From NCBI RefSeq assembly GCF_015694345.1, contig NZ_JADQDC010000003.1, positions 186,001-250,000 of the forward strand: a stretch of 64,000 nucleotides of DNA. Direction: 5' to 3'. This document shows, one piece after another, positions 1 through 64,000 of the stretch. Numbering within the stretch: the first letter of the stretch is position 1; each line of letters starts with the position of its first letter. Position numbers and translations under genes: made by a program. The notes beneath the pieces were generated by a model. The model ran no database searches. It was not told where the DNA came from and worked only from the letters and a program-made list of their open reading frames with translations. Origin of the DNA: Novosphingobium jiangmenense (lineage in GTDB: Bacteria; Pseudomonadota; Alphaproteobacteria; Sphingomonadales; Sphingomonadaceae).

Positions 1-50
1 GGCTCTATGTTTTCCACCGGAACGCGGACGGTGCCCATCACGATGATCAT
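1..50 (-). CDS. Antibiotic-biosynthesis/quinol monooxygenase-like protein, N-terminus only
   Basis: Only the first 16 codons are in the window. They read M-I-I-V-M-G-T-V-R-V-P-V-E-N-I-E, which resembles the first beta strand of small ABM-domain (putative quinol monooxygenase) proteins. The start codon shares one base with the stop codon of the gshA-like gene upstream (TGATG), so the two are translationally coupled in one minus-strand operon. The family call rests on very few residues and is tentative. Confidence 0.5.
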   Translation of the reverse strand, partial: MIIVMGTVRVPVENIE

Positions 51-1423
51 CAGAAGCTCTTCTCGCCATAGATGCGCGAAAGGTCGCCGCCCCATTCGCC
101 GTGGTAAAGGTCCAGCAGGCGTTCGGCGGGCGTCTTGCCCGAAGAGACGATCTCGTCGAGCGGCTGGAGATAGCCCGTCTCGTTGTCGCCCGCCTCGTTC
201 AGCTGCGCCCGCGCAGCCAAGCCCGAGCGCGAGATTGCCAGCACTTCGGCGGCCACATCGCGCAACTTGCCCCCACCCGGCAGCGTCGCGTCCAGCCCCA
301 GCTTGGGCACTTCGGCGCGCAGCCTTTCGCGAGCTTCCATGTCCCAGCCCTTGACCAGATCCCACGCCGCGTCGAGCGCGCCCTGATCATAGAGCAGGCC
401 GACCCACAGCGCCGGCAGCGCGCAGATCCGGCTCCACGGCCCGCCATCGGCCCCGCGCATCTCGAGGAACGATTTCAGCCGCACTTCGGGGAAGGCGGTG
501 GATAGATGGTCGTTCCAGTCTGCCAGCGTCGGCTTCTCGCCCGGCAGCACCGAAAGCTTGCCCTCCAGGAAATCCCGGAACGAAAGCCCTGCCGCATCGA
601 TGTACTTGCCCTCGCGGAACACGAAATACATCGGCACGTCGAGCATGTACTCGACATAGCGCTCGTACCCGAACCCTTCCTCGAACACGAACGACAGCAT
701 CCCCGTGCGCGCCGGGTCTGTATCGGTCCAGATATGGCTGCGATAGGAAAGGAACCCGTTGGGCTTGCCCTCAAGGAACGGCGAATTGGCAAACAGCGCG
801 GTCGCCAGCGGCTGCAGCGCAAGGCTCACGCGGAACTTCTGCACCATGTCCGCCTCGCTCGAATAATCGAGGTTGGTCTGGATCGTGCAAGTCCGCAGCA
901 TCATGTCGAGGCCCATCGTTCCCACGCGCGGCATGTGCCGCAGCATGATGTCGTAGCGGCCCTTGGGCATGATCGGCAGTTCTTCGCGGGTCTTGTCCGG
1001 CCACAGCCCCATGCCGAGGTAGGCCAGGCCCAGCTTGTCGCCGATCGTCTTGACCTGCGCCAGATGCCGCCCGGTCTCCGCACAGGTCTGGTGCAGGTTG
1101 ACCAGCGGCGCGCCCGAAAGCTCAAGCTGTCCGGCAGGCTCAAGGCTCACCGCGCCATCGGGGCCCGACATCGCGATGACGTTGTCGCCCTCGATGATCG
1201 GCTCCCAACCGTATTCGGTCAGCGCATCGAGCAGGTCCCTGATGCCGCCCTGCTCGGCATACGAGGGCGCACGGCGATCTTCTGTGCGATAGACGAATTT
1301 CTCGTGCTCGGTGCCGATCCGCCAGTTTTCCTTGGGCTTTTCGCCCTTCTGCATCGGCACCACGAGCATGTCGCGGCTTTCGATTACGGGATCGTTGCTA
1401 TTTGAAACCTGCCGCGTGCTCAT
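50..1423 (-). CDS. gshA: Glutamate-cysteine ligase, plant/alphaproteobacterial type
   Basis: This enzyme makes gamma-glutamylcysteine from glutamate, cysteine and ATP, the first step of glutathione synthesis in the cytosol. The 457-residue length fits the GCS2-like plant/proteobacterial family, which is unrelated in length to the enterobacterial enzyme. Conserved blocks are visible at IGTEHEKF (residues 36-43), SLEPAGQLELSG (93-104) and the run around MPKGRYDIML (152-161) leading to the TCTIQTNLDYSSE segment (178-190), all typical of the active site. It lies 112 bp downstream of rsmE on the same strand and its stop overlaps the next start by one base. The start chosen is the ATG at 1423, the only one that keeps the full N-terminus. 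Confidence 0.93.
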   Translation of the reverse strand: MSTRQVSNSNDPVIESRDMLVVPMQKGEKPKENWRIGTEHEKFVYRTEDRRAPSYAEQGGIRDLLDALTEYGWEPIIEGDNVIAMSGPDGAVSLEPAGQLELSGAPLVNLHQTCAETGRHLAQVKTIGDKLGLAYLGMGLWPDKTREELPIMPKGRYDIMLRHMPRVGTMGLDMMLRTCTIQTNLDYSSEADMVQKFRVSLALQPLATALFANSPFLEGKPNGFLSYRSHIWTDTDPARTGMLSFVFEEGFGYERYVEYMLDVPMYFVFREGKYIDAAGLSFRDFLEGKLSVLPGEKPTLADWNDHLSTAFPEVRLKSFLEMRGADGGPWSRICALPALWVGLLYDQGALDAAWDLVKGWDMEARERLRAEVPKLGLDATLPGGGKLRDVAAEVLAISRSGLAARAQLNEAGDNETGYLQPLDEIVSSGKTPAERLLDLYHGEWGGDLSRIYGEKSF

Positions 1424-1534
1424 GCCCGCATCCGTTAATGGGCAGGACAGCTTTTAGCCAGCCAAATTGTAGCACTTCACCTGCAAGGCATTGTTGCCGG
1501 GTGGAAACGAAATGGCGACAAGTCGGGTCTGTTG

Positions 1535-2284
1535 CTACCCGAACCAGTCGCCCTGCATGCCCATCCACAGCGCAGTTCCGGCAACGGCCGCCGTCTCGCC
1601 GCGAAGGATGCGCGGCCCCAGCGACAGCGCGACTGCAGCCGGATGCGCGCGCACCAGTGCCCGCTCCGCCTCGTCAAAGCCGCCCTCCGGTCCGATCAGC
1701 AAGGCCGCCGGACCGTCGTTGATCGAAAAGGCCACCGCCGCCGGCAAGCCGCCGTTCTCGTCGGCAAAGAACAGCGTGCGCCCCTCCGGCCAGTCGCGCA
1801 GCAGCTGCTCCAGCTTCACCGTCTCGCCCAGATCGGGCAGCGCTGTCCGCGCGCACTGTTCTGCCGCTTCGGTCATGATCGTCAGCGCCCGCTCGGGATT
1901 GAGCTTGTCAGCCACGCACCGCCGCGTCACCACCGGCACGACCTTGGCCGCGCCCAGTTCCGTCGCCTTTTCCAGCACCAGATCGAAGTTCGGCTTCTTC
2001 AGCAAAGCGGCGCAGAGCCAGAAATCCGGCACCTCCTCGCGCTCGCGCAACCGTCGCTCGATCTCGACAACGACCTCGCGCTTGCCCGCCTCGACCACCC
2101 GCGCGACCCACTCGCCAGTCCGGTTGTCGCAAACGATCACCGCATCGCCCGGGCCGACGCGCATCACCTTGCCCAGATAATGCGCCTGGTTCCCTTCGAT
2201 CGGCAGATGCAATCCATCGCTCAACGTCGTATCGACGAAGAGACGCGGCGCGGACTTGGGAGGCCAGGCAGGAGTCGCAGTCAT
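1535..2284 (-). CDS. rsmE: 16S rRNA (uracil-1498-N3) methyltransferase
   Basis: The product is an RsmE-family SPOUT methyltransferase that methylates U1498 of 16S rRNA using S-adenosylmethionine. The 249 residues match the family length. An N-terminal PUA-like beta domain comes first, then the SPOUT knot with the diagnostic motifs GPEGG (198-202) and LGPRILRGETA (222-232). The gene starts 46 bp from the divergent ubiA, so both promoters lie in that short gap, and it precedes gshA on the minus strand. Confidence 0.95.
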   Translation of the reverse strand: MTATPAWPPKSAPRLFVDTTLSDGLHLPIEGNQAHYLGKVMRVGPGDAVIVCDNRTGEWVARVVEAGKREVVVEIERRLREREEVPDFWLCAALLKKPNFDLVLEKATELGAAKVVPVVTRRCVADKLNPERALTIMTEAAEQCARTALPDLGETVKLEQLLRDWPEGRTLFFADENGGLPAAVAFSINDGPAALLIGPEGGFDEAERALVRAHPAAVALSLGPRILRGETAAVAGTALWMGMQGDWFG

Positions 2285-2330
2285 CCACCCCGCCTAGCGC
2301 GGATTATGTCTTTCGTTAAGAGTTTGTCAT

Positions 2331-3245
2331 GTGACTCCTGCCAGTTCCGAAACAATCGTCCCCGACAGCGAACACAAGGGCCTCGTCGCCAGCCTGCCGC
2401 AGCCGTGGCGCAACCTTGCCCTGCTCGCGCGGTTCGATCGCCCGATCGGCTGGTGGCTGTTGTTCTGGCCCTGCGCCTGGGGGCTGTTCCTCGGCGGCGG
2501 CACTTCGCGCTGGGGCATTCTCGCCTGGATGCTGCTTGGAGCCATCGCCATGCGCGGGGCCGGGTGCGTCTATAATGACATCGTTGATGCCGATCTCGAT
2601 GCCCGCGTCGCCCGCACCGCTGCCCGTCCGATCGCCAGCGGCGCAACCAGCAAACGCACGGCATGGATCTGGCTGCTGACGCTCTGCGCAGTCGGTCTCG
2701 TCGTCCTGCTGCAACTGCGCTGGGAGGCACAACTTGTCGCGCTCGGCAGCCTTGCCCTCGTCGCCGCCTATCCCTTCATGAAGCGCATCACCGGCTGGCC
2801 GCAGGCATGGCTTGGTCTGGTCTTCACGTGGGGCGCCCCGGTCGGCTGGGTCGAAGCGAACGGGTTTGACCGCCTCGCCCCCCTCGGCCTGCTCTATGCC
2901 GGATGCTGGGCCTGGTGCATGGCCTATGACACGATCTATGCCCTGCAGGACCGCGAGGATGACGCCATGGTTGGTATCGGCTCCTCCGCGCTGTCCTTCG
3001 GCAGACACGTTCGCGCGGGCGTCGGCGGGCTCTATGCGATGGCGGTATTGTGCTGGGCTGGCGCAATCTGGCTTGTCCGCGCCGATCCGCTGGCCCTGCT
3101 CGCGCTTGCGCCGATCGCGCTCCATCTCCTGTGGCAGGTCGCCACCCTCAAGGAAGACGGCATCGATCCGCTCGCCAAGTTCCGCTCGAACCGCTTTGCC
3201 GGCCTGCTGATGGCTGCCGCAGCCTACGTCGTCGGCGCGGCCTGA
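2331..3245 (+). CDS. ubiA: 4-hydroxybenzoate polyprenyltransferase
   Basis: UbiA attaches the polyprenyl tail to 4-hydroxybenzoate in ubiquinone synthesis and sits in the inner membrane. Both aspartate-rich prenyl-diphosphate/magnesium motifs are present: NDIVDADLD (82-90) and DTIYALQDREDD (200-211). Several hydrophobic helices separate and follow them. The start is a GTG at 2331; the overlapping ATG at 2329 is followed at once by a stop. The 3' end overlaps the convergent acetyltransferase gene by 22 bp. Confidence 0.94.
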   Translation: MTPASSETIVPDSEHKGLVASLPQPWRNLALLARFDRPIGWWLLFWPCAWGLFLGGGTSRWGILAWMLLGAIAMRGAGCVYNDIVDADLDARVARTAARPIASGATSKRTAWIWLLTLCAVGLVVLLQLRWEAQLVALGSLALVAAYPFMKRITGWPQAWLGLVFTWGAPVGWVEANGFDRLAPLGLLYAGCWAWCMAYDTIYALQDREDDAMVGIGSSALSFGRHVRAGVGGLYAMAVLCWAGAIWLVRADPLALLALAPIALHLLWQVATLKEDGIDPLAKFRSNRFAGLLMAAAAYVVGAA

Positions 3246-4069
3246 GTGCCGAACAGCGCTTCGTGCCGAGCCTCGATGGCCGGCCACAAGTCCGCCGCTT
3301 CAGGCACGTCGAGCAGGAACAGGTCCCGCAAGATTTCGACCAGTTCCGTGGCCGAAGCCACCTCACGCCGCTCCTCGCCCTTGGTGGTGATGACTGACAT
3401 CACCTTGCCTCTGAGCATCAGATAACGGCCCCCATCGCGCCGCTGCGCCGTCAGGTTCTGCACGAATACCGAAGCGGGATCGTGCGCCTGCCAGCGGCAG
3501 AGCCGGGAAAGCTGCTCTTCGTCGGCGGGTTCGGGCTTGAAATCATAGGACATCGCCGTCGGCCCAAGGCTTACGGAAACCCGCCACATCGCATCGTCCG
3601 TCCGGCCCAGCGAAACCGGCAAGGGATCATGTGTCCACGCCCCTTGCTCAAGCGGAACCGGTGCGCCCAGCCAACTGCCGAACCCGGCATCCACGAGCAT
3701 CTGGCCACCGCACTGCACCAGCAGGCACAAATGCGAGCCCATGGACTCGTCACCCCGCATCTGCCGCATCACGCCCGCGCTCATCCGCGTCACGTCGAAG
3801 CCGATTGCCGCCAGCGCTGCGCCCAGCACGCCATTGTGTTCATAGCACCACCCGCCGCGCCTCGCCTCCACCAGCTTGGCGAAGGCTGCGGCAGGATCGG
3901 TCGTCAGCGGGCGGCCCAGCTGCACGTCGAGGTTCTCGAACGGGATCGCGCGCACGTGGGCGCGCACCATGGCGTCGAGCGTCGGCAGATCGGCGCGCAC
4001 GGCCTCGGCAAGGCCGATGCGCGCGAGATAGGCCGCAAGCTGCGCAGGCGAAAGCGGCTCAACCGCCAT
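3224..4069 (-). CDS. nat: Arylamine N-acetyltransferase
   Basis: The protein transfers acetyl from acetyl-CoA to aromatic amines or hydrazines. With the start at 4069 it has 281 residues and the complete NAT catalytic triad: Cys75 in RGGWCYEHN, His113 in GSHLCLL and Asp127 in VDAGFG. A longer reading frame exists upstream, but its extra residues are antisense to the VOC gene and look non-coding; the ATG at 4069 overlaps the VOC stop by 11 bp, as expected for coupled genes. The two genes form a short operon read away from soxR, which suggests a role in handling redox-active aromatics. The physiological substrate is unknown. Confidence 0.9.
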   Translation of the reverse strand: MAVEPLSPAQLAAYLARIGLAEAVRADLPTLDAMVRAHVRAIPFENLDVQLGRPLTTDPAAAFAKLVEARRGGWCYEHNGVLGAALAAIGFDVTRMSAGVMRQMRGDESMGSHLCLLVQCGGQMLVDAGFGSWLGAPVPLEQGAWTHDPLPVSLGRTDDAMWRVSVSLGPTAMSYDFKPEPADEEQLSRLCRWQAHDPASVFVQNLTAQRRDGGRYLMLRGKVMSVITTKGEERREVASATELVEILRDLFLLDVPEAADLWPAIEARHEALFGTQAAPTT

Positions 4070-4436
4070 AACTGACCACCTCGAACTCGATCCCGTCCCA
4101 ATCGTAGAAATAGAACCGCTTGCCCGGCTCGTAATCGGCATGATTGAACGGTTCGAGCCCTGCAGCAATCACGATCTGCTCGGCCACGTCCAGATCGTCC
4201 ACTTCGATGCCAACATGCTGCAACGGCACCCCTTTCTCGAAGCGTCCGGAGTGTCCACCGGGAGGCGCATAGAACACGATGTACTGGCTCTCGGTGCCGA
4301 GATGGATCGAGAATCCGTCATCGATCGCTGGCCCGCGCCAGCGCTCGTGCCACCCGCACAGCTTGGTGAAGAACGCGGCTGACCGCTCGGCATCGCTGAC
4401 GCGGATGTTGACGTGTTCAAGGCGGGCTGCAGGCAT
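4059..4436 (-). CDS. VOC-superfamily (glyoxalase/dioxygenase fold) protein
   Basis: This 125-residue single-module vicinal-oxygen-chelate protein keeps plausible metal ligands His8, His74 and Glu119, the last in the DWDGIEFEV strand. Family members include glyoxalases, fosfomycin-type resistance proteins and dioxygenases; the sequence alone does not separate these. It is the first gene of a two-gene operon with an arylamine N-acetyltransferase. Its promoter contains a perfect SoxR box, so induction by redox-cycling compounds is predicted. A purine-rich ribosome site (AGAAGGA) lies about 10 nt before the ATG. Confidence 0.85.
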   Translation of the reverse strand: MPAARLEHVNIRVSDAERSAAFFTKLCGWHERWRGPAIDDGFSIHLGTESQYIVFYAPPGGHSGRFEKGVPLQHVGIEVDDLDVAEQIVIAAGLEPFNHADYEPGKRFYFYDWDGIEFEVVSYGG

Positions 4437-4479
4437 CGGTGGTGTCCTTCTATGGCACTGATTTGATTCGATGCTTGCG

Positions 4480-4510
4480 AATCTGCAACCTCAAGTTAAC
4501 TTGAGGTCAA
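4480..4510 (-). promoter_or_regulatory. SoxR box within the VOC-NAT operon promoter
   Basis: Positions 4489-4506 read CCTCAAGTTAACTTGAGG, a perfect 18-bp palindrome identical to the SoxR-binding core of the Escherichia coli soxS promoter. On the minus strand it sits in soxS geometry: -35 TTGACC at 4510-4505, a 19-bp spacer, and a weak -10 CAGATT at 4485-4480. The overlong spacer is the hallmark of MerR-family activation by DNA distortion. On the plus strand the flanking hexamers are poor, so the VOC gene is the predicted activated target and soxR may be autorepressed. Confidence 0.88.
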
Positions 4511-4535
4511 GCGGAAATCGCGGAGTCGCAGGACC

Positions 4536-4982
4536 TTGGCCATCAGTCGTAACGATCTCATCCCGATCGGCACCCTCGCGCGCCGCACCGGCCTCGCCGT
4601 CAGCGCCATCCGCTATTACGAGGATCGCGGCCTCGTCACCTCGATCCGCACCGGCGGAAACCAGCGGCGGTTCCTCCGTTCCGACATCCGCCGCCTCAGC
4701 TTCGTCCAGATCGCGCAGAAGCTTGGCCTCGGCCTGGCGGAGATCGAACGCGAACTCGCCGCCCTGCCACAGGGCCGCACCCCCAATGTGATGGACTGGC
4801 AGCGCATAAGTCGTTCCTTGCGCAAGGAAATCGACAGCCGCATCCAGCTTCTCACGCGCACCCGCAACAAGCTCGACGAATGCATCGGCTGCGGCTGCCT
4901 CAGCCTCGAACGCTGCGCCCTGTACAACAAGGATGACCGCGCCGCCGCAGGCGGGCCGGGGCCTAGGTATGTGCTGGATTAG
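4536..4982 (+). CDS. soxR: Redox-sensitive transcriptional activator SoxR
   Basis: SoxR is a MerR-family dimer whose [2Fe-2S] cluster is oxidised by superoxide or redox-cycling drugs to switch on target promoters. The N-terminal winged helix (IGTLARRTGLAVSAIRYYED, residues 11-30) and the four cluster cysteines C116, C119, C121 and C127 in CIGCGCLSLERC are intact. The protein has 148 residues. The only in-frame start after the upstream stop is a TTG at 4536; an AGGA lies very close to it, so translation may be weak. There is no soxS nearby. The 3' end overlaps smc by 4 bp, convergently. Confidence 0.95.
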   Translation: MAISRNDLIPIGTLARRTGLAVSAIRYYEDRGLVTSIRTGGNQRRFLRSDIRRLSFVQIAQKLGLGLAEIERELAALPQGRTPNVMDWQRISRSLRKEIDSRIQLLTRTRNKLDECIGCGCLSLERCALYNKDDRAAAGGPGPRYVLD

Positions 4983-7900
4983 CTCGCGTTCTCAAGCAGT
5001 TCGACTGCGCCGCCAAGGTCCACGCTGACAAGGCGCGATACGCCGCGTTCCACCATCGTCACACCGAACAGGCGGTGCATGCGGCTCATGGTCACCGCGT
5101 TGTGGGTGACGATCAGGTAGCGGGTGCGGGTTTCCTGCACCATCGCGTCGAGCAGGTCGCAAAAGCGCTCGATGTTGGCGTCGTCGAGCGGCGCGTCGAC
5201 TTCGTCGAGTACACAGATCGGGGCGGGGTTGGTCAGGAACAGCGCGAAGATCAGTGCGACGGCGGTCAACGCCTGCTCGCCGCCGGAGAGAAGAGTCAAG
5301 GATTGCAGGCGCTTGCCCGGTGGTTGCGCGAAGATTTCGAGGCCGGCCTCGAGCGGATCGTCGGAATCGACCAGCGCCAGGTGCGCCTCGCCCCCACCGA
5401 ACAAGCGACTGAAAAGACGGCGGAAATGGCCGTCGACGGCCTCGAACGCCGCCCGCAGCCGTTCGCGTCCCTCGCGGTTGAGGTTGCCGATCGAGCCTCT
5501 AAGCCTATGAACCGCCTCGGTTAACTCGGCCTGCTCCGCCACAGAGGTGCCCAGCTTCTCCTCGGCATCCTTCAATTCATCCGCGGCGACAAGATTCACC
5601 GGCCCGATCCGCTCCCGCTCCGCCGAAAGACGATCCATCGCCGCCGACTCTTCGGTAGCAGCGGCGACGTCTGCGGAAGCGAATTCGAAGCGCTCGGGCA
5701 GGAGGGGGGGCGGGCACTGGAATCGCTCGCCGGAGATGGCAGCCATTTCCTGTCGGCGGGCGTCTTCGTTCTCGGCGCGGGCGGCTGCTCCGGCACGGGC
5801 CTCGCGGGCGGTCGCGAGGGTCTCGTTTGCTGCCGAGAGTTTTGCCTCTGCCTGCGAGAGTTCGCCTTCCGCATCGGAGAGTTGCCGCTCTGCCTCGGAG
5901 AGTTGGATTGTCAGGCGCGCGCGGATTCCTTCGCCCTGCTCGATCTCGGAAATCAGTCCAGCAGGCTTCGCGGCAGAGATCGCGCGCTCGGTTTCAAGCT
6001 CCTCGCGCCGCCCGGTCATCTCGGCCAAACGCTTGGCCGCATCGCCGGCGCGGGCCTGCCAGGCCCGGATATCGCCTTTGAGGCCGGCCAGACGCTCCTT
6101 GCCCACCGCAATCTGCTGCTCGAGCGCGGCGGACGCGGCACTGGCGGATTGCAGCGTCACGCGCGCCGCATCATTTCGCGCCCGCGCCGCATCGAGCGCC
6201 GCCCGGCCAGCTGCCGGATCGGGCAGGGTGCTGCGCTTGTCCTCGGCGGCAGTGACGTCAGCCTGAGCCGCAACACGTTGATCTGCCAGCTCTTCCTGCG
6301 CCCGCGCCAATTCCGCCTTGCGCTGCTCAAGCCGCGCCCGCGCAGCCTCTGCGGCATCCAGGGCACGCAGCGCCATGCGCTCTGCATCGGCGGCGGCAGA
6401 GAGCGCGCGCTCCACTTGCGAAAGCTCGGCCTGCACCGAGGAGAGGCTCGCGCGGACCTCCTCCTGCGCTGCTTCGGCGATGGCAACGGCTTCGCGCCGC
6501 TCGGGCAAAAGCGCCTGCAATTCCGCCAGCCGGTTCTCGGCTTCGAGCGCCGCCGCCTCGGCTGCGCCTTCGCCGCGCGCGACGAAACCGTCCCAGCGGC
6601 GCAAGTGTCCGGCCTTGGTCACCATCCATTCGCCGTGGTTCAAAGTCTGGCCTTCGTCGGCTTCGACAACGCGCACAAGCGCAAGGCGTGCAGACAGTTC
6701 CGGCGGGCATTGCGGCACATGGTGGGCGAGGGAATCGCCCAGTGGTTCAGGGACTGGCGCCCCGGTCCAGAAACGCCCCTCCGCACCTGCCGGAGCCGCG
6801 CCGACGGGAGCCGAAGCATCGCGCCCCAGCACGGCGGCAAGGGCACGCTCATACCCCGGCGCAGCGCGGGTTCCGGCGATGGCGGACTGGCCCAAGCCCT
6901 TGGCAGAGCGTGCTTTCTCCCGTGCCGCCTTGTCGCGGGCGAGCGCATCGGCTTCCCGCTCGATCCCGGCGAGATCGGCGCGCGCCTGCGCCAGCGTGTT
7001 GCTGGCCGCATCGCGGCGCGAGGACAGGTCTTCGCGTTCGGCGGTGAGCGTGGCGCGCCGCTCTTCGGCAGAGGCGATGGCCTCGGCAGCAGCGGCACGC
7101 TTTGCCTCAGCTTCGGCGATCTGCGCTGCGGGATCGGCTTCGCGGGCGAGCACATCGGCCTGCTGGGCCAGTCGCGCAGCATCGGCATCAACGCGCGCAA
7201 GTCGTTGGCGGGCAGCGGAAACTGCTGCTTCGGCAACACGCCATTCCGCGTCGATCCCCGCCTGCTCGGCCACGCGCTGGGCCAGCGCGACTTCGGCTGC
7301 GCGCGCGGCGCGGTCAGCGTCGTCAACCGCGGCTGCAAGGGTCGGGCGACGTTCGCTGTCTGCGGCAAGCGATGATTCCGCAGCGGTGAGGTCCTGCTCC
7401 AGCTTCGCCATCGCAGCGGCGGCATCCTCGGTCAGCCGGTCGGCGCTGGCGCGGTCTTCCTCGATCCGAGAAAGCTGCCGGTCGATGTCCTTGACCCGCT
7501 GCTCGGCCGCTTCAAGCTGTGCGGTGAGCGAGGCCATGCGCTGGCCGTGGGCGGCGGCGTCCTGCCGGCGGTCGAACAGTTCGTCCCGCGCTTCGGCGAG
7601 GGCTGCAGCCGCCTTGTGCTGCGCTTTCTGCGCCGCTTGCGCGAGATCGGTAGCAGTCTTCACCGCTTCCTCGGCGGCGACAGCCTGCTTGCGGGCCGCA
7701 TCGGCCGCAGCGGCGGCATCGCGCCAGCGGGCGAAGACGAGGCGGGCCTCGGCGAGGCGAATCTTCTCGCTGACCGCCTTGTAGCGCTCGGCCGCGCGGG
7801 CTTGGCGGCGCAACGTGGCAATCTGGCTTTCGAGGCCCGAGAGCATGTCCTCGAGCCGGGCCAGATTCGCTTCGGTCGCGCGCAGCTTCTGTTCGGCATC

Positions 7901-8419
7901 GCGGCGGCGGACGTGGAGACCCGCGATCCCCGCAGCCTCTTCCAGCATCATCCGGCGTTCGGCAGGCTTGGCCGCAATGACCGCAGCAATGCGGCCCTGA
8001 CTGACCAGTGCCGGACTGTGCGCGCCGGTAGCGGCATCGGCGAAAACGAGCGACACGTCCTTGGCGCGGACATCCTTGCCGTTGACGCGGTAGGCGCTGC
8101 CTGCGCCGCGTTCGATGCGGCGGACGACTTCGAGCTCTGCGCCGAACGGCCCGTCAGGATCGGTTTCGGCGGTGAGCAGGACTTCGGCGAAGGCGCGGGC
8201 CGGGCGCGTGGCGGTCCCGGCGAAGATCACGTCTTCCATCCCGCCGCCGCGCATGGACTTCGGCGAGCTTTCGCCCATGACCCAGCGGATGGCTTCGAGC
8301 AGGTTGGACTTGCCGCAGCCGTTGGGACCGACGACGCCGGTGAGGCCGGGTTCGATGCGCAGTTCGGCAGGTTCGACGAAGCTCTTGAAACCGGATAGTT
8401 TCAAGCGCTTGAACTGCAC
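4979..8419 (-). CDS. smc: Chromosome partition protein SMC
   Basis: SMC is the ATPase core of the bacterial condensin that compacts and segregates chromosomes. The 1146-residue protein has an N-terminal Walker A GPNGCGKS (31-38), long alanine/glutamate-rich coiled coils, a central hinge near residues 505-620, and the C-terminal signature LSGGEQ (1044-1049) with Walker B VLDEVDAP (1070-1077). The hinge is short and carries the PGYERALAAVLG block typical of alphaproteobacterial SMCs rather than the Bacillus-type hinge. The gene lies 38 bp after a DsbA-like gene on the same strand. Confidence 0.96.
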   Translation of the reverse strand: MQFKRLKLSGFKSFVEPAELRIEPGLTGVVGPNGCGKSNLLEAIRWVMGESSPKSMRGGGMEDVIFAGTATRPARAFAEVLLTAETDPDGPFGAELEVVRRIERGAGSAYRVNGKDVRAKDVSLVFADAATGAHSPALVSQGRIAAVIAAKPAERRMMLEEAAGIAGLHVRRRDAEQKLRATEANLARLEDMLSGLESQIATLRRQARAAERYKAVSEKIRLAEARLVFARWRDAAAAADAARKQAVAAEEAVKTATDLAQAAQKAQHKAAAALAEARDELFDRRQDAAAHGQRMASLTAQLEAAEQRVKDIDRQLSRIEEDRASADRLTEDAAAAMAKLEQDLTAAESSLAADSERRPTLAAAVDDADRAARAAEVALAQRVAEQAGIDAEWRVAEAAVSAARQRLARVDADAARLAQQADVLAREADPAAQIAEAEAKRAAAAEAIASAEERRATLTAEREDLSSRRDAASNTLAQARADLAGIEREADALARDKAAREKARSAKGLGQSAIAGTRAAPGYERALAAVLGRDASAPVGAAPAGAEGRFWTGAPVPEPLGDSLAHHVPQCPPELSARLALVRVVEADEGQTLNHGEWMVTKAGHLRRWDGFVARGEGAAEAAALEAENRLAELQALLPERREAVAIAEAAQEEVRASLSSVQAELSQVERALSAAADAERMALRALDAAEAARARLEQRKAELARAQEELADQRVAAQADVTAAEDKRSTLPDPAAGRAALDAARARNDAARVTLQSASAASAALEQQIAVGKERLAGLKGDIRAWQARAGDAAKRLAEMTGRREELETERAISAAKPAGLISEIEQGEGIRARLTIQLSEAERQLSDAEGELSQAEAKLSAANETLATAREARAGAAARAENEDARRQEMAAISGERFQCPPPLLPERFEFASADVAAATEESAAMDRLSAERERIGPVNLVAADELKDAEEKLGTSVAEQAELTEAVHRLRGSIGNLNREGRERLRAAFEAVDGHFRRLFSRLFGGGEAHLALVDSDDPLEAGLEIFAQPPGKRLQSLTLLSGGEQALTAVALIFALFLTNPAPICVLDEVDAPLDDANIERFCDLLDAMVQETRTRYLIVTHNAVTMSRMHRLFGVTMVERGVSRLVSVDLGGAVELLENAS

Positions 8420-8457
8420 CGATCAGGCCCCCCGACCCCGTCCTGCCCCCGGCGGCC

Positions 8458-9207
8458 TTAGCGGGCGCCGGCCTTCTGCAGCATGGGTTCGAGTTCCTGC
8501 CAGCTGGCAACGCCGGTCTTGCTGCCGTTGAGGAAGAACGTCGGCGTGCCGGTGATGTCGAATTCCTTGCTCCACTGCTCGTTCACGGTAGCAAGTTTGG
8601 TCGCCTTGGCGCTGTCCGCCAGGCACGAGGAACCTTGGGCTGCAGCAATCCCGCGCGAGGCGAAGAATTCGCTCATCCCGCCAAGCTGGGCGATACCCGC
8701 AAAGCGCTTGTCGGCGGGCAGGTTCTGGATCTGCTGGAAGGCGGCATCGTCCTTCTGCAGGTTGGTGAACATGTTCGGCTGCCATTCCCAGAACTGTTCG
8801 GACAGCGGGATTACCGCCTCCGGGCTTCCGCAAGTTGCGAGCAGCACGGCCGGCATGTCGAGAGCGTTCAGCAGGAACAGGCGCAGTTCGTAGGAGACGC
8901 GGCCCGAGGCGACGTAATCGTCACGCAGCTTGGGGAAGCCTTCCTTCGAGAACTGGGCGCAGTGCGAGCACGACAGCGCGCCGAATTCGACCAGCTTGAT
9001 CGGCGCATTGGGATTGCCCATCAGGTAGCCGCCTTCAGGGGTGACCGAGAAGGTTTCCGTCCACGACTTGCCAGCGGGCGCCGGAACCTTGGCAATCGGC
9101 TCGGCGCTTGCGACGTCGCCCCCGGCGGCGGCGTCCTTCTTGTCGCAGGCGGCGAGACCCAGCGTCAGGGGAAGGGTGGCAAGCAGGAGCGCGCGGGCGA
9201 GTTTCAT
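8458..9207 (-). CDS. DsbA-family thiol-disulfide oxidoreductase, probable lipoprotein
   Basis: This 249-residue exported thioredoxin-fold protein should work on periplasmic disulfides. A signal peptide ends in a lipobox-like LAAC with Cys21 as the lipidated residue. The redox motif is CSHC (80-83) and a cis-proline loop TGTPTF follows near the C-terminus. A second DsbA-like protein is encoded 90 bp upstream on the same strand, and the two probably arose by duplication. No DsbB partner is in the window. Confidence 0.88.
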   Translation of the reverse strand: MKLARALLLATLPLTLGLAACDKKDAAAGGDVASAEPIAKVPAPAGKSWTETFSVTPEGGYLMGNPNAPIKLVEFGALSCSHCAQFSKEGFPKLRDDYVASGRVSYELRLFLLNALDMPAVLLATCGSPEAVIPLSEQFWEWQPNMFTNLQKDDAAFQQIQNLPADKRFAGIAQLGGMSEFFASRGIAAAQGSSCLADSAKATKLATVNEQWSKEFDITGTPTFFLNGSKTGVASWQELEPMLQKAGAR

Positions 9208-9297
9208 CGTCTGGATATTCCCGTTTTCTGGCGGTTTGGAGGGGACGCTAGCGGATTGTTGCCGGGGTTTGAAGGGGCGTCGCTCCGGGATTGTGGA

Positions 9298-10017
9298 TCA
9301 GTTCATCCGCGCGAGGATCTGCGGGCGCAGCGAATCCCAGTCATGCGTGCCGGCAAGCAGGATGCCATCGATCATGAAGCTGGGGGTGCCGGTGACACCG
9401 AGCTTTTCCGCTGCATCATCGGTCTGCTGGGCGAGCTTCTTGGCGAGAGCCTCGTTCGCAAGGCAGCGGTCCATTGCCTGCCGGTCCATGCCGCGTGCGG
9501 CCATGAAGTCATAAAGCTTGAAGTCGCTGGCGATGGCGCGGGTGCGGCTGGCGAAGGCGCCAGTGGTCCAGCGCTGGCGTTGTGCCTCGGTCGAATTGGT
9601 GAGCGGGCCGATCCATTGGGGCTGCAGGCGCATGAATGCGGTATGCAGCTGGAAAAATCGGTTGGCCGGCACGCAATTGGTGATCAGCGCCACGGTCATG
9701 TCGACCGGATCGCGCACGAAGTTGCGCACTTCGACCGCGCCCTTGCCCGGAGCGATCATGCCGATCTTGAGCTGGCCTTCGGACTCGGTTTCGAAGTGCG
9801 AGCAGTGCGGGCAAGTGTAACTGACGAACTCGATCACGCGCAGTTTGGCGGCAGGATTGCCGAGCACGTGATGGCCCTCAGGCGTGACCGAACCGGTGAC
9901 GGCCCAGTTCAGACCGCCGGCGGGGCGCGGTGCGGGCTTTCTCGCAGCCTGACCCGATGCCCCTGACGCCACGAGCGCGGTGGCCGCAATCGCTGCTGCA
10001 ATGAACTTGCGAATCAT
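9298..10017 (-). CDS. DsbA-family thiol-disulfide oxidoreductase, periplasmic
   Basis: The 239-residue protein has a cleavable signal peptide (about residues 1-22), a thioredoxin domain with active-site CPHC (69-72), an inserted helical domain and the cis-proline loop TGTPSF. CPHC is the classic strongly oxidising DsbA motif. Its ATG overlaps the dciA stop by 4 bp (ATGA), so it is translated together with that gene. It resembles the lipoprotein paralogue just downstream, especially in the VTPEGxxxxGNP segment before the redox motif. Confidence 0.9.
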   Translation of the reverse strand: MIRKFIAAAIAATALVASGASGQAARKPAPRPAGGLNWAVTGSVTPEGHHVLGNPAAKLRVIEFVSYTCPHCSHFETESEGQLKIGMIAPGKGAVEVRNFVRDPVDMTVALITNCVPANRFFQLHTAFMRLQPQWIGPLTNSTEAQRQRWTTGAFASRTRAIASDFKLYDFMAARGMDRQAMDRCLANEALAKKLAQQTDDAAEKLGVTGTPSFMIDGILLAGTHDWDSLRPQILARMN

Positions 10018-10613
10018 CCGATCTTCTTCCCCCCGGTTGCACTGTCCAGACTGCGCGCCAGCGATTCCAGCACCGTGCGCAATTCGGGATCGCCGATATC
10101 GCGCAGCGAATCCCCCAATTCCATCGGTATCGGTTTGAGCGAGGGAGGCGCCGCGCGCGGGGCCTCCTTGGGCTTTGGTGCCTGAACCGCGCCTTGCCGA
10201 ATCTTCACCTTGGCCACGGCATTGTAGCCGAAAAAGCGGTTCACCCGGTCGATGATCTCGGGCGTGACATGCTGGATCAGCGGCGCATGGGCAGGGCTGA
10301 CGACAAGTTGCAGGATGCCTTCCGATTTCTCGCCGGGCGGGAAGCGGATCGATTCCGGCATGCAGTGGCGCGCGTGGCGTTCGCCGACGATTTCGGGCCA
10401 GCGGGTGACGACGCTGGATTGCACGAAGCCGAAGCGGCGGAACGCGGTGCGGCCGATGGCGGGCATGAGATCGGCGATCTGGCGGGCCTCGCCGCCGCGC
10501 GGACGCTCATAGGGTTTCGGGGCGTAGAGCTTGCCTGCCTCGGCCTTCGTCGACCGGGAGCTCTTGCGTTTCGGCGCGTCCGAAGGGGTGCTTTCCATAT
10601 CGCTTCGCGCCAT
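10014..10613 (-). CDS. dciA: DciA/DUF721-family protein, probable DnaB helicase loader
   Basis: DUF721 proteins (DciA) help load the replicative helicase in bacteria that lack DnaC. The conserved DUF721 core spans about residues 50-130 (RWPEIVGERHARHCMPESI and the following beta strands), after a basic, probably disordered N-terminus rich in Lys, Arg and Ser. The start is uncertain between the ATG at 10613 and that at 10598; the longer frame to 10673 would run into the divergent mutY and is unlikely. The stop overlaps the next DsbA-like start. Confidence 0.82.
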   Translation of the reverse strand: MARSDMESTPSDAPKRKSSRSTKAEAGKLYAPKPYERPRGGEARQIADLMPAIGRTAFRRFGFVQSSVVTRWPEIVGERHARHCMPESIRFPPGEKSEGILQLVVSPAHAPLIQHVTPEIIDRVNRFFGYNAVAKVKIRQGAVQAPKPKEAPRAAPPSLKPIPMELGDSLRDIGDPELRTVLESLARSLDSATGGKKIG

Positions 10614-10627
10614 GCCATAGGTGCGCG

Positions 10628-11692
10628 ATGCAAGCCAGAGAGGAAGCCGCAAAGTCGTTCGATCCGGAGGCAATCGCCCCGCTGCTGCTGGCGTGGTACG
10701 ATGCCAACGCGCGGCGCCTGCCGTGGCGGCGCCTTCCCGGCGAAGAGCGGCAGGATCCGTACAAGGTCTGGCTGTCCGAGGTCATGCTGCAGCAGACGAC
10801 GGTGGCGGCGGTCGGGCCGTACTTTGCGAAGTTCACGCAACGCTGGCCGAAGGTGAGCGATCTGGCGGCGGCGGACGATGCCGATGTGATGGCGGCCTGG
10901 GCGGGGCTCGGGTATTATGCGCGGGCGCGCAATCTGCTGGCCTGTGCGCGGGCGGTGGCGGCGCGGGGCGGTGCCTTTCCCGATACGGAAGCGGGTTTGC
11001 GCGGGTTGCCGGGGCTGGGCGAGTATACCGCTGCTGCAGTGGCGGCGATTGCCTTCGGACAGCGGGCGGTGGTGGTCGATGCCAATGTCGAGCGGGTGGT
11101 GTCGAGGCTCTTCGCGATTGACGAGCCGCTGCCTGCAGGCAAGGCGGCGATCCGCTTTGCTGCCGGACAGGTGACCCCCGAAGAGCGCGCCGGGGATTTC
11201 GCGCAAGGGATGATGGACCTTGGCGCGACGATCTGCACGGCGCGGAGCCCGCGCTGCATGCTGTGCCCGTTGCGCGAACTTTGCCGGGGCTATGCCGAGG
11301 GTTCGCCCGAGCGGTTGCCGGTTAAGGCGGCGAAGAAAGCCAAGCCGGTGCGCGCAGGCCGCGCCTACTGGATCGAGCGCGATGGCGAGGTGCTGCTGGT
11401 GCGCAGGCCGGGGCGGGGAATGCTCGGCGGGATGCGGGCGCTGCCGGACGATGGCTGGTCAGCCAAGGGCGATGGTCCCGACGGGCTTGAGGGGGAGTGG
11501 CGCCCTGCCGGCGTTGTGCGCCACGGCTTCACGCATTTCGATCTCGAATTGCAATTGATGCTTCCGGTTCAGGCACAAGCGGTTAGTCTGCCCGAGGGAG
11601 AATGGTGGCCGGTCGAGACGATCGAGGCCGCCGGATTGCCGACCGTGTTCGCCAAGGCGGCGCGGCTGGCGGTCGCTGGAAGGACTGACTGA
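10628..11692 (+). CDS. mutY: A/G-specific adenine DNA glycosylase
   Basis: MutY removes adenine mispaired with 8-oxoguanine. All catalytic features are present in the 354-residue protein: Glu51 in SEVMLQQT, the helix-hairpin-helix LPGLGEYT (127-134), catalytic Asp151 in VDANVERV, and the [4Fe-4S] cysteines C203, C210, C213 and C219 with C-x6-C-x2-C-x5-C spacing. A Nudix-like C-terminal domain that recognises 8-oxoG follows. The gene diverges from dciA and is 3 bp from the next gene, so it heads an operon that ends with the FrnE-like gene. Confidence 0.96.
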   Translation: MQAREEAAKSFDPEAIAPLLLAWYDANARRLPWRRLPGEERQDPYKVWLSEVMLQQTTVAAVGPYFAKFTQRWPKVSDLAAADDADVMAAWAGLGYYARARNLLACARAVAARGGAFPDTEAGLRGLPGLGEYTAAAVAAIAFGQRAVVVDANVERVVSRLFAIDEPLPAGKAAIRFAAGQVTPEERAGDFAQGMMDLGATICTARSPRCMLCPLRELCRGYAEGSPERLPVKAAKKAKPVRAGRAYWIERDGEVLLVRRPGRGMLGGMRALPDDGWSAKGDGPDGLEGEWRPAGVVRHGFTHFDLELQLMLPVQAQAVSLPEGEWWPVETIEAAGLPTVFAKAARLAVAGRTD

Positions 11693-11695
11693 GGA

Positions 11696-12991
11696 ATGCA
11701 GCAGGTTTCGGTTTCGCGGCGTGGATTCATCGGCTCGCTGGGTCTGGTCGCGGGAAGCATCGTATTGCCGCGTCTGGCTTGGGCCAGCGCTGCGGCTGAG
11801 GCACGTTTTCCCACGGTGGCGGGGATGGTCGATGGCTATGTCTCGTCGGGCAAGCTGCCGGGCATGATTGCCGCGCTGGGCTGGGGATCGAGCGAGCCAC
11901 CGCTGGACATTGCCCGTGGCTCGCTGGCCAAGGGGCTGGCGCTGCCGGTCGACATGGACAGCCTGTTCCGCATCTATTCGATGACCAAGCCGATCACCGG
12001 CATGGCCGCAATGATGTTGGTGGACGAAGGCAAGCTGCGGCTCGACCAGCCGATTGCCGACCTGCTGCCGGCGTTCGGCAAGATGCAGGTGCAGGTCACG
12101 CCAGATGGGTCGATCACCGATCTTCGTCCGGCCAAGGCGCAGATTACGGTGCGGCACCTGCTGACGCACACGGCTGGATTGGGCTATTCAATCATCCAGA
12201 AAGGGCCGATCAAGGACGCCTATATCAGCGCAGGGCTGGTACCGGGGCAGGCGAGCCGGATGCGCTTTCCGGGCATGGATGCGCCCAAACCGCTAAGCAG
12301 TCTGGCCGAATTTGCCGATGTCCTGGCGACGATGCCGCTGGTTTACGAACCCGGCACCGTGTGGAGCTATTCGGTCGCGCTGGACCTGATGGGGCGGGTG
12401 ATCGAAGTGGCATCGGGCAAGCCGTTCGATGCGTTTCTGGCCGAGCGCGTGTTCGGGCCATGCGGCATGACCTCGACCTGGTTCCGCGTGCCGGAGAGCG
12501 AGGTCGGGCGCCTGACCACGAACTATGCGGCGCTGGGCGGGACACTGCTGCCGGTCGATCCGGCCAAGGCTTCGATCTATCTCGATCAGCCGCCCTATCC
12601 GTTCGGCGGCGCGGGGCTGGTTTCCAGCCCTCGCGACTATGACCGGTTCCTGCGGATGCTGCTGGGCTTCGGGCGCATCGATGGCACTCAGGTGATGAGC
12701 GAGGCGGCGGTGCGGCTGGGGACGAGCAATCTCCTGCCAGCGGGCACCGACCTTTCGCAGTCCTTCATCAAGGGCAACGGCTTCGGCGCAGGCGGGTCGG
12801 TCGGGCTGGGCGAGGATGCCGGGACCTTCGGCTGGGCCGGGGCTGCCGGGACAGTAGGCTTCGTCAACTACCGGGTGGGGCTGCGCGCCGGGGTCTATAC
12901 CCAGTACATGCCGTCCGACGCCTATCCGGTGCACCGCGAATTCGCAAAGGCCGTGCTGGCCGATGTAACAGGGAAGAAGGCCGCAGCCTGA
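11696..12991 (+). CDS. Beta-lactamase-family serine hydrolase, Tat-exported
   Basis: The 431-residue protein belongs to the class C beta-lactamase/esterase superfamily, which also includes D-aminopeptidases and esterases. The catalytic SxxK is SMTK (Ser95, Lys98) and the second motif is YSV at Tyr225. A twin-arginine signal (SRRGFIG, residues 7-13, followed by a hydrophobic stretch to about 34) predicts export in folded form. It sits between mutY and nudC with a TGATG junction to nudC. Antibiotic hydrolysis cannot be claimed from sequence; an esterase is at least as likely. Confidence 0.88.
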   Translation: MQQVSVSRRGFIGSLGLVAGSIVLPRLAWASAAAEARFPTVAGMVDGYVSSGKLPGMIAALGWGSSEPPLDIARGSLAKGLALPVDMDSLFRIYSMTKPITGMAAMMLVDEGKLRLDQPIADLLPAFGKMQVQVTPDGSITDLRPAKAQITVRHLLTHTAGLGYSIIQKGPIKDAYISAGLVPGQASRMRFPGMDAPKPLSSLAEFADVLATMPLVYEPGTVWSYSVALDLMGRVIEVASGKPFDAFLAERVFGPCGMTSTWFRVPESEVGRLTTNYAALGGTLLPVDPAKASIYLDQPPYPFGGAGLVSSPRDYDRFLRMLLGFGRIDGTQVMSEAAVRLGTSNLLPAGTDLSQSFIKGNGFGAGGSVGLGEDAGTFGWAGAAGTVGFVNYRVGLRAGVYTQYMPSDAYPVHREFAKAVLADVTGKKAAA

Positions 12992-13872
12992 TGGACACGA
13001 CGATTGCTTTTGCTGGCGGCGGACTTGACCGCGCCGACCATATCCGGGGCGATGCGGACAAGCTCGGCAGCTTGATGAACTGGCGCGCGCGGCTGCTGCG
13101 ACTGGAGGGGATCGACCCGGTGATCGCGCCCGATGGCGGGCTTGACTGGGGCACACTGGCCGATGCCGATCCCGATGCGGAACTGGTGTTCCTTGGCCTC
13201 AGCGAGGACGGCCGTGGCTGCTTTGCGCAAGTGACGCCGGCGATCATCGGCAGTGTCGCGCCGCCCAATCCTCGGCTGTGGGCAGCAATGGGCTCGCTCT
13301 CGCCTGCGGACCTAACCATCTACGGCGGCGCGCGCAGTCTGGTCGACTGGCATGCTCGGCACCGCTTCTGCGCCCGCTGCGGGTCGGCGACGAAGCTCGC
13401 CAAGGGCGGTTGGCAACGCAGCTGCACCAACGATGCCTGCAAGGCAGAACACTTCCCGCGCGTTGATCCCGTGACGATCATGACGGTGGAGTGCGAGGGC
13501 GAATTGCTGCTCGGTCGCCAGCCGCGTTTCCCGCCTCGGCGCTATTCGGCGCTTGCCGGTTTCGTCGAACCCGGTGAGGGCCTTGAAGATGCCGTGCGCC
13601 GCGAGGTGCAGGAGGAGGCTGGCGTGAAGGTCGGCGAGGTGCGCTTTGTCGCAAGCCAGCCCTGGCCGTTCCCGTCCTCGCTGATGATCGCCTGCCATGC
13701 ATTCACCACGCAGCGCGAGATTACCATCGACGAGACCGAACTCGACGACGCGCGCTGGTTTACCCGCGAGGAAGTTCGTTACGCCATGACCGGGGCCGAA
13801 GACGGTGCGTTCATTGCGCCGCCGCCTTTCGCCGTGGCGCATCACCTGCTGAAATGGTGGCTCTCGCAATGA
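12991..13872 (+). CDS. nudC: NAD(+) diphosphatase / NAD-capped RNA hydrolase NudC
   Basis: NudC cleaves NADH and removes NAD caps from RNA. The 293-residue protein has the N-terminal domain, a zinc ribbon with Cys127, Cys130, Cys145 and Cys150, the Nudix box from Gly190 to Val212 (core REVQEEAGV) and the family-specific SQPWPFPSS motif just after it, which contacts NAD. The start overlaps the preceding stop by one base. A 4-nt ATGA overlap couples it to the FrnE-like gene downstream. Confidence 0.95.
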   Translation: MDTTIAFAGGGLDRADHIRGDADKLGSLMNWRARLLRLEGIDPVIAPDGGLDWGTLADADPDAELVFLGLSEDGRGCFAQVTPAIIGSVAPPNPRLWAAMGSLSPADLTIYGGARSLVDWHARHRFCARCGSATKLAKGGWQRSCTNDACKAEHFPRVDPVTIMTVECEGELLLGRQPRFPPRRYSALAGFVEPGEGLEDAVRREVQEEAGVKVGEVRFVASQPWPFPSSLMIACHAFTTQREITIDETELDDARWFTREEVRYAMTGAEDGAFIAPPPFAVAHHLLKWWLSQ

Positions 13873-14561
13873 GCGCGCCCGCCAAGGTCACGCTCGACAT
13901 CTGGTCCGACGTGATGTGCCCGTGGTGCGTGATCGGCCTCAATCAGCTCGACAAGGCGCTGGCCGGGATGGACGGCGAGGTGGATGCCACCGTGCGCTTC
14001 CATCCGTTCGAGCTGAACCCCGACCTGCCCGAGGAAGGCGAGGAGCAGGCTGCGCATATCCAGCGCAAGTATGGCCGCACCGCAGAGCAATCGGCCGGTG
14101 TGCGCGAAACCCTGCGACAAGCCGCCGAGCGCGCGGGCTATTCGTTCGACTACACCGGCGATGGCGAAGCACCACCGGCGATGATGTGGAACACGCGGAT
14201 GGCGCACCGGCTGCTGACCTGGACCCTGCGCGAATTCGGGCCGGAGCGTCAGGTCGAACTCAAGCGCGCTTTGTTCGATGCGCACTTTAAGGTGCGGCGC
14301 AATGTCTCCGATCCCGAAGTGCTGGCGGAAGTTGCGGAAAGCCTCGGCCTGCCCCGGCTCAATGCGCTTCAGGCAATGATCGACCCGCAGATCGATGCAA
14401 TCGTCACCGCCGAGGAGCGGCAGGCGTGGGACTGGAACGTCACCGGCGTCCCCGCAGTGGTGATCAACGGCAAGCTGATCGTGCCGGGCGCGCAGGAGCC
14501 GGACGTCTATGCCGACCTGATCCGCAAGGTATTGGCGCGCGAGGCTGCGGGCAAGGCTTAG
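13869..14561 (+). CDS. FrnE-like DsbA-family oxidoreductase, cytosolic
   Basis: The 230-residue protein has no signal peptide and carries a thioredoxin fold with CPWC near residue 17 and the loop VTGVPAVVING near the C-terminus. This places it in the FrnE/2-hydroxychromene-2-carboxylate isomerase-like DsbA branch, whose members act as cytosolic disulfide oxidoreductases in stress tolerance. The start at 13869 is preferred over the in-frame ATG at 13854 because it gives an ATGA overlap with nudC. The last 4 bp overlap the convergent DUF1489 gene. Confidence 0.9.
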   Translation: MSAPAKVTLDIWSDVMCPWCVIGLNQLDKALAGMDGEVDATVRFHPFELNPDLPEEGEEQAAHIQRKYGRTAEQSAGVRETLRQAAERAGYSFDYTGDGEAPPAMMWNTRMAHRLLTWTLREFGPERQVELKRALFDAHFKVRRNVSDPEVLAEVAESLGLPRLNALQAMIDPQIDAIVTAEERQAWDWNVTGVPAVVINGKLIVPGAQEPDVYADLIRKVLAREAAGKA

Positions 14562-14965
14562 ACCAGCCCGAGCTTGGCCAGTTCGGAGGCGATCTGAGCG
14601 GGCAGGACTTCTCCCGCCTCGCCATCGCCAAGATCCGCAGGCGCGTCGGCATCTTCGAGGTAGCGCCAGCCCTGGTGCGCGCGGCGGGGCTTGGGGTGGA
14701 CGTCGATCAGCCTGGTGCTGACGACGATGTTGGTGCGACCGCCCTCGGCTTCTTCGAATCCGACGATCTCCGAGCGGGCGACGAGCTGGTGCTTGTGAAT
14801 CCAGTAGAGCGAGCCGCCGATCATTTCCTCCGCACGCTTGGGGCGGTTGCGGGTGGTGAGGTAGGCGACCTTGGCGCCGCCGCGACGACCTGTGTCAGAG
14901 AACCATTCGTGGATCTCGGCCAGTGATTGAGCACCGTAGGCCACCTTGGTCATGTGCAGGGGCAT
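14558..14965 (-). CDS. DUF1489 family protein
   Basis: This 135-residue soluble protein matches the alphaproteobacterial DUF1489 family in length and in its start PLHMTKVAYGAQSLAEIHEW and the TRNRPKRAEEMIGGSLYWIHKH block. No biochemical function is known. It is the upstream neighbour of mgtE on the minus strand but is separated from it by a palindromic repeat. Confidence 0.82.
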   Translation of the reverse strand: MPLHMTKVAYGAQSLAEIHEWFSDTGRRGGAKVAYLTTRNRPKRAEEMIGGSLYWIHKHQLVARSEIVGFEEAEGGRTNIVVSTRLIDVHPKPRRAHQGWRYLEDADAPADLGDGEAGEVLPAQIASELAKLGLV

Positions 14966-14998
14966 TGTCTGATCCCGAACTTTCCCGTTGCGCCTTGC

Positions 14999-15075
14999 GT
15001 CCTTCGACAGGCTCAGGACGAGCGGAGTGTGTTGAGGTTCCTCAAGAGCCGCTCATGCTGAGCCTGTCGAAGCAC
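14999..15075. repeat. Dispersed palindromic repeat, family A copy 1
   Basis: Two facing arms, starting GTCCTTCGACAGGCTCAGGA at 14999 and ending AGCCTGTCGAAGCAC at 15075, form an imperfect inverted repeat of about 26 bp per arm. A small perfect hairpin, TTGAGG-TT-CCTCAA (15032-15045), sits in the middle. Copies 2 and 3 are at 17161-17232 and 54468-54540. All lie between genes. Confidence 0.9.
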
Positions 15076-15082
15076 CAGAATG

Positions 15083-16528
15083 CTAAGCCAAGCCGCTCAA
15101 CACGGCGAGACCGAGGAACGAGAAGAAGCCCATGACATCGGTCGCCATGGTCACGAATACGGCCGAAGAGACAGCCGGATCCACCTTGAGCCGATCAAGG
15201 GTCACCGGGACCATGATTCCGGCAAGACCGGCGACAAGGTTGTTGATCACCATCGCCGCGCCGATCACGCCGCCAAGCAGCGGGTTGCCGAACAGCAGCG
15301 CCGTGCCCGTGCCGATCATCAGGCCCAGCGCGGCACCGTTGGTGGCGGCGATGCGCAGTTCGCGCAGGATCATGCGGATCGTGTTCGAACTGGTCAGCTG
15401 GTTGGTGGCGATGGCGCGAACGACAACGGCCAGTGTCTGCGTGCCCGCATTGCCGCCCATGCCAGAGACGATCGGCATCAGCACGGCGAGCAGCGCCAGC
15501 TTTGCAATCGCGCCCTGGAACAGGCCGACGACCGAGGACGCGATGATTGCGGTGCCGAGATTGACCACCAGCCACGTCAGGCGGGTGCGCACCGTCAGCA
15601 GGATCGGCTCGTTGATGTCGCCATCGCCTGCACCGGACAGGCGCAGGATGTCCTCGCTCGCCTCTTCCTGAATGATGTGGACGATGTCGTCGACGGTGAT
15701 CTGGCCGACGAGGCGACCGCTCTCGTCAACGACTGCAGCCGAGATCAGCGCGTACTTCTGGAAGCGAAGCGCGACTTCTTCCTGATCCATCGAGACCGGG
15801 ATCAGCGTCTGGTCGCGCTTCATCACGTCGGCTAACGGCACGCTGCGCGGCGCGCGCAGGATCCAGCTGAGGCTGCAGGTGCCGACCGGATGGTGCTTGT
15901 GATCGACGATGAACACTTCCCAGAATTCGGTGGGCAGTTCGTCGTCGCGGCGCAGGTAGTCGATCAGGTCACCCACGGTCATCGCCTCGGGCACCGCGAT
16001 CAGATCGCGGCTCATCAGGCGGCCGGCGGTTTCTTCCGGGTAGGACAGCGCGGATTCGATCGCGGCGCGATCCTCCGGCTCCATCTCGGCAAGGACGGCC
16101 TGCTGGTCTTCCTCGTCGAGGTCCTCGATCAGGGCGACGGCGTCGTCCGTCTCCATCTGCTCGGCAAGGTCGGCAACTTCCTCGGGCTCGAGCTCTTCGA
16201 CCAGCAGTTCGCGTACGTGGTCGTTGAGTTCGGCGAGGACCTCGCCGCCCATGAGGTCGTTGATCGCGCGGGCGAGCCTTACGCGGTCATCCTGATCGAT
16301 CAGTTCGAAAAGGTCGGCGATGTCGGCCGGGTGGAGCGGTTCGACGAGGTTGTAGACGGTCTCGTCATCACCCGCTTCGAGCGCTTCGGCGACGCGGCGG
16401 ACAAAGCCGGGGCGGAGGGTGTTGTCCTCTTCGTCGAGGCTCTCTGCATTGCGCGACGGCTCAACCGGCGCGGGCGCTTCGTCCACGTCGGGGAGCAGGC
16501 TGTCGATGATGTCGTCGTCGCGCTCCAT
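15083..16528 (-). CDS. mgtE: Magnesium transporter MgtE
   Basis: MgtE is a dimeric inner-membrane Mg2+ channel gated by cytosolic Mg2+. The 481-residue protein shows the family order: an acidic N-terminal superhelical domain (about 45-170), a CBS pair (about 175-300, including VGDLIDYLRRDDELPTEFWE and VDESGRLVGQITVDDIVHII) and a C-terminal block of five membrane helices. The selectivity segment near NAGTQTLAVVVRAIA is intact. An acidic extension of about 40 residues precedes the N domain. Start is the ATG at 16528, 110 bp from the divergent cyclophilin gene. Confidence 0.95.
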   Translation of the reverse strand: MERDDDIIDSLLPDVDEAPAPVEPSRNAESLDEEDNTLRPGFVRRVAEALEAGDDETVYNLVEPLHPADIADLFELIDQDDRVRLARAINDLMGGEVLAELNDHVRELLVEELEPEEVADLAEQMETDDAVALIEDLDEEDQQAVLAEMEPEDRAAIESALSYPEETAGRLMSRDLIAVPEAMTVGDLIDYLRRDDELPTEFWEVFIVDHKHHPVGTCSLSWILRAPRSVPLADVMKRDQTLIPVSMDQEEVALRFQKYALISAAVVDESGRLVGQITVDDIVHIIQEEASEDILRLSGAGDGDINEPILLTVRTRLTWLVVNLGTAIIASSVVGLFQGAIAKLALLAVLMPIVSGMGGNAGTQTLAVVVRAIATNQLTSSNTIRMILRELRIAATNGAALGLMIGTGTALLFGNPLLGGVIGAAMVINNLVAGLAGIMVPVTLDRLKVDPAVSSAVFVTMATDVMGFFSFLGLAVLSGLA

Positions 16529-16638
16529 AGGCGCGGGTTACCGGCTGAGGCGTCAATTGCAACCGCCTAGCAGACCTATGCGTGACTTTCTTTTCGCATG
16601 CCTTATATCGGCGCGCAAACAAGCAAGGATTGCGACAA

Positions 16639-17094
16639 ATGGCTGACGAAAAACTGGTCCTCACGCTCGATTCCGGCGATGTTGTGATCAAGCTGCGCCC
16701 CGATCTGGCCCCCGGCCATGTCGAGCGCATCAAGGAACTGGCGAACGAGGGCTTCTACGATGGCGTGAAGTTCCACCGCGTGATCCCCGGTTTCATGGCG
16801 CAGGGCGGCTGCCCGCAGGGCACCGGCATGGGCGGATCTAGCAAGCCGGACCTCAAGGCCGAATTCAACGATGAACCGCACGTGCGCGGCGTTTGCTCGA
16901 TGGCGCGCACCAGCTATCCGCACTCGGCCAACAGCCAGTTCTTCATCTGCTTCGACGATGCGCGCTTCCTCGACAAGCAGTACACCGTATGGGGCCAGGT
17001 CGAGAGCGGCATGGACCTGATCGATGCGCTGCCCAAGGGCGAGCCGCCGGCAAACCCGGGCGTGATCCGCAAGGCCAGCGTCGTCGCTGCCTGA
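16639..17094 (+). CDS. ppiB: Peptidyl-prolyl cis-trans isomerase, cyclophilin type
   Basis: The 151-residue cyclophilin has the conserved FHRVIPGFMAQGG core, containing the catalytic Arg, then SQFFI and the C-terminal VESGMDLIDAL. There is no signal peptide when started at the ATG at 16639 (MADEKLVLTL), so it is a cytosolic enzyme. An in-frame upstream ATG exists but would add a poorly conserved leader. It stands alone between mgtE and a palindromic repeat. Confidence 0.92.
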   Translation: MADEKLVLTLDSGDVVIKLRPDLAPGHVERIKELANEGFYDGVKFHRVIPGFMAQGGCPQGTGMGGSSKPDLKAEFNDEPHVRGVCSMARTSYPHSANSQFFICFDDARFLDKQYTVWGQVESGMDLIDALPKGEPPANPGVIRKASVVAA

Positions 17095-17160
17095 TCGGAT
17101 TTTCGGTTGGTAAAGAGGGGCGGGGCCATGCGGCTGCCGCCCCTTTTAATTACACCAAAC

Positions 17161-17232
17161 CCCGCTCATGCTGAGCTTGTCGAAGCATCTGGCGCAGCGC
17201 AAACGTCCTTCGACAGGCTCAGGACGAGCGGG
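17161..17232. repeat. Dispersed palindromic repeat, family A copy 2
   Basis: Arms start CCCGCTCATGCTGAGCTTGT at 17161 and end GGCTCAGGACGAGCGGG at 17232, with a short unique spacer. The element lies between the convergent cyclophilin and gltX genes, where it could also serve as a terminator. It matches the copies at 14999 and 54468. Confidence 0.9.
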
Positions 17233-17239
17233 TTGGAGT

Positions 17240-18568
17240 TTAAAGACCTAACCGCCGCACCGCCTCATCCTGGGCGATGAGCGGCAGGAGCGCGGCCATC
17301 TCGGGGCCGTGGTCATGGCCGGTGAGGGCCTGGCGCAAGGGCAGGAACAGCGCCTTGCCCTTGCGGCCGGTGCTGTCCTTGAGCGCGGCAGTCAGGGCGC
17401 GCCATGGGTCGGCGGACCAGTCCAGCGTGGCCGTGACCTTGGCCGCCTCGCCAAGGTAAGCGCGCGTTTCCTCATCGAACGCTGGCGCAGTCACCGGGCC
17501 AGTGACCACCTGCCACCAGTCCTTTGCCTCGTCGATATGCGCAAGGTTGGGACGGATCGCATCCCATGCGGTTTCGCCCATGCCTTCGGGCAGGAGGTGG
17601 GCAACGCGGGCATAGGGCAGGCGGTGCACGATCTGGGCGTTGACGCGGTGGAGGTCTGCCTCGTCGAAGCGCGCGGGCGCGCGGCCGAAGCGGGAAAGGT
17701 CGAAGCTTTCGGCAAGAGCTGCTGCATCGAGCGTGGCATCAACCGGATCGGAGGTGCCGAGACGGGCAAGCAGCGCCACGATTGCCTCAGGTTCGACCCC
17801 CTGTTCGCGAAAATCGGCCATGCCGAGCGCACCGAGCCGCTTGGACAGCTTGCCTTCGCTGCCAGTGAGCAGCGCTTCGTGGGCAAAGCGGGGCGGCTGG
17901 GCGCCTAATGCCGTGAACATCTGGATCTGCGTTGCCGTGTTCGAGACGTGGTCTTCGCCGCGCAGCACGTCGGTAACGCCCATGGCAATGTCGTCGATCG
18001 CCGAGGGCAGCATGTAGAGCCACGAGCCGTCGGCGCGGCGGATCACCGGGTCCGACATCTGGCGCGGGTCGAAGGTCTGAGGGCCGCGAATGCCGTCCTC
18101 CCACGCAATCGGCTGATCGTGGTCGAGCAGGAAACGCCAGTGCGGTTTCTCGCCCGCAGCCGCCTTCGCTTCATGATCCGCCTCGGTCAGCTTGAGCGCT
18201 GCGCGGTCGTAGATCGGCGGCAGGCCTCGGCCGAGCAGGATCTTGCGCTTGAGGTCCAGTTCCTGCGCAGTCTCGTAAGCGCGGTAGATGCGACCGGCCT
18301 CGACCAGACGCTGGAACTCGCGTTCGTAGAGTTCGGTGCGCAGCGATTGGCGCTCCTCGCCGTCGTAGGTCAGGCCAAGCCAGGCAAGGTCGGCACGGAT
18401 GGATTCGACGTGCTCTTCGCGGCTGCGCTCGGCATCGGTATCGTCGATGCGCAGCAGGAACTTGCCCCCGGTCTTCTTGGCCAGCAGCCAGTTGTGGAGC
18501 GCGGTGCGGACGTTGCCGACGTGAAGCTTGCCGGTGGGCGAGGGGGCGAAGCGGGTTACCGTGGTCAT
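17240..18568 (-). CDS. gltX: Glutamate-tRNA ligase
   Basis: This class I aminoacyl-tRNA synthetase charges tRNA with glutamate. The HIGH-like signature is in APSPTGKLHVGN at the N-terminus and the KMSKS-like loop is GKLSKRLG. The start is the ATG at 18568 (MTTVTRFAPSP), giving 442 residues; ten more in-frame residues upstream are not conserved. At 442 residues it is on the short side, which fits one of the two GltX paralogues often found in alphaproteobacteria, so a second copy may exist elsewhere. Confidence 0.94.
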   Translation of the reverse strand: MTTVTRFAPSPTGKLHVGNVRTALHNWLLAKKTGGKFLLRIDDTDAERSREEHVESIRADLAWLGLTYDGEERQSLRTELYEREFQRLVEAGRIYRAYETAQELDLKRKILLGRGLPPIYDRAALKLTEADHEAKAAAGEKPHWRFLLDHDQPIAWEDGIRGPQTFDPRQMSDPVIRRADGSWLYMLPSAIDDIAMGVTDVLRGEDHVSNTATQIQMFTALGAQPPRFAHEALLTGSEGKLSKRLGALGMADFREQGVEPEAIVALLARLGTSDPVDATLDAAALAESFDLSRFGRAPARFDEADLHRVNAQIVHRLPYARVAHLLPEGMGETAWDAIRPNLAHIDEAKDWWQVVTGPVTAPAFDEETRAYLGEAAKVTATLDWSADPWRALTAALKDSTGRKGKALFLPLRQALTGHDHGPEMAALLPLIAQDEAVRRLGL

Positions 18569-18613
18569 GCGCGCTGCCCTAGCGCGCCGCTCCTTCAAGG
18601 GGAAGGCTGGCGG

Positions 18614-19054
18614 TTACGGTATCAGGGCAACGGCGTGGATCGTCGCGTTGTAGAGCGCTTCGTGCCGGTCGGCGCGGACGAAGCCTGCAATTGCCGCCGA
18701 GAACAGATCGCGATGCGCGGAAACAGCCGCGCGACCGAGGTTGGCAAGCGTTGCCTCGTCGGGCGTTATGGCAAGGCAGCACGGACGGTTGACCATGAAG
18801 GGTTCCGGCCAGACCTGCTTGATGGTCTGCACCAGCCCATGCACGGCGCAGGCCGCTTCGACGCTGCGATAGCGCTGCGCCAGATCCGGCACGGGATCCC
18901 TGCCCGAAGCTTCGAACATGGCACAGACCCGCATCGCCATGATCAGGTGCAGCCCCTTGAGCGAAAGCCCGCGCACATCCTGCGGGCGGCGCAGGGCGGC
19001 AATCAATTCATCGTAGCGGTTCGGGCCATCGCTGACCGGCTTCTGGGAGGCCAT
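18614..19054 (-). CDS. Conserved hypothetical protein with operator-controlled promoter
   Basis: I do not recognise a named family. The 146-residue protein is mostly helical and soluble, with a vicinal Cys92-Cys93 pair in RPCCLAITPDEATL and a conserved-looking end RADRHEALYNATIHAVA. The ATG at 19054 is preceded by AAAGGA about 8 nt away; a longer frame would read through the operator region and is rejected. Upstream is a near-consensus promoter flanked by two inverted repeats, so transcription is probably tightly repressed by a dimeric regulator, possibly an iron sensor. Confidence 0.75.
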   Translation of the reverse strand: MASQKPVSDGPNRYDELIAALRRPQDVRGLSLKGLHLIMAMRVCAMFEASGRDPVPDLAQRYRSVEAACAVHGLVQTIKQVWPEPFMVNRPCCLAITPDEATLANLGRAAVSAHRDLFSAAIAGFVRADRHEALYNATIHAVALIP

Positions 19055-19066
19055 CGGAGTCCTTTC

Positions 19067-19126
19067 TTGCGAACGATTCGCAAAGTAGGTGGTTCGCCTC
19101 ATCCGGTCAATGCGAATCGTTCGCAA
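19067..19126 (-). promoter_or_regulatory. Promoter flanked by two inverted-repeat operators
   Basis: On the minus strand a -35 TTGACC (19110-19105), a 17-bp spacer and a -10 TACTTT (19087-19082) form a near-consensus promoter. One palindrome, TTGCGAACGATTCGCAA (19067-19083), covers the -10 end and predicted start site. A second, ATGCGAATCGTTCGCAA (19110-19126), abuts the -35 and is nearly the reverse complement of the first. The shared core TGCGAA-n3-TTCGCA resembles Fur-type boxes of alphaproteobacteria; that identification is an inference. Confidence 0.75.
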
Positions 19127-19135
19127 CAACTCCAG

Positions 19136-21892
19136 TTACGGGATCAACTTCCTGAGGATGTCGTTGCCCTCTGCGGTCTCGCCCAGCAGGCGCCGCATCA
19201 TGCATTCGCCCAAGGCGCGATAGCTTTCCCACTGCGCCTCGTCGAAGAACTGGTCGCCGGTGCTTTCCTGCGGAAAGGCCGGATTGTGGGCGGCGTAGCC
19301 GAGCACGTCCTGCGGCAGGCCATCGAAGCGCCGGGGCTTGAGCCAGACGATGCGATTGGTCACCTTGCCGTCGTCGTTGCGGACATCCAGCATCAGGGCG
19401 AATGCCCCTTGCGGCGTGCTGCCGGGAGTGCTGCGCGTGCGCCAGTCGCCCGGGGAACCGTTGAAGAACAGTCCGGCCCCCTGCGCTCCCACGAGACCTT
19501 GCAGCTCCTGAGAGGGCGTGACCGCGATCCTGATGCCGAGGTCGATCCGTGCCTTACGGATCAGCAACTCGAGGTCTTCAAACGCATAATCGGGGTCGGC
19601 ACCGTTGTCGCAGACCACGACCAGCTTCACATCGCGACGCAGCAGCTCGTAGGCGCCGGAGTTTTCGAAGTGTCCGCCGTCCGATATGTTGAGCCGCCCA
19701 TATTCGCGCGAGTAACTGCCGCGCATCTCGTTGAGCAGGTAGAAGTAGGTCCGCACCGGGCGGGTGAGCCGATGAAACCACCGCTTCGCGCCGGTTACCT
19801 CGCCACGGATCAGGTTGTTCACTTCCCACCAGTAACCGAGGCGGATGTTGGCCAGCGTGAAGGCCAGCGCGCCCCCCAGCGTCGTCCGCGAACCCATTGC
19901 GCTCGACGCGGCTGCACCCGAGATCGCGCAAAGCTGGCCCAGCGAAAGGGCCTCGACGCCAGCCTTGGCCATCGTTTCCCAGCTGATCGGCGTGTCTTTC
20001 AGGCCCGATTCCTGTCGCGCTGGATCGATCCACACGCCTTCCGGGGCGAAGACCAGCGGCACACCCTTGCGGTCGCGATCGAGCAACTGGCTGCCGTCAC
20101 GGCTGTGCGTCTCGTTGAGAGTGACATTGACGAGATGGAGGGGGCCGGCCGTCGGCTGCCGGAAATAGACCGATGCGGGGATCTGGTCGTCAGGGTCGCT
20201 TTCGGTGATGCCAGCGCCTCTGCGCGCGCCTGATCGGGTGATGCGGCGCAGATTGCTGGCGCCCAGATAGGCCCGCGTCAGGCGCGATGCGTAGAGGCCA
20301 TGCAGGGACGACAGGTTGATGAAGCCGACCGAGGCTCCTGTCACCAGCGTCAGCGCCAGGATTGCAGCAAAGCTGAACGCCAGGCTGTGGACGGCCGTTC
20401 CTGTCATTTGCCATTCCGCCAAGGCAATCGGTGCCTTGCCGATCGCCGCCCACTCCGTGCCGAACACCATGGCTTGCACGAGCAGGTGGATGGAAATGGC
20501 CAGGGTCAACAGCATGGCTAGCCCGGCGATCAGGGCCAGCGTCCAGATCCATTTTGAAAGAAGCGCCCCGATGCTGCTTTCCCGACCGGACAGCATTTTG
20601 GGCAGCTTGTGGATCAGCCACGCCAGGACTGGCGAAAGCAGAGCGGCCAGTGCGCCCGCGGGGCCGTTGCGCCTGCCGTGTTCAATCAGCCACGAGAACA
20701 GCGTCATCGACAGCGTATCGACCAGCGCCAGTGCTCCGAGGCCCAGAGCAACTCCCAGGAACATCGCGCTGATCCGTGTAAATCGTCGCCGCGCCTCGGC
20801 AATGACGGCTTCGCCCGGCACCGCTTTGCCTTCCGCCTGATAGGGAACTGCAAGCGCGGTGAAGAACGCAAAAGCACCACCGGCGACTGTGCTGGCAGTC
20901 CCCAGGCCAACGAGAAAGCGTAGCGTGACCGGAGGATTGCCGATGAGGCCATGACGGAACACGCGGTCTGCGAGGACCCCGGCGATTGCCATGGCCAGCA
21001 GGCCGGTCAGGACCAGCGCTATCCTCGGCCAGGCAACGCGCTCCTCATGTGACGTAAACCGCGTCGACATGTATTCGGTCAGCCAATAGGCGATCCCGGC
21101 CGAAAGGGCGAGGAAGGCGGCTGCTGCGCTCCCGAGCCAGATAACGCTGAATTTCCACGGAGCGTTTCCCGTCGGCGCGATGAAACCGGCAATCGCACCA
21201 CCATGATTCAGCAGCAGCGCAGTAGCCGTGACCACGGTCAGCCACAGCAATGCCAGCGGCAAGGCGATCACATAGGTCATCGCGATCCAGTTGCGGATCA
21301 TGTAGGCGGCAGCGACAAAATAGTCCGAGCCACCATCCGGGGCGAGATAGCGGCTGTGTTCGCGCAGCCACCATACCGGATTGCGCACGCGCTTCCCGTT
21401 TTCCGGTCCGCTGATCTCCTGCGCGTTCTGCTTGCTGGCGAGAGCCTCCCGAACGAAATTTGCCTGCCTCTGCAGCGCGTCTGTCGACGCAGGAGCGGCC
21501 ATGGCTTCGGGGCCGCGCGCGGTTCTTGGCAGGAACATCGCGCCAAGGAAGCTCCCAAGGTAACCGCCGCCGGAGACGGTGGAGCAGTAGTCGAAATCGA
21601 GCAGGCGGTCCTTTTCAACCAGCGCCTGCGCCACGCCAAGGGAGATCGTCGCACTGCGGATGCCGCCGCCCGAGAAGGCGAGCCCCATGGACCCCGCCGG
21701 ATGGTCCAGCGATGTGCCGAGTTCCTCGAGAACTTCCCTGCGCCGCTCGAGCGACTGTTGCGGAGTGCGGGAAGAAACAATGCTGCTTTTGCTGCTGTAG
21801 GCCGAGGCGACTGCGGAAGCGACATAGGCCCTGACCCTGTGGATCACACCCTGATCGGAAGCGACCGGCTCCGGGTCTTCACTGCCAGCCAT
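19136..21892 (-). CDS. Patatin-like phospholipase with large internal membrane domain
   Basis: The 918-residue protein has a split patatin catalytic domain. The oxyanion segment GGGIRSA (75-81) and nucleophile elbow STVSGGGY (Ser107) lie at the N-terminus; the catalytic Asp738, in SDGGHFENSG, lies near the C-terminus. Between them, at roughly residues 205-525, are about eight hydrophobic segments, for example ALPLALLWLTVVTATALLL and LALIAGLAMLLTLAISIHLL. It is therefore predicted to be an integral membrane lipid acyl hydrolase. There is no signal peptide. It is not clearly in an operon: the next gene downstream has its own promoter. Confidence 0.85.
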   Translation of the reverse strand: MAGSEDPEPVASDQGVIHRVRAYVASAVASAYSSKSSIVSSRTPQQSLERRREVLEELGTSLDHPAGSMGLAFSGGGIRSATISLGVAQALVEKDRLLDFDYCSTVSGGGYLGSFLGAMFLPRTARGPEAMAAPASTDALQRQANFVREALASKQNAQEISGPENGKRVRNPVWWLREHSRYLAPDGGSDYFVAAAYMIRNWIAMTYVIALPLALLWLTVVTATALLLNHGGAIAGFIAPTGNAPWKFSVIWLGSAAAAFLALSAGIAYWLTEYMSTRFTSHEERVAWPRIALVLTGLLAMAIAGVLADRVFRHGLIGNPPVTLRFLVGLGTASTVAGGAFAFFTALAVPYQAEGKAVPGEAVIAEARRRFTRISAMFLGVALGLGALALVDTLSMTLFSWLIEHGRRNGPAGALAALLSPVLAWLIHKLPKMLSGRESSIGALLSKWIWTLALIAGLAMLLTLAISIHLLVQAMVFGTEWAAIGKAPIALAEWQMTGTAVHSLAFSFAAILALTLVTGASVGFINLSSLHGLYASRLTRAYLGASNLRRITRSGARRGAGITESDPDDQIPASVYFRQPTAGPLHLVNVTLNETHSRDGSQLLDRDRKGVPLVFAPEGVWIDPARQESGLKDTPISWETMAKAGVEALSLGQLCAISGAAASSAMGSRTTLGGALAFTLANIRLGYWWEVNNLIRGEVTGAKRWFHRLTRPVRTYFYLLNEMRGSYSREYGRLNISDGGHFENSGAYELLRRDVKLVVVCDNGADPDYAFEDLELLIRKARIDLGIRIAVTPSQELQGLVGAQGAGLFFNGSPGDWRTRSTPGSTPQGAFALMLDVRNDDGKVTNRIVWLKPRRFDGLPQDVLGYAAHNPAFPQESTGDQFFDEAQWESYRALGECMMRRLLGETAEGNDILRKLIP

Positions 21893-22026
21893 CGATCCCC
21901 TCCGCCAAGGCTCCTGCCCCGGAAAAGGTCCGCTGGATCGCTCGTGAAATCAATAGGCTCCGGAACGGGAACTCTGCCGAAATGGCGCGACAGGAATGGT
22001 CGGTCAGCGTCTGCCGGCTGACGGCC

Positions 22027-22224
22027 TCACTCTTCCGTTGCTTCCACCCGATGCGACCGCCAGCGCAGCGCCATGCCGACGATCGACAAGGCCATGCCCG
22101 CAATGATCGCCAGCAACATGGCCTGTTCGTCCTTTGCCGACTTCAGCGCCGGAATGCCCAGCAGAACCACGCTGACGCTGGAAACCAGATAACCGCTACC
22201 CTTCAGACGCGAACTTCGGCGCAT
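22027..22224 (-). CDS. Small membrane protein, two predicted helices
   Basis: A 65-residue open frame with two hydrophobic segments (about residues 10-26 and 36-53) and a charged C-terminus RWRSHRVEATEE. A GGGAAAG lies about 11 nt before the ATG. It lies between the patatin gene and nadE, all on the minus strand. No family is recognised; the membrane-protein pattern and ribosome site are the only support. Confidence 0.5.
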   Translation of the reverse strand: MRRSSRLKGSGYLVSSVSVVLLGIPALKSAKDEQAMLLAIIAGMALSIVGMALRWRSHRVEATEE

Positions 22225-22288
22225 TCGGCACTTTCCCGATATTTGTCAGGCCTTTGGCAGGCATGGACAGACTACGGGAAAGCGCTTT

Positions 22289-23959
22289 TCAGGTTCCGGT
22301 GCGGAAACCGTGGGTTATCGGATAGCGCCGATCGCGGCCATAGTTGCGGGCGCCGAGCTTCACCCCCGGAGGGGCCTGACGCCGCTTGTACTCGGCGAGG
22401 TTCAGCAGCCGCTCCACTCGTACCACAGTGGCGCGGTCATGACCTTCGGCCACGATCTGGTCGACGCTCTTCTCGTTCTCCACCAGCCCCTGCAGGATCG
22501 CATCGAGCACATCGTAAGGCGGCAGCGAATCCGAATCCTTCTGGTCGGGGCGCAGTTCGGCGCTGGGCGGCTTGGTGATGATCCGCTGCGGCATCACCGG
22601 ACCATCGGGGCCAAGGCCGATCTTCGGACGCCGCGTGTTGCGCCATTCGGATACGGCGAAGACTGTCGTCTTGTAGGCGTCCTTGAGCGGGTTGTAGCCG
22701 CCGTTCATGTCGCCATAGATCGTGGCATAGCCGACGCTCATCTCGCTCTTGTTGCCGGTGGTCACCAGCATTGGACCGAACTTGTTCGAAAGGGCCATCA
22801 GCGTCACGCCGCGAATACGCGACTGGATGTTTTCCTCGGGCAGGTCGGGCTGCTTGCCGGTGAACACCGGGGCGAGCATGACGTCGAAGGCATCCACCGC
22901 CGGGGCGATCGGCACGGTATCGAGGCGGACGCCGAGCATGTCGGCGCAGCCTTCGGCATCCTCGAGGCTCTCCTGCGAGGTGTAGCGGCTCGGCAGCATG
23001 ACGCACCAAACCCGGTCCGCGCCAAGCGCATCGACGGCGATTGCAGCGCAGATGGCCGAGTCGATCCCGCCCGACAGGCCCAGCACGACGCCCGGGAAGC
23101 GGTTCTTGTTCACATAATCGCGCAGGGCCATGACCATCGCGCAGTAGATGTCCTCGGGATGCTCGGCGAGTTCGTGGTCCACGCCCGGTTCGCACCGCCA
23201 GCGCGAGCCGGAGCCGACGGCGGTCTGCGTCCAGACCGTAGTGACGACCGATTCTTCCCAGTCCGGCATCTGCACCCACAGCGCGCCTTCAGGGCCGACG
23301 ACGAAGCTGGCACCATCGAACACGATCTCGTCCTGCCCGCCGACGCGGTTGAGGTAGGCGAGCGGGATGCCGGTATCGATCGCACGGCGCTTGGCCACGC
23401 CATCAATGCGCAGCACGTCCTTGTCGATCTCGTAAGGCGAGCCGTTGATGCAGATGAAGATTTCCGCGCCGAGATCAGCGAGGTGGCGGCAGACATCGGG
23501 GTGCCAGATGTCCTCGCAGATGGGCAGGCCCAGCATCGCGCCCTTGAACAGCACCGGTTCCGGCAGCGGGCCTGGCATGAAGTAGCGCTTCTCGTCAAAA
23601 GTGCCGTAGTTGGGCAACTCGTACTTGAAGCGGGTGGCGGCAATGCGTCCGCCTTCGAGCAGGGCAACGCCGTTGTGCAGATCGCCATCGCGCACGAAGA
23701 CCGAGCCGACCAGCATGGCAGGGCCGCCGTCTGCCGTGACCTTGGCCAGCTTTTCCAGCTCCGCCGCCGCGCGTTCGATCAGCGCGGGCTTCATGATCAG
23801 ATCCTCGGGCGGATAGCCGATCAGCATCAGTTCGGGATAGACGATCAGGTCTGAATCCGGATTGCTTTCGCGCACGGCAAGCATGGCCGCAACGTTTGCG
23901 GCAAGATCGCCAACCGACTGGTTGAGCTGGGCGAGGGTGATGCGAAGGGTATCGGCCAT
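22289..23959 (-). CDS. nadE: Glutamine-dependent NAD(+) synthetase
   Basis: NadE converts nicotinate adenine dinucleotide to NAD using ammonia channelled from glutamine. The 556-residue protein is the two-domain type: an N-terminal nitrilase-like glutaminase with catalytic Glu43, Lys112 and Cys148 (LPICEDIW), and a C-terminal synthetase with the P-loop GLSGGIDS (294-301). Length and order match the family. It diverges from prs, the enzyme supplying PRPP for NAD and histidine synthesis, across a 118-bp gap that holds a GC-rich inverted repeat. Confidence 0.96.
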   Translation of the reverse strand: MADTLRITLAQLNQSVGDLAANVAAMLAVRESNPDSDLIVYPELMLIGYPPEDLIMKPALIERAAAELEKLAKVTADGGPAMLVGSVFVRDGDLHNGVALLEGGRIAATRFKYELPNYGTFDEKRYFMPGPLPEPVLFKGAMLGLPICEDIWHPDVCRHLADLGAEIFICINGSPYEIDKDVLRIDGVAKRRAIDTGIPLAYLNRVGGQDEIVFDGASFVVGPEGALWVQMPDWEESVVTTVWTQTAVGSGSRWRCEPGVDHELAEHPEDIYCAMVMALRDYVNKNRFPGVVLGLSGGIDSAICAAIAVDALGADRVWCVMLPSRYTSQESLEDAEGCADMLGVRLDTVPIAPAVDAFDVMLAPVFTGKQPDLPEENIQSRIRGVTLMALSNKFGPMLVTTGNKSEMSVGYATIYGDMNGGYNPLKDAYKTTVFAVSEWRNTRRPKIGLGPDGPVMPQRIITKPPSAELRPDQKDSDSLPPYDVLDAILQGLVENEKSVDQIVAEGHDRATVVRVERLLNLAEYKRRQAPPGVKLGARNYGRDRRYPITHGFRTGT

Positions 23960-24077
23960 GGCCTAACTCCTAAGGGACTGTTTGCCGGGCGGCAACGCCC
24001 GTGGCTCCGAAGAGTTGCAAAGCTGTCATCTTGGGCTAAGGGCCGAACGGGGATCGAATCCGAGGGAATCGCACGCA

Positions 24078-25013
24078 ATGAAGATCATGGCCGGCAACTC
24101 CAACCTGCCGCTCGCCCGCGCCATTTCGGCCTATCTCGAAATGCCGCTGACCGACGCCAGCGTGCGCCGCTTTGCCGACGAGGAAGTCTTCGTGGAAATC
24201 CACGAGAACGTCCGCGGCGAGGACGTCTTCGTCGTGCAGTCGACGAGCTACCCCGCGAACGACAACCTGATGGAACTGCTGATCTGCATCGACGCACTGC
24301 GTCGTGCCTCGGCCAAGCGCATCACGGCGGTGGTGCCCTACTTCGGGTACGCCCGCCAGGACCGCAAGCCCGGCCCGCGCACGCCGATTTCGGCCAAGCT
24401 GGTGGCCAACCTGATCACCCAGGCAGGAGCCGATCGCGTGCTGGCAGTGGACCTCCATGCCGGACAGATCCAGGGCTTCTTTGATATCCCGACCGACAAC
24501 CTCTTTGCCGCCCCGGTCATGGCTGCCGACATCCAGACCCGCTACGGCACGCAGGAGCTGATGGTCGTCTCGCCCGACGTCGGCGGCGTGGTCCGCGCCC
24601 GCTCGCTGGCCAAGCGCCTCAACAACGCGCCTCTCGCCATCGTCGACAAGCGTCGCGACCGTCCCGGCCAGTCCGAGGTCATGAACATCATCGGCGACGT
24701 GAAGGGCCGCATGTGCATCCTGATCGACGACATCATCGATTCGGGCGGCACCCTGTGCAACGCGGCGCAGGCGCTGCTGGATGCAGGTGCTGCGGGCGTT
24801 TCGGCCTATATCACCCACGGCGTCCTGTCGGGCGGCGCGGTTGCCCGCGTGAGCAATTCGGCGCTCAAGGAACTGGTGATCACCGACACGATCATGCCGA
24901 CCGAAGCCACCGCTGCATCGGATCGCATTCGCGTGCTGACGATCGCCCCGCTGATCGGCGAGGCCGTGCGCCGCATCGCCGACGAAAGCTCGGTCTCGAG
25001 CCTGTTCGACTAA
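24078..25013 (+). CDS. prs: Ribose-phosphate pyrophosphokinase
   Basis: Prs makes PRPP from ribose 5-phosphate and ATP for nucleotide, histidine, tryptophan and NAD synthesis. The 311-residue protein has the ATP/ribose-phosphate loop [10 protein letters not shown], the metal-binding [12 protein letters not shown] and the PRPP-binding [13 protein letters not shown]. The ATG at 24078 gives the canonical start [13 protein letters not shown]; the longer in-frame ORF is not conserved. Its stop overlaps the convergent hypothetical gene by 4 bp. Confidence 0.96.
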
Positions 25014-25351
25014 TCCGGACGCTTCAAGCGTTCCAGCCATGCGCGAGCCTGCTTGGGCTCGCCCACGGCGTTGGCTGGCGGCTTGCCCCGCGAGGCCATG
25101 AACTCGTCGTGGAGCGTGAACGGCTCCATGAACAGGGCTTCGCGCGCCTCGGCGATCTCGTCGGCGAGTTCCGTCAGCTTGTCGATGATCGGCGCCGTCG
25201 CCGCGCGCATGATCTTGTCAGCGTTGTGGTCGAACAGGCCCCATTTGCCTGCAGCGGTCACCTCCAGCGCCTCGATCAGCGCGGCGCGGTAGTCCGCTTC
25301 CATTTCGGAGCGGCGCTTGTCGAGACGTTCGAGACGGTCAGCCCTTGCCAT
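25010..25351 (-). CDS. Conserved hypothetical protein, helical
   Basis: A 113-residue soluble protein rich in charged helices ([20 protein letters not shown], then a long helix around [19 protein letters not shown]). No domain is recognised. It converges on prs with a 4-bp overlap and its composition matches its neighbours, which supports a real gene. Confidence 0.65.
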
Positions 25352-25392
25352 GCGGAGGGCCTAGGCGGTGAGACAGGCCCACGCAACCATGC

Positions 25393-26334
25393 TCACTCCC
25401 AAGGCTTGACCTCGCCGGGTTCGAGCCTGCGGATTTCCTCGAGCCGACGCGCCTGCCGGGTTTCCAGCCCCAGCGTCATCAGCGGTTGCGGCCGTTCCAC
25501 GAATTGGCGCGGGCTCATGCCGAACAGGGCTGTGAACTCGCGGATGAGGTGGCTCTGGTCATAGTAGCGCAGGGCAATCGCCTCGGCTTCGTCGTGATCG
25601 GCCACGCCGCGCAGGTGGCTGGCCATGTCGAGTGCCCGCGCACGGCGCAGCACCTGCTTGGGCGGCATGCCGAAATCGCGGCGCACGATCCGTTCGAGCC
25701 GGCGCTGTTCGACGCCGAATTCATTGGCGATCTGAGCGATGCTGACCGTTGGGTCGGAGAATGCTGCCGCCTCGAACCGCGCCGACACAGGATCGGGTTC
25801 GCGCACGGCACGTTCGGCAATCAGGCTGCGCATCTCGTGCTCCATCGCCTTGACCCAGTCCTCGGGCGAATCCGCCGGGTCGAACAGATCGAGCCAACGG
25901 GCTTCTGGCATGCCGAGATCGCTGAAGGTGGCAAGGCGGTCGGTCAGGCTGGCGACGTCAGGCCCGTTGAGCGCATGGCACACGCCGGGGCGCAGGAATA
26001 TGCCGATGCTGATGAAGCTGCCGGTCACGCTGATCGGCATGCGCCTGGAATGGGGACCGAACAGCATCGCAGCGCGCCCCGACGTCTGCACGCCGTCTGC
26101 AGTCGTGGCTTCCCAGTCGCCGCGCAACTGCATCCGGATGCAGGCGAAATCGCTGAGCAACCCGCAGTCGAGGCGATGTTCCGGCGGCGCGCCGACAATG
26201 GTGACGTAGAACCGGCCGACCCAGCGCTCGAGATCGGCGGCTGGCGCCCTGCTGTATGAGATCGGCTGCCCGTCGCGCGTGGCGATGGGTGAGACTATGG
26301 CCTTGTCGACCCCAGGCCGGTTGTTGCGACTCAT
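25393..26334 (-). CDS. AraC-family transcriptional regulator
   Basis: The 313-residue protein has an N-terminal sensor-type beta domain (about 20-190) and a C-terminal double helix-turn-helix of the AraC type: SIAQIANEFGVEQRRLERIV is the first motif and SHLIREFTALFGMSPRQF the second. It is transcribed divergently from hisN across 166 bp but is probably not specific for it. The effector cannot be read from the sequence. Confidence 0.88.
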   Translation of the reverse strand: MSRNNRPGVDKAIVSPIATRDGQPISYSRAPAADLERWVGRFYVTIVGAPPEHRLDCGLLSDFACIRMQLRGDWEATTADGVQTSGRAAMLFGPHSRRMPISVTGSFISIGIFLRPGVCHALNGPDVASLTDRLATFSDLGMPEARWLDLFDPADSPEDWVKAMEHEMRSLIAERAVREPDPVSARFEAAAFSDPTVSIAQIANEFGVEQRRLERIVRRDFGMPPKQVLRRARALDMASHLRGVADHDEAEAIALRYYDQSHLIREFTALFGMSPRQFVERPQPLMTLGLETRQARRLEEIRRLEPGEVKPWE

Positions 26335-26500
26335 TCTGCGTGCCCCCAGACAAACGATGCACGCGAGGGTTAGCGCCCCTGAAACTTCCCATGCGTGTCG
26401 TCCGTCACGCCCCCCTTAAAATTGCGCGAGGGTGTTTGTCCAATGACGAATCGTGTTCTGCGCCTTGACCGGGTCGGGGCGGAGCAGGCAGAGCCGGGGC

Positions 26501-27280
26501 ATGAAGCTCGATAACGACATCGCCCTCGCCATGCGCCTCGCAGACGCCGCCGCTGCCGCCATCCGCCCGCATTTCCGCACCGTGGCGGCAGAGCGCAAGG
26601 GCGATGCCACGCCGGTCACCCTGGCGGATCGCGCCGCCGAGGAGGCGATGCGCCGCATTCTCACCGCTGAAGTGCCGCGCGATACGATCATTGGTGAGGA
26701 GTTCGGCTCGACCGCAGGATCGTCCGGTCGCAGCTGGGTGCTCGATCCCATCGACGGAACGGCGGGCTTCCTTGCCGGGCGTCCCATCTTCGGCACGCTG
26801 ATCGCGCTCGTCGTCGAAGGTTTCCCCGTACTCGGAGTCCTCGATCAGCCGATCACCGGAGAGCGCTGGGTCGGCGCGATGGGGATGCAGACCACGCTCA
26901 ACGGCAAGCCCGTGCAGACGCGCATTTGCCGGGAGCTGTCCGATGCAACGCTGGCGACGACCGGGCCGCACTATTTCGACGATCATGACGGCGGCCACTT
27001 CATGGGCCTTGCCGCCAAGACCGATCACAAGCGCATGGTCATGGGCGGCGATTGCTACAACTACGCCATGCTGGCGACGGGCCAACTCGACGTGGTCTGC
27101 GAAGCTAACCTTAAGCTGCACGACTGGGCCGCACTTGTGCCCATCGTGGAAGGGGCAGGCGGCACCATGGCAGACTGGAATGGCGATCCGCTCCACGCCG
27201 GATCCGATGGCCACGTGATTGCCCTTGGCGATCCGGCGCGGCTGGAGGACGTGGTCGAGGCGCTGGCCTGCGGGCATTGA
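26501..27280 (+). CDS. hisN: Histidinol-phosphatase, inositol monophosphatase fold
   Basis: This 259-residue member of the inositol monophosphatase family carries the metal-binding motifs GEEFG, DPIDGT and the C-terminal LHDWAALVPIVEGAGG. Alphaproteobacteria use such HisN enzymes for the histidinol-phosphate step of histidine synthesis, and the rest of the his genes lie 30 kb away in this window. The start is the ATG at 26501 (MKLDNDIALAMRLADAAA). A different substrate, such as another sugar phosphate, remains possible. Confidence 0.88.
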   Translation: MKLDNDIALAMRLADAAAAAIRPHFRTVAAERKGDATPVTLADRAAEEAMRRILTAEVPRDTIIGEEFGSTAGSSGRSWVLDPIDGTAGFLAGRPIFGTLIALVVEGFPVLGVLDQPITGERWVGAMGMQTTLNGKPVQTRICRELSDATLATTGPHYFDDHDGGHFMGLAAKTDHKRMVMGGDCYNYAMLATGQLDVVCEANLKLHDWAALVPIVEGAGGTMADWNGDPLHAGSDGHVIALGDPARLEDVVEALACGH

Positions 27281-27287
27281 TTGCAGC

Positions 27288-27755
27288 GTGCGCGGCAGCT
27301 GGTTCTTCTTCTACGGGACGCTGACCGAGGACCACGACAATCCGGTAACGCGACGTATCTTGCCGCTCCTGGAAGGCGGGAAACGGGCGTCAGTGCAAGG
27401 TTGCCTCCGCACGGTGCCTACGCCGGATGGGTGGTATCCGGTTCTGCGGGGCGGTCCGGGCAGGGTTGCGGGGCGGCTCTATCAGGCAGGCCCGTCCTTC
27501 TCGTTGAAGCACTTGCGCCTGCTTGATGCGTATGAGGATTGCGACCCGCGCCGCATCTGCCGATCCGAATACGTGAGGCGGACCATACGGGTGAGGACCG
27601 CGCGAGGCGGTTCCGTCATGGCGCAAGTCTATGTTTACAACCGGCCATGGCATCCGGGCCTGCGGGTCATCGCCGGGGGAGATTTCACGGCGTTTCTCGC
27701 AAAGCACCATCTTCGCGCCTTCGGCTCAAGGCTCGATGGCAACCGTCGGCGTTAA
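27288..27755 (+). CDS. Gamma-glutamylcyclotransferase-like (AIG2/GGCT) protein
   Basis: The 155-residue protein opens with WFFFYGTL, the signature of the GGCT/AIG2 fold, and has a candidate catalytic Glu in LLDAYEDCD. The likely start is a GTG at 27288, seven bases after the hisN stop; the longer ORF upstream is only overlap with hisN. Substrates in the family range from gamma-glutamyl amines to glutathione, so the reaction is not fixed. The last four bases overlap the convergent gene at 27752. Confidence 0.75.
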   Translation: MRGSWFFFYGTLTEDHDNPVTRRILPLLEGGKRASVQGCLRTVPTPDGWYPVLRGGPGRVAGRLYQAGPSFSLKHLRLLDAYEDCDPRRICRSEYVRRTIRVRTARGGSVMAQVYVYNRPWHPGLRVIAGGDFTAFLAKHHLRAFGSRLDGNRRR

Positions 27756-28144
27756 CGGACCAGAAGCTCGACCTCCGAAAGCTCGATCACCGGAACCTCC
27801 CATGGATGTGCGGCCATGAGCGCAGCGAGCGCCTCGGCAATGTCGGCGCCAGCGTAAGCGTAAGTGGTCAGGATCGCGGTCGAAGAAAGGCTGCGTGCGC
27901 CCGAGGTGCCGAGGGTGGGAGTGGCGTCCGGGCCGGGCTGGAAACTCTCCCATCCGGGCGCGATTTCGCACACGCCCTTGTAGAGACCGAAATCGCCCAG
28001 CGGATTATCATCGCGGATGACGGCGAGTATCGCGCCGGCCGCCGGATCGCGCTCCAGCGCGTCATTGTCGCCCTTCAGCAAGGCGGCTAAGGTCTGCGAT
28101 GCGATCGGGCAGTGGATCTTCACCGCGACGGCGCGGCGGCGCAT
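27752..28144 (-). CDS. Hypothetical protein, CutA/NIF3-like fold
   Basis: The 130-residue protein ends with GADIAEALAALMAAHPWEVPVIELSEVEL, which resembles the AHPYEEPVY signature that closes the ferredoxin-like CutA1 and NIF3/YqfO insertion domains. That resemblance is by eye only. The start shares one base with the stop of the LysR gene upstream (TAATG), so the two are co-translated and may be functionally linked. Confidence 0.65.
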   Translation of the reverse strand: MRRRAVAVKIHCPIASQTLAALLKGDNDALERDPAAGAILAVIRDDNPLGDFGLYKGVCEIAPGWESFQPGPDATPTLGTSGARSLSSTAILTTYAYAGADIAEALAALMAAHPWEVPVIELSEVELLVR

Positions 28145-29025
28145 TACAGGCCGGCCTTCAGCATCCAGTCGTGGAACAGGCGGACCGGGCGCGATTGCAG
28201 CGCGCGCGGGCGGCAGACGAACCAGTAGGAATAGGGGCTGTCGACGTCGATATCGTAGAGCCGGGCAAGGCGGGAATCATGGCTGCGATGATAGTGATCG
28301 TCATGCATGATAGCGATGCCGAGCCCTTGAGCAGCCGCTTCCAGGATCAACTGTCCCGAATCGAAATGGTCAATCGCGGCAGGTTCCAGCTTCTCGAGAT
28401 GCAGCGCCCTCTTCCACGCTTCGAAGCTGGCTGGCAGGTCGTTGTGGACGAGGAACGTCTGCTTCGCGAGCTTGGCAATGTCGGGCCGTTCACCCAGTTC
28501 TGCCGCCAGTTCGCGAGAGGTGATGGCGTGGACGCGGTTGTGATCGAGCCGCACCGAGTGGAGCGAGGCATCCGGTCCTTCCGAAAGGACGATGGCGGCG
28601 TCGATCGTGTCGCCCAGCTTGGTCTCTGCCGCATGGCCCGAATCGATGTCGATGTGCAGTTGAGGGTGGAGCTTGCGCAATTCGCCAAGGCGAGGGAACA
28701 GGCGCTGGCTGCCGAACAGCGGAAGGACGCCGAGGCGCAGGCGCATGACCTTGCCGGTATCGATCAGGCGATCCACGCGATCGGCCATCTCGTCGATCAG
28801 CGGGGCAACAGCATCGTAAAGCTGCTGGCCTTCCTCGGTCAGCTTCAGGGCCTGATGCTTGCGCTCGAACATCGGCTTGCCGACGAAGTCTTCCAGCGCT
28901 CCCAGGCGCCGCGACAGGGCGGAAGGACTGAGCGCGAGTTCCGCCGCTGCCGTCTTGGCCGAGCCGGCGCGCACGACGCGTATGAACGCCTCGAGCGAAC
29001 GCAGGGGGGGCAGGCGGCGGATCAT
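28144..29025 (-). CDS. LysR-family transcriptional regulator, GcvA-like
   Basis: The 293-residue protein has the N-terminal winged helix of LysR regulators (LRSLEAFIRVVRAGSAKTAA with SALSRRLGALEDFVGKPMF) and a two-lobed effector-binding domain. The opening RRLPPLRSLEAF resembles the GcvA subgroup. It is followed directly by the CutA/NIF3-like gene, and ends the run that begins with corC 9 bp upstream. Target and ligand are unknown. Confidence 0.88.
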   Translation of the reverse strand: MIRRLPPLRSLEAFIRVVRAGSAKTAAAELALSPSALSRRLGALEDFVGKPMFERKHQALKLTEEGQQLYDAVAPLIDEMADRVDRLIDTGKVMRLRLGVLPLFGSQRLFPRLGELRKLHPQLHIDIDSGHAAETKLGDTIDAAIVLSEGPDASLHSVRLDHNRVHAITSRELAAELGERPDIAKLAKQTFLVHNDLPASFEAWKRALHLEKLEPAAIDHFDSGQLILEAAAQGLGIAIMHDDHYHRSHDSRLARLYDIDVDSPYSYWFVCRPRALQSRPVRLFHDWMLKAGL

Positions 29026-29034
29026 CGACTTGTC

Positions 29035-29985
29035 CTATTCTGCTTCGGTCAGTTCGGCCTGCGGCGCGTGGAGCCTGAGGCGGGTCAGGCGGCGTTCGTC
29101 GCCGCCCGTCACTTCCAGGCGCCAGCCACTGGCATGTTCAAGCACGCGCCCGACGGGCGGCACTTCGCCTGCCAATACCACGGCGAGGCCGCCGAGCGTA
29201 TCCACGTCTTCCTCCACTTCCGCAAGTCTCGGATCGACCGTTTCCGCGACGTCATCAAGCTCCGCACGGGCATCGGCATCCCAAGTGTCGGGATCGATTC
29301 GGCGCAGAAGCTCTTCAGGTGCATCGTCGTGCTCGTCCTCGATCTCGCCGATGATCTCTTCGACCAGATCCTCGATGGTTATGATGCCATCGGTGCCCGA
29401 ATACTCGTCGATCACCACGGCGAGGTGGGTACGGCGGCTGCGCATGTCGGCCAATACGTCAAGCGCGCCCCGCGCCTGCGGCACGAACAGCGGCTGGCGC
29501 ATCAGTGTGGTCCAGTCCTTGGGCGGTTGCTTGTGGGACAGCATCATGCCGGCGACAATGCCGAACACGTCCTTCACGTGGATCATGCCCACGATCTCGT
29601 CGAGCGATTCGCCATAGACCGGCAGGCGGCTGTGACCGTGCTCCGCAAACGCCGCGACCAGTTCCTCGAATGTGGCGGAAGCCGGCACGGCAATGATCTC
29701 GCCGCGCGGAATGGCTACGTCGTCGGCGTCATGTTCGCTGAAGTGGAGCAGGTTGCGAAGCATCTGGCGTTCGAGCGGCACAAGGTCGCCATTGCCGTTG
29801 CCACCACTGTCCTGATAGACCTCGCCTTCGTGCTCGTCGATCGCTTCCTCGATCTGCGCGCGCAGCGACTGGTCGTGGTCGGGCCCGCGGAAAAAGGCCC
29901 GGATCGCGCGCCACAAGGCGCGGCTACTGCTACTGTCTCCGTCTCCCGACCGGCTGTCGCCGGTGGAGCCATTGCCCTCGGGCAC
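29035..29985 (-). CDS. corC: CorC/HlyC-type CBS-domain protein
   Basis: The 316-residue soluble protein has a CBS pair (about residues 90-220, including SRLPVYGESLDEIVGMIHVKDV reduced here to its core GMIHVKDVF, and TDGIITIEDLVEEIIGEI) and a C-terminal CorC_HlyC domain. Such proteins are tied to magnesium/cobalt efflux; haemolysin is a historical name. The start is a GTG at 29985. It lies just downstream of ybeY, the conserved order in many proteobacteria. Confidence 0.9.
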   Translation of the reverse strand: MPEGNGSTGDSRSGDGDSSSSRALWRAIRAFFRGPDHDQSLRAQIEEAIDEHEGEVYQDSGGNGNGDLVPLERQMLRNLLHFSEHDADDVAIPRGEIIAVPASATFEELVAAFAEHGHSRLPVYGESLDEIVGMIHVKDVFGIVAGMMLSHKQPPKDWTTLMRQPLFVPQARGALDVLADMRSRRTHLAVVIDEYSGTDGIITIEDLVEEIIGEIEDEHDDAPEELLRRIDPDTWDADARAELDDVAETVDPRLAEVEEDVDTLGGLAVVLAGEVPPVGRVLEHASGWRLEVTGGDERRLTRLRLHAPQAELTEAE

Positions 29986-30005
29986 TGCGGTGTTCCCCTG
30001 TCTGG

Positions 30006-30509
30006 TCAGTCTTCGACCGCATATGGGTCGGCAATGCCCATCAGCGCAAGCGCCTTCCGCTCCAGATTTTCCATTTCCTCGGCTTCGGCCTCGCCCAGTT
30101 CGTGGTCATAACCGGCCAGGTGGAGCAGGCCATGCACCACCAGATGGGTGGCATGTACCTCGACCGACACCCCTTTCTCTGCCGCCTCGCGCGTGCAGAC
30201 GCCGTGGGCGAGGATCAGGTCGCCGAGCATTCCGGGCGCATCGGTATCGCGCGCGGCATGGAGCACTTCCTCGCGGCTCAGCATCGGGAACGACAGGACA
30301 TTGGTCGGCTTGTCCTTGGCCCGCCACTGCTTGTTGAGTGCGTGGACTTCCTCGTCATCGGCCATGACGAGGCTGACGAGGAGGTTCTCGTGTGCCAGCT
30401 CGCCCGCGATCTGCGCCGTCGCTTCGGCGGCGCGATTGGCGAGGTCCTCCCAGTCGGTTTGCTCGCCCCAGACCGGATCGATGTCGATTTCAAGGATCGG
30501 CGCGCTCAA
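30006..30509 (-). CDS. ybeY: Endoribonuclease YbeY
   Basis: YbeY is a zinc-dependent RNase in 16S rRNA 3' maturation and ribosome quality control. The 167-residue protein has the diagnostic HGLLHLAGYDH (His126, His130, His136). The start is a TTG at 30509 that overlaps the phoH stop by 4 nt (TTGA); no ATG lies at a sensible position, and the much longer open frame upstream is antisense-like overlap with phoH. The gene order phoH-ybeY-corC is conserved in proteobacteria. Confidence 0.92.
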   Translation of the reverse strand: MSAPILEIDIDPVWGEQTDWEDLANRAAEATAQIAGELAHENLLVSLVMADDEEVHALNKQWRAKDKPTNVLSFPMLSREEVLHAARDTDAPGMLGDLILAHGVCTREAAEKGVSVEVHATHLVVHGLLHLAGYDHELGEAEAEEMENLERKALALMGIADPYAVED

Positions 30510-31528
30510 GCGTCTTTCCCCTCGTAGGCCTCGACGATGCGCCCGACGATCGGATGGCGCACGACGTCGGCGGTGTTGAACCGCACCGTGGCGATGCCAT
30601 CGACACCTTCGAGGCGTTGCACTGCATCGTTGAGGCCGCTGGCGCCGACGCCGCCGGGCAGGTCGACCTGCTTGGGGTCGCCGCAGATCACCATGCGGCT
30701 GTTCTGGCCGAAGCGGGTGAGGAACATCTTCATCTGTGCAGGCGTCGTGTTCTGCGCCTCGTCGAGAATGACGAAGGCGTCCGCCAGCGTGCGTCCGCGC
30801 ATGAAAGCGATCGGCGCGATCTCGATCTCGCCCGAGGCAATGCGCCGCTCGACCTGTTCGGGGGGCATGCAATCGTAGAGCGCGTCGTAAAGCGGGCGCA
30901 GGTAGGGATCGACCTTCTCCTTCATGTCGCCGGGCAGGAAGCCGAGGCGTTCCCCCGCTTCGACCGCCGGGCGCGACAGGATCAGCCGCTGCACCGAACC
31001 GGAGATCAGCTGCGCCACCGCCTGCGCCACGGCGAGATAGGTCTTGCCGGTGCCCGCCGGACCAAGCGCGAAGATCACGTCGTGGCTGATCAGCGCCTTC
31101 ATGTAATCGATCTGCGTCGGGCTGCGCGGAATGATCGTTTTCTTGCGGGTGCGGATCATGATCGGCGGAGCACCGCCGGGCGCACCGGTGATGATGCCTT
31201 CCAGCGTCGGCTCGACGCTCATCGCGATCAGCGATTCGACAGCGCCGGAATCCAGTTCCTGCCCGGATAGCAGGCGCTGATGCATGCCCTTAAGCACGTC
31301 GCGCGCGCGGGCGACGGCATCGTCAGGCCCCTCGATCAGCACGCGGTTGCCGCGCGCCGAAATGTAAACTCCCAGCCGGTTCTCGATCTGCACGAGATTG
31401 GTGTCGAACTGGCCGAACAGGGCGCCAAGCACGGTCTGCTCGTCGAACTCGACTTCCACCCGGGCACGGCGGTGCTGTGATTCCGGGCGATGATGCGCCT
31501 CGTCGGCGCGGTGGGGTCTACGGGCCAT
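30506..31528 (-). CDS. ybeZ: PhoH-like ATPase (YbeZ)
   Basis: The 340-residue protein is a PhoH-family P-loop ATPase thought to act with YbeY in RNA metabolism. Walker A is GPAGTGKT (156-163) and Walker B is VILDEAQN (about 245-252). An N-terminal region with a KH-like fold (about 40-95) precedes the ATPase domain, as in YbeZ. It lies 88 bp after miaB and overlaps ybeY by 4 nt. Confidence 0.93.
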   Translation of the reverse strand: MARRPHRADEAHHRPESQHRRARVEVEFDEQTVLGALFGQFDTNLVQIENRLGVYISARGNRVLIEGPDDAVARARDVLKGMHQRLLSGQELDSGAVESLIAMSVEPTLEGIITGAPGGAPPIMIRTRKKTIIPRSPTQIDYMKALISHDVIFALGPAGTGKTYLAVAQAVAQLISGSVQRLILSRPAVEAGERLGFLPGDMKEKVDPYLRPLYDALYDCMPPEQVERRIASGEIEIAPIAFMRGRTLADAFVILDEAQNTTPAQMKMFLTRFGQNSRMVICGDPKQVDLPGGVGASGLNDAVQRLEGVDGIATVRFNTADVVRHPIVGRIVEAYEGKDA

Positions 31529-31616
31529 GAGCTCCTTTCAGGGTTGGGGCCTGATTCAGAGCATAGGAACGGTTGTTGCGCGCACAAGACGCGCACGCAG
31601 ACTTTGCACAGCCGTT

Positions 31617-32936
31617 TTAGACGAGCTGACCCGCAATCGAGTTCGGGCCTGCTTCCACAAGCTTCACCGTAACTATCTGGCCGATCTCGGCTTCGCCCGT
31701 GAAGTGCACCGATTGCAGCCAAGGGGACTTGCCGAGCCACTGGCCGGGATGCTTGCCCTTGCGCTCGACCAGAACTTCGCAGGTCTTGCGGACGCTGGCC
31801 TGATTGAAGGCCAACTGGTCCCGGTTGAGCGCGGCTTGCAGGCGCTGCAAGCGTTCGTCCATCACGACCGCAGGCACATGGTCCGGCATCGTCGCGGCGG
31901 GTGTGCCAGGGCGGGCGGAATACTTGAAGCTGAACGCCTGCGCATAGCCGACGGCATCGACCAGATGCAGCGTTTCCTCGAATTCGGAAGTGGTTTCCCC
32001 GGGGAAACCGACGATGAAATCGCCCGAAAGCGCGATGTCCGGACGGGCGGCGCGAATGCGTTCGAGCAGCTTGAGGTAACTGTCGGCGGTGTGGCTGCGG
32101 TTCATTGCCTTGAGCACACGGTCGCTGCCCGCCTGCACCGGCAGGTGGAGGAAGGGCATCAGCTTCTCAAGTTCGCCATGGGCGGCGATCAGCCCGTCGG
32201 TCATGTCGTTGGGATGGCTGGTGGTATAGCGGATGCGCTTGAGGTCCGGGTCGGCGGCGAGTACGCGCGCCAATCCATCAAGACCGATGCTGCGGCCCTT
32301 GTCATCTTCGCCGGTCCAGGCATTGACGTTCTGGCCGAGCAGGGTGATCTCGCGCGCACCGCCTGCCACGAGCAACTTTGCTTCTTCCACCAGATCGGCA
32401 AAAGGACGGCTGATTTCCGCGCCTCGGGTGTAGGGCACGACGCAATAAGTGCAGAACTTGTCGCAGCCTTCCTGAACCGTGAGGAACGCGGTGGGGGCAG
32501 ACTTGCGCCGCTTGGGCAGGGCGGCGAACTTGGCCTCGGCGGGCATGTCGGTCTCGGTCGCGCGCTTGCCAGCGGCGGCGTCGGCGACCATTTCCGGCAG
32601 GCGGTGATAGGACTGAGGGCCGACCACGACCTTCACGCTCGGTGCGCGGCTCATGATTTCCTCGCCTTCGGCCTGTGCGACGCAACCGGCAACGGCGATC
32701 AACGGCGCGGAACCATCCTCGCGGCGCAAGCGACCGATGTCGGAATAGACCTTTTCGGTTGCCTTCTCGCGGATGTGGCAGGTGTTGAGGACCACAAGGT
32801 CGGCATCTTCGCCTTCAAGAGCGGGAGACATGCCATCGGCGGCGAGCAGTTCGGACATGCGTTCGCCGTCATAGACGTTCATCTGGCAGCCGAAGCTTTT
32901 GACGCGGAAAGTCTTGGGGGCAGGGGTGGTAGCCAT
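31617..32936 (-). CDS. miaB: tRNA-2-methylthio-N6-dimethylallyladenosine synthase MiaB
   Basis: MiaB is a radical-SAM enzyme that adds a methylthio group to i6A37 of tRNA. In the 439-residue protein the N-terminal cluster cysteines are Cys17, Cys53 and Cys85, the radical-SAM cluster cysteines Cys158, Cys162 and Cys165 (GCDKFCTYC), and a C-terminal TRAM domain binds tRNA. It lies 33 bp after plsC, in the conserved miaB-phoH-ybeY-corC order. Confidence 0.96.
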
Positions 32937-32969
32937 GGCCGCGCCGATAAGGGATTCGGGACGCTTTGT

Positions 32970-33743
32970 CTAACGCGTGGCGCTTATCGCCTGCAGGATC
33001 CGTTCGCGCGCAGCAGTGGCCATGACCTTGCGGTTGGCTGTTTCTTCCGCCGTGAGGGGCGCAAGGAAATGCACGGTGACCGGTATCGGTCTGCGCCGGG
33101 CGAGAATCTTGAGAAAGTTGTCCAGCCCATGCTCTTCGCCGACCCATGCCATGGCAGCAACGTCGGGCCCGTAATCGAGCCACACCGGCTGGATAGCGAT
33201 GCCGGGCGGAGGCGGATCAAGGGCTGACAGCAGCGAGGACTTGAAGGGCAGGAGGCCCAGCCCGTCGCTGGTGGTGCCTTCGGGAAATACCGTCAGGGCA
33301 CCCGTATCGGTCAGTGCCGCGCGCACCTGTTCAACTTGTGCGTGAACAGAGCGCCGTTCATGTCGCGCCACGAACACCGTGTCGTTCATTTCGCACAGCC
33401 ATTTGAGCAGGCCGACATCAGCCAACCCCGAGTGCGCGACGAAGGCACTGCCGCTTGCGCCCGAGATGACCGGAATGTCCAGCCAACTCACATGGTTCGA
33501 AAGCAGGAAAGCGCCCTTGCGCGAGGGCGCGCCGGTGATCGTGACACGCGCCCCGGCGATGCGAGCAATGCCGCCGAGGAATATGCGCGGCCATGGATTG
33601 TGCAGTCGCATAACCCGCCAGACGTAGTAGAGCGGCACGCAAACGAGCAGCAGTAGCAGCATCGCGGCAAGCCGCAGGACGATGCGCAGACGTCCGGCAA
33701 GCGAGATTGCCGGACGGGCGATGGCGTCAGCCGTCGCGTTCAA
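32970..33743 (-). CDS. plsC: 1-acyl-sn-glycerol-3-phosphate acyltransferase
   Basis: PlsC acylates lysophosphatidic acid to phosphatidic acid at the inner membrane. The 257-residue protein has an N-terminal membrane helix (about 22-43), the catalytic NHVSWLD (His84, Asp89) and FPEGTTS. Its start overlaps the fur gene by 17 bp, so it is co-transcribed with the iron regulator. An ornithine-lipid acyltransferase (OlsA-like) cannot be excluded from sequence. Confidence 0.9.
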   Translation of the reverse strand: MNATADAIARPAISLAGRLRIVLRLAAMLLLLLVCVPLYYVWRVMRLHNPWPRIFLGGIARIAGARVTITGAPSRKGAFLLSNHVSWLDIPVISGASGSAFVAHSGLADVGLLKWLCEMNDTVFVARHERRSVHAQVEQVRAALTDTGALTVFPEGTTSDGLGLLPFKSSLLSALDPPPPGIAIQPVWLDYGPDVAAMAWVGEEHGLDNFLKILARRRPIPVTVHFLAPLTAEETANRKVMATAARERILQAISATR

Positions 33744-34149
33744 GCTTCACGCCGTAAAGCTCCATGCGGTGATCGACCAGGCGGTAGCCGAGCTTTTCCG
33801 CGATCTGGCGCTGGAGCTGTTCGAGTTCGGGATCGACGAATTCGATGACCTTGCCGGTCTCGACGTCGATCAGGTGATCGTGGTGCGCTTCCGGCGTCGC
33901 TTCGTAACGGGCGCGGCCGTCGCCGAAATCGTGCCGGTCGAGAATGCCGGCCTCTTCGAACAGGCGCACCGTGCGATAGACCGTCGCGATCGAGATACGC
34001 GAGTCGATGGCCGATGCCCGCTCGTGCAGTTTCTCCACATCGGGATGATCGTCGCTCTCCGACAGGACGCGCGCGATCGTGCGGCGCTGGTCAGTGATGC
34101 GCAGGCCACGCTCGGCGCAGAGAGCTTCGATGTCGATCGCTTGGTGCAC
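33727..34149 (-). CDS. fur: Ferric uptake regulator family protein
   Basis: The 140-residue protein has a winged-helix N-terminal half (GLRITDQRRTIARVL and SIATVYRTVRLFEEAGIL) and a dimerisation half with the metal ligands of HHDHLIDVETGKVIEF. There are no C-terminal CxxC pairs, as is common in alphaproteobacterial Fur. It is the first gene of the fur-plsC-miaB-phoH-ybeY-corC run. Zur or Mur specificity is possible, but the HHDHLID motif fits Fur best. Confidence 0.9.
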   Translation of the reverse strand: MHQAIDIEALCAERGLRITDQRRTIARVLSESDDHPDVEKLHERASAIDSRISIATVYRTVRLFEEAGILDRHDFGDGRARYEATPEAHHDHLIDVETGKVIEFVDPELEQLQRQIAEKLGYRLVDHRMELYGVKLERDG

Positions 34150-34159
34150 TGGGTACTCG

Positions 34160-34202
34160 TCGTAAAAGGATCGGCCCGCCGATCTATAGACCGGCGGGCC
34201 GA
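34160..34202 (-). terminator. Intrinsic terminator after mucR
   Basis: An 11-bp perfect stem, TCGGCCCGCCG (34171-34181) with CGGCGGGCCGA (34192-34202), has a 10-nt loop. On the minus strand it is followed by a short T-rich run (CCTTTTACG). It separates mucR from fur. Confidence 0.8.
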
Positions 34203-34248
34203 ATCTTCAACCGCGCGCAATCGTGTTGCGCACAGGATCGCGTGTGCT

Positions 34249-34686
34249 TCAGGCTGCGGTCTTGCGGCCGCGCTTGGGAGCAGGCTTGCGACCGAGGCCG
34301 ATCTTCTTCGCCAGTTCACGACGCTTCTCGGCATAGGCCGGAGCGACCATCGGATAATCGGCGGGAAGATTCCAGCGAGCGCGATACTGTTCCGGCGTCA
34401 TGTTGTAGCGCGTGGCGAGGTGACGCTTGAGCATCTTCAGCTTCTTGCCATCTTCAAGGCAGACGATGTGATCGTTCTTGACCGAAGCGCGGATCGAAAC
34501 GGCAGGTTCCGGCGCAGCCTCTTCTTCGACCACCGGCTTTTCGAGACCGGCAAGAGCCGAATAGACGTTCGAAATCAGGGTCGGCAGATCGCTGACCGAG
34601 ACACTGTTGTTGCTCACGTGAGCTGCAACGATGTCAGAGGTGAGGGTGATCAGGGTCTCCCGCATATCGTTCTGAATTTCACTCAT
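34249..34686 (-). CDS. mucR: MucR/Ros-family transcriptional regulator
   Basis: MucR proteins are H-NS-like global repressors in alphaproteobacteria that control exopolysaccharide, motility and cell-cycle genes. The 145-residue protein has the helical N-terminal oligomerisation part and the Ros-type zinc-finger region VCLEDGKKLKMLKRHL. Only Cys76 and His89 of the four zinc ligands are canonical: the second Cys is Asp79 and the last His is absent (ATRYN). Start is the ATG at 34686; the longer frame has no support. A basic tail, RKPAPKRGRKTAA, may add DNA affinity. Confidence 0.9.
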   Translation of the reverse strand: MSEIQNDMRETLITLTSDIVAAHVSNNSVSVSDLPTLISNVYSALAGLEKPVVEEEAAPEPAVSIRASVKNDHIVCLEDGKKLKMLKRHLATRYNMTPEQYRARWNLPADYPMVAPAYAEKRRELAKKIGLGRKPAPKRGRKTAA

Positions 34687-34851
34687 TGCACACCGGCCTT
34701 CTTTTTGTTGGTTCCAGGGCAGGGTTTCTGGACTGGCAACTGGTTTGGTGATCCAGGTCACATCTATAGTCCTATCCCGCGAAGATACAACCGATTGGGT
34801 GAAGGATTTTTAATCCAGCCAAGGTCATGGAATCCGAACGAAAGTAACCGG

Positions 34852-35325
34852 TCAATTGTCCAAAGTCAGTTCCTGGCTGATCGCATCGATTCTGCCGCCG
34901 CCAGGCGTACGATAGTAGCCCGGTCTCAGCCCGACTTCGCGGAAACCATGGGATGCATAGAGAAACGCCGCCGGATTGTCCTTCCTCATCTCGAGGAAAA
35001 CTCTCTGCATTCCTGCAGCCTTTGCCGTTGCGATGAACTGGGCGAGCAGGCGGTGGCCCAGTCCTTTGCGGCGATACTTTGGAGAGATTGCGAAAAGTAG
35101 CAATTCCTCTTCATCGAGTACGGAGCGACTCATGAAGAATCCAGCGGATTCGGACGTTTCTTCAAGTTGCATGCTGCCGTCTGCGGCAATCAAGCCATAG
35201 CGACAATTACCTAGCAGGAGGGCGTCGCTTACCTGACGGCGGTTCCATGCCTCGCCGTATTCCGGCGGGAAGGCCTGTTCCATTACTGCCATGATCCTGT
35301 CGATGTCGTCTTGCGGCAAGGTCAT
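34852..35325 (-). CDS. rimI: Ribosomal-protein-alanine N-acetyltransferase RimI-like
   Basis: The 157-residue GNAT protein has the acetyl-CoA loop YRRKGLGHRLL and the C-terminal AAFLYASHGFREVGLRPGYY block typical of RimI, which acetylates the N-terminal alanine of ribosomal protein S18. It lies 21 bp after tsaB, the classical tsaB-rimI pairing. Other N-terminal acetyltransferase roles are possible. Confidence 0.88.
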   Translation of the reverse strand: MTLPQDDIDRIMAVMEQAFPPEYGEAWNRRQVSDALLLGNCRYGLIAADGSMQLEETSESAGFFMSRSVLDEEELLLFAISPKYRRKGLGHRLLAQFIATAKAAGMQRVFLEMRKDNPAAFLYASHGFREVGLRPGYYRTPGGGRIDAISQELTLDN

Positions 35326-35346
35326 GGTCTGGGTCCGGAAACTGAT

Positions 35347-35964
35347 TCAGGCGGCCGAGGGCAACCGCGCGTCGGGCGCGCGACCGTACCGGGGGCGGGG
35401 ATCGCCGTGGAGTTCGGCGGGAGCGAGGAGGTGCGCCTGTCTGGCGTCAGGCCGCAGGTCCAATGCATCGACGTCGGAGCGACCGTTGGCCAGCGCCACA
35501 GCCTGACTGCCCGCGACCAGCGGCGCGCAGGAGCGTGCGATCGCATCGGCAGGCTTCAGGGAAACGACTTCGCCCAGCGGCACGCATCCAGCGTCGAAAG
35601 GCTGGAAAAACCATTCACCATGTCCGCCGGTCATGCAAACGTCGACCGGTTGTCCGGGACGTTGCGCAAGGGCCATGGCCGCCACGAGAGCAAGGCTTTC
35701 GAAGCCTTCCAGCCTCGCGCCCCAGGCCAGCGCCAGTGCGCGTGCCGCGGCAAGTCCGACGCGGATGCCGGTAAAACTTCCGGGGCCCACGTCAACCGCG
35801 ATGACATCCGCACGCCCCTTGCCGGGGAGGCCGGCGATCATCGGAACGAGCCGTTCGGCATGGCCGCGACCGAGCAGTGCAAAATCGCCCGCAAGCAGCG
35901 TGCCGTTCTCGATCAGTGCGACCGAACAGGCTTCCGTGGCGCAATCGATGACCAGCTTGCGCAT
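35347..35964 (-). CDS. tsaB: tRNA threonylcarbamoyladenosine biosynthesis protein TsaB
   Basis: TsaB is the scaffold partner of TsaD in making t6A37 of tRNA. The 205-residue ASKHA-fold protein opens with MRKLVIDCATEACSVAL and has the block VDVGPGSFTGIRVGLAAARAL found in all TsaB proteins. The start is the ATG at 35964; the upstream in-frame residues overlap the nfu gene region and are not conserved. It sits between nfu and rimI on the minus strand. Confidence 0.93.
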   Translation of the reverse strand: MRKLVIDCATEACSVALIENGTLLAGDFALLGRGHAERLVPMIAGLPGKGRADVIAVDVGPGSFTGIRVGLAAARALALAWGARLEGFESLALVAAMALAQRPGQPVDVCMTGGHGEWFFQPFDAGCVPLGEVVSLKPADAIARSCAPLVAGSQAVALANGRSDVDALDLRPDARQAHLLAPAELHGDPRPRYGRAPDARLPSAA

Positions 35965-35975
35965 GGGCAGGGCGA

Positions 35976-36563
35976 TCAGGCCGCGCGGACTTCGCTGACC
36001 TCGGGGACGTAGTGCTTGAGCAGGCTTTCGATCCCGTTCTTGAGAGTTGCCGTCGAAGACGGGCAACCCGAGCAGGCACCCTGCATCTGGAGGTAGACCA
36101 CGCCCTCGCGGAAGCCCTTGTAGATGATGTCGCCACCATCGTTGGCGACAGCGGGCCGCACGCGGGTCTCGATCAGGTCCTTGATCTGGTCGATGATGTC
36201 GGCATCGGCGGGATCATCGGCAAATTCATCGTCTGTATCAGCCGGCACGGCGATGCCCGCAGCCGATCCGCCGACGAATAGCGGTGCCTGGCTCACGAAA
36301 TGGTCGAGCAGGATCGAAAGCACCTGGGGCTTCAGGCTCGCCCATTCGACGCCGGGTGCCGCCGTTACCGAAACAAAGTCACGTCCGAACAGCACGCCGG
36401 TGACGTCGCCAAGGTCGAACAACGCCTGGGCAAGAGGCGATGCCTCGGCGGCCTCGGGCGATGTGAACTCGCGCGTTCCGCTGGCCATGACCTGCTCGCC
36501 CGGCAGGAACTTGAGCGTGGCGGGGTTCGGAGTGGTTTCGGTCTCGATGAACATGATTCGCAT
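35976..36563 (-). CDS. nfu: NifU/Nfu-type iron-sulfur cluster carrier
   Basis: The 195-residue protein has an N-terminal Nfu scaffold domain (TPNPATLKFLPG) and a C-terminal NifU-like domain with the cluster-binding CSGC (CxxC) in QGACSGCPSST. Such proteins deliver [4Fe-4S] clusters to client enzymes. The start may be the ATG at 36563 or that at 36554, giving the more usual MFIETETTPNP; neither has a clear ribosome site. The gene is divergent from the FKBP gene and 11 bp upstream of tsaB. Confidence 0.92.
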   Translation of the reverse strand: MRIMFIETETTPNPATLKFLPGEQVMASGTREFTSPEAAEASPLAQALFDLGDVTGVLFGRDFVSVTAAPGVEWASLKPQVLSILLDHFVSQAPLFVGGSAAGIAVPADTDDEFADDPADADIIDQIKDLIETRVRPAVANDGGDIIYKGFREGVVYLQMQGACSGCPSSTATLKNGIESLLKHYVPEVSEVRAA

Positions 36564-36668
36564 GTAGGCCGGTCGTTTGCCGGGTCAAGTGCCGGAAGGG
36601 CCGGGTTTTGCGCAGTTTCAGCGCAAGGTCTCATGGCGCATTGCCCGAAGGCCCGCTAAGGCGAGGGC

Positions 36669-37241
36669 ATGACCAAGTTGATCCATGCGCTCGGCCGCAT
36701 CGCCCCCGTCATCATCGTCTGCTCTGCGGGCGCTTCGGCCCTTCATGCTGCGGCCCCTGCAGCGAAGCCCGTGGCGCCGTCGGCCGTCGCCATACCCATG
36801 CCGCTCAATCCCGTGGTATCGCCCGCACAGCGGCTCTGCACGGCAAAGACCGCCAGCGGGCTCGGCACGATGGTGCTGAAGGCCGCCGAAGGGGCGAAGC
36901 CGGCCAAGGGCGACTACGTGCTGGTCAATTACGTGGGGTATCTCGCCGCCAATGGCGAGGTCTTCGATCAGGGCACCCAGGCAGCGTTCCCTGTCGACGG
37001 CGTGATCCCCGGCTTCTCGGAAGGCCTGAAACTGCTTCCGAAGGGCGGCCTGATGCGGCTGTGCGTCCCCTCGGCGCTCGGGTATGGCGCGGAAGGTTCG
37101 GGCCCGATCGGCGCGAACGCGGATCTCGTGTTCCAGGTCGAACTCGTTGACTTCAAGACCTCTGCCGAAGTCGAGGCGATGCGCGCGGCACAAGCGGCAA
37201 GTCAGCCCGCACAACCGGCTCAGGCCGCACCCCAACAGTAA
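36669..37241 (+). CDS. FKBP-type peptidyl-prolyl isomerase, exported
   Basis: The 190-residue protein has a signal peptide (about residues 1-27), a spacer rich in Ala and Pro, and one FKBP domain (about 75-170) with GDYVLVNYVGYLAANGEVFD, VIPGFSEGLKLLPKGG and LGYGAEGSGPIGANADLVF. It ends in a Gln/Ala/Pro-rich tail. It should assist folding in the periplasm and precedes an exported M16 peptidase by 48 bp, so the two may be co-expressed envelope quality-control proteins. Confidence 0.9.
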   Translation: MTKLIHALGRIAPVIIVCSAGASALHAAAPAAKPVAPSAVAIPMPLNPVVSPAQRLCTAKTASGLGTMVLKAAEGAKPAKGDYVLVNYVGYLAANGEVFDQGTQAAFPVDGVIPGFSEGLKLLPKGGLMRLCVPSALGYGAEGSGPIGANADLVFQVELVDFKTSAEVEAMRAAQAASQPAQPAQAAPQQ

Positions 37242-37289
37242 CGGGTCTATTCACTGGTCCTTCATCGGAAGGCTTCCTATAGTCAGCCG

Positions 37290-40181
37290 ATGCGATCCCG
37301 TAACACGCGCGCCCGGCGCTTCGGCCTGTTCCTCTCCCTCCTGCTGGTTTCGGCGGCCCCCGTGGTCGCCGAAGCGCCTGCAAAGGCTCCGGCCACAGCA
37401 GCGAAATCCTCTGCCCCGTGGCTCTACAAGGGCTCGGACGTGCCGCAGGACAAGGCGTGGACATTCGGTGTCCTGCCCAACGGCATCCGCTATGCCGTGC
37501 GCCACAGCGGCGTGCCGCCTGAACAGGTCTCGATCCGCGTGCTGGTCGATGCCGGTTCCATGTACGAGACCGAAGCGCAGCGCGGCTACGCCCACCTTAT
37601 CGAGCACCTGACCTTCCGCGAATCGAAGTATCTCAAGGAAGGCGAGACCATCCCGACCTGGCAGCGCCTCGGCGCGACGTTCGGCAGCGACACCAATGCC
37701 GAGACCAGCCCGACGCAGACGGTCTACAAGCTCGACATTCCGAACGCGACTGCGCCCAAGCTGGACGAGACGTTCAAGCTGCTTTCGGGCATGATCACCG
37801 CGCCGATCTTCACCGATCACGGGGTGAAGACCGAAGTGCCGATCGTGCTCGCCGAGATGCGCGAACGGACCAGCCCGCAATCGCGCGTGCTCGATGAAAC
37901 GCGCGGCCTGTTCTTCAAGGGCCAGCTGCTTGCCTCGCGCAGTCCGATCGGCACCGTGCAGACGCTCGAGGCCGCCGATGCCGCAGCCGTAAAGGCATTC
38001 CACGACAAGTGGTATCGCCCGGACAACACGGTGATCGTGGTTGCGGGTGACGCGGATCCGGCAACGCTGGTTGCGCGTATCGAGCAGTGGTTCGGCGGCT
38101 GGAAGATCGCCGGCAAGAAGCCGCTTCAGCCTGACTTCGGCAAGCCTGTGGCCCCGGCCGGCATCAACCCTGCCAACCCGGTGGGCGAGGCCAAGGTTCT
38201 CGTGGAGCCGGACCTGCCGCGTCTGGTCAACTGGGCGATCCTGCGCCCATGGACCAAGGTCAACGACACCATTGTCTACAATCAGGGGCTGATGATCGAC
38301 CGTCTGGCCCTGGCGCTGATCAACCGGCGGCTCGAGGCGCGGGCGCGTGGCGGCGGCAGCTATCTCGTCGCCTCGGTCGACGAGATGAAGCAGGAGCTGT
38401 CGCGCTCGGCCGATGCCACGATCGTGACCGTCACCCCGCTTGGCGAGGACTGGAAGAGTGCGGTCACCGATGTCCGCGCGGTCATCGCCGATGCGCTGGC
38501 CACGCCGCCTTCGCAGGAAGAGATCGACCGCGAAGTTGCCGAGTTCGAGGTCGCGTTCAAGGTATCGGTCGAAACCCAGTCGACCATTGCCGGATCGAAG
38601 GCTGCCGATGACATCGTCAACGCGGTCGATATCCGTGAGACCGTGGCCAATCCCGATACGGTGTACGACATCTTCAAGCGGTCGATCCCGCTGTTCAAGC
38701 CGCAGGCGGTGCTCGATCACACCCGGGCCCTGTTCAAGGGCACGGTCGTGCGCCCGATGATGATCACGCCCAAGTCGGGCGAAGCGGACGAGGCATCGCT
38801 GCGCGCAGCACTGACCGCGCCGGTCAAGGCTGCATCGGAAAGCCGCGTTGCCGCCAATGCGCTGAAATTTGCCGACCTGCCGCCGGTCGGCACCCCCGGC
38901 ACCGTTGCCAGTGCGCGCCCGATCGGCCTTCTCGGCATCGAGCAGGTCGAACTGTCCAACGGGGTGCGCGTCTTGCTCTGGCCGAATGATGCAGAGCCGG
39001 GGCGGATCATCGTCAAGGCTCGTTTCGGCGGTGGCTACTCCGCCATTGCGCCGCAGGATGCAGTCTACGGTCCGATCGGCGAAGTCGCGCTGATGGACAG
39101 CGGGATCGGTGCGCTCGGGCGGGACGATCTCGATCGCCTTGCCACCGGTCGCAAGCTCAGCCTCGATTTCAACATAGACGATACTGCCTTCGTCCTGTCC
39201 GCCGATACGCGTCCGGCCGACCTGACCGACCAGCTCTATCTGATGGCGGCCAAGCTCGGCATGCCGCGGTGGGACCCCAATCCGGTCCTGCGGGCCAAGG
39301 CTGCGGCGAAGCTGCAATACGAAAGCTTCAACGCGGCGCCGATGGCGGTGCTCAATCGCGATCTCAACTGGTTGCTGCGTGATGGCGATCCCCGCTATGC
39401 CACGCCCAATCCGGCCGAATTGGAAAAGGTCACGCCCGAGGGCTTCCGCAAGGCGTGGGAGCCGCTGCTTGCCCAAGGCCCGATCGAGATCGACATGTTC
39501 GGCGATTTCACGCGCGAGCAGGCGCTGGCAGCTCTGGAAAAGACCTTTGGCGCCCTGCCGGTCCGCGCGCCGGCTCCCTCTGCTACGCTCGCGCCCAACA
39601 TCCCCGCGCACAACACGGAACCTCTCGTGCTGACGCATCGTGGCGATCCGGGGCAGGCGGCTGCGGTCATCGCATGGCCCACTGGCGGCGGACAGGCAGG
39701 CGTGCGCGAAAGCCGCCAACTCGAAATTCTCGCGCAGATCTTCAACAATCGCCTGTTCGATGCGATGCGCGAGAAGGTTGGCGCAAGCTATGCGCCGCAG
39801 GTCGGTTCAAACTGGCCTCTCGATTTGCCCTCGGGCGGTTACATTTCTGCCATGGTCCAGTTGCGTCCCGGCGATTTCGACACGTTCTTCGCCGCGGCCG
39901 ACAAGATCGCGGCTGACCTCGTCGCTACGCCACCGACGGCAGACGAGATTGCGCGCGTGACCGAACCCCTCAAGCAGCTGATCACGCGGGCCAGCACCGG
40001 CAACGGGTTCTACATGTTCCAGCTTGAAGGCGCTGCCTACGATCCGCGCAAGATCGCTGCCATCCGCACGATCCTGTCCGACTACAGCCAGACCACGCCC
40101 GAGCGGATGCAGGCCCTCGCCCAGCGATACCTCAAGGCGGACAAGAGCTGGCGGCTGGAAGTGGTGCCGGAGAAGCGATAG
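37290..40181 (+). CDS. Exported M16-family zinc metallopeptidase
   Basis: The 963-residue protein has an Arg-rich signal peptide ending near residue 28 and two M16 halves. The active N-terminal half has the inverted zinc motif HLIEH (His102, Glu105, His106), with the distal Glu in the IVLAEMRERTSP helix. The C-terminal half (from about residue 545) is the inactive partner domain with VGASYAPQV. The length fits pitrilysin-like peptidases that close around small peptides in the periplasm. Confidence 0.93.
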   Translation: MRSRNTRARRFGLFLSLLLVSAAPVVAEAPAKAPATAAKSSAPWLYKGSDVPQDKAWTFGVLPNGIRYAVRHSGVPPEQVSIRVLVDAGSMYETEAQRGYAHLIEHLTFRESKYLKEGETIPTWQRLGATFGSDTNAETSPTQTVYKLDIPNATAPKLDETFKLLSGMITAPIFTDHGVKTEVPIVLAEMRERTSPQSRVLDETRGLFFKGQLLASRSPIGTVQTLEAADAAAVKAFHDKWYRPDNTVIVVAGDADPATLVARIEQWFGGWKIAGKKPLQPDFGKPVAPAGINPANPVGEAKVLVEPDLPRLVNWAILRPWTKVNDTIVYNQGLMIDRLALALINRRLEARARGGGSYLVASVDEMKQELSRSADATIVTVTPLGEDWKSAVTDVRAVIADALATPPSQEEIDREVAEFEVAFKVSVETQSTIAGSKAADDIVNAVDIRETVANPDTVYDIFKRSIPLFKPQAVLDHTRALFKGTVVRPMMITPKSGEADEASLRAALTAPVKAASESRVAANALKFADLPPVGTPGTVASARPIGLLGIEQVELSNGVRVLLWPNDAEPGRIIVKARFGGGYSAIAPQDAVYGPIGEVALMDSGIGALGRDDLDRLATGRKLSLDFNIDDTAFVLSADTRPADLTDQLYLMAAKLGMPRWDPNPVLRAKAAAKLQYESFNAAPMAVLNRDLNWLLRDGDPRYATPNPAELEKVTPEGFRKAWEPLLAQGPIEIDMFGDFTREQALAALEKTFGALPVRAPAPSATLAPNIPAHNTEPLVLTHRGDPGQAAAVIAWPTGGGQAGVRESRQLEILAQIFNNRLFDAMREKVGASYAPQVGSNWPLDLPSGGYISAMVQLRPGDFDTFFAAADKIAADLVATPPTADEIARVTEPLKQLITRASTGNGFYMFQLEGAAYDPRKIAAIRTILSDYSQTTPERMQALAQRYLKADKSWRLEVVPEKR

Positions 40182-40186
40182 GCGCG

Positions 40187-40837
40187 TCAGCAGGCAATCC
40201 TGGCTGTTGCACCGCTGAGGCCGGGACTCACATTGCGGTCGTCGCGCGCGATGACTGCTGCCTGCTCGTGGATGGTGATCGGCTTGACGAACATCGTTCC
40301 GAACAGACCGTGATACTCGTACCAGACTTCGGCAACCATGACCGCGCTCCGGTTGGGAGAGCTTATCCGCCGGTTGCCCAGCGAAATGCCTGAGGCAACA
40401 AGCGCAAGCGAGTTGCCGGTCAGGTCGGGCTTGCCGAACCTCGAGTTCTGCCGGCCATTGCCCATGCATTGCTGCCAGTGGAGGTATTGCTTCCCGGTCA
40501 CCGGGTGAACCTCGAGGCTGGAGAGAATGACCCGCCCGTTATCGCCCAGTTCGATGTTGGACCCTTCCTCCAGCGCGCCCTTGAGCACCGATTCCACATC
40601 GCCTGTCGTTATCGTCGGCGTTACCCCGCTGTTATCCGTCTGGCCGAGGCGCGAAGCGTTGTCTGCCAGCGCCAGGGCAACCTGGCTCGCCTCCATTGAT
40701 GCAGCATTAAGCCAGGCGATCTCGGCACCGTACATGCCAAGAATCATGAACAGCGGCACCACCAGCGCAAACTCGACCGTCGAGACCGCGTCCTGACGCT
40801 TCGCAAGCGCACGCAGTGTCCGGATTGCCCGCCTCAC
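40187..40837 (-). CDS. TadE-family pilus assembly protein, second copy
   Basis: The 216-residue protein has a short basic N-terminus followed by the TadE signature DAVSTVEFALVVPLFMILGMYGAEI, a single membrane helix with an extracytoplasmic remainder. TadE-like pseudopilins belong to the Flp/Tad adhesion pilus. The start is a GTG at 40837 that overlaps the stop of the first tadE by 4 nt (GTGA); the longer frame to 41485 is overlap with that gene. The rest of the tad locus is not in this window. Confidence 0.88.
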   Translation of the reverse strand: MRRAIRTLRALAKRQDAVSTVEFALVVPLFMILGMYGAEIAWLNAASMEASQVALALADNASRLGQTDNSGVTPTITTGDVESVLKGALEEGSNIELGDNGRVILSSLEVHPVTGKQYLHWQQCMGNGRQNSRFGKPDLTGNSLALVASGISLGNRRISSPNRSAVMVAEVWYEYHGLFGTMFVKPITIHEQAAVIARDDRNVSPGLSGATARIAC

Positions 40838-41418
40838 GGACAGCTCCCTGCCGTTGCGCCATAGGAGGTCTGGTTGCCGAACGGCTGGTTCTTGGTGACC
40901 GCCGTCGCCTGAAGCGACCGTTCTGCCCACAGGCGCGGCAGGAACGGTACCTGGAACACCGGCTTGAACTTCGCGGTCACCTGATAGACGACGACGTCGT
41001 TGGCAGAGCCGGAACTGCCCTTCTGCCCAACGTCCTCGTCCCATTGGCCGTTGCGGTTTTCGTCGGTGTAGGTCTCGCCCGCATCGCACAGCGCGTTGGC
41101 GTTCTTGTCGTTCCACTTCTCGGCACGGCCAACGTCGGCGAAGTCGTAATAGCTGGTCCGACTTGTCGTGATCTTCACACCGGGCAGGACCGGGCGGATG
41201 GCCTCCAGTACGGTGGCGTCGGCTTCGCTGGTGTTGCGCGTCTCCAGAGAGGAATCGCGCGCGGCACGGTGGACCGCACCGGTCAGCACGGCTTTGCCAT
41301 AGACCATCTGCCCGACATCCATGATGCCAATGAGCAGCACGAGGAACAGAGGGACGACGATCGCGAACTCGACGATCGTCGATCCGCTCTTGTCCCTGAA
41401 AAGACAGGCGCCACTCAT
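40834..41418 (-). CDS. TadE-family pilus assembly protein, first copy
   Basis: The 194-residue protein starts with FRDKSGSTIVEFAIVVPLFL, the TadE signature and membrane helix. Unusually for the family core, residues 104-129 hold two loops like Ca2+-binding EF-hand loops (DKNANALCDAGE and DENRNGQWDED). The start ATG overlaps the tadG stop (ATGA) and the stop overlaps the second tadE start (GTGA), so the three genes are translated as a chain. Confidence 0.88.
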   Translation of the reverse strand: MSGACLFRDKSGSTIVEFAIVVPLFLVLLIGIMDVGQMVYGKAVLTGAVHRAARDSSLETRNTSEADATVLEAIRPVLPGVKITTSRTSYYDFADVGRAEKWNDKNANALCDAGETYTDENRNGQWDEDVGQKGSSGSANDVVVYQVTAKFKPVFQVPFLPRLWAERSLQATAVTKNQPFGNQTSYGATAGSCP

Positions 41419-43358
41419 TGCACCACCCGCAGTTCGCCGACCTGCTTGGCAATCGCCTGGAATGCAGCATCCAGTTGGCTCGCATTGGCGGCGGTGAAGG
41501 CGCTGTCGGTCGAGGAGCAGGCCTGAAGTTCGGACGTCATTGCTTGTGCGAAAGCAATGACCCAAATCCGGATGCCCTTGGCCTTCACGGCCTCGCACAG
41601 GGCAAGGAACCGCGAGTTGTGGCGGGCAGCATCTTCGCTGTACCCATCGTCGGTGACGCGTCTGTCATGGAACTCGATCCCCCAAGCTGACTGGATGGCG
41701 TAGGACGGCGCCATTTCCCCGTCGGTCATGAAGATCATGTGCCGCGAAACCTCGCCGCCGTTCGCGGGTGGCTCCCGGACATTGCTGGACCACAGGCCGT
41801 CGGGCGAGGCGAGGCGCGCGCCCCAGACCATGCCGATGTCGTGATAGGTCGCGCCCTGCGCCACGAGAGAATCCGCAAAGGCACTGAATGCGCTGCTGTT
41901 CATCGTCGAAAGCAGGCGGGCTGGCGTCGGGCAGAACGACTGCGCCTGCTGTCCGGTTGAGGAAGGCGAGGCGCTGTTCATGTATACGACGCCGTTGGAG
42001 GTCACCGTGCGGATATAGGCGACATTGGGCCACATCGGCGCCCACTTGCTCCCCGCCGAGCTGTCCGGCGCCAGGTCGATCTCCATGTCCTGCGCACCTG
42101 CAGGGGTAAAGCCGCCCAGAGTGGACCAGGTGAAGCTCGGCTCCGAGACGGTCGATCGTTCCTCGATGCAACCGGCCCAGGTCGACGAGACCAGTGCTCC
42201 GTTATCGCCGGTTGGCGTCGAGACGCTCTCGAAATTCTTGAAGCGGCTCGTGTCATAAGTGACTGGGAGATAGTCCCAGCGGTCGAAGACCTGCGAGCTG
42301 GTCTGGATGGGGTTTTCCGTGTCGTAGGTATAGGAGTAGGAATCGCGATAGGCATAACGCCAGATGATCCCCCAGCCCGAACCGCCCGAGGAGCTGCAGG
42401 CGTACTCGGTCAGGCGCTGCGGCTGCGTCACAGTCGTGGTGGTCACGCGCTGGCCCGAACTGTTGGTTCGCGTCTGCGTCGTGGTCGTCGAAGACCCGTT
42501 GTTCGCCCAGGCCGTGTTTGCCGGCAGGGCTCTGCTGCATTGCGTCGAGTTGTTGTAGCGCGTGCTCGAGAATGACGAGTAATTGCTGTAGCTTGTGCTG
42601 CTGGTGCCCGATCCGGTCGTCCTGACCGGTGCGCTGTATCCGGTGGTGGTCTGCACCGTGCGATAGACCGCCCGCCGCGACTGGATGGTCCAGCTGTCGA
42701 CAAGGTAGCTCGGGTCGAGATTGCGCAGGAGCGCGCCGACGTTGACCGACGAGCTGTAGGGCACGAAACCATAACGCACGCGGGCATTCGTGCCGGAAAG
42801 CGATGCCTCGACGGTGGCGTAGAAGTTCTTCATCGCCGCGCGCAGCGCCTCGATTCTGGTCTGGGTCGATCCGGCCAGCTGCCAGCTCATCGAACCTGTC
42901 GTGTCCAGCACCATCATGATGTCGCTGTTGCCCACGCCCATCGATGCCGTGCAGCGCACGCTGAGGTCAAAGCCGGCAAATCCGAACAACTGCATCATCA
43001 ACGGCGGCAGCGTCGTTGTCGCCACGGCATCGATGCTGCCGCCCCGGTCGGCGGATTCGGGCGCGAAAGCCGTGTCGCGAGATCCCTGATGTGCCTCGTC
43101 GAAGTTTGCGAAGAAGTAGTTCTCTGCCTGTGATCTTGCCGTGGCATCGAAGCCGTTCGTCGTCACCGCGCGGCGGCCCGCCAGAACGCCCGCATCGCAT
43201 GCTGCCTGCAACCTTGTCTGCGTTCGCCACGCCCTGCTGATGTCGATGGCGCCGCCGATCAGCGCGGCAACCGCGAAGATCGCCATGGCCGATAGCGGCA
43301 GGATGTTGCCTTGGCGGTTCCGGGCAAGGGATTGCAGAAGGCGGCGGAGGGCAGGCAT
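41415..43358 (-). CDS. tadG: TadG-like pilus protein with von Willebrand A domain
   Basis: The 647-residue protein has an N-terminal TadG segment with a membrane helix (RQGNILPLSAMAIFAVAALI, about 15-38) and a vWA domain whose metal site begins DTTGSMS (152-158). A Ser/Thr/Tyr/Asn-rich insert of about 100 residues (roughly 225-330) interrupts the vWA fold before it resumes with RHMIFMTDGEM. TadG anchors or tunes Flp/Tad pili at the envelope. It is the first gene of the tadG-tadE-tadE operon. Confidence 0.9.
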   Translation of the reverse strand: MPALRRLLQSLARNRQGNILPLSAMAIFAVAALIGGAIDISRAWRTQTRLQAACDAGVLAGRRAVTTNGFDATARSQAENYFFANFDEAHQGSRDTAFAPESADRGGSIDAVATTTLPPLMMQLFGFAGFDLSVRCTASMGVGNSDIMMVLDTTGSMSWQLAGSTQTRIEALRAAMKNFYATVEASLSGTNARVRYGFVPYSSSVNVGALLRNLDPSYLVDSWTIQSRRAVYRTVQTTTGYSAPVRTTGSGTSSTSYSNYSSFSSTRYNNSTQCSRALPANTAWANNGSSTTTTQTRTNSSGQRVTTTTVTQPQRLTEYACSSSGGSGWGIIWRYAYRDSYSYTYDTENPIQTSSQVFDRWDYLPVTYDTSRFKNFESVSTPTGDNGALVSSTWAGCIEERSTVSEPSFTWSTLGGFTPAGAQDMEIDLAPDSSAGSKWAPMWPNVAYIRTVTSNGVVYMNSASPSSTGQQAQSFCPTPARLLSTMNSSAFSAFADSLVAQGATYHDIGMVWGARLASPDGLWSSNVREPPANGGEVSRHMIFMTDGEMAPSYAIQSAWGIEFHDRRVTDDGYSEDAARHNSRFLALCEAVKAKGIRIWVIAFAQAMTSELQACSSTDSAFTAANASQLDAAFQAIAKQVGELRVVQ

Positions 43359-43554
43359 CGATGCGGGGCGGACCTTTGGTGGGCGCAGAGGGTTAACTGC
43401 CGGTCCACCAAAACATCCTCATGCGCAGGCTAGGGATTACCCCCTAGCGTCGCCTCCCGCCGTGACTGCGATATCCGATTGCCGTGATCGCAAGCCTTCC
43501 TTTGCATTTCTTGCGTGGTGCGCGTATGGGCGCGCCTCTTGAAAGGAATGGAAA

Positions 43555-44928
43555 GTGGCACAGAACTGGACTGCGGATTCGTGGCGTGCGTATGAAGGAC
43601 GGCATTTGCCGACCTATCCCGACGCCGAAAAGCTGAACGGGGTCGAGAAGACTCTTACGAGCTTTCCGCCGCTGGTCTTTGCTGGCGAGGCACGTGCCCT
43701 CAAGGCAGATCTCGCACAGGTCGCCGCAGGCAAGGGTTTCCTGCTTCAGGGCGGCGACTGCGCCGAGAGCTTTGCCGAATTCCATCCCAACAACATCCGC
43801 GATACCTTCCGCGTGTTGCTGCAGATGGCGGTCGTCCTGACCTTTGCCAGCAAGCAGCCTGTCGTGAAGGTCGGTCGCATGGCCGGCCAGTTCGCCAAGC
43901 CGCGCTCTTCGCCGGTCGAGAAGATCGGCGATGTCGAACTGCCGAGCTACCTTGGCGACAACATCAACGGCATCGAATTCACGCCGGAATCGCGCATCCC
44001 CGATCCCGAGCGCATGCTGCGTGCCTACAGCCAGGCCGCAGCTACGCTCAACCTGCTGCGCGCGTTCTCGACCGGTGGCTATGCCAACCTGCGCCAGGTC
44101 CATCAGTGGACGCTCGACCACATCGGCAAGAGCCCGTGGGCCACGAAGTTTGCCGAGACGGCCGACAAGATCGGCGAAGCGCTCGACTTCATGGAAGCCT
44201 GCGGTGTCGATCCGCGTACCGTGCCGCAGCTGCAGGGAACCAGCTTCTACACCAGCCACGAAGCCCTGCTGCTCCAGTATGAAGAGGCCATGACACGCCA
44301 GGATTCGCTGACCGGCGAATGGTACGACACCAGCGCCCACATGCTGTGGATCGGCGATCGCACCCGTTTCGAAGGTTCGGCCCATGTCGAATACCTGCGC
44401 GGCGTGAACAACCCGATCGGCATGAAGTGCGGTCCGTCGCTGACCCCGGATGCGCTGCTGCGGATGCTGGACACGCTCAATCCCGGGCGCGAGCCAGGCC
44501 GCATGACCCTGATCAGCCGCTTTGGCCATGACAAGGTGGAAGCAGGGCTTGCTCCGTTGGTGCGCGCGGTCAAGCGCGAAGGCCATCCGGTGGTCTGGTC
44601 GTGCGATCCGATGCACGGCAACGTGATCAAGGCCGACAACGGCTACAAGACCCGCCCGTTCGACCGCATCCTCACCGAAGTGAAGGGCTTCTTTGCCGTC
44701 CACCGCAGCGAGGGCACGCATGCCGGCGGCATCCATATCGAGATGACCGGCCGCGACGTGACCGAGTGCACGGGCGGTGCAGTGGCGATCACGCAGGAAG
44801 GCCTGGCAGATCGCTATCACACGCATTGCGATCCGCGTCTGAACGCTGCCCAATCGATCGAACTGGCTTTCCTTCTCGCCGAAGCGCTCAACGCGGAGCG
44901 TGCAGAGGCGAAGTCCGAAGCAGCCTGA
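43555..44928 (+). CDS. aroG: 3-deoxy-7-phosphoheptulonate synthase, class II
   Basis: This class II (plant-type) DAHP synthase starts the shikimate pathway by joining phosphoenolpyruvate and erythrose 4-phosphate. The 457-residue protein has the conserved [41 protein letters not shown] and SCDPMHGN motifs. The start is a GTG at 43555 after AAGGAA; the ATG at 43548 is out of frame. It is divergent from tadG. Feedback regulation cannot be read from sequence. Confidence 0.95.
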
Positions 44929-44934
44929 ACGCAT

Positions 44935-44968
44935 TTGCCGGCCCGTCTTTGAAAGGCAGGGCCGGCAA
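44935..44968. terminator. Bidirectional hairpin terminator
   Basis: A perfect 10-bp stem, TTGCCGGCCC (44935-44944) with GGGCCGGCAA (44959-44968), lies between the converging DAHP synthase and regulator genes. T-tracts are weak on both sides, so it is a probable rather than certain terminator. Confidence 0.65.
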
Positions 44969-44972
44969 GGGC

Positions 44973-45731
44973 TCAGTTCTCTGTGGGCAGGCTCAGCGCA
45001 TAGCCGCTCTGCCGGTCGCTGCGAATGTCCGCGCCTTCGCGAAGCTTCTTGCGCAAGGCCGATACGATGACCTTGATCGTGGCCGGCTTCAGCGGTTCCT
45101 CCCGGCCAAGTGCCCGCGCCAGAGACCGGGCGGGCACGGCGCTTCCCTTCGCGGCAAGCAGCAGTTCGAACACGGCTCTTTCCCGGCCGGATGGGGCTTG
45201 GGCAAAATGCCGTTCCTGATCGTTCGAAGCAACCCGTTCCACCGAAGCGCCATGGCCGAGCCGAGCCAATCCATAGCGTTCGACCAGGGCTCGCATTCTG
45301 GCCTGCGCTTCGGGCATGGGCATCCGGGTATCGAAAACGTCGTCGAAGCCCGCACGCAGCAGCGCGGCGCGTTCGGAGGGCGAACTGGTCCGGGCAAGCG
45401 CGATCTTCGGCTTCAACGCCAGCGCGGGGGCGTAGTAACGCAGCAGTCTCTTGATGCGCTTGGTATCGTTTCCGGCAATGATCAGTACATCGTAGAAGAA
45501 GCGCTGCGGCGATATGTCGGCGAGGTAGTTCTCGGACGCGCGGCAGATGGCGATGTCCCGGTGCAAAAGCTCCGACCACACAAGTAAAGCCGAAGAACTG
45601 GCCTCACCTACCAGAGCCATTCGAACAACGATATCCGTACGGGCGTCGTCGTTCACGGCATCCTCGGGCAAAGTCGGCCGCGAGCGCTCTCGCCGGCCAG
45701 TTTCCGGTCTTCCAAACGGAGCCATAAGCAT
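44973..45731 (-). CDS. OmpR/PhoB-type winged-helix regulator with degenerate receiver
   Basis: The 252-residue protein ends in an OmpR/PhoB winged helix (about 165-250, with LKPATIKVIVSALRKKLREG and SGYALSLP). The N-terminal part has a receiver-like pattern, but the strand that should end in the phospho-accepting Asp reads DVLIIAGND, so phosphorylation by the usual route is doubtful. The start at 45731 is chosen for a good ribosome site (AGGAAG 9 nt upstream); a further in-frame ATG at 45782 has none. It is preceded by an AT-rich gap with candidate operators. Confidence 0.75.
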   Translation of the reverse strand: MLMAPFGRPETGRRERSRPTLPEDAVNDDARTDIVVRMALVGEASSSALLVWSELLHRDIAICRASENYLADISPQRFFYDVLIIAGNDTKRIKRLLRYYAPALALKPKIALARTSSPSERAALLRAGFDDVFDTRMPMPEAQARMRALVERYGLARLGHGASVERVASNDQERHFAQAPSGRERAVFELLLAAKGSAVPARSLARALGREEPLKPATIKVIVSALRKKLREGADIRSDRQSGYALSLPTEN

Positions 45732-46109
45732 TTTATTCGCTTCCTGAGTACGAAGTTGAATAGACAATGAAGGAAAATTCATTTTCTATTTATGCACTCT
45801 GCAAGTGCATCTGCGCCCCCAGGACTGCCAAGTCATTGTCTGACTTCATTTCTAATTATTGCGTCAGATTCGAACGACTGACAGAACCACATCCAAACAG
45901 ATTAGTGCTGTTATGGAAGTATTCTACGTTAAACTACGGATATTACAAGCTTTCGGAAAGGTTAACGCCGGGTTCTGCCATTCGATCAGATCGCCAAGCC
46001 GACAAGGCGTTGAAATCAAGACAAAACCTGTGCGGAGTGAGGGCGCACTCCCCTGATGCAGGGAACTGCGCCACTAGAAATTCCTATATTTTACAAATAG
46101 AACCGGGCT
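45732..46109. other. AT-rich intergenic stretch without a convincing gene
   Basis: About 380 bp much richer in A+T than its surroundings. A 119-codon plus-strand open frame (45767-46126) crosses it but has no ribosome site, no recognisable domain and runs into the next gene. Visible structure includes the inverted repeat ATGCACT-n5-AGTGCAT (45792-45810) and TCTGAC/GTCAGA arms (45839-45868). It probably holds the promoter of the minus-strand regulator and may be a remnant of transferred DNA. Confidence 0.6.
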
Positions 46110-47186
46110 TCAGGCCCCTGCCTTGATGGCATAGCTCAGTGCCAGATCGGCAAGCGGCTGCACTCGCTCGGACATCGCCTTGGCATGCGCGCTGGAGGCG
46201 GTACCGTCGATAACGCGTTTCTTGATGCCCTGGATGATGCCGGCAAGCCTGAAGAAGTTGTAGGCAATGTACCAGTCGAGATCGGGAAGTCCGTCACGGT
46301 CGGTCTTCTCGCAATAGCGGGCGACAACGTCATCCAGTTCGGGAATGCCAAGGGCCTTGCGGTCAAGATCCTGCACGCCGGAACGGCCGCCATTGTCCTG
46401 CACCCAGGCCGTGCAGAAATAGGTGAAGTCCGCCATTGGATCGCCCAGCGTCGACAGTTCCCAGTCGAGCACGGCGACGACTTTCGCCTCGCTCGGATGG
46501 AAGATCATGTTGTCGATGCGATAGTCGCCGTGGACCACGCTGGTCCGCGTCTGCTCGGGCAGGGTCGCCGGCAGCCATTCGATCAGCCGCTCCATTGCCG
46601 GCATCGTCTCGGTTTCGGAAAGCCGATACTGCTTGGTCCAGCGATCGACCTGACGGCCGAAGTAGTTGCCGGGCTTGCCGAAGTCGGAAAGTCCGGCTGC
46701 CTCGACATCGATCGAATGCAACGCCGCCAGCGTATCGACCATCGCGTCGTAGGTCGCACGCCGGAACTCCGGAGTTGCCCCGGGCATGGCGCCGTCCCAG
46801 ATCGTCCGCCCGTCGACGCAGCCCATCACGTAGAACCACGAACCGATCACGCTGTCGTCTGTGCACAGGCCGTATTGCCGGGCAACCGGAAAGCCGGTTC
46901 CCGCCAGTCCGGCCTGAACCTTGTACTCGCGATCGACTGCATGGGCCGAGGGCAGCAGCTTGCCGAACGGCTTGCGGCGCAGAACGTATGGGCCGGACGG
47001 ACTGTCGATCTTGTAGGTCGGGTTCGACTGGCCACCCTTGAACTTTGAAACGCTCAGCGGCCCTTGGAAGCCGTCCACGTTCTCTTCGAACCAGCGGGTC
47101 AGCGCCGCTTCGTCAAGTTTGTCGGCGCCTTCGGGCACGACCGTGCCGGTAAACGCCGCCTGTGCGTCGATCGGTGCCCCGCTCAT
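46110..47186 (-). CDS. APH-like phosphotransferase, ACAD10/11 kinase type
   Basis: The 358-residue protein has the aminoglycoside-phosphotransferase fold with GGQSNPTYKI as glycine-rich loop, the catalytic HGDYRIDNM and the metal-binding DWELSTLGDP. It resembles the kinase half of ACAD10/ACAD11 and LvaA, which phosphorylates 4-hydroxyacyl-CoA, rather than antibiotic-resistance enzymes. Its start overlaps the alcohol dehydrogenase stop (ATGA), and an ACAD11-type dehydrogenase is the first gene of the same operon. Its exact substrate is an inference from this context. Confidence 0.85.
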   Translation of the reverse strand: MSGAPIDAQAAFTGTVVPEGADKLDEAALTRWFEENVDGFQGPLSVSKFKGGQSNPTYKIDSPSGPYVLRRKPFGKLLPSAHAVDREYKVQAGLAGTGFPVARQYGLCTDDSVIGSWFYVMGCVDGRTIWDGAMPGATPEFRRATYDAMVDTLAALHSIDVEAAGLSDFGKPGNYFGRQVDRWTKQYRLSETETMPAMERLIEWLPATLPEQTRTSVVHGDYRIDNMIFHPSEAKVVAVLDWELSTLGDPMADFTYFCTAWVQDNGGRSGVQDLDRKALGIPELDDVVARYCEKTDRDGLPDLDWYIAYNFFRLAGIIQGIKKRVIDGTASSAHAKAMSERVQPLADLALSYAIKAGA

Positions 47187-48271
47187 TGGCCGAACACGAT
47201 GACCGAGCGGGCCGAGTGGCCCTGCTTCATCTTCTCGAACCCGTCGTTGATGCCTTCCAGCGGAATGCGCTCGGCAATGATCGTGTCGAGATCGAGCAGC
47301 CCGCGCATGTAGAAGTCGACCAGACGCGGCAGGTCCACCGGGAAGTGGTTGCCCCCCATGATCGCGCCCTGCAGCTTCTTGTCCGAAAGCAGGTCCATCG
47401 CCGAAAGACCGACCTTGTGGTTCAGCGGCATCATGCCGAGGATCGTCGCCGTACCGCCGCGCCGCAGCGAGGCGACCGCCAGATCGCCCGAGGCTGGACG
47501 ACCCACCGCCTCGATGGCGTGGTGTACCCCGCCCTTGGTCATCTCGACGATTTCCTTGGCCGCATCCGGGCCGGCGTCGATCGCATCGGTCGCACCGAGC
47601 CTGAGCGCAAGTTCACGCTTCTCCGGCATGGGATCGACCGCGATGATCCGTCCGGCACCCGCGATCTTCGCAGCGTTCACCGTCGCCAGCCCCACACCGC
47701 CACAGCCGACCACGCAGATCGTCTCGCCGGGGGTCAGCTTGGCGGCGTTGAACACCGCGCCGGCACCAGTGGTTACCGCACAGCCGATCACCGCAGCCCT
47801 GTCGAGCGGCATGTCGGGCGTGATGGCAACGCAGGCATGTTCGTGCACCAGCATCTGTTCGGCAAAGGCCGAGAGGTTCAGCATCTGGTTGACGGTGCTG
47901 CCATCATCCGTCCGAGTGAGGCGAGGGGGCTGCCCGGCCCCGCGCCGCGTGTCGCCGCCAAGGCACAGCGACATGCGACCGGTCACGCAGAACTCGCAAT
48001 GTCCGCAGAACGCCGAAAGGCAGGTGACGACTGCGTCACCCACCTTCACGGTCCGCACTTCCGAACCGACCGCCTCGACGATCCCCGCCGCCTCGTGTCC
48101 CGGAACTGCAGGCAGCGGGTGCGGATAGGCGCCTTCGATGAAGTGCAGGTCCGAATGGCACAGCCCGCAGGCGGCCGTACGGATCAGCACTTCATGCGGA
48201 CCCGGCTTGGAAACGGTCAGGTCCTGGATTTCGAGCGGCTTGCCCGGTTCGACGAGTACGGCGGCTTTCAT
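47183..48271 (-). CDS. Zinc-dependent alcohol dehydrogenase, class III-like
   Basis: The 362-residue medium-chain dehydrogenase has the catalytic zinc site (CGLCHSDLH and GHEAAGIVE), the structural zinc cysteines in FCGHCEFCVTGRMSLC and the NAD-binding GCGGVGLATV. It lies 11 bp after the ACAD gene and overlaps the kinase gene by 4 nt, so it is part of an acyl-CoA catabolic operon, where it may oxidise a hydroxy intermediate. Its substrate is unknown. Confidence 0.9.
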   Translation of the reverse strand: MKAAVLVEPGKPLEIQDLTVSKPGPHEVLIRTAACGLCHSDLHFIEGAYPHPLPAVPGHEAAGIVEAVGSEVRTVKVGDAVVTCLSAFCGHCEFCVTGRMSLCLGGDTRRGAGQPPRLTRTDDGSTVNQMLNLSAFAEQMLVHEHACVAITPDMPLDRAAVIGCAVTTGAGAVFNAAKLTPGETICVVGCGGVGLATVNAAKIAGAGRIIAVDPMPEKRELALRLGATDAIDAGPDAAKEIVEMTKGGVHHAIEAVGRPASGDLAVASLRRGGTATILGMMPLNHKVGLSAMDLLSDKKLQGAIMGGNHFPVDLPRLVDFYMRGLLDLDTIIAERIPLEGINDGFEKMKQGHSARSVIVFGQ

Positions 48272-48282
48272 CTTCTCTCTCC

Positions 48283-49575
48283 TTACCGGGCCACGCCCAG
48301 ATCGCCCGAGCTGAAGCCACGGTCACCCGAGGGCATTTCGGAATGGCGCGCGAACTCGATACGGGCAATGGCACGGGCGTGCACTTCGTCCGGACCATCC
48401 GCCAAGCGAAGCGTGCGCTGGTGGGCATAGGCTTCGGCCAGGCCGAAGTCTTCCGAAACGCCGCCGCCGCCGTGGGCCTGGATCGCATCGTCGATGATGC
48501 GCAGCGCCATGCGCGGCGCCTGGACCTTGATCATCGCGATTTCGAGCGCGGCTGACTTGTTGCCGACCTTGTCCATCATGTCCGCCGCCTTCAGGCAGAG
48601 CAGGCGGGTCATCTCGATGTCGATGCGGGCCTGGGCGATGCGCCATTCCCAGATCGACTGATCGGCCACACGCTTGCCGAAGGCCACGCGCGATTGCAGG
48701 CGCTTGGCCATCTTGGCAATCGCTTCCTCGGCCACGCCGATCGTGCGCATGCAGTGGTGGATGCGGCCCGGCCCGAGGCGACCTTGCGCGATCTCGAAGC
48801 CACGCCCTTCGCCAAGCAGGATGTTGGAGGCCGGCACGCGGACATCCTTCATCACCACTTCCATGTGGCCATGCGGCGCGTCGTCATAGCCGAACACCGG
48901 CAGATGGCGGATGATTTCGACGCCGGGGCTGTCGATCGGCATCAGCACCATCGACTGCTGCTGATGACGCTTGGCCTCGAAATCGGTCTTGCCCATGACA
49001 ATCGCGATCTTGCAGCGCGGATCGCCAAGGCCGGACGACCACCACTTGCGCCCGTTGATCACGTATTCGTCGCCCTCGCGGCGGATCGAGGTCTCGATGT
49101 TGGTGGCATCCGAGGATGCTACTCCCGGCTCGGTCATCAGGAAGGCCGAACGGATCTCGCCGTTCATCAGCGGGCGCAGCCACTGCTCCTTCTGTTCCAG
49201 TGTGCCGTAGCGGTGGAACACTTCCATGTTGCCCGTGTCGGGCGCGGAGCAGTTGAACACTTCGCTCGACCAGCCGATGCGCCCCATTTCCTCGGCACAG
49301 AGGGCATATTCGAGGTTGGTCAGGCCGGGGCCCTCGAACTGGAAGCTTTCCTCTACGTGATGATGCCCGCCGTTGCGCGGCGGCATGAACAGGTTCCAGA
49401 TTCCGGCCGCCTTGGCCTTGGCCTTCTCCTGTTCGACGACCTGCAGCACCTTCCAGCGGTCGGCAGTCCCGGCCTCGGCCTTGTATTCCTTGTGGCGCGG
49501 GCGAACGTTGTCTTCGATGAACTGGCGGACGCGGTCACGCCAGTACTTCTGGCGGTCGGTCGGTTCGAAATCCAT
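48283..49575 (-). CDS. Acyl-CoA dehydrogenase, ACAD10/11-like
   Basis: The 430-residue flavoprotein has the ACAD order: helical N-domain, a beta domain with [18 protein letters not shown], and a C-terminal helical domain with [21 protein letters not shown]. The segment LADGPDEVH, which stands where most ACADs have the catalytic EGT motif, is the mark of the ACAD10/11 group. It heads the ACAD-ADH-kinase operon. In this group, loss of phosphate from a 4-phosphoacyl-CoA has been described as the reaction, which matches the neighbouring kinase. Confidence 0.9.
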
Positions 49576-49633
49576 GGGCCTCTCCTTGCTTGCCCGGCAG
49601 TCTTCATCGGGCAGACGGTGAATTCAAGCGGAA

Positions 49634-49654
49634 ATTAAGTGACCGATTAAGTCA
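49634..49654. promoter_or_regulatory. Direct repeat upstream of the ACAD-ADH-kinase operon
   Basis: ATTAAGTGA (49634-49642) and ATTAAGTCA (49646-49654) form a direct repeat with a 12-bp period, about 60 bp before the ACAD start. It could be an activator or repressor site; no regulator gene is adjacent. Confidence 0.35.
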
Positions 49655-49680
49655 TGTCCTTGATCGGGATCATTGTTGTG

Positions 49681-51108
49681 TCACGGGTGAAGCCCGGCAG
49701 CATCGGGATCTGCCCTGGCCACCTGATCCAGCCGCTCGAGCCGGGCCTGATGCGCCGCCCGGTCGATCGGAAAGCGCCGCACGACGAAGGCGGTAAGCGC
49801 TGCCAGCACCGCTATGCTCGTGGCGTAGGCAAGGCTCAGGCGATAGGTCACTTCGGGCAGGACCGCATCCGGCGGTGTATTCGCCTCAAGGCCTGCGTAG
49901 CTCAGCAGCAAGCCGGTTGCGAACACGCCAAGTCCGCCCGCGCACTTCGATGCCAGAAACGCTCCTGCGGAAAGCGTCCCTTCCGAACGCCGTCCGGTCT
50001 GCTCCTCCGATGCTTCGACGACGTCGGCGACCATCGACCACAAGGTCATCGTGCCCGTAACGGTGAAGGTGTTGGACAGGAGCGTACAGGCGAACATCAT
50101 GCCGAGCGAGGCCGTGGTCCCGTCCGGTGCCCAAAGGCCAAGCCAGCGCAGCACCAGCGGCCCTGCCCAGAACACCATGCCGACCGGCGCCATGCGCATC
50201 ACCGTTCCGGCCTTGCCCCAGCGCTTTTGCGCGCGCCCGACCAGCGTCGAGGCACCGACCACGCTCGCGAACAGCAGGAACGGGAAGGCCTGCAGGGCAG
50301 TCGGCGTGAACTTCCAGACGTAGAGATAGAGGTAGTTGGACAGCGCAAAGGTGATGCCCTGCGAGGTCAAAGCCGCGGCGATACCTGCCATCACGATCAG
50401 GCAGGCGGGGTGCGAAAAGCTCTCGCGGATTTCGCCAAGCGAGGCGAGGGCGCTCTTTTCGTGGCCTGCCCGCTCCTGCGGCCAGCCTGCCACTGCACGA
50501 TGTTGTCCGATCGCCGAGGCGAGGACGCACGTTACCATGAGCCCTGCGCCGAACAGCCCGTAATTGCGGTATCCTTCCCGCGCCAGCATGGCATCGGGCA
50601 AAAACACGCCATAGGCCAGCAGCAGCATCAGCAGCCCGCCGCCCCACGAGAACAGGAAGCGGAAGCGGGTCAGGCGCGTGCGCTCGTCGTAATCGCGGCT
50701 GATCTCCGCCACCAGCGCCGCCGAAGGCACCTCGCACATCGCCACCAGCGCGCGCACCATGATTGCCGATACCAGCAGCATGACGAAGCTTGGCTCGCCG
50801 ATCGGCGACCACAGGAATATCCAGGCAAAGCCCAGCGGAATCGGCGCAAGGTACAGGAACGGCAGTCGTCGCCCCCATGCCGTGCGGGTGCGGTCGCTGA
50901 AATGGCCGACGATCGGGTCGATCAGTCCGTCGAACACCAGGGCGATGAGCAGGGCCAGGCTGACCAGCCGCGCATCCATGCCCAGCACCTGATTGTAGAA
51001 CAGCAGCAGGAACGTGGCGAAGCCGTTGTCCTTCACCCCATAGGCGACGCTGCCCAGCCCGTTGGCGAGGGCAAGGCGAGTGGGGACACGGCCGTCGACA
51101 GGGATCAT
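49681..51108 (-). CDS. MFS transporter, GPH/MelB-type
   Basis: The 475-residue protein has about 12 membrane helices and the GPH-family pattern, with DGLIDPIVGHFSDRTRTAWGRR in the loop between helices 2 and 3. The family moves sugars, glucuronides and, in sphingomonads, probably other organic acids with a cation. Its ATG overlaps the SDR stop (ATGA), so it is co-translated with a dehydrogenase and probably imports the substrate of this acyl-CoA island. Confidence 0.85.
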   Translation of the reverse strand: MIPVDGRVPTRLALANGLGSVAYGVKDNGFATFLLLFYNQVLGMDARLVSLALLIALVFDGLIDPIVGHFSDRTRTAWGRRLPFLYLAPIPLGFAWIFLWSPIGEPSFVMLLVSAIMVRALVAMCEVPSAALVAEISRDYDERTRLTRFRFLFSWGGGLLMLLLAYGVFLPDAMLAREGYRNYGLFGAGLMVTCVLASAIGQHRAVAGWPQERAGHEKSALASLGEIRESFSHPACLIVMAGIAAALTSQGITFALSNYLYLYVWKFTPTALQAFPFLLFASVVGASTLVGRAQKRWGKAGTVMRMAPVGMVFWAGPLVLRWLGLWAPDGTTASLGMMFACTLLSNTFTVTGTMTLWSMVADVVEASEEQTGRRSEGTLSAGAFLASKCAGGLGVFATGLLLSYAGLEANTPPDAVLPEVTYRLSLAYATSIAVLAALTAFVVRRFPIDRAAHQARLERLDQVARADPDAAGLHP

Positions 51109-51953
51109 GCGGTCTTGCCGCTCTCTGCCATCTGCTGCAGCGCATCGAACAGGCCTGGCATGTTCGGGTCCCAGCTATGGCGCGGCCCGATGGTGATCCC
51201 GCCATCGACTATCAGCGATGTGCCGGTGACGAAGCCTGCCGCCTCGCTCGCAAGGAACAGCACCGCCTGCGCGATGTCCTCCGGCTGCCCGCCACGCGCC
51301 ACCGGCTGCGCCTGCTGCGACATTGCGGCAATTGCGCCCTTGGCCTGCGCCTCGAGTTCGGCAGGCATTTCCAGCGACGCCGTGAAGATATTGGTGTTGA
51401 TGAAGCCGGGTTGGACCGCATTCACCCGGATCTGGTGCTTGGCGAGGTCTGCCGCCGCAACCTTGGTGAGATGCAGCACGCCGGCCTTTGCCACGGCATA
51501 GGCCGTCGGCGAATAGCCCGGACTCACCGCCGCCACGCTCGAGGTGTTGACGAACGAAGCTCCCTTGCGCCCGATCATGTGCGGCACGGCATAACGGATG
51601 CCGAAGGCCACTGAGCGCAGCAGCAGGTCCATGGTCCGGTCCCAGCCTTCCGGCTCGATCTCGTCGATCGGGGCACGGTCGCCACCGGCACCGGCATTGT
51701 TGAACACGCTATCGATGCCGCCGGTCTCTGCCGCGGCGCGATCCATCAGCGCCTTGATGTCCTCGCACCGGGTCACGTCGCAGCGCGCGGTGACGACCTT
51801 GCCATTGGATGCGCTGGCGGTTGCGACAAGGCCCGTCTCGTCGATGTCGGCAGCGTAGACCGTTGCCCCCTCGGCAGCGAATGCGATGGCCGCCGCTCGT
51901 CCGATTCCCGATGCCGCACCGGTCACCACGACCGTCTTGCCGTTGAATCGCAT
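51105..51953 (-). CDS. Short-chain dehydrogenase/reductase
   Basis: The 282-residue SDR has the cofactor motif TGAASGIG, NNAGAGG and the catalytic YAVAK. The ATG at 51953 follows a strong ribosome site (GGAGAGAAGG); a GTG further upstream lacks one. It is the first gene of an SDR-MFS operon divergent from the ACAD pair. The substrate is not readable; a hydroxy intermediate of the local pathway is plausible. Confidence 0.9.
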   Translation of the reverse strand: MRFNGKTVVVTGAASGIGRAAAIAFAAEGATVYAADIDETGLVATASASNGKVVTARCDVTRCEDIKALMDRAAAETGGIDSVFNNAGAGGDRAPIDEIEPEGWDRTMDLLLRSVAFGIRYAVPHMIGRKGASFVNTSSVAAVSPGYSPTAYAVAKAGVLHLTKVAAADLAKHQIRVNAVQPGFINTNIFTASLEMPAELEAQAKGAIAAMSQQAQPVARGGQPEDIAQAVLFLASEAAGFVTGTSLIVDGGITIGPRHSWDPNMPGLFDALQQMAESGKTA

Positions 51954-51978
51954 CCTTCTCTCCAGCACTTTTCTATCG

Positions 51979-51995
51979 TTTTACGTTTACGTCAG
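51979..51995. promoter_or_regulatory. Candidate LiuR-like operator in divergent promoter region
   Basis: The stretch TTTTACGTTTACGTCAG has two ACGT cores two bases apart, like the TTTACGTnnACGTAAA sites bound by MerR-family LiuR regulators of branched-chain acyl-CoA catabolism. It lies about 26 bp before the SDR start and 150 bp before the ACAD start. Identification is by resemblance only. Confidence 0.4.
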
Positions 51996-52146
51996 CTTAG
52001 GCGCGAAAGACCGTCCGTCAATGCCGATGCGGTTGACGCTACGGCATGCGAGGCTTGCCCCAAAGCGCAGGAAACGCCTCGCAAATAGCCGCTTGCCAGA
52101 CCGTCGCGACTCGCTTTAACCTTCCGATTAAGAGAGGAGCATTGCC

Positions 52147-53307
52147 ATGTCTGACCTTGATGCCTTCCGCGCGGAAATCCGCGCCTGGCTCGAAGAGAAC
52201 TGCCCTGCCGAGATGCGCGAGCCTGTCCGTGACGAAGGCGATGTCTGCTGGGGCGGACGCAACTTCCAGTTCAAGAACGAAGCGCAGAAGACCTGGATGG
52301 AGCGCTGCGCGGCCAAGGGCTACACCGTGCCCGACTGGCCCAAGCCCTACGGCGGCGCCGGCATGTCTCCGGCGGAAGCCAAGATCTGGCGCGAAGAGCT
52401 CGCCCGGATCGGCGCCCGTCCGCCGCTCTCCAGCTTCGGCATCTGGATGCTCGGCCCCGCGCTGCTGAAGTTCGGCACCGAGGAACAGAAGGTCCACTAC
52501 CTCAACCAGATCGCCCGCGGCGAAATCCGCTGGTGCCAGGGCTACTCCGAACCCGGCTCGGGCTCGGACCTCGTCTCCCTGCAGACCTTCGGCGAGGACA
52601 AGGGCGATCACTGGGTCGTCAACGGCCAGAAGATCTGGACCTCCTACGCCGACAAGGCCGACTGGATCTTCTGTCTCGTCCGCACGGACAAGACCAACAA
52701 GTACCAGGGCATCAGCTTCCTGCTGTTCGACATGACCACCCCGGGCGTGACGACCAAGCCGATCAAGCTGATCAGCGGCAACTCGCCCTTCTGCGAAACC
52801 TTCTTCGACAACGTCGTCGTGCCGAAGAACCAGATCGTCGGTGAACTCAACCGCGGCTGGGACGTCGCCAAGTACCTGCTCGGCCATGAGCGCGAGATGA
52901 TCTCGGGCGCCGGCGGCGGTGACCGCCTCAACGCCATCGGCGCAGTCGTTGCCCGCAATGGTCTCGAAGACCCGATCCTGCGCGCCGACCTCGCCATGTT
53001 CGATGTCGATGCGCTGGCCTATGCCTGCATGGGCGAGAAGTTCCTTGATGAGGCCAAGGTCGGCCGTGCCCATCCCGCACAGCCCAACATGATGAAGTAC
53101 GCGGGTACCGAGCTGAACAAGCGCCGCCACGAACTGCTGATGTCGGCAGGCGGCGCGACTGCGCTCGAATGGGAAAGCGAGCGCACCAACGGCGGCTCGC
53201 CCTCGCGCTCGTGGCTGCGCACCAAGGCCAACTCGATCGAGGGTGGCACCAGCGAAGTCATGCTCAACGTCGTTGCCAAACGCATTCTCGAACTGCCGGG
53301 AGCCTGA
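52147..53307 (+). CDS. Acyl-CoA dehydrogenase, alpha-type subunit
   Basis: The 386-residue flavoprotein has the FAD/substrate loop WCQGYSEPGSGSDLVSLQT and the C-terminal SIEGGTSEVMLNVVAKRIL, whose Glu is the expected catalytic base. A GAGAGGAG ribosome site precedes the ATG. It is followed after 3 bp by a second ACAD gene. Such adjacent pairs often form alpha2-beta2 enzymes acting on bulky side chains, for instance those of sterols or bile acids. Confidence 0.9.
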   Translation: MSDLDAFRAEIRAWLEENCPAEMREPVRDEGDVCWGGRNFQFKNEAQKTWMERCAAKGYTVPDWPKPYGGAGMSPAEAKIWREELARIGARPPLSSFGIWMLGPALLKFGTEEQKVHYLNQIARGEIRWCQGYSEPGSGSDLVSLQTFGEDKGDHWVVNGQKIWTSYADKADWIFCLVRTDKTNKYQGISFLLFDMTTPGVTTKPIKLISGNSPFCETFFDNVVVPKNQIVGELNRGWDVAKYLLGHEREMISGAGGGDRLNAIGAVVARNGLEDPILRADLAMFDVDALAYACMGEKFLDEAKVGRAHPAQPNMMKYAGTELNKRRHELLMSAGGATALEWESERTNGGSPSRSWLRTKANSIEGGTSEVMLNVVAKRILELPGA

Positions 53308-53310
53308 TCG

Positions 53311-54450
53311 ATGCCCCTTTACCACACCGAAGATCAGGCCATGCTGGCCGAGACCGTCACCGGCTTCATGGCCGATGAGGGCGGCATCAAGAAGCAGCTG
53401 CGCCACTATCGCGACATCAACTGCCAGGACGGCTTCGGCCATGCCCTATGGAAGCAGTTCGCCGAAATGGGTCTCACCGGCATGCTCGCCGCCGAGGCCG
53501 ATGGCGGCTTGGCGATGGGCCACGTCGAAGCAGGCATCGTCCTGCGCGAAATCGGTCGCAACCTGACGCCGTCGCCGTTCCTGACCACCTCGGTCATGGG
53601 TGTCACGGCGCTGTCCGGCGGTTCGGACGAACTGCGCGGCCGCTGGCTCCCCGGCGTTCTGTCCGGTGGCAGCGTGCTCGCCGTAGCGGTCGATGAAGGC
53701 CCGAAGCACCGCCCCGAACGCATCGCCTGCAAGGCCGAGAAGGCCGGCAACGGCTTCCGCCTGCAGGGTCGCAAGGCCTTCGTGGTGCAGGGCGCGTCAG
53801 CCGATGCGATCATCGTCGCGGCCCGCACCTCTGGCAGCGACACCGACAACGACGGCATCACCCTGTTCGCGGTGCCGAAGGACGCCGCAGGCGTGACCCA
53901 CGAGAACCTGCGCCTTGTTGACAGCGCGATGGCCAGCAACGTCACCTTCGACAATGTCGAGCTCGATGGCGATTGCGTGATCGGCGAAGTCGATGGCGGT
54001 CGCGAGCTGCTCAACAAGGTCATCCGCGCAGGGCGCATCGGTGCTGCCGCCGAACTGACCGGCGTGGGCCAGGGCGCGTTCGACATCACCACGGCCTACC
54101 TCAAGACGCGCAAGCAGTTCGGCCAGTTGATCGGTGAATTCCAGGCGCTGCAGCACCGCGCCGCGCACCTTTATTCCGAACTCGAGATCGCCGAAGCAGC
54201 CGTGATCAAGGCGCAGCAGCTGCTCGACGGCAATTCGGAGAAGGCCGACCTCATGGTCTCGGTCGCCAAGGCCAAGGCCGCCAAGGCCTGCAACCTCTCG
54301 GTGCGCGAAGGCGTGCAGATGCATGGTGGCGTCGGCATGACCGACGAATACGATATCGGCCTCTACATGAAGCGCGACCGTTCGCTCGCCGAATTCATGG
54401 GCGACCAGTACTACCACGCCGAACGCGTGGCCCAGCTCAGCGGTTATTGA
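53311..54450 (+). CDS. Acyl-CoA dehydrogenase, beta-type partner lacking the EGT motif
   Basis: This 379-residue ACAD has the overall fold and the conserved GRIGAAAELTGVGQGAFDITTAYLKTR core and MHGGVGMTDEYDIGLYMKR. At the C-terminus, where a catalytic EGT/EGG motif is expected, it reads LAEFMGDQYYHAERVA. It therefore looks like the non-catalytic or FAD-binding beta subunit of a heteromer with the gene 3 bp upstream. Confidence 0.88.
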   Translation: MPLYHTEDQAMLAETVTGFMADEGGIKKQLRHYRDINCQDGFGHALWKQFAEMGLTGMLAAEADGGLAMGHVEAGIVLREIGRNLTPSPFLTTSVMGVTALSGGSDELRGRWLPGVLSGGSVLAVAVDEGPKHRPERIACKAEKAGNGFRLQGRKAFVVQGASADAIIVAARTSGSDTDNDGITLFAVPKDAAGVTHENLRLVDSAMASNVTFDNVELDGDCVIGEVDGGRELLNKVIRAGRIGAAAELTGVGQGAFDITTAYLKTRKQFGQLIGEFQALQHRAAHLYSELEIAEAAVIKAQQLLDGNSEKADLMVSVAKAKAAKACNLSVREGVQMHGGVGMTDEYDIGLYMKRDRSLAEFMGDQYYHAERVAQLSGY

Positions 54451-54467
54451 TCAGGCGCAGCGCGTAA

Positions 54468-54540
54468 TGCTTCGACAGGCTCAGCATGAGCGGGATCAGG
54501 TAGGATAAGAAATCCGCTCGTCCTGAGCCTGTCGAAGGAC
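54468..54540. repeat. Dispersed palindromic repeat, family A copy 3
   Basis: Arms start TGCTTCGACAGGCTCAGCAT at 54468 and end GAGCCTGTCGAAGGAC at 54540, with about 29 bp per arm. It lies inside the ACAD-ACAD-SDR run, 44 bp before the SDR start, so it may attenuate read-through into that gene. Same family as 14999 and 17161. Confidence 0.9.
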
Positions 54541-54583
54541 GCAGGTACAACGGTCGGGTGAAAAGGTCGGAAGGGAACAACAC

Positions 54584-55387
54584 ATGGATTTCAGCAAGCT
54601 CTTCAGCCTTGAAGGCCGCATTGCGGTCGTCACCGGCGGTTCGCGCGGGATTGGCGAGATGATCGCCGAAGGCTTCATCGCCGCCGGGTGCGAGCGCGTC
54701 TACATCACCGCCCGCAAGGCCGCCGTGGTCGAGGAAACCGCCGCCCGCCTTGGCGAGAAGTGCATCGCACTTCCCGGTGACATCTCGAACGTCGCCGGCA
54801 TCCAGCAACTCGCCGCCGATCTCGCGGCCCGCGAAAGCAAGCTCGACATCCTCGTCAACAATGCGGGCGCGGCTTGGGGCGCCGACTTCGAAGACTTCCC
54901 GGAAGTGGGCTGGGACAAGGTCATGGACCTCAACGTCAAGACCCCGTTCTTCCTGACGCAGAAGCTGCACGGCCTGCTCAAGGCTGCGGCCAGCAAGGAG
55001 CAGCCCGCCAAGGTCATCAACATCGCCTCGGTGGACGGCCTGCGCGTCAATCCGTGGGAAACCTACAGCTATCAGGCGTCAAAGTCCGCGCTGATCCATC
55101 TTACCCGCCGTATGGCCGCGCGCCTGATCAAGGACCAGATCGTCGCCAGCTGCATCTGCCCCGGCGCGTTCCCGTCGGAAATGAACAAGGCGGCCGCCAA
55201 GAACCCGGAGGCTTCGGCCAAGGGTATTCCGTCAAAGCGCATCGGCACGATCGAGGACATGGCCGGCGGCGCCATCTTCCTCGCCAGCCGCGCCGGTGAC
55301 TACGTGGTCGGTACGCCGCTGCCGATCGACGGCGGCATCGTCAACGGCTGGATTCCGGACAACGCCATCGATCCCAGCGGGCATTGA
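54584..55387 (+). CDS. Short-chain dehydrogenase/reductase
   Basis: The 267-residue SDR has TGGSRGIG as cofactor loop, NNAGAAWG and catalytic YQASK, and ends with DGGIVNGWIPDNAID. The ribosome site GGAAGGGAA lies just before the ATG. It probably reduces or oxidises a hydroxy- or ketoacyl intermediate made by the two ACAD subunits upstream, although a palindromic repeat separates them. Confidence 0.9.
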   Translation: MDFSKLFSLEGRIAVVTGGSRGIGEMIAEGFIAAGCERVYITARKAAVVEETAARLGEKCIALPGDISNVAGIQQLAADLAARESKLDILVNNAGAAWGADFEDFPEVGWDKVMDLNVKTPFFLTQKLHGLLKAAASKEQPAKVINIASVDGLRVNPWETYSYQASKSALIHLTRRMAARLIKDQIVASCICPGAFPSEMNKAAAKNPEASAKGIPSKRIGTIEDMAGGAIFLASRAGDYVVGTPLPIDGGIVNGWIPDNAIDPSGH

Positions 55388-55402
55388 GTAAGCAAAAGAT
55401 GC

Positions 55403-55487
55403 TGCGCCCCCGCGAAGGCGGGGGCCTCAGGCGGTTTACGGAATGTCAGCGATAACGGCTTGAGGTCCCTGCCTTCGCGGGGACGCA
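55403..55487. repeat. Dispersed palindromic repeat, family B copy 1
   Basis: Inverted arms TGCGCCCCCGCGAAGGCGGG (from 55403) and CCCTGCCTTCGCGGGGACGCA (ending 55487) flank a short centre. Each arm is itself a GC hairpin. The element lies between the converging SDR and gmk genes and could terminate both. A second copy is at 61423. Confidence 0.85.
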
Positions 55488-55510
55488 AGTCTCGTTCTGC
55501 GCTGCAAGGG

Positions 55511-56161
55511 CTAGCCCCGCGTCAACCCGCGCACGAAATCAATCAGCCCCGTCTGCCGCGTCCGCTTCATGCGTTCGGCGGCAAGGATTTCGCGCACCTT
55601 GTCGAAGCAGCCTTCAACGTCGTCGTTGATGACGACATAGTCGTAGCCGTCCCAGTGGCTGATCTCGGCCTGCGCGCGGTCCATACGCGCCGCGATTACT
55701 TCGGCACTGTCGGTGCCCCGCCCGGTCAGGCGGCGGCGCAGTTCCTCGAGGCTGGGCGGCAGGATGAACACGCGCACCACGTCGGCCTGCGCTTTCTGGT
55801 AAAGCTGCTGCGTGCCCTGCCAGTCGATGTCGAACAGCACGTCGCCGCCCGCCTTCAGCCGGTCACGGATGTGCGCCTTGGGCGTGCCATAGCAATTGCC
55901 GAAAACCACGGCCCACTCGTAGAATTCGTTGGCTTCGACCATGCGGTCGAACTCGGCCTGGTCCACGAAGAAGTAATCTACGCCTTCGACCTCGCCCTCG
56001 CGCATGGGCCGCGTCGTGACCGAAACCGACGCCGCGATCTCGCTATCCTCGCTCAGAAGTTTGCGCGCGATGGTGGTCTTTCCCGCGCCCGAGGGCGAGG
56101 AAAGGATGAGCATCAGGCCCCGCCGGTGCAGGGTATCGTCGTCATGGGACTCGTGAACCAT
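55511..56161 (-). CDS. gmk: Guanylate kinase
   Basis: Gmk phosphorylates GMP to GDP. The 216-residue protein has the P-loop SSPSGAGKTT, the GMP-binding SVTTRPMREGEVEGVDYFFV and the lid region RRRLTGRGTD. The ATG at 56161 gives a 16-residue extension before MLILSSPSGAG; a start at the inner Met is possible. Confidence 0.95.
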   Translation of the reverse strand: MVHESHDDDTLHRRGLMLILSSPSGAGKTTIARKLLSEDSEIAASVSVTTRPMREGEVEGVDYFFVDQAEFDRMVEANEFYEWAVVFGNCYGTPKAHIRDRLKAGGDVLFDIDWQGTQQLYQKAQADVVRVFILPPSLEELRRRLTGRGTDSAEVIAARMDRAQAEISHWDGYDYVVINDDVEGCFDKVREILAAERMKRTRQTGLIDFVRGLTRG

Positions 56162-56212
56162 GTGCGCTAGTGGCGCATCGGTTCCCGCGCGGTCAAGTGG
56201 AGAAGGTTCCGC

Positions 56213-56605
56213 TCACGCCTTCTTGCCGCGTTCGGCCTGTTCCTCGACAGCGACTTCGCCCGCCGCTTCGGCCTTGCGGCTGCGCTTGCGATCATAGAGC
56301 GTCTTGGCCAGCAAACCGCCGCCAACCACGATGGCGCCGGGGACGGACCGCGTTGCCACCCGCGCGATCGCCGTGCCGACCAGCGTCTGCATCATCGAGC
56401 GACCCTTGATCACGCGACCCGCCTTCTTCGAGCCGAGCTTGCTGCCGATCAGACCCTTTTCCACGCCACGGCGCAGCAGCGCGCCGCCGGTGCGCAGGGC
56501 GATGTCGGCGAGAATCAGGTTGGTCATCGGGTTGGGGCTGGGCGCAGGCACCTTGTCAGCGGCATCCTTTGCCGCATCGGCCAGTTTCTTGCCCTTCTTC
56601 GCCAT
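56213..56605 (-). CDS. Small basic conserved hypothetical protein
   Basis: The 130-residue protein is rich in Lys, Arg and Ala, with a helical middle (NLILADIALRTGGALLRRGV) and a weakly hydrophobic segment (SVPGAIVVGGGLLAKTLY). It ends in an acidic then basic tail. The ATG at 56605 is chosen over the longer frame. It lies between sspB and gmk on the same strand. No domain is recognised; composition suggests a nucleic-acid or membrane association. Confidence 0.7.
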   Translation of the reverse strand: MAKKGKKLADAAKDAADKVPAPSPNPMTNLILADIALRTGGALLRRGVEKGLIGSKLGSKKAGRVIKGRSMMQTLVGTAIARVATRSVPGAIVVGGGLLAKTLYDRKRSRKAEAAGEVAVEEQAERGKKA

Positions 56606-56639
56606 GCCCAAGCCTTCTGTCAGCGGGGCGGTGCGCCCC

Positions 56640-57137
56640 TTACTTCTTCTTGCCGAAATCCACAGTGACGACGTTCGAGCCATCGTCAGTCCGCTCAACG
56701 GCGGGCTTTTCGGCTTGTTCCGGCGAATCGTTCTCGGCGGGCTCGACCGGCTCGGCCTCGTCGTCCACCACTGCCTGGAACTGCAGTCCGAAATCCACCG
56801 CCGGATCGACGAAAGCGGTGATCGCCGAGAAGGGAATCACCAGATTCGACGGGATCTGGTTGAACGAAAGGCCCACGCTGAACTGGTCCGCTTCGACCTT
56901 CAGGTCCCAGAACTTGTTCTGCAGGACGATCGTCATCTCGTCCGGGAAGCGCTCGCGCAGGCGCTGGGGGATGTCCACGCCGGGAGCGCCGGTCTTGAAG
57001 GTGATGTAGAAGTGATGCGCGCCCGGCAGCATCCCGCCGCCCGCCGCCACTTCGCCCAGCACTCTGCCGACCACGGCGCGCAGCGCCTCCTGCACGATTT
57101 CGTCGTAGGGGATCAGGCTGTCAGGTGCATCGCTCAT
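56640..57137 (-). CDS. sspB: SspB-family ClpXP adaptor protein
   Basis: The 165-residue protein matches the alphaproteobacterial SspB family, which tethers ssrA-tagged and other substrates to ClpXP. The substrate-binding domain covers about residues 5-115 (HHFYITFKTGAPGVDIP, VLQNKFWDLKVEADQFSV). After an acidic linker the C-terminal tail VVTVDFGKKK is the ClpX-docking type. Start is the ATG at 57137; the gene is divergent from hisB. Confidence 0.88.
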   Translation of the reverse strand: MSDAPDSLIPYDEIVQEALRAVVGRVLGEVAAGGGMLPGAHHFYITFKTGAPGVDIPQRLRERFPDEMTIVLQNKFWDLKVEADQFSVGLSFNQIPSNLVIPFSAITAFVDPAVDFGLQFQAVVDDEAEPVEPAENDSPEQAEKPAVERTDDGSNVVTVDFGKKK

Positions 57138-57222
57138 GCCGCCACAACTGGCCTTGACCTGCGCCCCGGTCAAGTGGGGACGGTGATTGATTCTCAACCG
57201 GACCGGCGTATAGGCGCTTCCC

Positions 57223-57816
57223 ATGCGCACCGGATCGATCACGCGAAAGACCGAGGAAACCGACATCGCCGTGTCGGTGAACCTCGATGGCACCGGCACC
57301 TACAAGGTGGAAACGGGCATCGGCTTCCTCGATCACATGATCGAGCAGTTCAGCCGCCACTCGCTGATCGACATCGAATGCCGGGTGAAGGGCGATCTCC
57401 ACGTCGACCAGCACCACACCACCGAGGACAGCGCCATCGCGCTGGGCCAGGCGATCTCGCAGGCGCTCGGCGACAAGAAGGGCATCACCCGCTACGGCCA
57501 CACCTACTCGCCGATGGACGAGGCGCTGTGCCGCGTTGCACTCGACATTTCGGGCCGCCCGGTACTGATCTGGAAGGCGTCGTTCACACAGCCCCGCTTG
57601 GGCGAGATGGACACCGAACTGTTCGAGCACTGGTTCCAGTCGATCAGCCAGGCCGCCGGCATCACGCTGCACATCGAAAGCCTCTACGGCTCGAACAACC
57701 ACCACATCATCGAAGGCATCTACAAGGGCTTTGCCCGCGCGATGCGCGCCGCGATCACCATCGATCCGCGCAAGGCCGATGCCGTGCCCTCGACCAAGGG
57801 CATCCTCGGTGGCTGA
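57223..57816 (+). CDS. hisB: Imidazoleglycerol-phosphate dehydratase
   Basis: HisB removes water from imidazole glycerol phosphate in histidine synthesis. The 197-residue monofunctional enzyme has the manganese-binding [14 protein letters not shown] and [18 protein letters not shown]. It opens the his operon of this window and its end overlaps the hisH start by 8 bp. Confidence 0.96.
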
Positions 57817-58438
57817 TACCCTCGCGCTGGTCGATTACGGCGCGGGCAATCTCCGCTCGGTCGCCAATGCGCTGAAGGCTGCGGGTGCAGAAGGCGTCGT
57901 CGTCACGGCTGACCCCAACGTCGTCCGCGCCGCCGACCGCATCGTCCTGCCTGGCGTCGGCGCATTTCGCGCCTGCATCGAAGCCCTGTCCGCCGTGCCC
58001 GGCCTCGTCGAGGCGATGGAAGAGCGCGTGCTCGTGGGCGGCGCCCCGTTCCTCGGCATCTGCGTCGGCATGCAGCTCCTCGCCGATCGCGGCATCGAAT
58101 TCGGCACGACCGACGGCCTTGGCTGGATCGGCGGCGAAGTCCGCGTGATCGAACCGGCTGACCCGTCGATCAAGGTGCCGCACATGGGCTGGAACGATGT
58201 CGCGCCCATGCCGCACCACGGCGGGGCGGAGCTGCTCGAACCGGGTGAGGCTTATTTCCTCCACTCCTACCACTTCGTGCCGGAAGAGGGCGCGCACGTG
58301 GCGGCGATGAGCGATCACGGCGGCGGCATCGTCGCGGCGGTCGCGCGCGACAACATCCTCGGCGTGCAGTTCCACCCGGAAAAGAGCCAGTCCTACGGGC
58401 TCGCGCTGCTCGCCCGCTTCCTCGAATGGAAGCTCTGA
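57809..58438 (+). CDS. hisH: Imidazole glycerol phosphate synthase, glutaminase subunit
   Basis: HisH hydrolyses glutamine and passes ammonia to HisF. The 209-residue class I amidotransferase has the nucleophile in GICVGMQLL and the catalytic His/Glu in VQFHPEKSQ. The start is a GTG at 57809 inside the end of hisB ([15 protein letters not shown]). The partner gene hisF lies 2 kb downstream, separated by a GH130-like gene and hisA. Confidence 0.95.
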
Positions 58439-58506
58439 CGGGATAGCCCGAGGGAACAGTTCGGCGGGCCGGGGCCTTTCCTTCCTTTGAAGGAGGCCAA
58501 ACCTGC

Positions 58507-59646
58507 ATGACCAAGTTCCCGTTCGACCGCCTCGTGTTCACGCCCTTCATGGTCGACCTTGAGCGGTCTCCGCTCAGGGGGCACTTCGGCGCAGAGACCT
58601 ACGTGCTGGGCGCATTCAACCCCGGCATGACCGTGCTGCCAAACGGCAACCTGCTGTTCATGGTCCGCATCGCCGAGGCGCTGCGCCAGCCGATCCGCGA
58701 CGGCAAGGTCCATGCGATCCGCTGGCACGATGGCGGCTACGTCCTCGATGGCTGGCCGCTCGAACTCGCCGATACCTCCGACCCGCGCAAGTTCCTGCTC
58801 CACGGCGGGGGGTGGAAGATCATGGCCCTGACCTCGCTGTCGTGGCTTCTCCCGGTCGAGATGTCCCCCGATGGTCTCAACGTGGTGGCTATCCACTACG
58901 ACAAGGCGATCACCCCCCAAGGCTCGTTCCAGTGCTACGGCACCGAGGACGCCCGCATCTCGCGCATGGGCGAGGGCGCCTATCTGATGACCACCTGCTC
59001 GGTCAGCCCCGAACGCCATTCGACCACGCTCTATTCCTCCGAGAACGGTCTCGACTGGCACTTCGAAGGCATCGTGCTCGATCACCAGAACAAGGACATG
59101 CTGATCTTCGAAGGGCTCGTCCATGGCGAATACTGGGCACAGACCCGGCCCTTGGGCGATCTCTACTTCGCCTATCCACCCGGCAGCGAATGGCGCTCCG
59201 GCCCCTCCATCAACCTCGCCACCTCTCCCGACGCTCTGCACTGGAAACCGCGCATCGAGCCCGGCATCCGCCCCCACGCCGGCACTGCCGCGACCGCGCG
59301 CATGGGTGGCGGGACGCCCCCGATCCTCACCGAGATCGACGGCCAGCGCGGTTGGCTCACACTGTGGCACGGTGTCGAGCCAAAGGAGATCGTCGGCATC
59401 TACCGCACCTACTGGTCGCTGCTTGACGAGAACGAGCCGTGGAAGACCATCGGCGGCAGCCACACCCCGCTGCTGGAGCCGGACGCAGAGCTGACCCGCC
59501 CGCTCGAAGACCTGCTCTACTTGCGCGATGTCGTGTTCACCACCGGCATTGCCGAACTTGAGGATCGCTACATCGTCGCCTCGGGCGAGGCCGATCTTGC
59601 CTGCCGCATCACCCATGTGCCCAAGGAAGCCTTCCGTTCGGCGTAA
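58507..59646 (+). CDS. GH130-like glycosidase/phosphorylase inside the his operon
   Basis: The 379-residue protein has the five-bladed beta-propeller pattern of the GH130 family, with the conserved YGTEDARIS (Asp as candidate acid), and GGGTPPI in the sugar/phosphate pocket. The family cleaves or phosphorolyses mannosides. There is no signal peptide, so it acts in the cytosol. A strong ribosome site (AAGGAGG) lies 10 nt upstream. It has no known part in histidine synthesis. Its composition matches the neighbours, so any insertion is not recent. Confidence 0.8.
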   Translation: MTKFPFDRLVFTPFMVDLERSPLRGHFGAETYVLGAFNPGMTVLPNGNLLFMVRIAEALRQPIRDGKVHAIRWHDGGYVLDGWPLELADTSDPRKFLLHGGGWKIMALTSLSWLLPVEMSPDGLNVVAIHYDKAITPQGSFQCYGTEDARISRMGEGAYLMTTCSVSPERHSTTLYSSENGLDWHFEGIVLDHQNKDMLIFEGLVHGEYWAQTRPLGDLYFAYPPGSEWRSGPSINLATSPDALHWKPRIEPGIRPHAGTAATARMGGGTPPILTEIDGQRGWLTLWHGVEPKEIVGIYRTYWSLLDENEPWKTIGGSHTPLLEPDAELTRPLEDLLYLRDVVFTTGIAELEDRYIVASGEADLACRITHVPKEAFRSA

Positions 59647-59668
59647 AGCGCTGCTAGGCGCGCGATCC

Positions 59669-60394
59669 ATGATCGTCTTTCCCGCCATTGACCTGAAAGC
59701 TGGCCAGGTCGTTCGCCTCGCCGAAGGAGACATGGACCGCGCCACGGTCTACGGCGACAACCCCGCCCATCAGGCGAGTCTGTTCGCCGAGGCCGGATCG
59801 CAGTACCTCCACGTCGTCGATCTCGACGGTTCGTTCGCCGGCCGCGCCGAGAACCGCGAGGCGGTGGAAGGCATCCTCAAGTCCTTCCCCGGCCACGTCC
59901 AATTGGGGGGCGGCATCCGCACGCGCGAAGCGGTCTCGGGCTGGTTCGACCTCGGCGTCAGCCGCGTCGTCATGGGCACCGCCGCGCTCAAGGACCCGCA
60001 GTTCGTCAAGGACATGGCCAAGGAGTTTCCCGGCGGCATCGTCGTGGCGGTTGACGCGCGCGACGGCATGGTCGCCACTGAAGGCTGGGCCGACGTCTCG
60101 GACGTCTCGGTCGTCGATCTCGCCCGCCGCTTCGAGGATGCCGGCGTCGCCAGCCTGCTCTTCACCGACATTGGCCGCGACGGCCTGCTCAAGGGCGTCA
60201 ACCTCGACGCCACCGTCGAGCTTGCCCGCCGCGTCGACATTCCCGTGATCGCCAGCGGCGGCGTCAAGGGCATCGACGATATCCGCATGCTCAAGATCCA
60301 CGAAGCCGACGGCATCGAAGGCGTCATCACCGGCCGCGCGCTGTTCGAAGGCAAGCTTGATCTTGCCGCGGCCATCGCGATGGCCGAGGCCTGA
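59669..60394 (+). CDS. hisA: ProFAR isomerase HisA
   Basis: HisA is the (beta-alpha)8 isomerase that converts ProFAR to PRFAR. The 241-residue protein has [14 protein letters not shown] with the first catalytic Asp, and [14 protein letters not shown] with the second. Phosphate-binding loops [10 protein letters not shown] and [10 protein letters not shown] are intact. The ATG at 59669 lies 22 bp after the GH130-like gene. Confidence 0.96.
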
Positions 60395-60395
60395 C

Positions 60396-61157
60396 ATGAC
60401 CGTCCGCGTCCGCGTCATCCCCTGCCTCGATGTCCGCGATGGCCGCGTGGTCAAGGGCGTCAACTTCGTCGATCTGCGCGATGCGGGCGATCCGGTCGAA
60501 CAGGCGCGTGCCTATGACAAGGCTGGCGCCGACGAACTGTGCTTCCTCGACATTTCCGCCAGCCACGAAGGCCGCGGCACGCTGCTGGATGTTGTCGCGC
60601 GCACCGCCGAAGTCTGCTTCATGCCGCTCACCGTCGGTGGTGGGGTGAGGGCAGTCGAGGACGCCCGCGCACTCCTCCTCGCCGGGGCTGACAAGGTTGC
60701 GGTCAATTCCGCCGCCGTCGCCCGGCCCGAACTGGTGCGCGACATTGCCGAGAAGTTCGGCGCGCAGTGCGTGGTCGGCTCGGTCGACGCCCGCCGCACC
60801 GGACCCGGCAAGTGGGAAATCTTCACCCACGGCGGGCGCAAGGCCACCGGCATCGATGCGCTGGCTCACGCCGTCAACCTCGCGACCCTCGGTGCTGGCG
60901 AACTGCTCGTCACCTCGATGGACGGCGACGGCACGCAAAAGGGCTATGACCTCGAACTGACCCGCGCCATCGCCGATGCCGTGCCCGTTCCGGTCATCGC
61001 CAGCGGCGGCGTCGGCAGCCTCGATCACCTTGTCGAAGGCGTGACCAAGGGCCATGCCAGCGCGGTTCTCGCAGCCTCGATCTTCCACTTCGGCACACAC
61101 TCGATTGCAGAGGCGCACGCCGCACTGCGCGCTGCAGGACTGCCCGCAAGGTCCTGA
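60396..61157 (+). CDS. hisF: Imidazole glycerol phosphate synthase, cyclase subunit
   Basis: HisF forms imidazole glycerol phosphate and AICAR from PRFAR and ammonia. The 253-residue (beta-alpha)8 barrel has [19 protein letters not shown] with the first catalytic Asp, [11 protein letters not shown], and [15 protein letters not shown] with the second. It starts one base after the hisA stop. Confidence 0.97.
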
Positions 61158-61254
61158 GTCCCAAGATGGGGCATTAACCATCTGATATACGGGATTTTAC
61201 CGAATCGCGTCCTCTGGCATTGGTCTGGCGTTAACAACCAAGGTCGCTGGTCAC

Positions 61255-61419
61255 GTGCTTCGTATCGGAACGTCCCTCTTTGCAGTCCTGCTGTCGGTCG
61301 CGCCAGCTCTGGCGCAATCGAGCGGCATCTCGATCCCGGAACCCACCGATGGCGCCCTGTTCGGCATCGGCCTCGTCGGCCTGATTGTCGGCCGCCACAT
61401 CGCCAAGCGCCGCAAGTAG
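61255..61419 (+). CDS. PEP-CTERM-like sorting-signal microprotein
   Basis: A 54-codon frame starting at a GTG encodes a signal peptide (RIGTSLFAVLLSVAPALA, cleavage after about residue 20), six residues, then IPEPTDGALFGIGLVGLIVG and a basic end RHIAKRRK. Pro-Glu-Pro, a single membrane helix and an Arg/Lys cluster are the parts of a PEP-CTERM sorting tag. Almost nothing is left of a mature protein after processing. It lies between hisF and hisE. It is shorter than usual gene-calling limits. Confidence 0.72.
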   Translation: MLRIGTSLFAVLLSVAPALAQSSGISIPEPTDGALFGIGLVGLIVGRHIAKRRK

Positions 61420-61422
61420 AAT

Positions 61423-61521
61423 CGTCATCCGCGCGCAGGCGGGGGCCCAGCGACAAGCAAGGCCGTCGCAGCGCGACGACGCTTCAGCGAGGCTGGATTC
61501 CCGCCTGCGCGGGAATGACGA
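61423..61521. repeat. Dispersed palindromic repeat, family B copy 2
   Basis: Arms CGTCATCCGCGCGCAGGCGG (from 61423) and CCCGCCTGCGCGGGAATGACG (ending near 61520) pair over about 29 bp and surround a GC-rich centre. It begins 4 bp after the microprotein stop and ends 48 bp before hisE, so it may act as a terminator or mRNA-stability element within the his operon. Confidence 0.85.
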
Positions 61522-61568
61522 AGTGCGCCCCTTGACCACCCCCCTCCATCCGCGCCATTGCGCATGGC

Positions 61569-61892
61569 ATGGAACACGGTGAAATCCTCGCCCGGCTCGA
61601 AGCCACGATAGCCCAGCGCCGTCAGGGCGATCCATCTGCCAGTTATGTGGCCAAGCTTAACGCCAAGGGCATTGCCAAGATCGCCCAGAAGGTCGGCGAG
61701 GAAGGCACCGAAACCGTCATTGCCGCGCTCGCGGGAGACCGCAAGGAGCTCGTCGGCGAAGCGGCGGACCTTATCTTCCACCTGATGGTGCTGCTCTCCG
61801 CCAAGGACGTGCCGCTGGCCGAAGTCCTGGCCGAACTGGAACGCCGCGAAGGCACCTCGGGGATCGCCGAAAAAGCCAGCCGGAGCAACTGA
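61569..61892 (+). CDS. hisE: Phosphoribosyl-ATP pyrophosphatase
   Basis: HisE removes pyrophosphate from PR-ATP in step two of histidine synthesis. The 107-residue all-helical protein has the MazG-like metal motif KVGEEGTETVIAAL and EAADLIFHLMVLL. It is a stand-alone HisE, so hisI must be elsewhere. The HIT gene starts one base after its stop. Confidence 0.95.
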   Translation: MEHGEILARLEATIAQRRQGDPSASYVAKLNAKGIAKIAQKVGEEGTETVIAALAGDRKELVGEAADLIFHLMVLLSAKDVPLAEVLAELERREGTSGIAEKASRSN

Positions 61893-61893
61893 C

Positions 61894-62271
61894 ATGGCCG
61901 TTGACGCAACCCAGCCTTACGACGACCAGAACGTCTTCGCGAAGATCCTGCGCGGGGAAATTCCCAACCGCACCGTCTATGAAGACGACTTTGCGCTCGC
62001 CTTCCACGACATCAATCCGCAAGCACCCACCCACGTGCTGGTGATCCCCAAGGGCGCCTATGTGTGCTGGGACGACTTTTCGGCCAAGGCATCCGAAGCG
62101 GAAATCGCTGGCTTCGTCCGCGCCGTCGGCAAGGTCGCCCGCGATCTCGGTCTGGTGGCTCCGGGCTATCGTCTCCTCGCCAACACCGGCACCGACAGCC
62201 ATCAGGAAGTGCCGCACCTGCACGTCCACCTCTTCGCCGGGCAGCCGCTCGGCCCGATGCTGGTGCGCTGA
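61894..62271 (+). CDS. HIT-family nucleotide-binding protein
   Basis: The 125-residue protein has the histidine triad HLHVHLF near the C-terminus and the NVFAKILRGEIPNRTVYEDD start of the HinT branch, which hydrolyses adenosine phosphoramidates. It is coupled to hisE by a one-base gap, an arrangement seen in other alphaproteobacteria. Confidence 0.93.
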   Translation: MAVDATQPYDDQNVFAKILRGEIPNRTVYEDDFALAFHDINPQAPTHVLVIPKGAYVCWDDFSAKASEAEIAGFVRAVGKVARDLGLVAPGYRLLANTGTDSHQEVPHLHVHLFAGQPLGPMLVR

Positions 62272-62346
62272 AAAGGGGGAACACGGGGGTAAGCCGTTAA
62301 CCACCCCTTGCCCTTCGACTCGTCGCAAGGGTAGGGTCACCGCCGA

Positions 62347-62807
62347 ATGTCCGTTCCGCTTGCGCCCTCCGGCCTGTTCGATGGCCCTCAGCACCTTTAC
62401 CCGGTCCGCGTCTACTTCGAGGACACGGACCTTTCGGGCGTGGTTTATCACGCCAACTACCTGCGCTGGTTCGAGCGCGCCCGCTCCGACATGCTGCGCC
62501 TGCTCGGCATAGACCAGCGCGCTGCCCACGAAGCGGGCGAGGGCGCCTACGCCGTCAGCGAGATGGACCTGCGCTACCTGCGCCCGGCCAAGCTTGATGA
62601 CGAAGTGCTCGTCCGCAGTCACGTTGCCGAACTTTCGCCCGCCACCTGCCGGATCGTGCAGCGTGCGTTCAGGGACGAGACGCTTCTGTGCGAGGCGAGG
62701 GTGCGCGTCGCCTTCGTCGCGCCCAATGGCCGTCCCCGTCGCCAGCCGCGCGAATGGATGGCCGCTTTCCAGACGATAACAACTGCTCCCGAAGGACAGG
62801 AAACCGC

Positions 62808-62811
<4 letters not shown>
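62347..62811 (+). CDS. ybgC: Tol-Pal-associated acyl-CoA thioesterase
   Basis: The 154-residue hot-dog fold protein has the YbgC signature RVYFEDTDLSGVVYHANYL with the catalytic Asp, followed by RWFERARSDML. It heads the tol-pal operon and overlaps tolQ by 4 nt (ATGA). Confidence 0.93.
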
Positions 62812-63509
<698 letters not shown>

Positions 63510-63512
63510 GTC

Positions 63513-63965
63513 ATGGCGATGTCCATGGGTTCCGGCGGCGGAGGCGGTCGTGGCCGCAGAGGCCGTGGCGGCCGCGCCGCGATGAGCGAGATCAACGTCA
63601 CCCCGCTGGTCGACGTCATGCTCGTGCTGCTGATCATCTTCATGGTCACCGCGCCGATGCTGGCGGCGGGCGTGCCGGTCGACTTGCCCGACAGCAAGGC
63701 CGACCCGCTCGATCAGCAGCAGGACCAGATCACCGTCACCATCGATGCGCAGGGCAACGTCTTCCTCGATGACCAGCAACTCGCTCCCGGCGAACTGACC
63801 GACCGTCTGGCAGGGCTTCAGAAGGGGCCGAAGCCGCCGCTCGTCACGTTGCGCGCTGACCGCGTACTCGATTGGGGGCGCGTCGCTGCCGTGATGGGCG
63901 AGCTCAATGCTGCGGGCTTCAAGTCGATCTCGCTGGTCACCAACAGTTCATCCGCACCGCAATAG
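63513..63965 (+). CDS. tolR: Tol-Pal system protein TolR
   Basis: The 150-residue ExbD/TolR protein starts with a Gly/Arg-rich stretch ([18 protein letters not shown]), then [19 protein letters not shown], the single membrane helix with the proton-carrying Asp. A periplasmic domain follows. It lies 3 bp after tolQ. Confidence 0.95.
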
Positions 63966-63975
63966 GCCTGAAGCG

Positions 63976-64000
63976 ATGCGCGATCCCACCGCAGGAGGAC
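63976..64000 (+). CDS. tolA: Probable tolA-like gene, first codons only
   Basis: An ATG at 63976, 10 bp after tolR, opens a frame (M-R-D-P-T-A-G-G) that runs off the window. The conserved order tolQ-tolR-tolA makes a TolA/TonB-like protein likely; eight codons cannot prove it. Confidence 0.5.

Follow-up and report, generated by a model that had tools for sequence, protein, structure and literature searches.

A predicted one-promoter SoxR regulon with a candidate methylation input at a VOC-superfamily gene of Novosphingobium jiangmenense

The window, a stretch of 64,000 nucleotides from Novosphingobium jiangmenense analysed as a whole, contains a soxR gene divergent from a gene for a VOC-superfamily protein, and the VOC gene is overlapped at its end by a gene for an arylamine N-acetyltransferase (NAT). 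The features of the locus are as follows, in window positions.

2331..3245, plus strand: ubiA, the convergent flank of the conserved address
3224..4069, minus strand: NAT, 281 aa, with Cys75, His113, and Asp127 (PF00797)
4059..4436, minus strand: VOC-superfamily protein, 125 aa, with conserved His8, His74, and Glu119 (PF00903)
4464..4470, plus strand: YGAKTCG motif (TGATTCG on this strand), a predicted CcrM methylation and GcrA motif, covering about +4 to +10 relative to the predicted start of the VOC transcript
4479..4483, no strand assigned: an extra GANTC in the sequence over the predicted -10, found also in loci L034 and L035
4480..4485, minus strand: predicted -10, CAGATT, read from the sequence and separated from the -35 by 19 bp; all 114 promoters have A at box+5
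4489..4506, no strand assigned: SoxR operator, the perfect 18-bp palindrome CCTCAAGTTAACTTGAGG, equal to the E. coli soxS operator
4505..4510, minus strand: -35 of the VOC promoter, TTGACC, read from the sequence, overlapping the palindrome by 2 bp; its TTGA is invariant (114 of 114)
4536..4982, plus strand: soxR, 148 aa, TTG start, with the four-cysteine [2Fe-2S] motif (TIGR01950), divergent from VOC
4979..8419, minus strand: smc, the other flank of the conserved address

The SoxR protein scores 182.5 bits against TIGR01950 (cut-off 116.9), and its closest solved relative is E. coli SoxR (2zhg). Its cluster cysteines, C116, C119, C121, and C127 in a C-X2-C-X-C-X5-C arrangement, are all present, as a preliminary description of this region had reported, and all four recur in every one of the 198 rows with 50% identity or more, a count that includes duplicates. 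The VOC protein combines a Pfam match with the paired beta-alpha-beta-beta-beta fold of its superfamily, and its His-His-Glu triad is invariant. Identity as glyoxalase I (GloA) was rejected at 26.8 bits for a cut-off of 165, and identity as a FosA-type fosfomycin resistance protein at 20.0 bits against Fos_GSH for a cut-off of 180. The metal ligands of GloA are H, E, H, and E. Position 56 of the VOC protein, which we infer to be the equivalent of the GloA Glu ligand, is Tyr in 175 of 186 rows. The His/His/Glu ligands presumably resemble those of FosA-type proteins. A VOC protein of this fold might use glutathione. The NAT protein belongs to PF00797 (157.4 bits, cut-off 22.8), its C75, H113, and D127 line up with PDB 1w6f, and its start lies within the end of the VOC gene with an 11-bp overlap. 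The closest named locus is that of N. subterraneum DSM 12447 (L035; SoxR 97%, VOC 88%, NAT 83%), where the box is exact as well. The intergenic DNA also matches an Azospirillum plasmid between unrelated annotated genes, in a stretch with no annotated soxR. Rfam and anti-phage models gave no match.

The palindrome is exact at 4489-4506, and the preliminary description was right both in equating it with the E. coli soxS operator and in placing it in soxS geometry: the 30-bp interval reads TTGACC-19 bp-CAGATT on the minus strand, facing the VOC gene, which is not a soxS gene. The corresponding flanks in the E. coli soxR-soxS intergenic region are TTTACC-19 bp-TATACT. A palindrome inside a 19-bp spacer from -35 to -10 is the arrangement of MerR-type promoters, with the -10 here being predicted. 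CAGATT is a weak -10, which is a point against our main reading; the distant locus L007 has TATAAT at this position. Between 3200 and 5000 a simple sigma70 search allowing spacers of 16-18 bp returned no promoter, which carries little weight, as shuffles themselves yield only 0.3. The predicted VOC transcript start is near 4473, and the promoter and the downstream motif together span about 4464-4510.

In the 64-kb window CCTCAAGTTAACTTGAGG is the sole match with up to 3 mismatches, and 100 shuffles gave none. The whole genome (4.08 Mb, 31 contigs) holds one exact copy and one 3-mismatch copy (L002), the latter taken as chance because it lies inside a coding sequence that looks like murE/murF by eye. 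A chance palindrome at the locus itself was rejected on the shuffles, the genome count, and the conservation in relatives. A wider SoxR regulon was sought with three patterns: the palindrome, a pattern for the whole promoter core with up to 3 mismatches, and a looser core pattern with up to 1. Both core patterns matched only this locus, and no second SoxR promoter turned up in the genome at the settings used. As sequence features, the box and its direction are near certain.

We examined relatives from both the regulator and the target side. At the order level, 103 of 246 genomes had a SoxR over the cut-off, and 104 SoxR loci besides the window's own were taken (flanks of 1.5 kb for 30 and of about 3 kb for 74). 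A VOC relative was found at 93 of them, at 45% identity or more in 90 and divergent from soxR in all 93. A box with up to 4 mismatches lay within 300 bp upstream of VOC in 79 of these 93 loci (up to 2 mismatches in 40, exact in 3); the exact box of L008 is just past 300 bp and so falls outside this count. The other 11 loci lacked such a VOC in the stretch read, and 8 of them carry another SoxR type (43-49% identity). Seen from the VOC side, a divergent soxR was present at all of the best 80 of at least 470 VOC relatives in named genomes, with a box of up to 4 mismatches in 78, up to 3 in 69, and exact in 5. Taking the nearest relatives in this way inflates the figure, and these loci share genomes with the 104-locus set. 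Among 865 shuffled upstream regions the best match had 5 mismatches and occurred in 4 regions. Where the box has more than 4 mismatches, the promoter is mostly still recognisable by eye, with L156 as the exception.

The direction of the promoter was assessed on 114 non-redundant promoters of 157 contexts (less than 70% mutual identity), chosen on the letters of the box and not on its flanks. TTGA precedes the box on the VOC side in all 114, and the same place read from the soxR side is GCAA. Positions box+1 to box+5 approximate TTGCA (T 108, T 101, G 104, C 94, and A 114 of 114). The regulatory direction toward VOC, offered in the preliminary description as an inference, gains from this invariant TTGA. 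Judged from these sequences, the conserved unit is soxR-box-VOC.

The E. coli SoxR site also overlaps the promoter of soxR itself, and soxR is adjacent here. The box might thus serve mainly soxR autoregulation, leaving VOC as a bystander under another promoter, and all 7 loci that lack VOC and retain soxR do still have boxes with 2-4 mismatches. We regard this as very improbable: the VOC-side TTGA, invariant in VOC-bearing promoters, is found in 3 of the 7 VOC-less ones, and in L216 soxR and VOC stand apart, with one SoxR box for each (at 1131 and 2096, with 2 and 1 mismatches). In L174, L176, and L026 soxR and a 3-mismatch box stay and VOC was not found; these boxes are probably relict operators. 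The idea that boxes decay after VOC loss, as judged by mismatch number, was dropped since 2-4 mismatches are also common in VOC-bearing loci. The loss of TTGA, seen in 4 of the 7 VOC-less loci, is the better sign. A second, distant SoxR-VOC pair occurs in L007 and L008, with an exact soxS box (1974-1991 and 1956-1973, respectively) and a VOC 29-32% identical to that of the window; by eye, this pair adjoins an HslU-like gene.

The VOC-linked SoxRs form one clade that extends to other orders. At the class level, 27 of 289 genomes had a SoxR over the cut-off, including the window's own genome and three others of its family. Outside the order, SoxRs of the VOC type (55-66% identity to that of the window) with a VOC and a box of up to 5 mismatches were found in families f11, f22, f29, f87, and f153; the other SoxRs, among the matches listed, face genes that look by eye like transporters, reductases, or others. 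In a SoxR tree of 129 sequences and 146 columns (quick method, SH-aLRT only; the duplicate rows L206, L209, and L214 removed), "VOC partner" as a label requires 4 changes, compared with 27.4 in shuffles and none of 500 as low. The VOC-type branch has a support of 96 and includes L026, L174, and L176 as probable VOC losses.

The preliminary description proposed a VOC-NAT operon under the SoxR box. The two genes do overlap behind the box, but the relatives do not support the pair as the unit: only 9 of the best 80 VOC loci, and 1 of the 104 SoxR loci, have NAT after VOC (the sets share genomes). We surveyed the genus separately, where 58 of 119 genomes had a PF00797 match, and examined 50 besides the window. 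The order soxR-VOC-NAT is found in 7 of the 50, at least 5 of which were already among the best 80 VOC loci. Four genomes (L253, L254, L256, and L257) have NAT directly behind the SoxR box with VOC absent, five have smc-NAT-ubiA with neither soxR nor VOC, and the NATs of the remaining 34 are 30-42% identical, the stretch read around them containing neither soxR nor VOC. In L265 (G626), the match to NAT is split in two. A convergent ubiA lies behind VOC or NAT in 72 of the best 80 VOC loci, and smc was seen in 56 within the flank examined. These common neighbours indicate that the gene states share one address, and from the shared address we infer losses of VOC and soxR. The five genomes that keep NAT at this address after soxR and VOC are gone speak further against the pair as a unit.

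These states bear on the idea that the operon exists for NAT, with one redox-cycling aromatic amine being both the SoxR inducer and the NAT substrate. The overlap of NAT with VOC, the four genomes with NAT directly behind the box, and the Cys-His-Asp triad, intact in all 20 NAT rows whether these follow VOC, follow the box, or sit at the smc-ubiA address, are in its favour. The scarcity of NAT at VOC loci, the five genomes with NAT alone, and the 34 with NATs away from soxR and VOC are against it, and we consider it unlikely. Since NAT remains without VOC, or without both soxR and VOC, we read it as a passenger, which can be SoxR-driven, and not the reason for the circuit. That the inducer itself is acetylated by NAT is a weakly supported guess, because NAT is optional and outlasts VOC or soxR and VOC together.

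A conserved YGAKTCG just downstream of the box had not been mentioned in the preliminary description. A GATTC after the box was first spotted by eye and then counted. Of the 114 promoters, 83 have a GANTC in the 50 bp that follow the box, compared with 21.2 (maximum 32) in 200 shuffles, and 14 have one in 45 bp on the soxR side. Its flanks are conserved, with Y before in 79 of 80 and G after in 74 of 80, which extends it to YGAKTCG; GATTC is favoured over the other GANTC forms (73 of 80). In either orientation, YGAKTCG is present in 77 of 114 promoters, or 79 of 116 with L007 and L008, which joined the set after their motif had been seen (on the opposite strand, at box+14). Shuffles of the 116 gave 4.5 (maximum 10), or about 4%, and the soxR side 1 of 116. 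A looser promoter pattern matched 167 of 170 unique upstream regions, missing the similar-looking L013, L074, and L180, and 102 of the 167 contain YGAKTCG (83 forward, 17 reverse, and 2 both). In 99 of the 102 it lies 18-26 from the box, a distance with an SD of 3.0, whereas that to the start codon has an SD of 20.8; a motif tied to the start codon, as in a leader or ribosome site, was rejected on this comparison. In the window the conserved GANTC is at 4465-4469, and a further one lies in the soxR leader at 4523-4527.

The motif has a limited distribution. Outside the window's family all 16 VOC promoters lack it, a set that excludes L007 and L008 with their distant VOC, and in genus g7 so do 18 of 19 loci. 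Loci of g7, such as L114, L123, and L130, share by eye a GATCACAGCGATAGCG-like stretch upstream of the -35. None of the 7 VOC-less loci has YGAKTCG, with L254 showing a plain GANTC farther on; within the genus the count is 0 of 6 VOC-less loci versus 32 of 44 (Fisher p 0.0012, with no correction for kinship). The window's genome has GcrA and a CcrM-type C-terminal domain, and so do all 28 other genomes tested, whether or not they carry the motif, so that presence or absence of the two proteins was rejected as an explanation of it. Because the motif is absent in lineages keeping both proteins, the soxR-box-VOC unit manages without it.

Haakonsen et al. (2015) are said to have described the GcrA motif. 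As in the GcrA/CcrM regulon, YGAKTCG here is close to a transcript start, in this case a predicted one. PMC7987155 gives it as the proposed extended motif of GcrA-activated promoters in Caulobacter, where GcrA targets were defined by GANTC within 40 bp of the start; for GcrA-controlled promoters of Brevundimonas, it reports that plain GANTC was recovered and the extended motif was not. Known promoters of this kind such as mipZ and ctrA P1 of Caulobacter are alike in having YGAKTCG within 40 bp of the start (PMC3667746, PMC4287350, and PMC7987155). These are best known for cell-cycle genes, whereas the site here adjoins a stress-regulator promoter and lies past the predicted start. The tally in PMC4287350 covered sites upstream of the start only. 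A site beyond the start may therefore work in another way, perhaps on promoter escape or on the opposite-strand soxR promoter. We hold a GcrA/CcrM input at the VOC promoter tentatively, at close to or slightly under an even chance.

The main competitor is that YGAKTCG is a conserved element of another kind: it may belong to the soxR promoter, be a downstream promoter element, or be bound by some other protein. The motif would sit upstream of a possible soxR -35, TTGCC, on the other strand, and the adjoining CAAG, partly conserved (A at box+14 in 79 and at box+15 in 76 of 114), reads CTTG on the opposite strand, also a possible soxR -35. The preference for GATTC among GANTC forms and the lineages that keep GcrA and CcrM-type proteins without the motif fit it as well. 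It is opposed by the fit of the published consensus in either orientation and by the disappearance of the motif where VOC is lost and soxR kept, and we see it as possible, with perhaps a one-in-three feel to it.

Our explanation of the locus begins with the switch. E. coli SoxR binds its operator in both redox states, and its oxidised [2Fe-2S] cluster untwists the 19-bp spacer. By analogy, SoxR oxidised by redox-cycling compounds would untwist the spacer here, letting RNA polymerase use the promoter, and would turn on VOC together with the NAT that overlaps it in this genome. SoxR very probably activates VOC. The VOC protein, with its His-His-Glu metal triad, may then modify or break the redox-active compound, much as toxoflavin is degraded by VOC enzymes; whether VOC disposes of the inducer in this way is an even call. 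It is the likelier agent than NAT, since NAT is optional and the VOC triad invariant, and NAT would be an accessory that caps arylamine products. The YGAKTCG after the start would be methylated by CcrM and read by GcrA, giving a replication-linked second input. Taken whole, this explanation is fairly likely, and the locus is predicted to be a one-promoter SoxR regulon with a methylation input. The broadest form, in which the Novosphingobium/Erythrobacter family has a one-target SoxR circuit wired to the CcrM/GcrA clock and VOC represents a new family of enzymes destroying redox cyclers, is speculative and somewhat under even in our view.

The locus resembles E. coli soxR-soxS in the identical 18-bp operator, the divergent soxR, the 19-bp spacer, and the -35 overlapping the palindrome. 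It differs in that the target is a VOC gene (with NAT) and not a second regulator, that the -10 is CAGATT and not TATACT, and that YGAKTCG follows. SoxR boxes have reportedly been surveyed by Dietrich et al. (2008). Pseudomonas likewise has a small SoxR regulon without SoxS. The SoxS-independent regulon of Streptomyces coelicolor, also small, has six genes according to PMC4146615, compared with one target promoter here, and the words glyoxalase, dioxygenase, and acetyltransferase are absent from the main text of that paper. The toxoflavin-degrading VOC enzymes TxeA, ToxM, and TflA have Glu/His/Glu or His/Glu/Glu ligands (PMC5749703), unlike the His/His/Glu of the window VOC.

We know of no earlier promoter that joins SoxR redox sensing with adenine-methylation control. 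If the explanation is true, a VOC defence gene responds together to redox-cycling poisons and to the passage of the replication fork. An alphaproteobacterial SoxR subfamily gains a conserved target, a probable enzyme and not an efflux pump or a second regulator. Since SoxR responds to redox-cycling compounds, the VOC substrate can be sought among SoxR inducers. If the motif works, stress defence would be tied to chromosome replication, which bears on single-cell differences in tolerance. In the open-licence literature searched, no SoxR-VOC-NAT unit and no GANTC at a SoxR promoter was recognised; co-mentions occur in PMC13210998 (SoxR with "VOC family", once) and PMC8545394 (SoxR with CcrM).

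The neighbourhood of the locus (50-11692 of the window) is rich in redox genes, with a glutamate-cysteine ligase at 50-1423, ubiA, soxR, a mutY-like gene at 10628-11692, and two ORFs at 8458-9207 and 9298-10017 that look thioredoxin-like by eye and for which NCBIfam gave no match at 1e-20.
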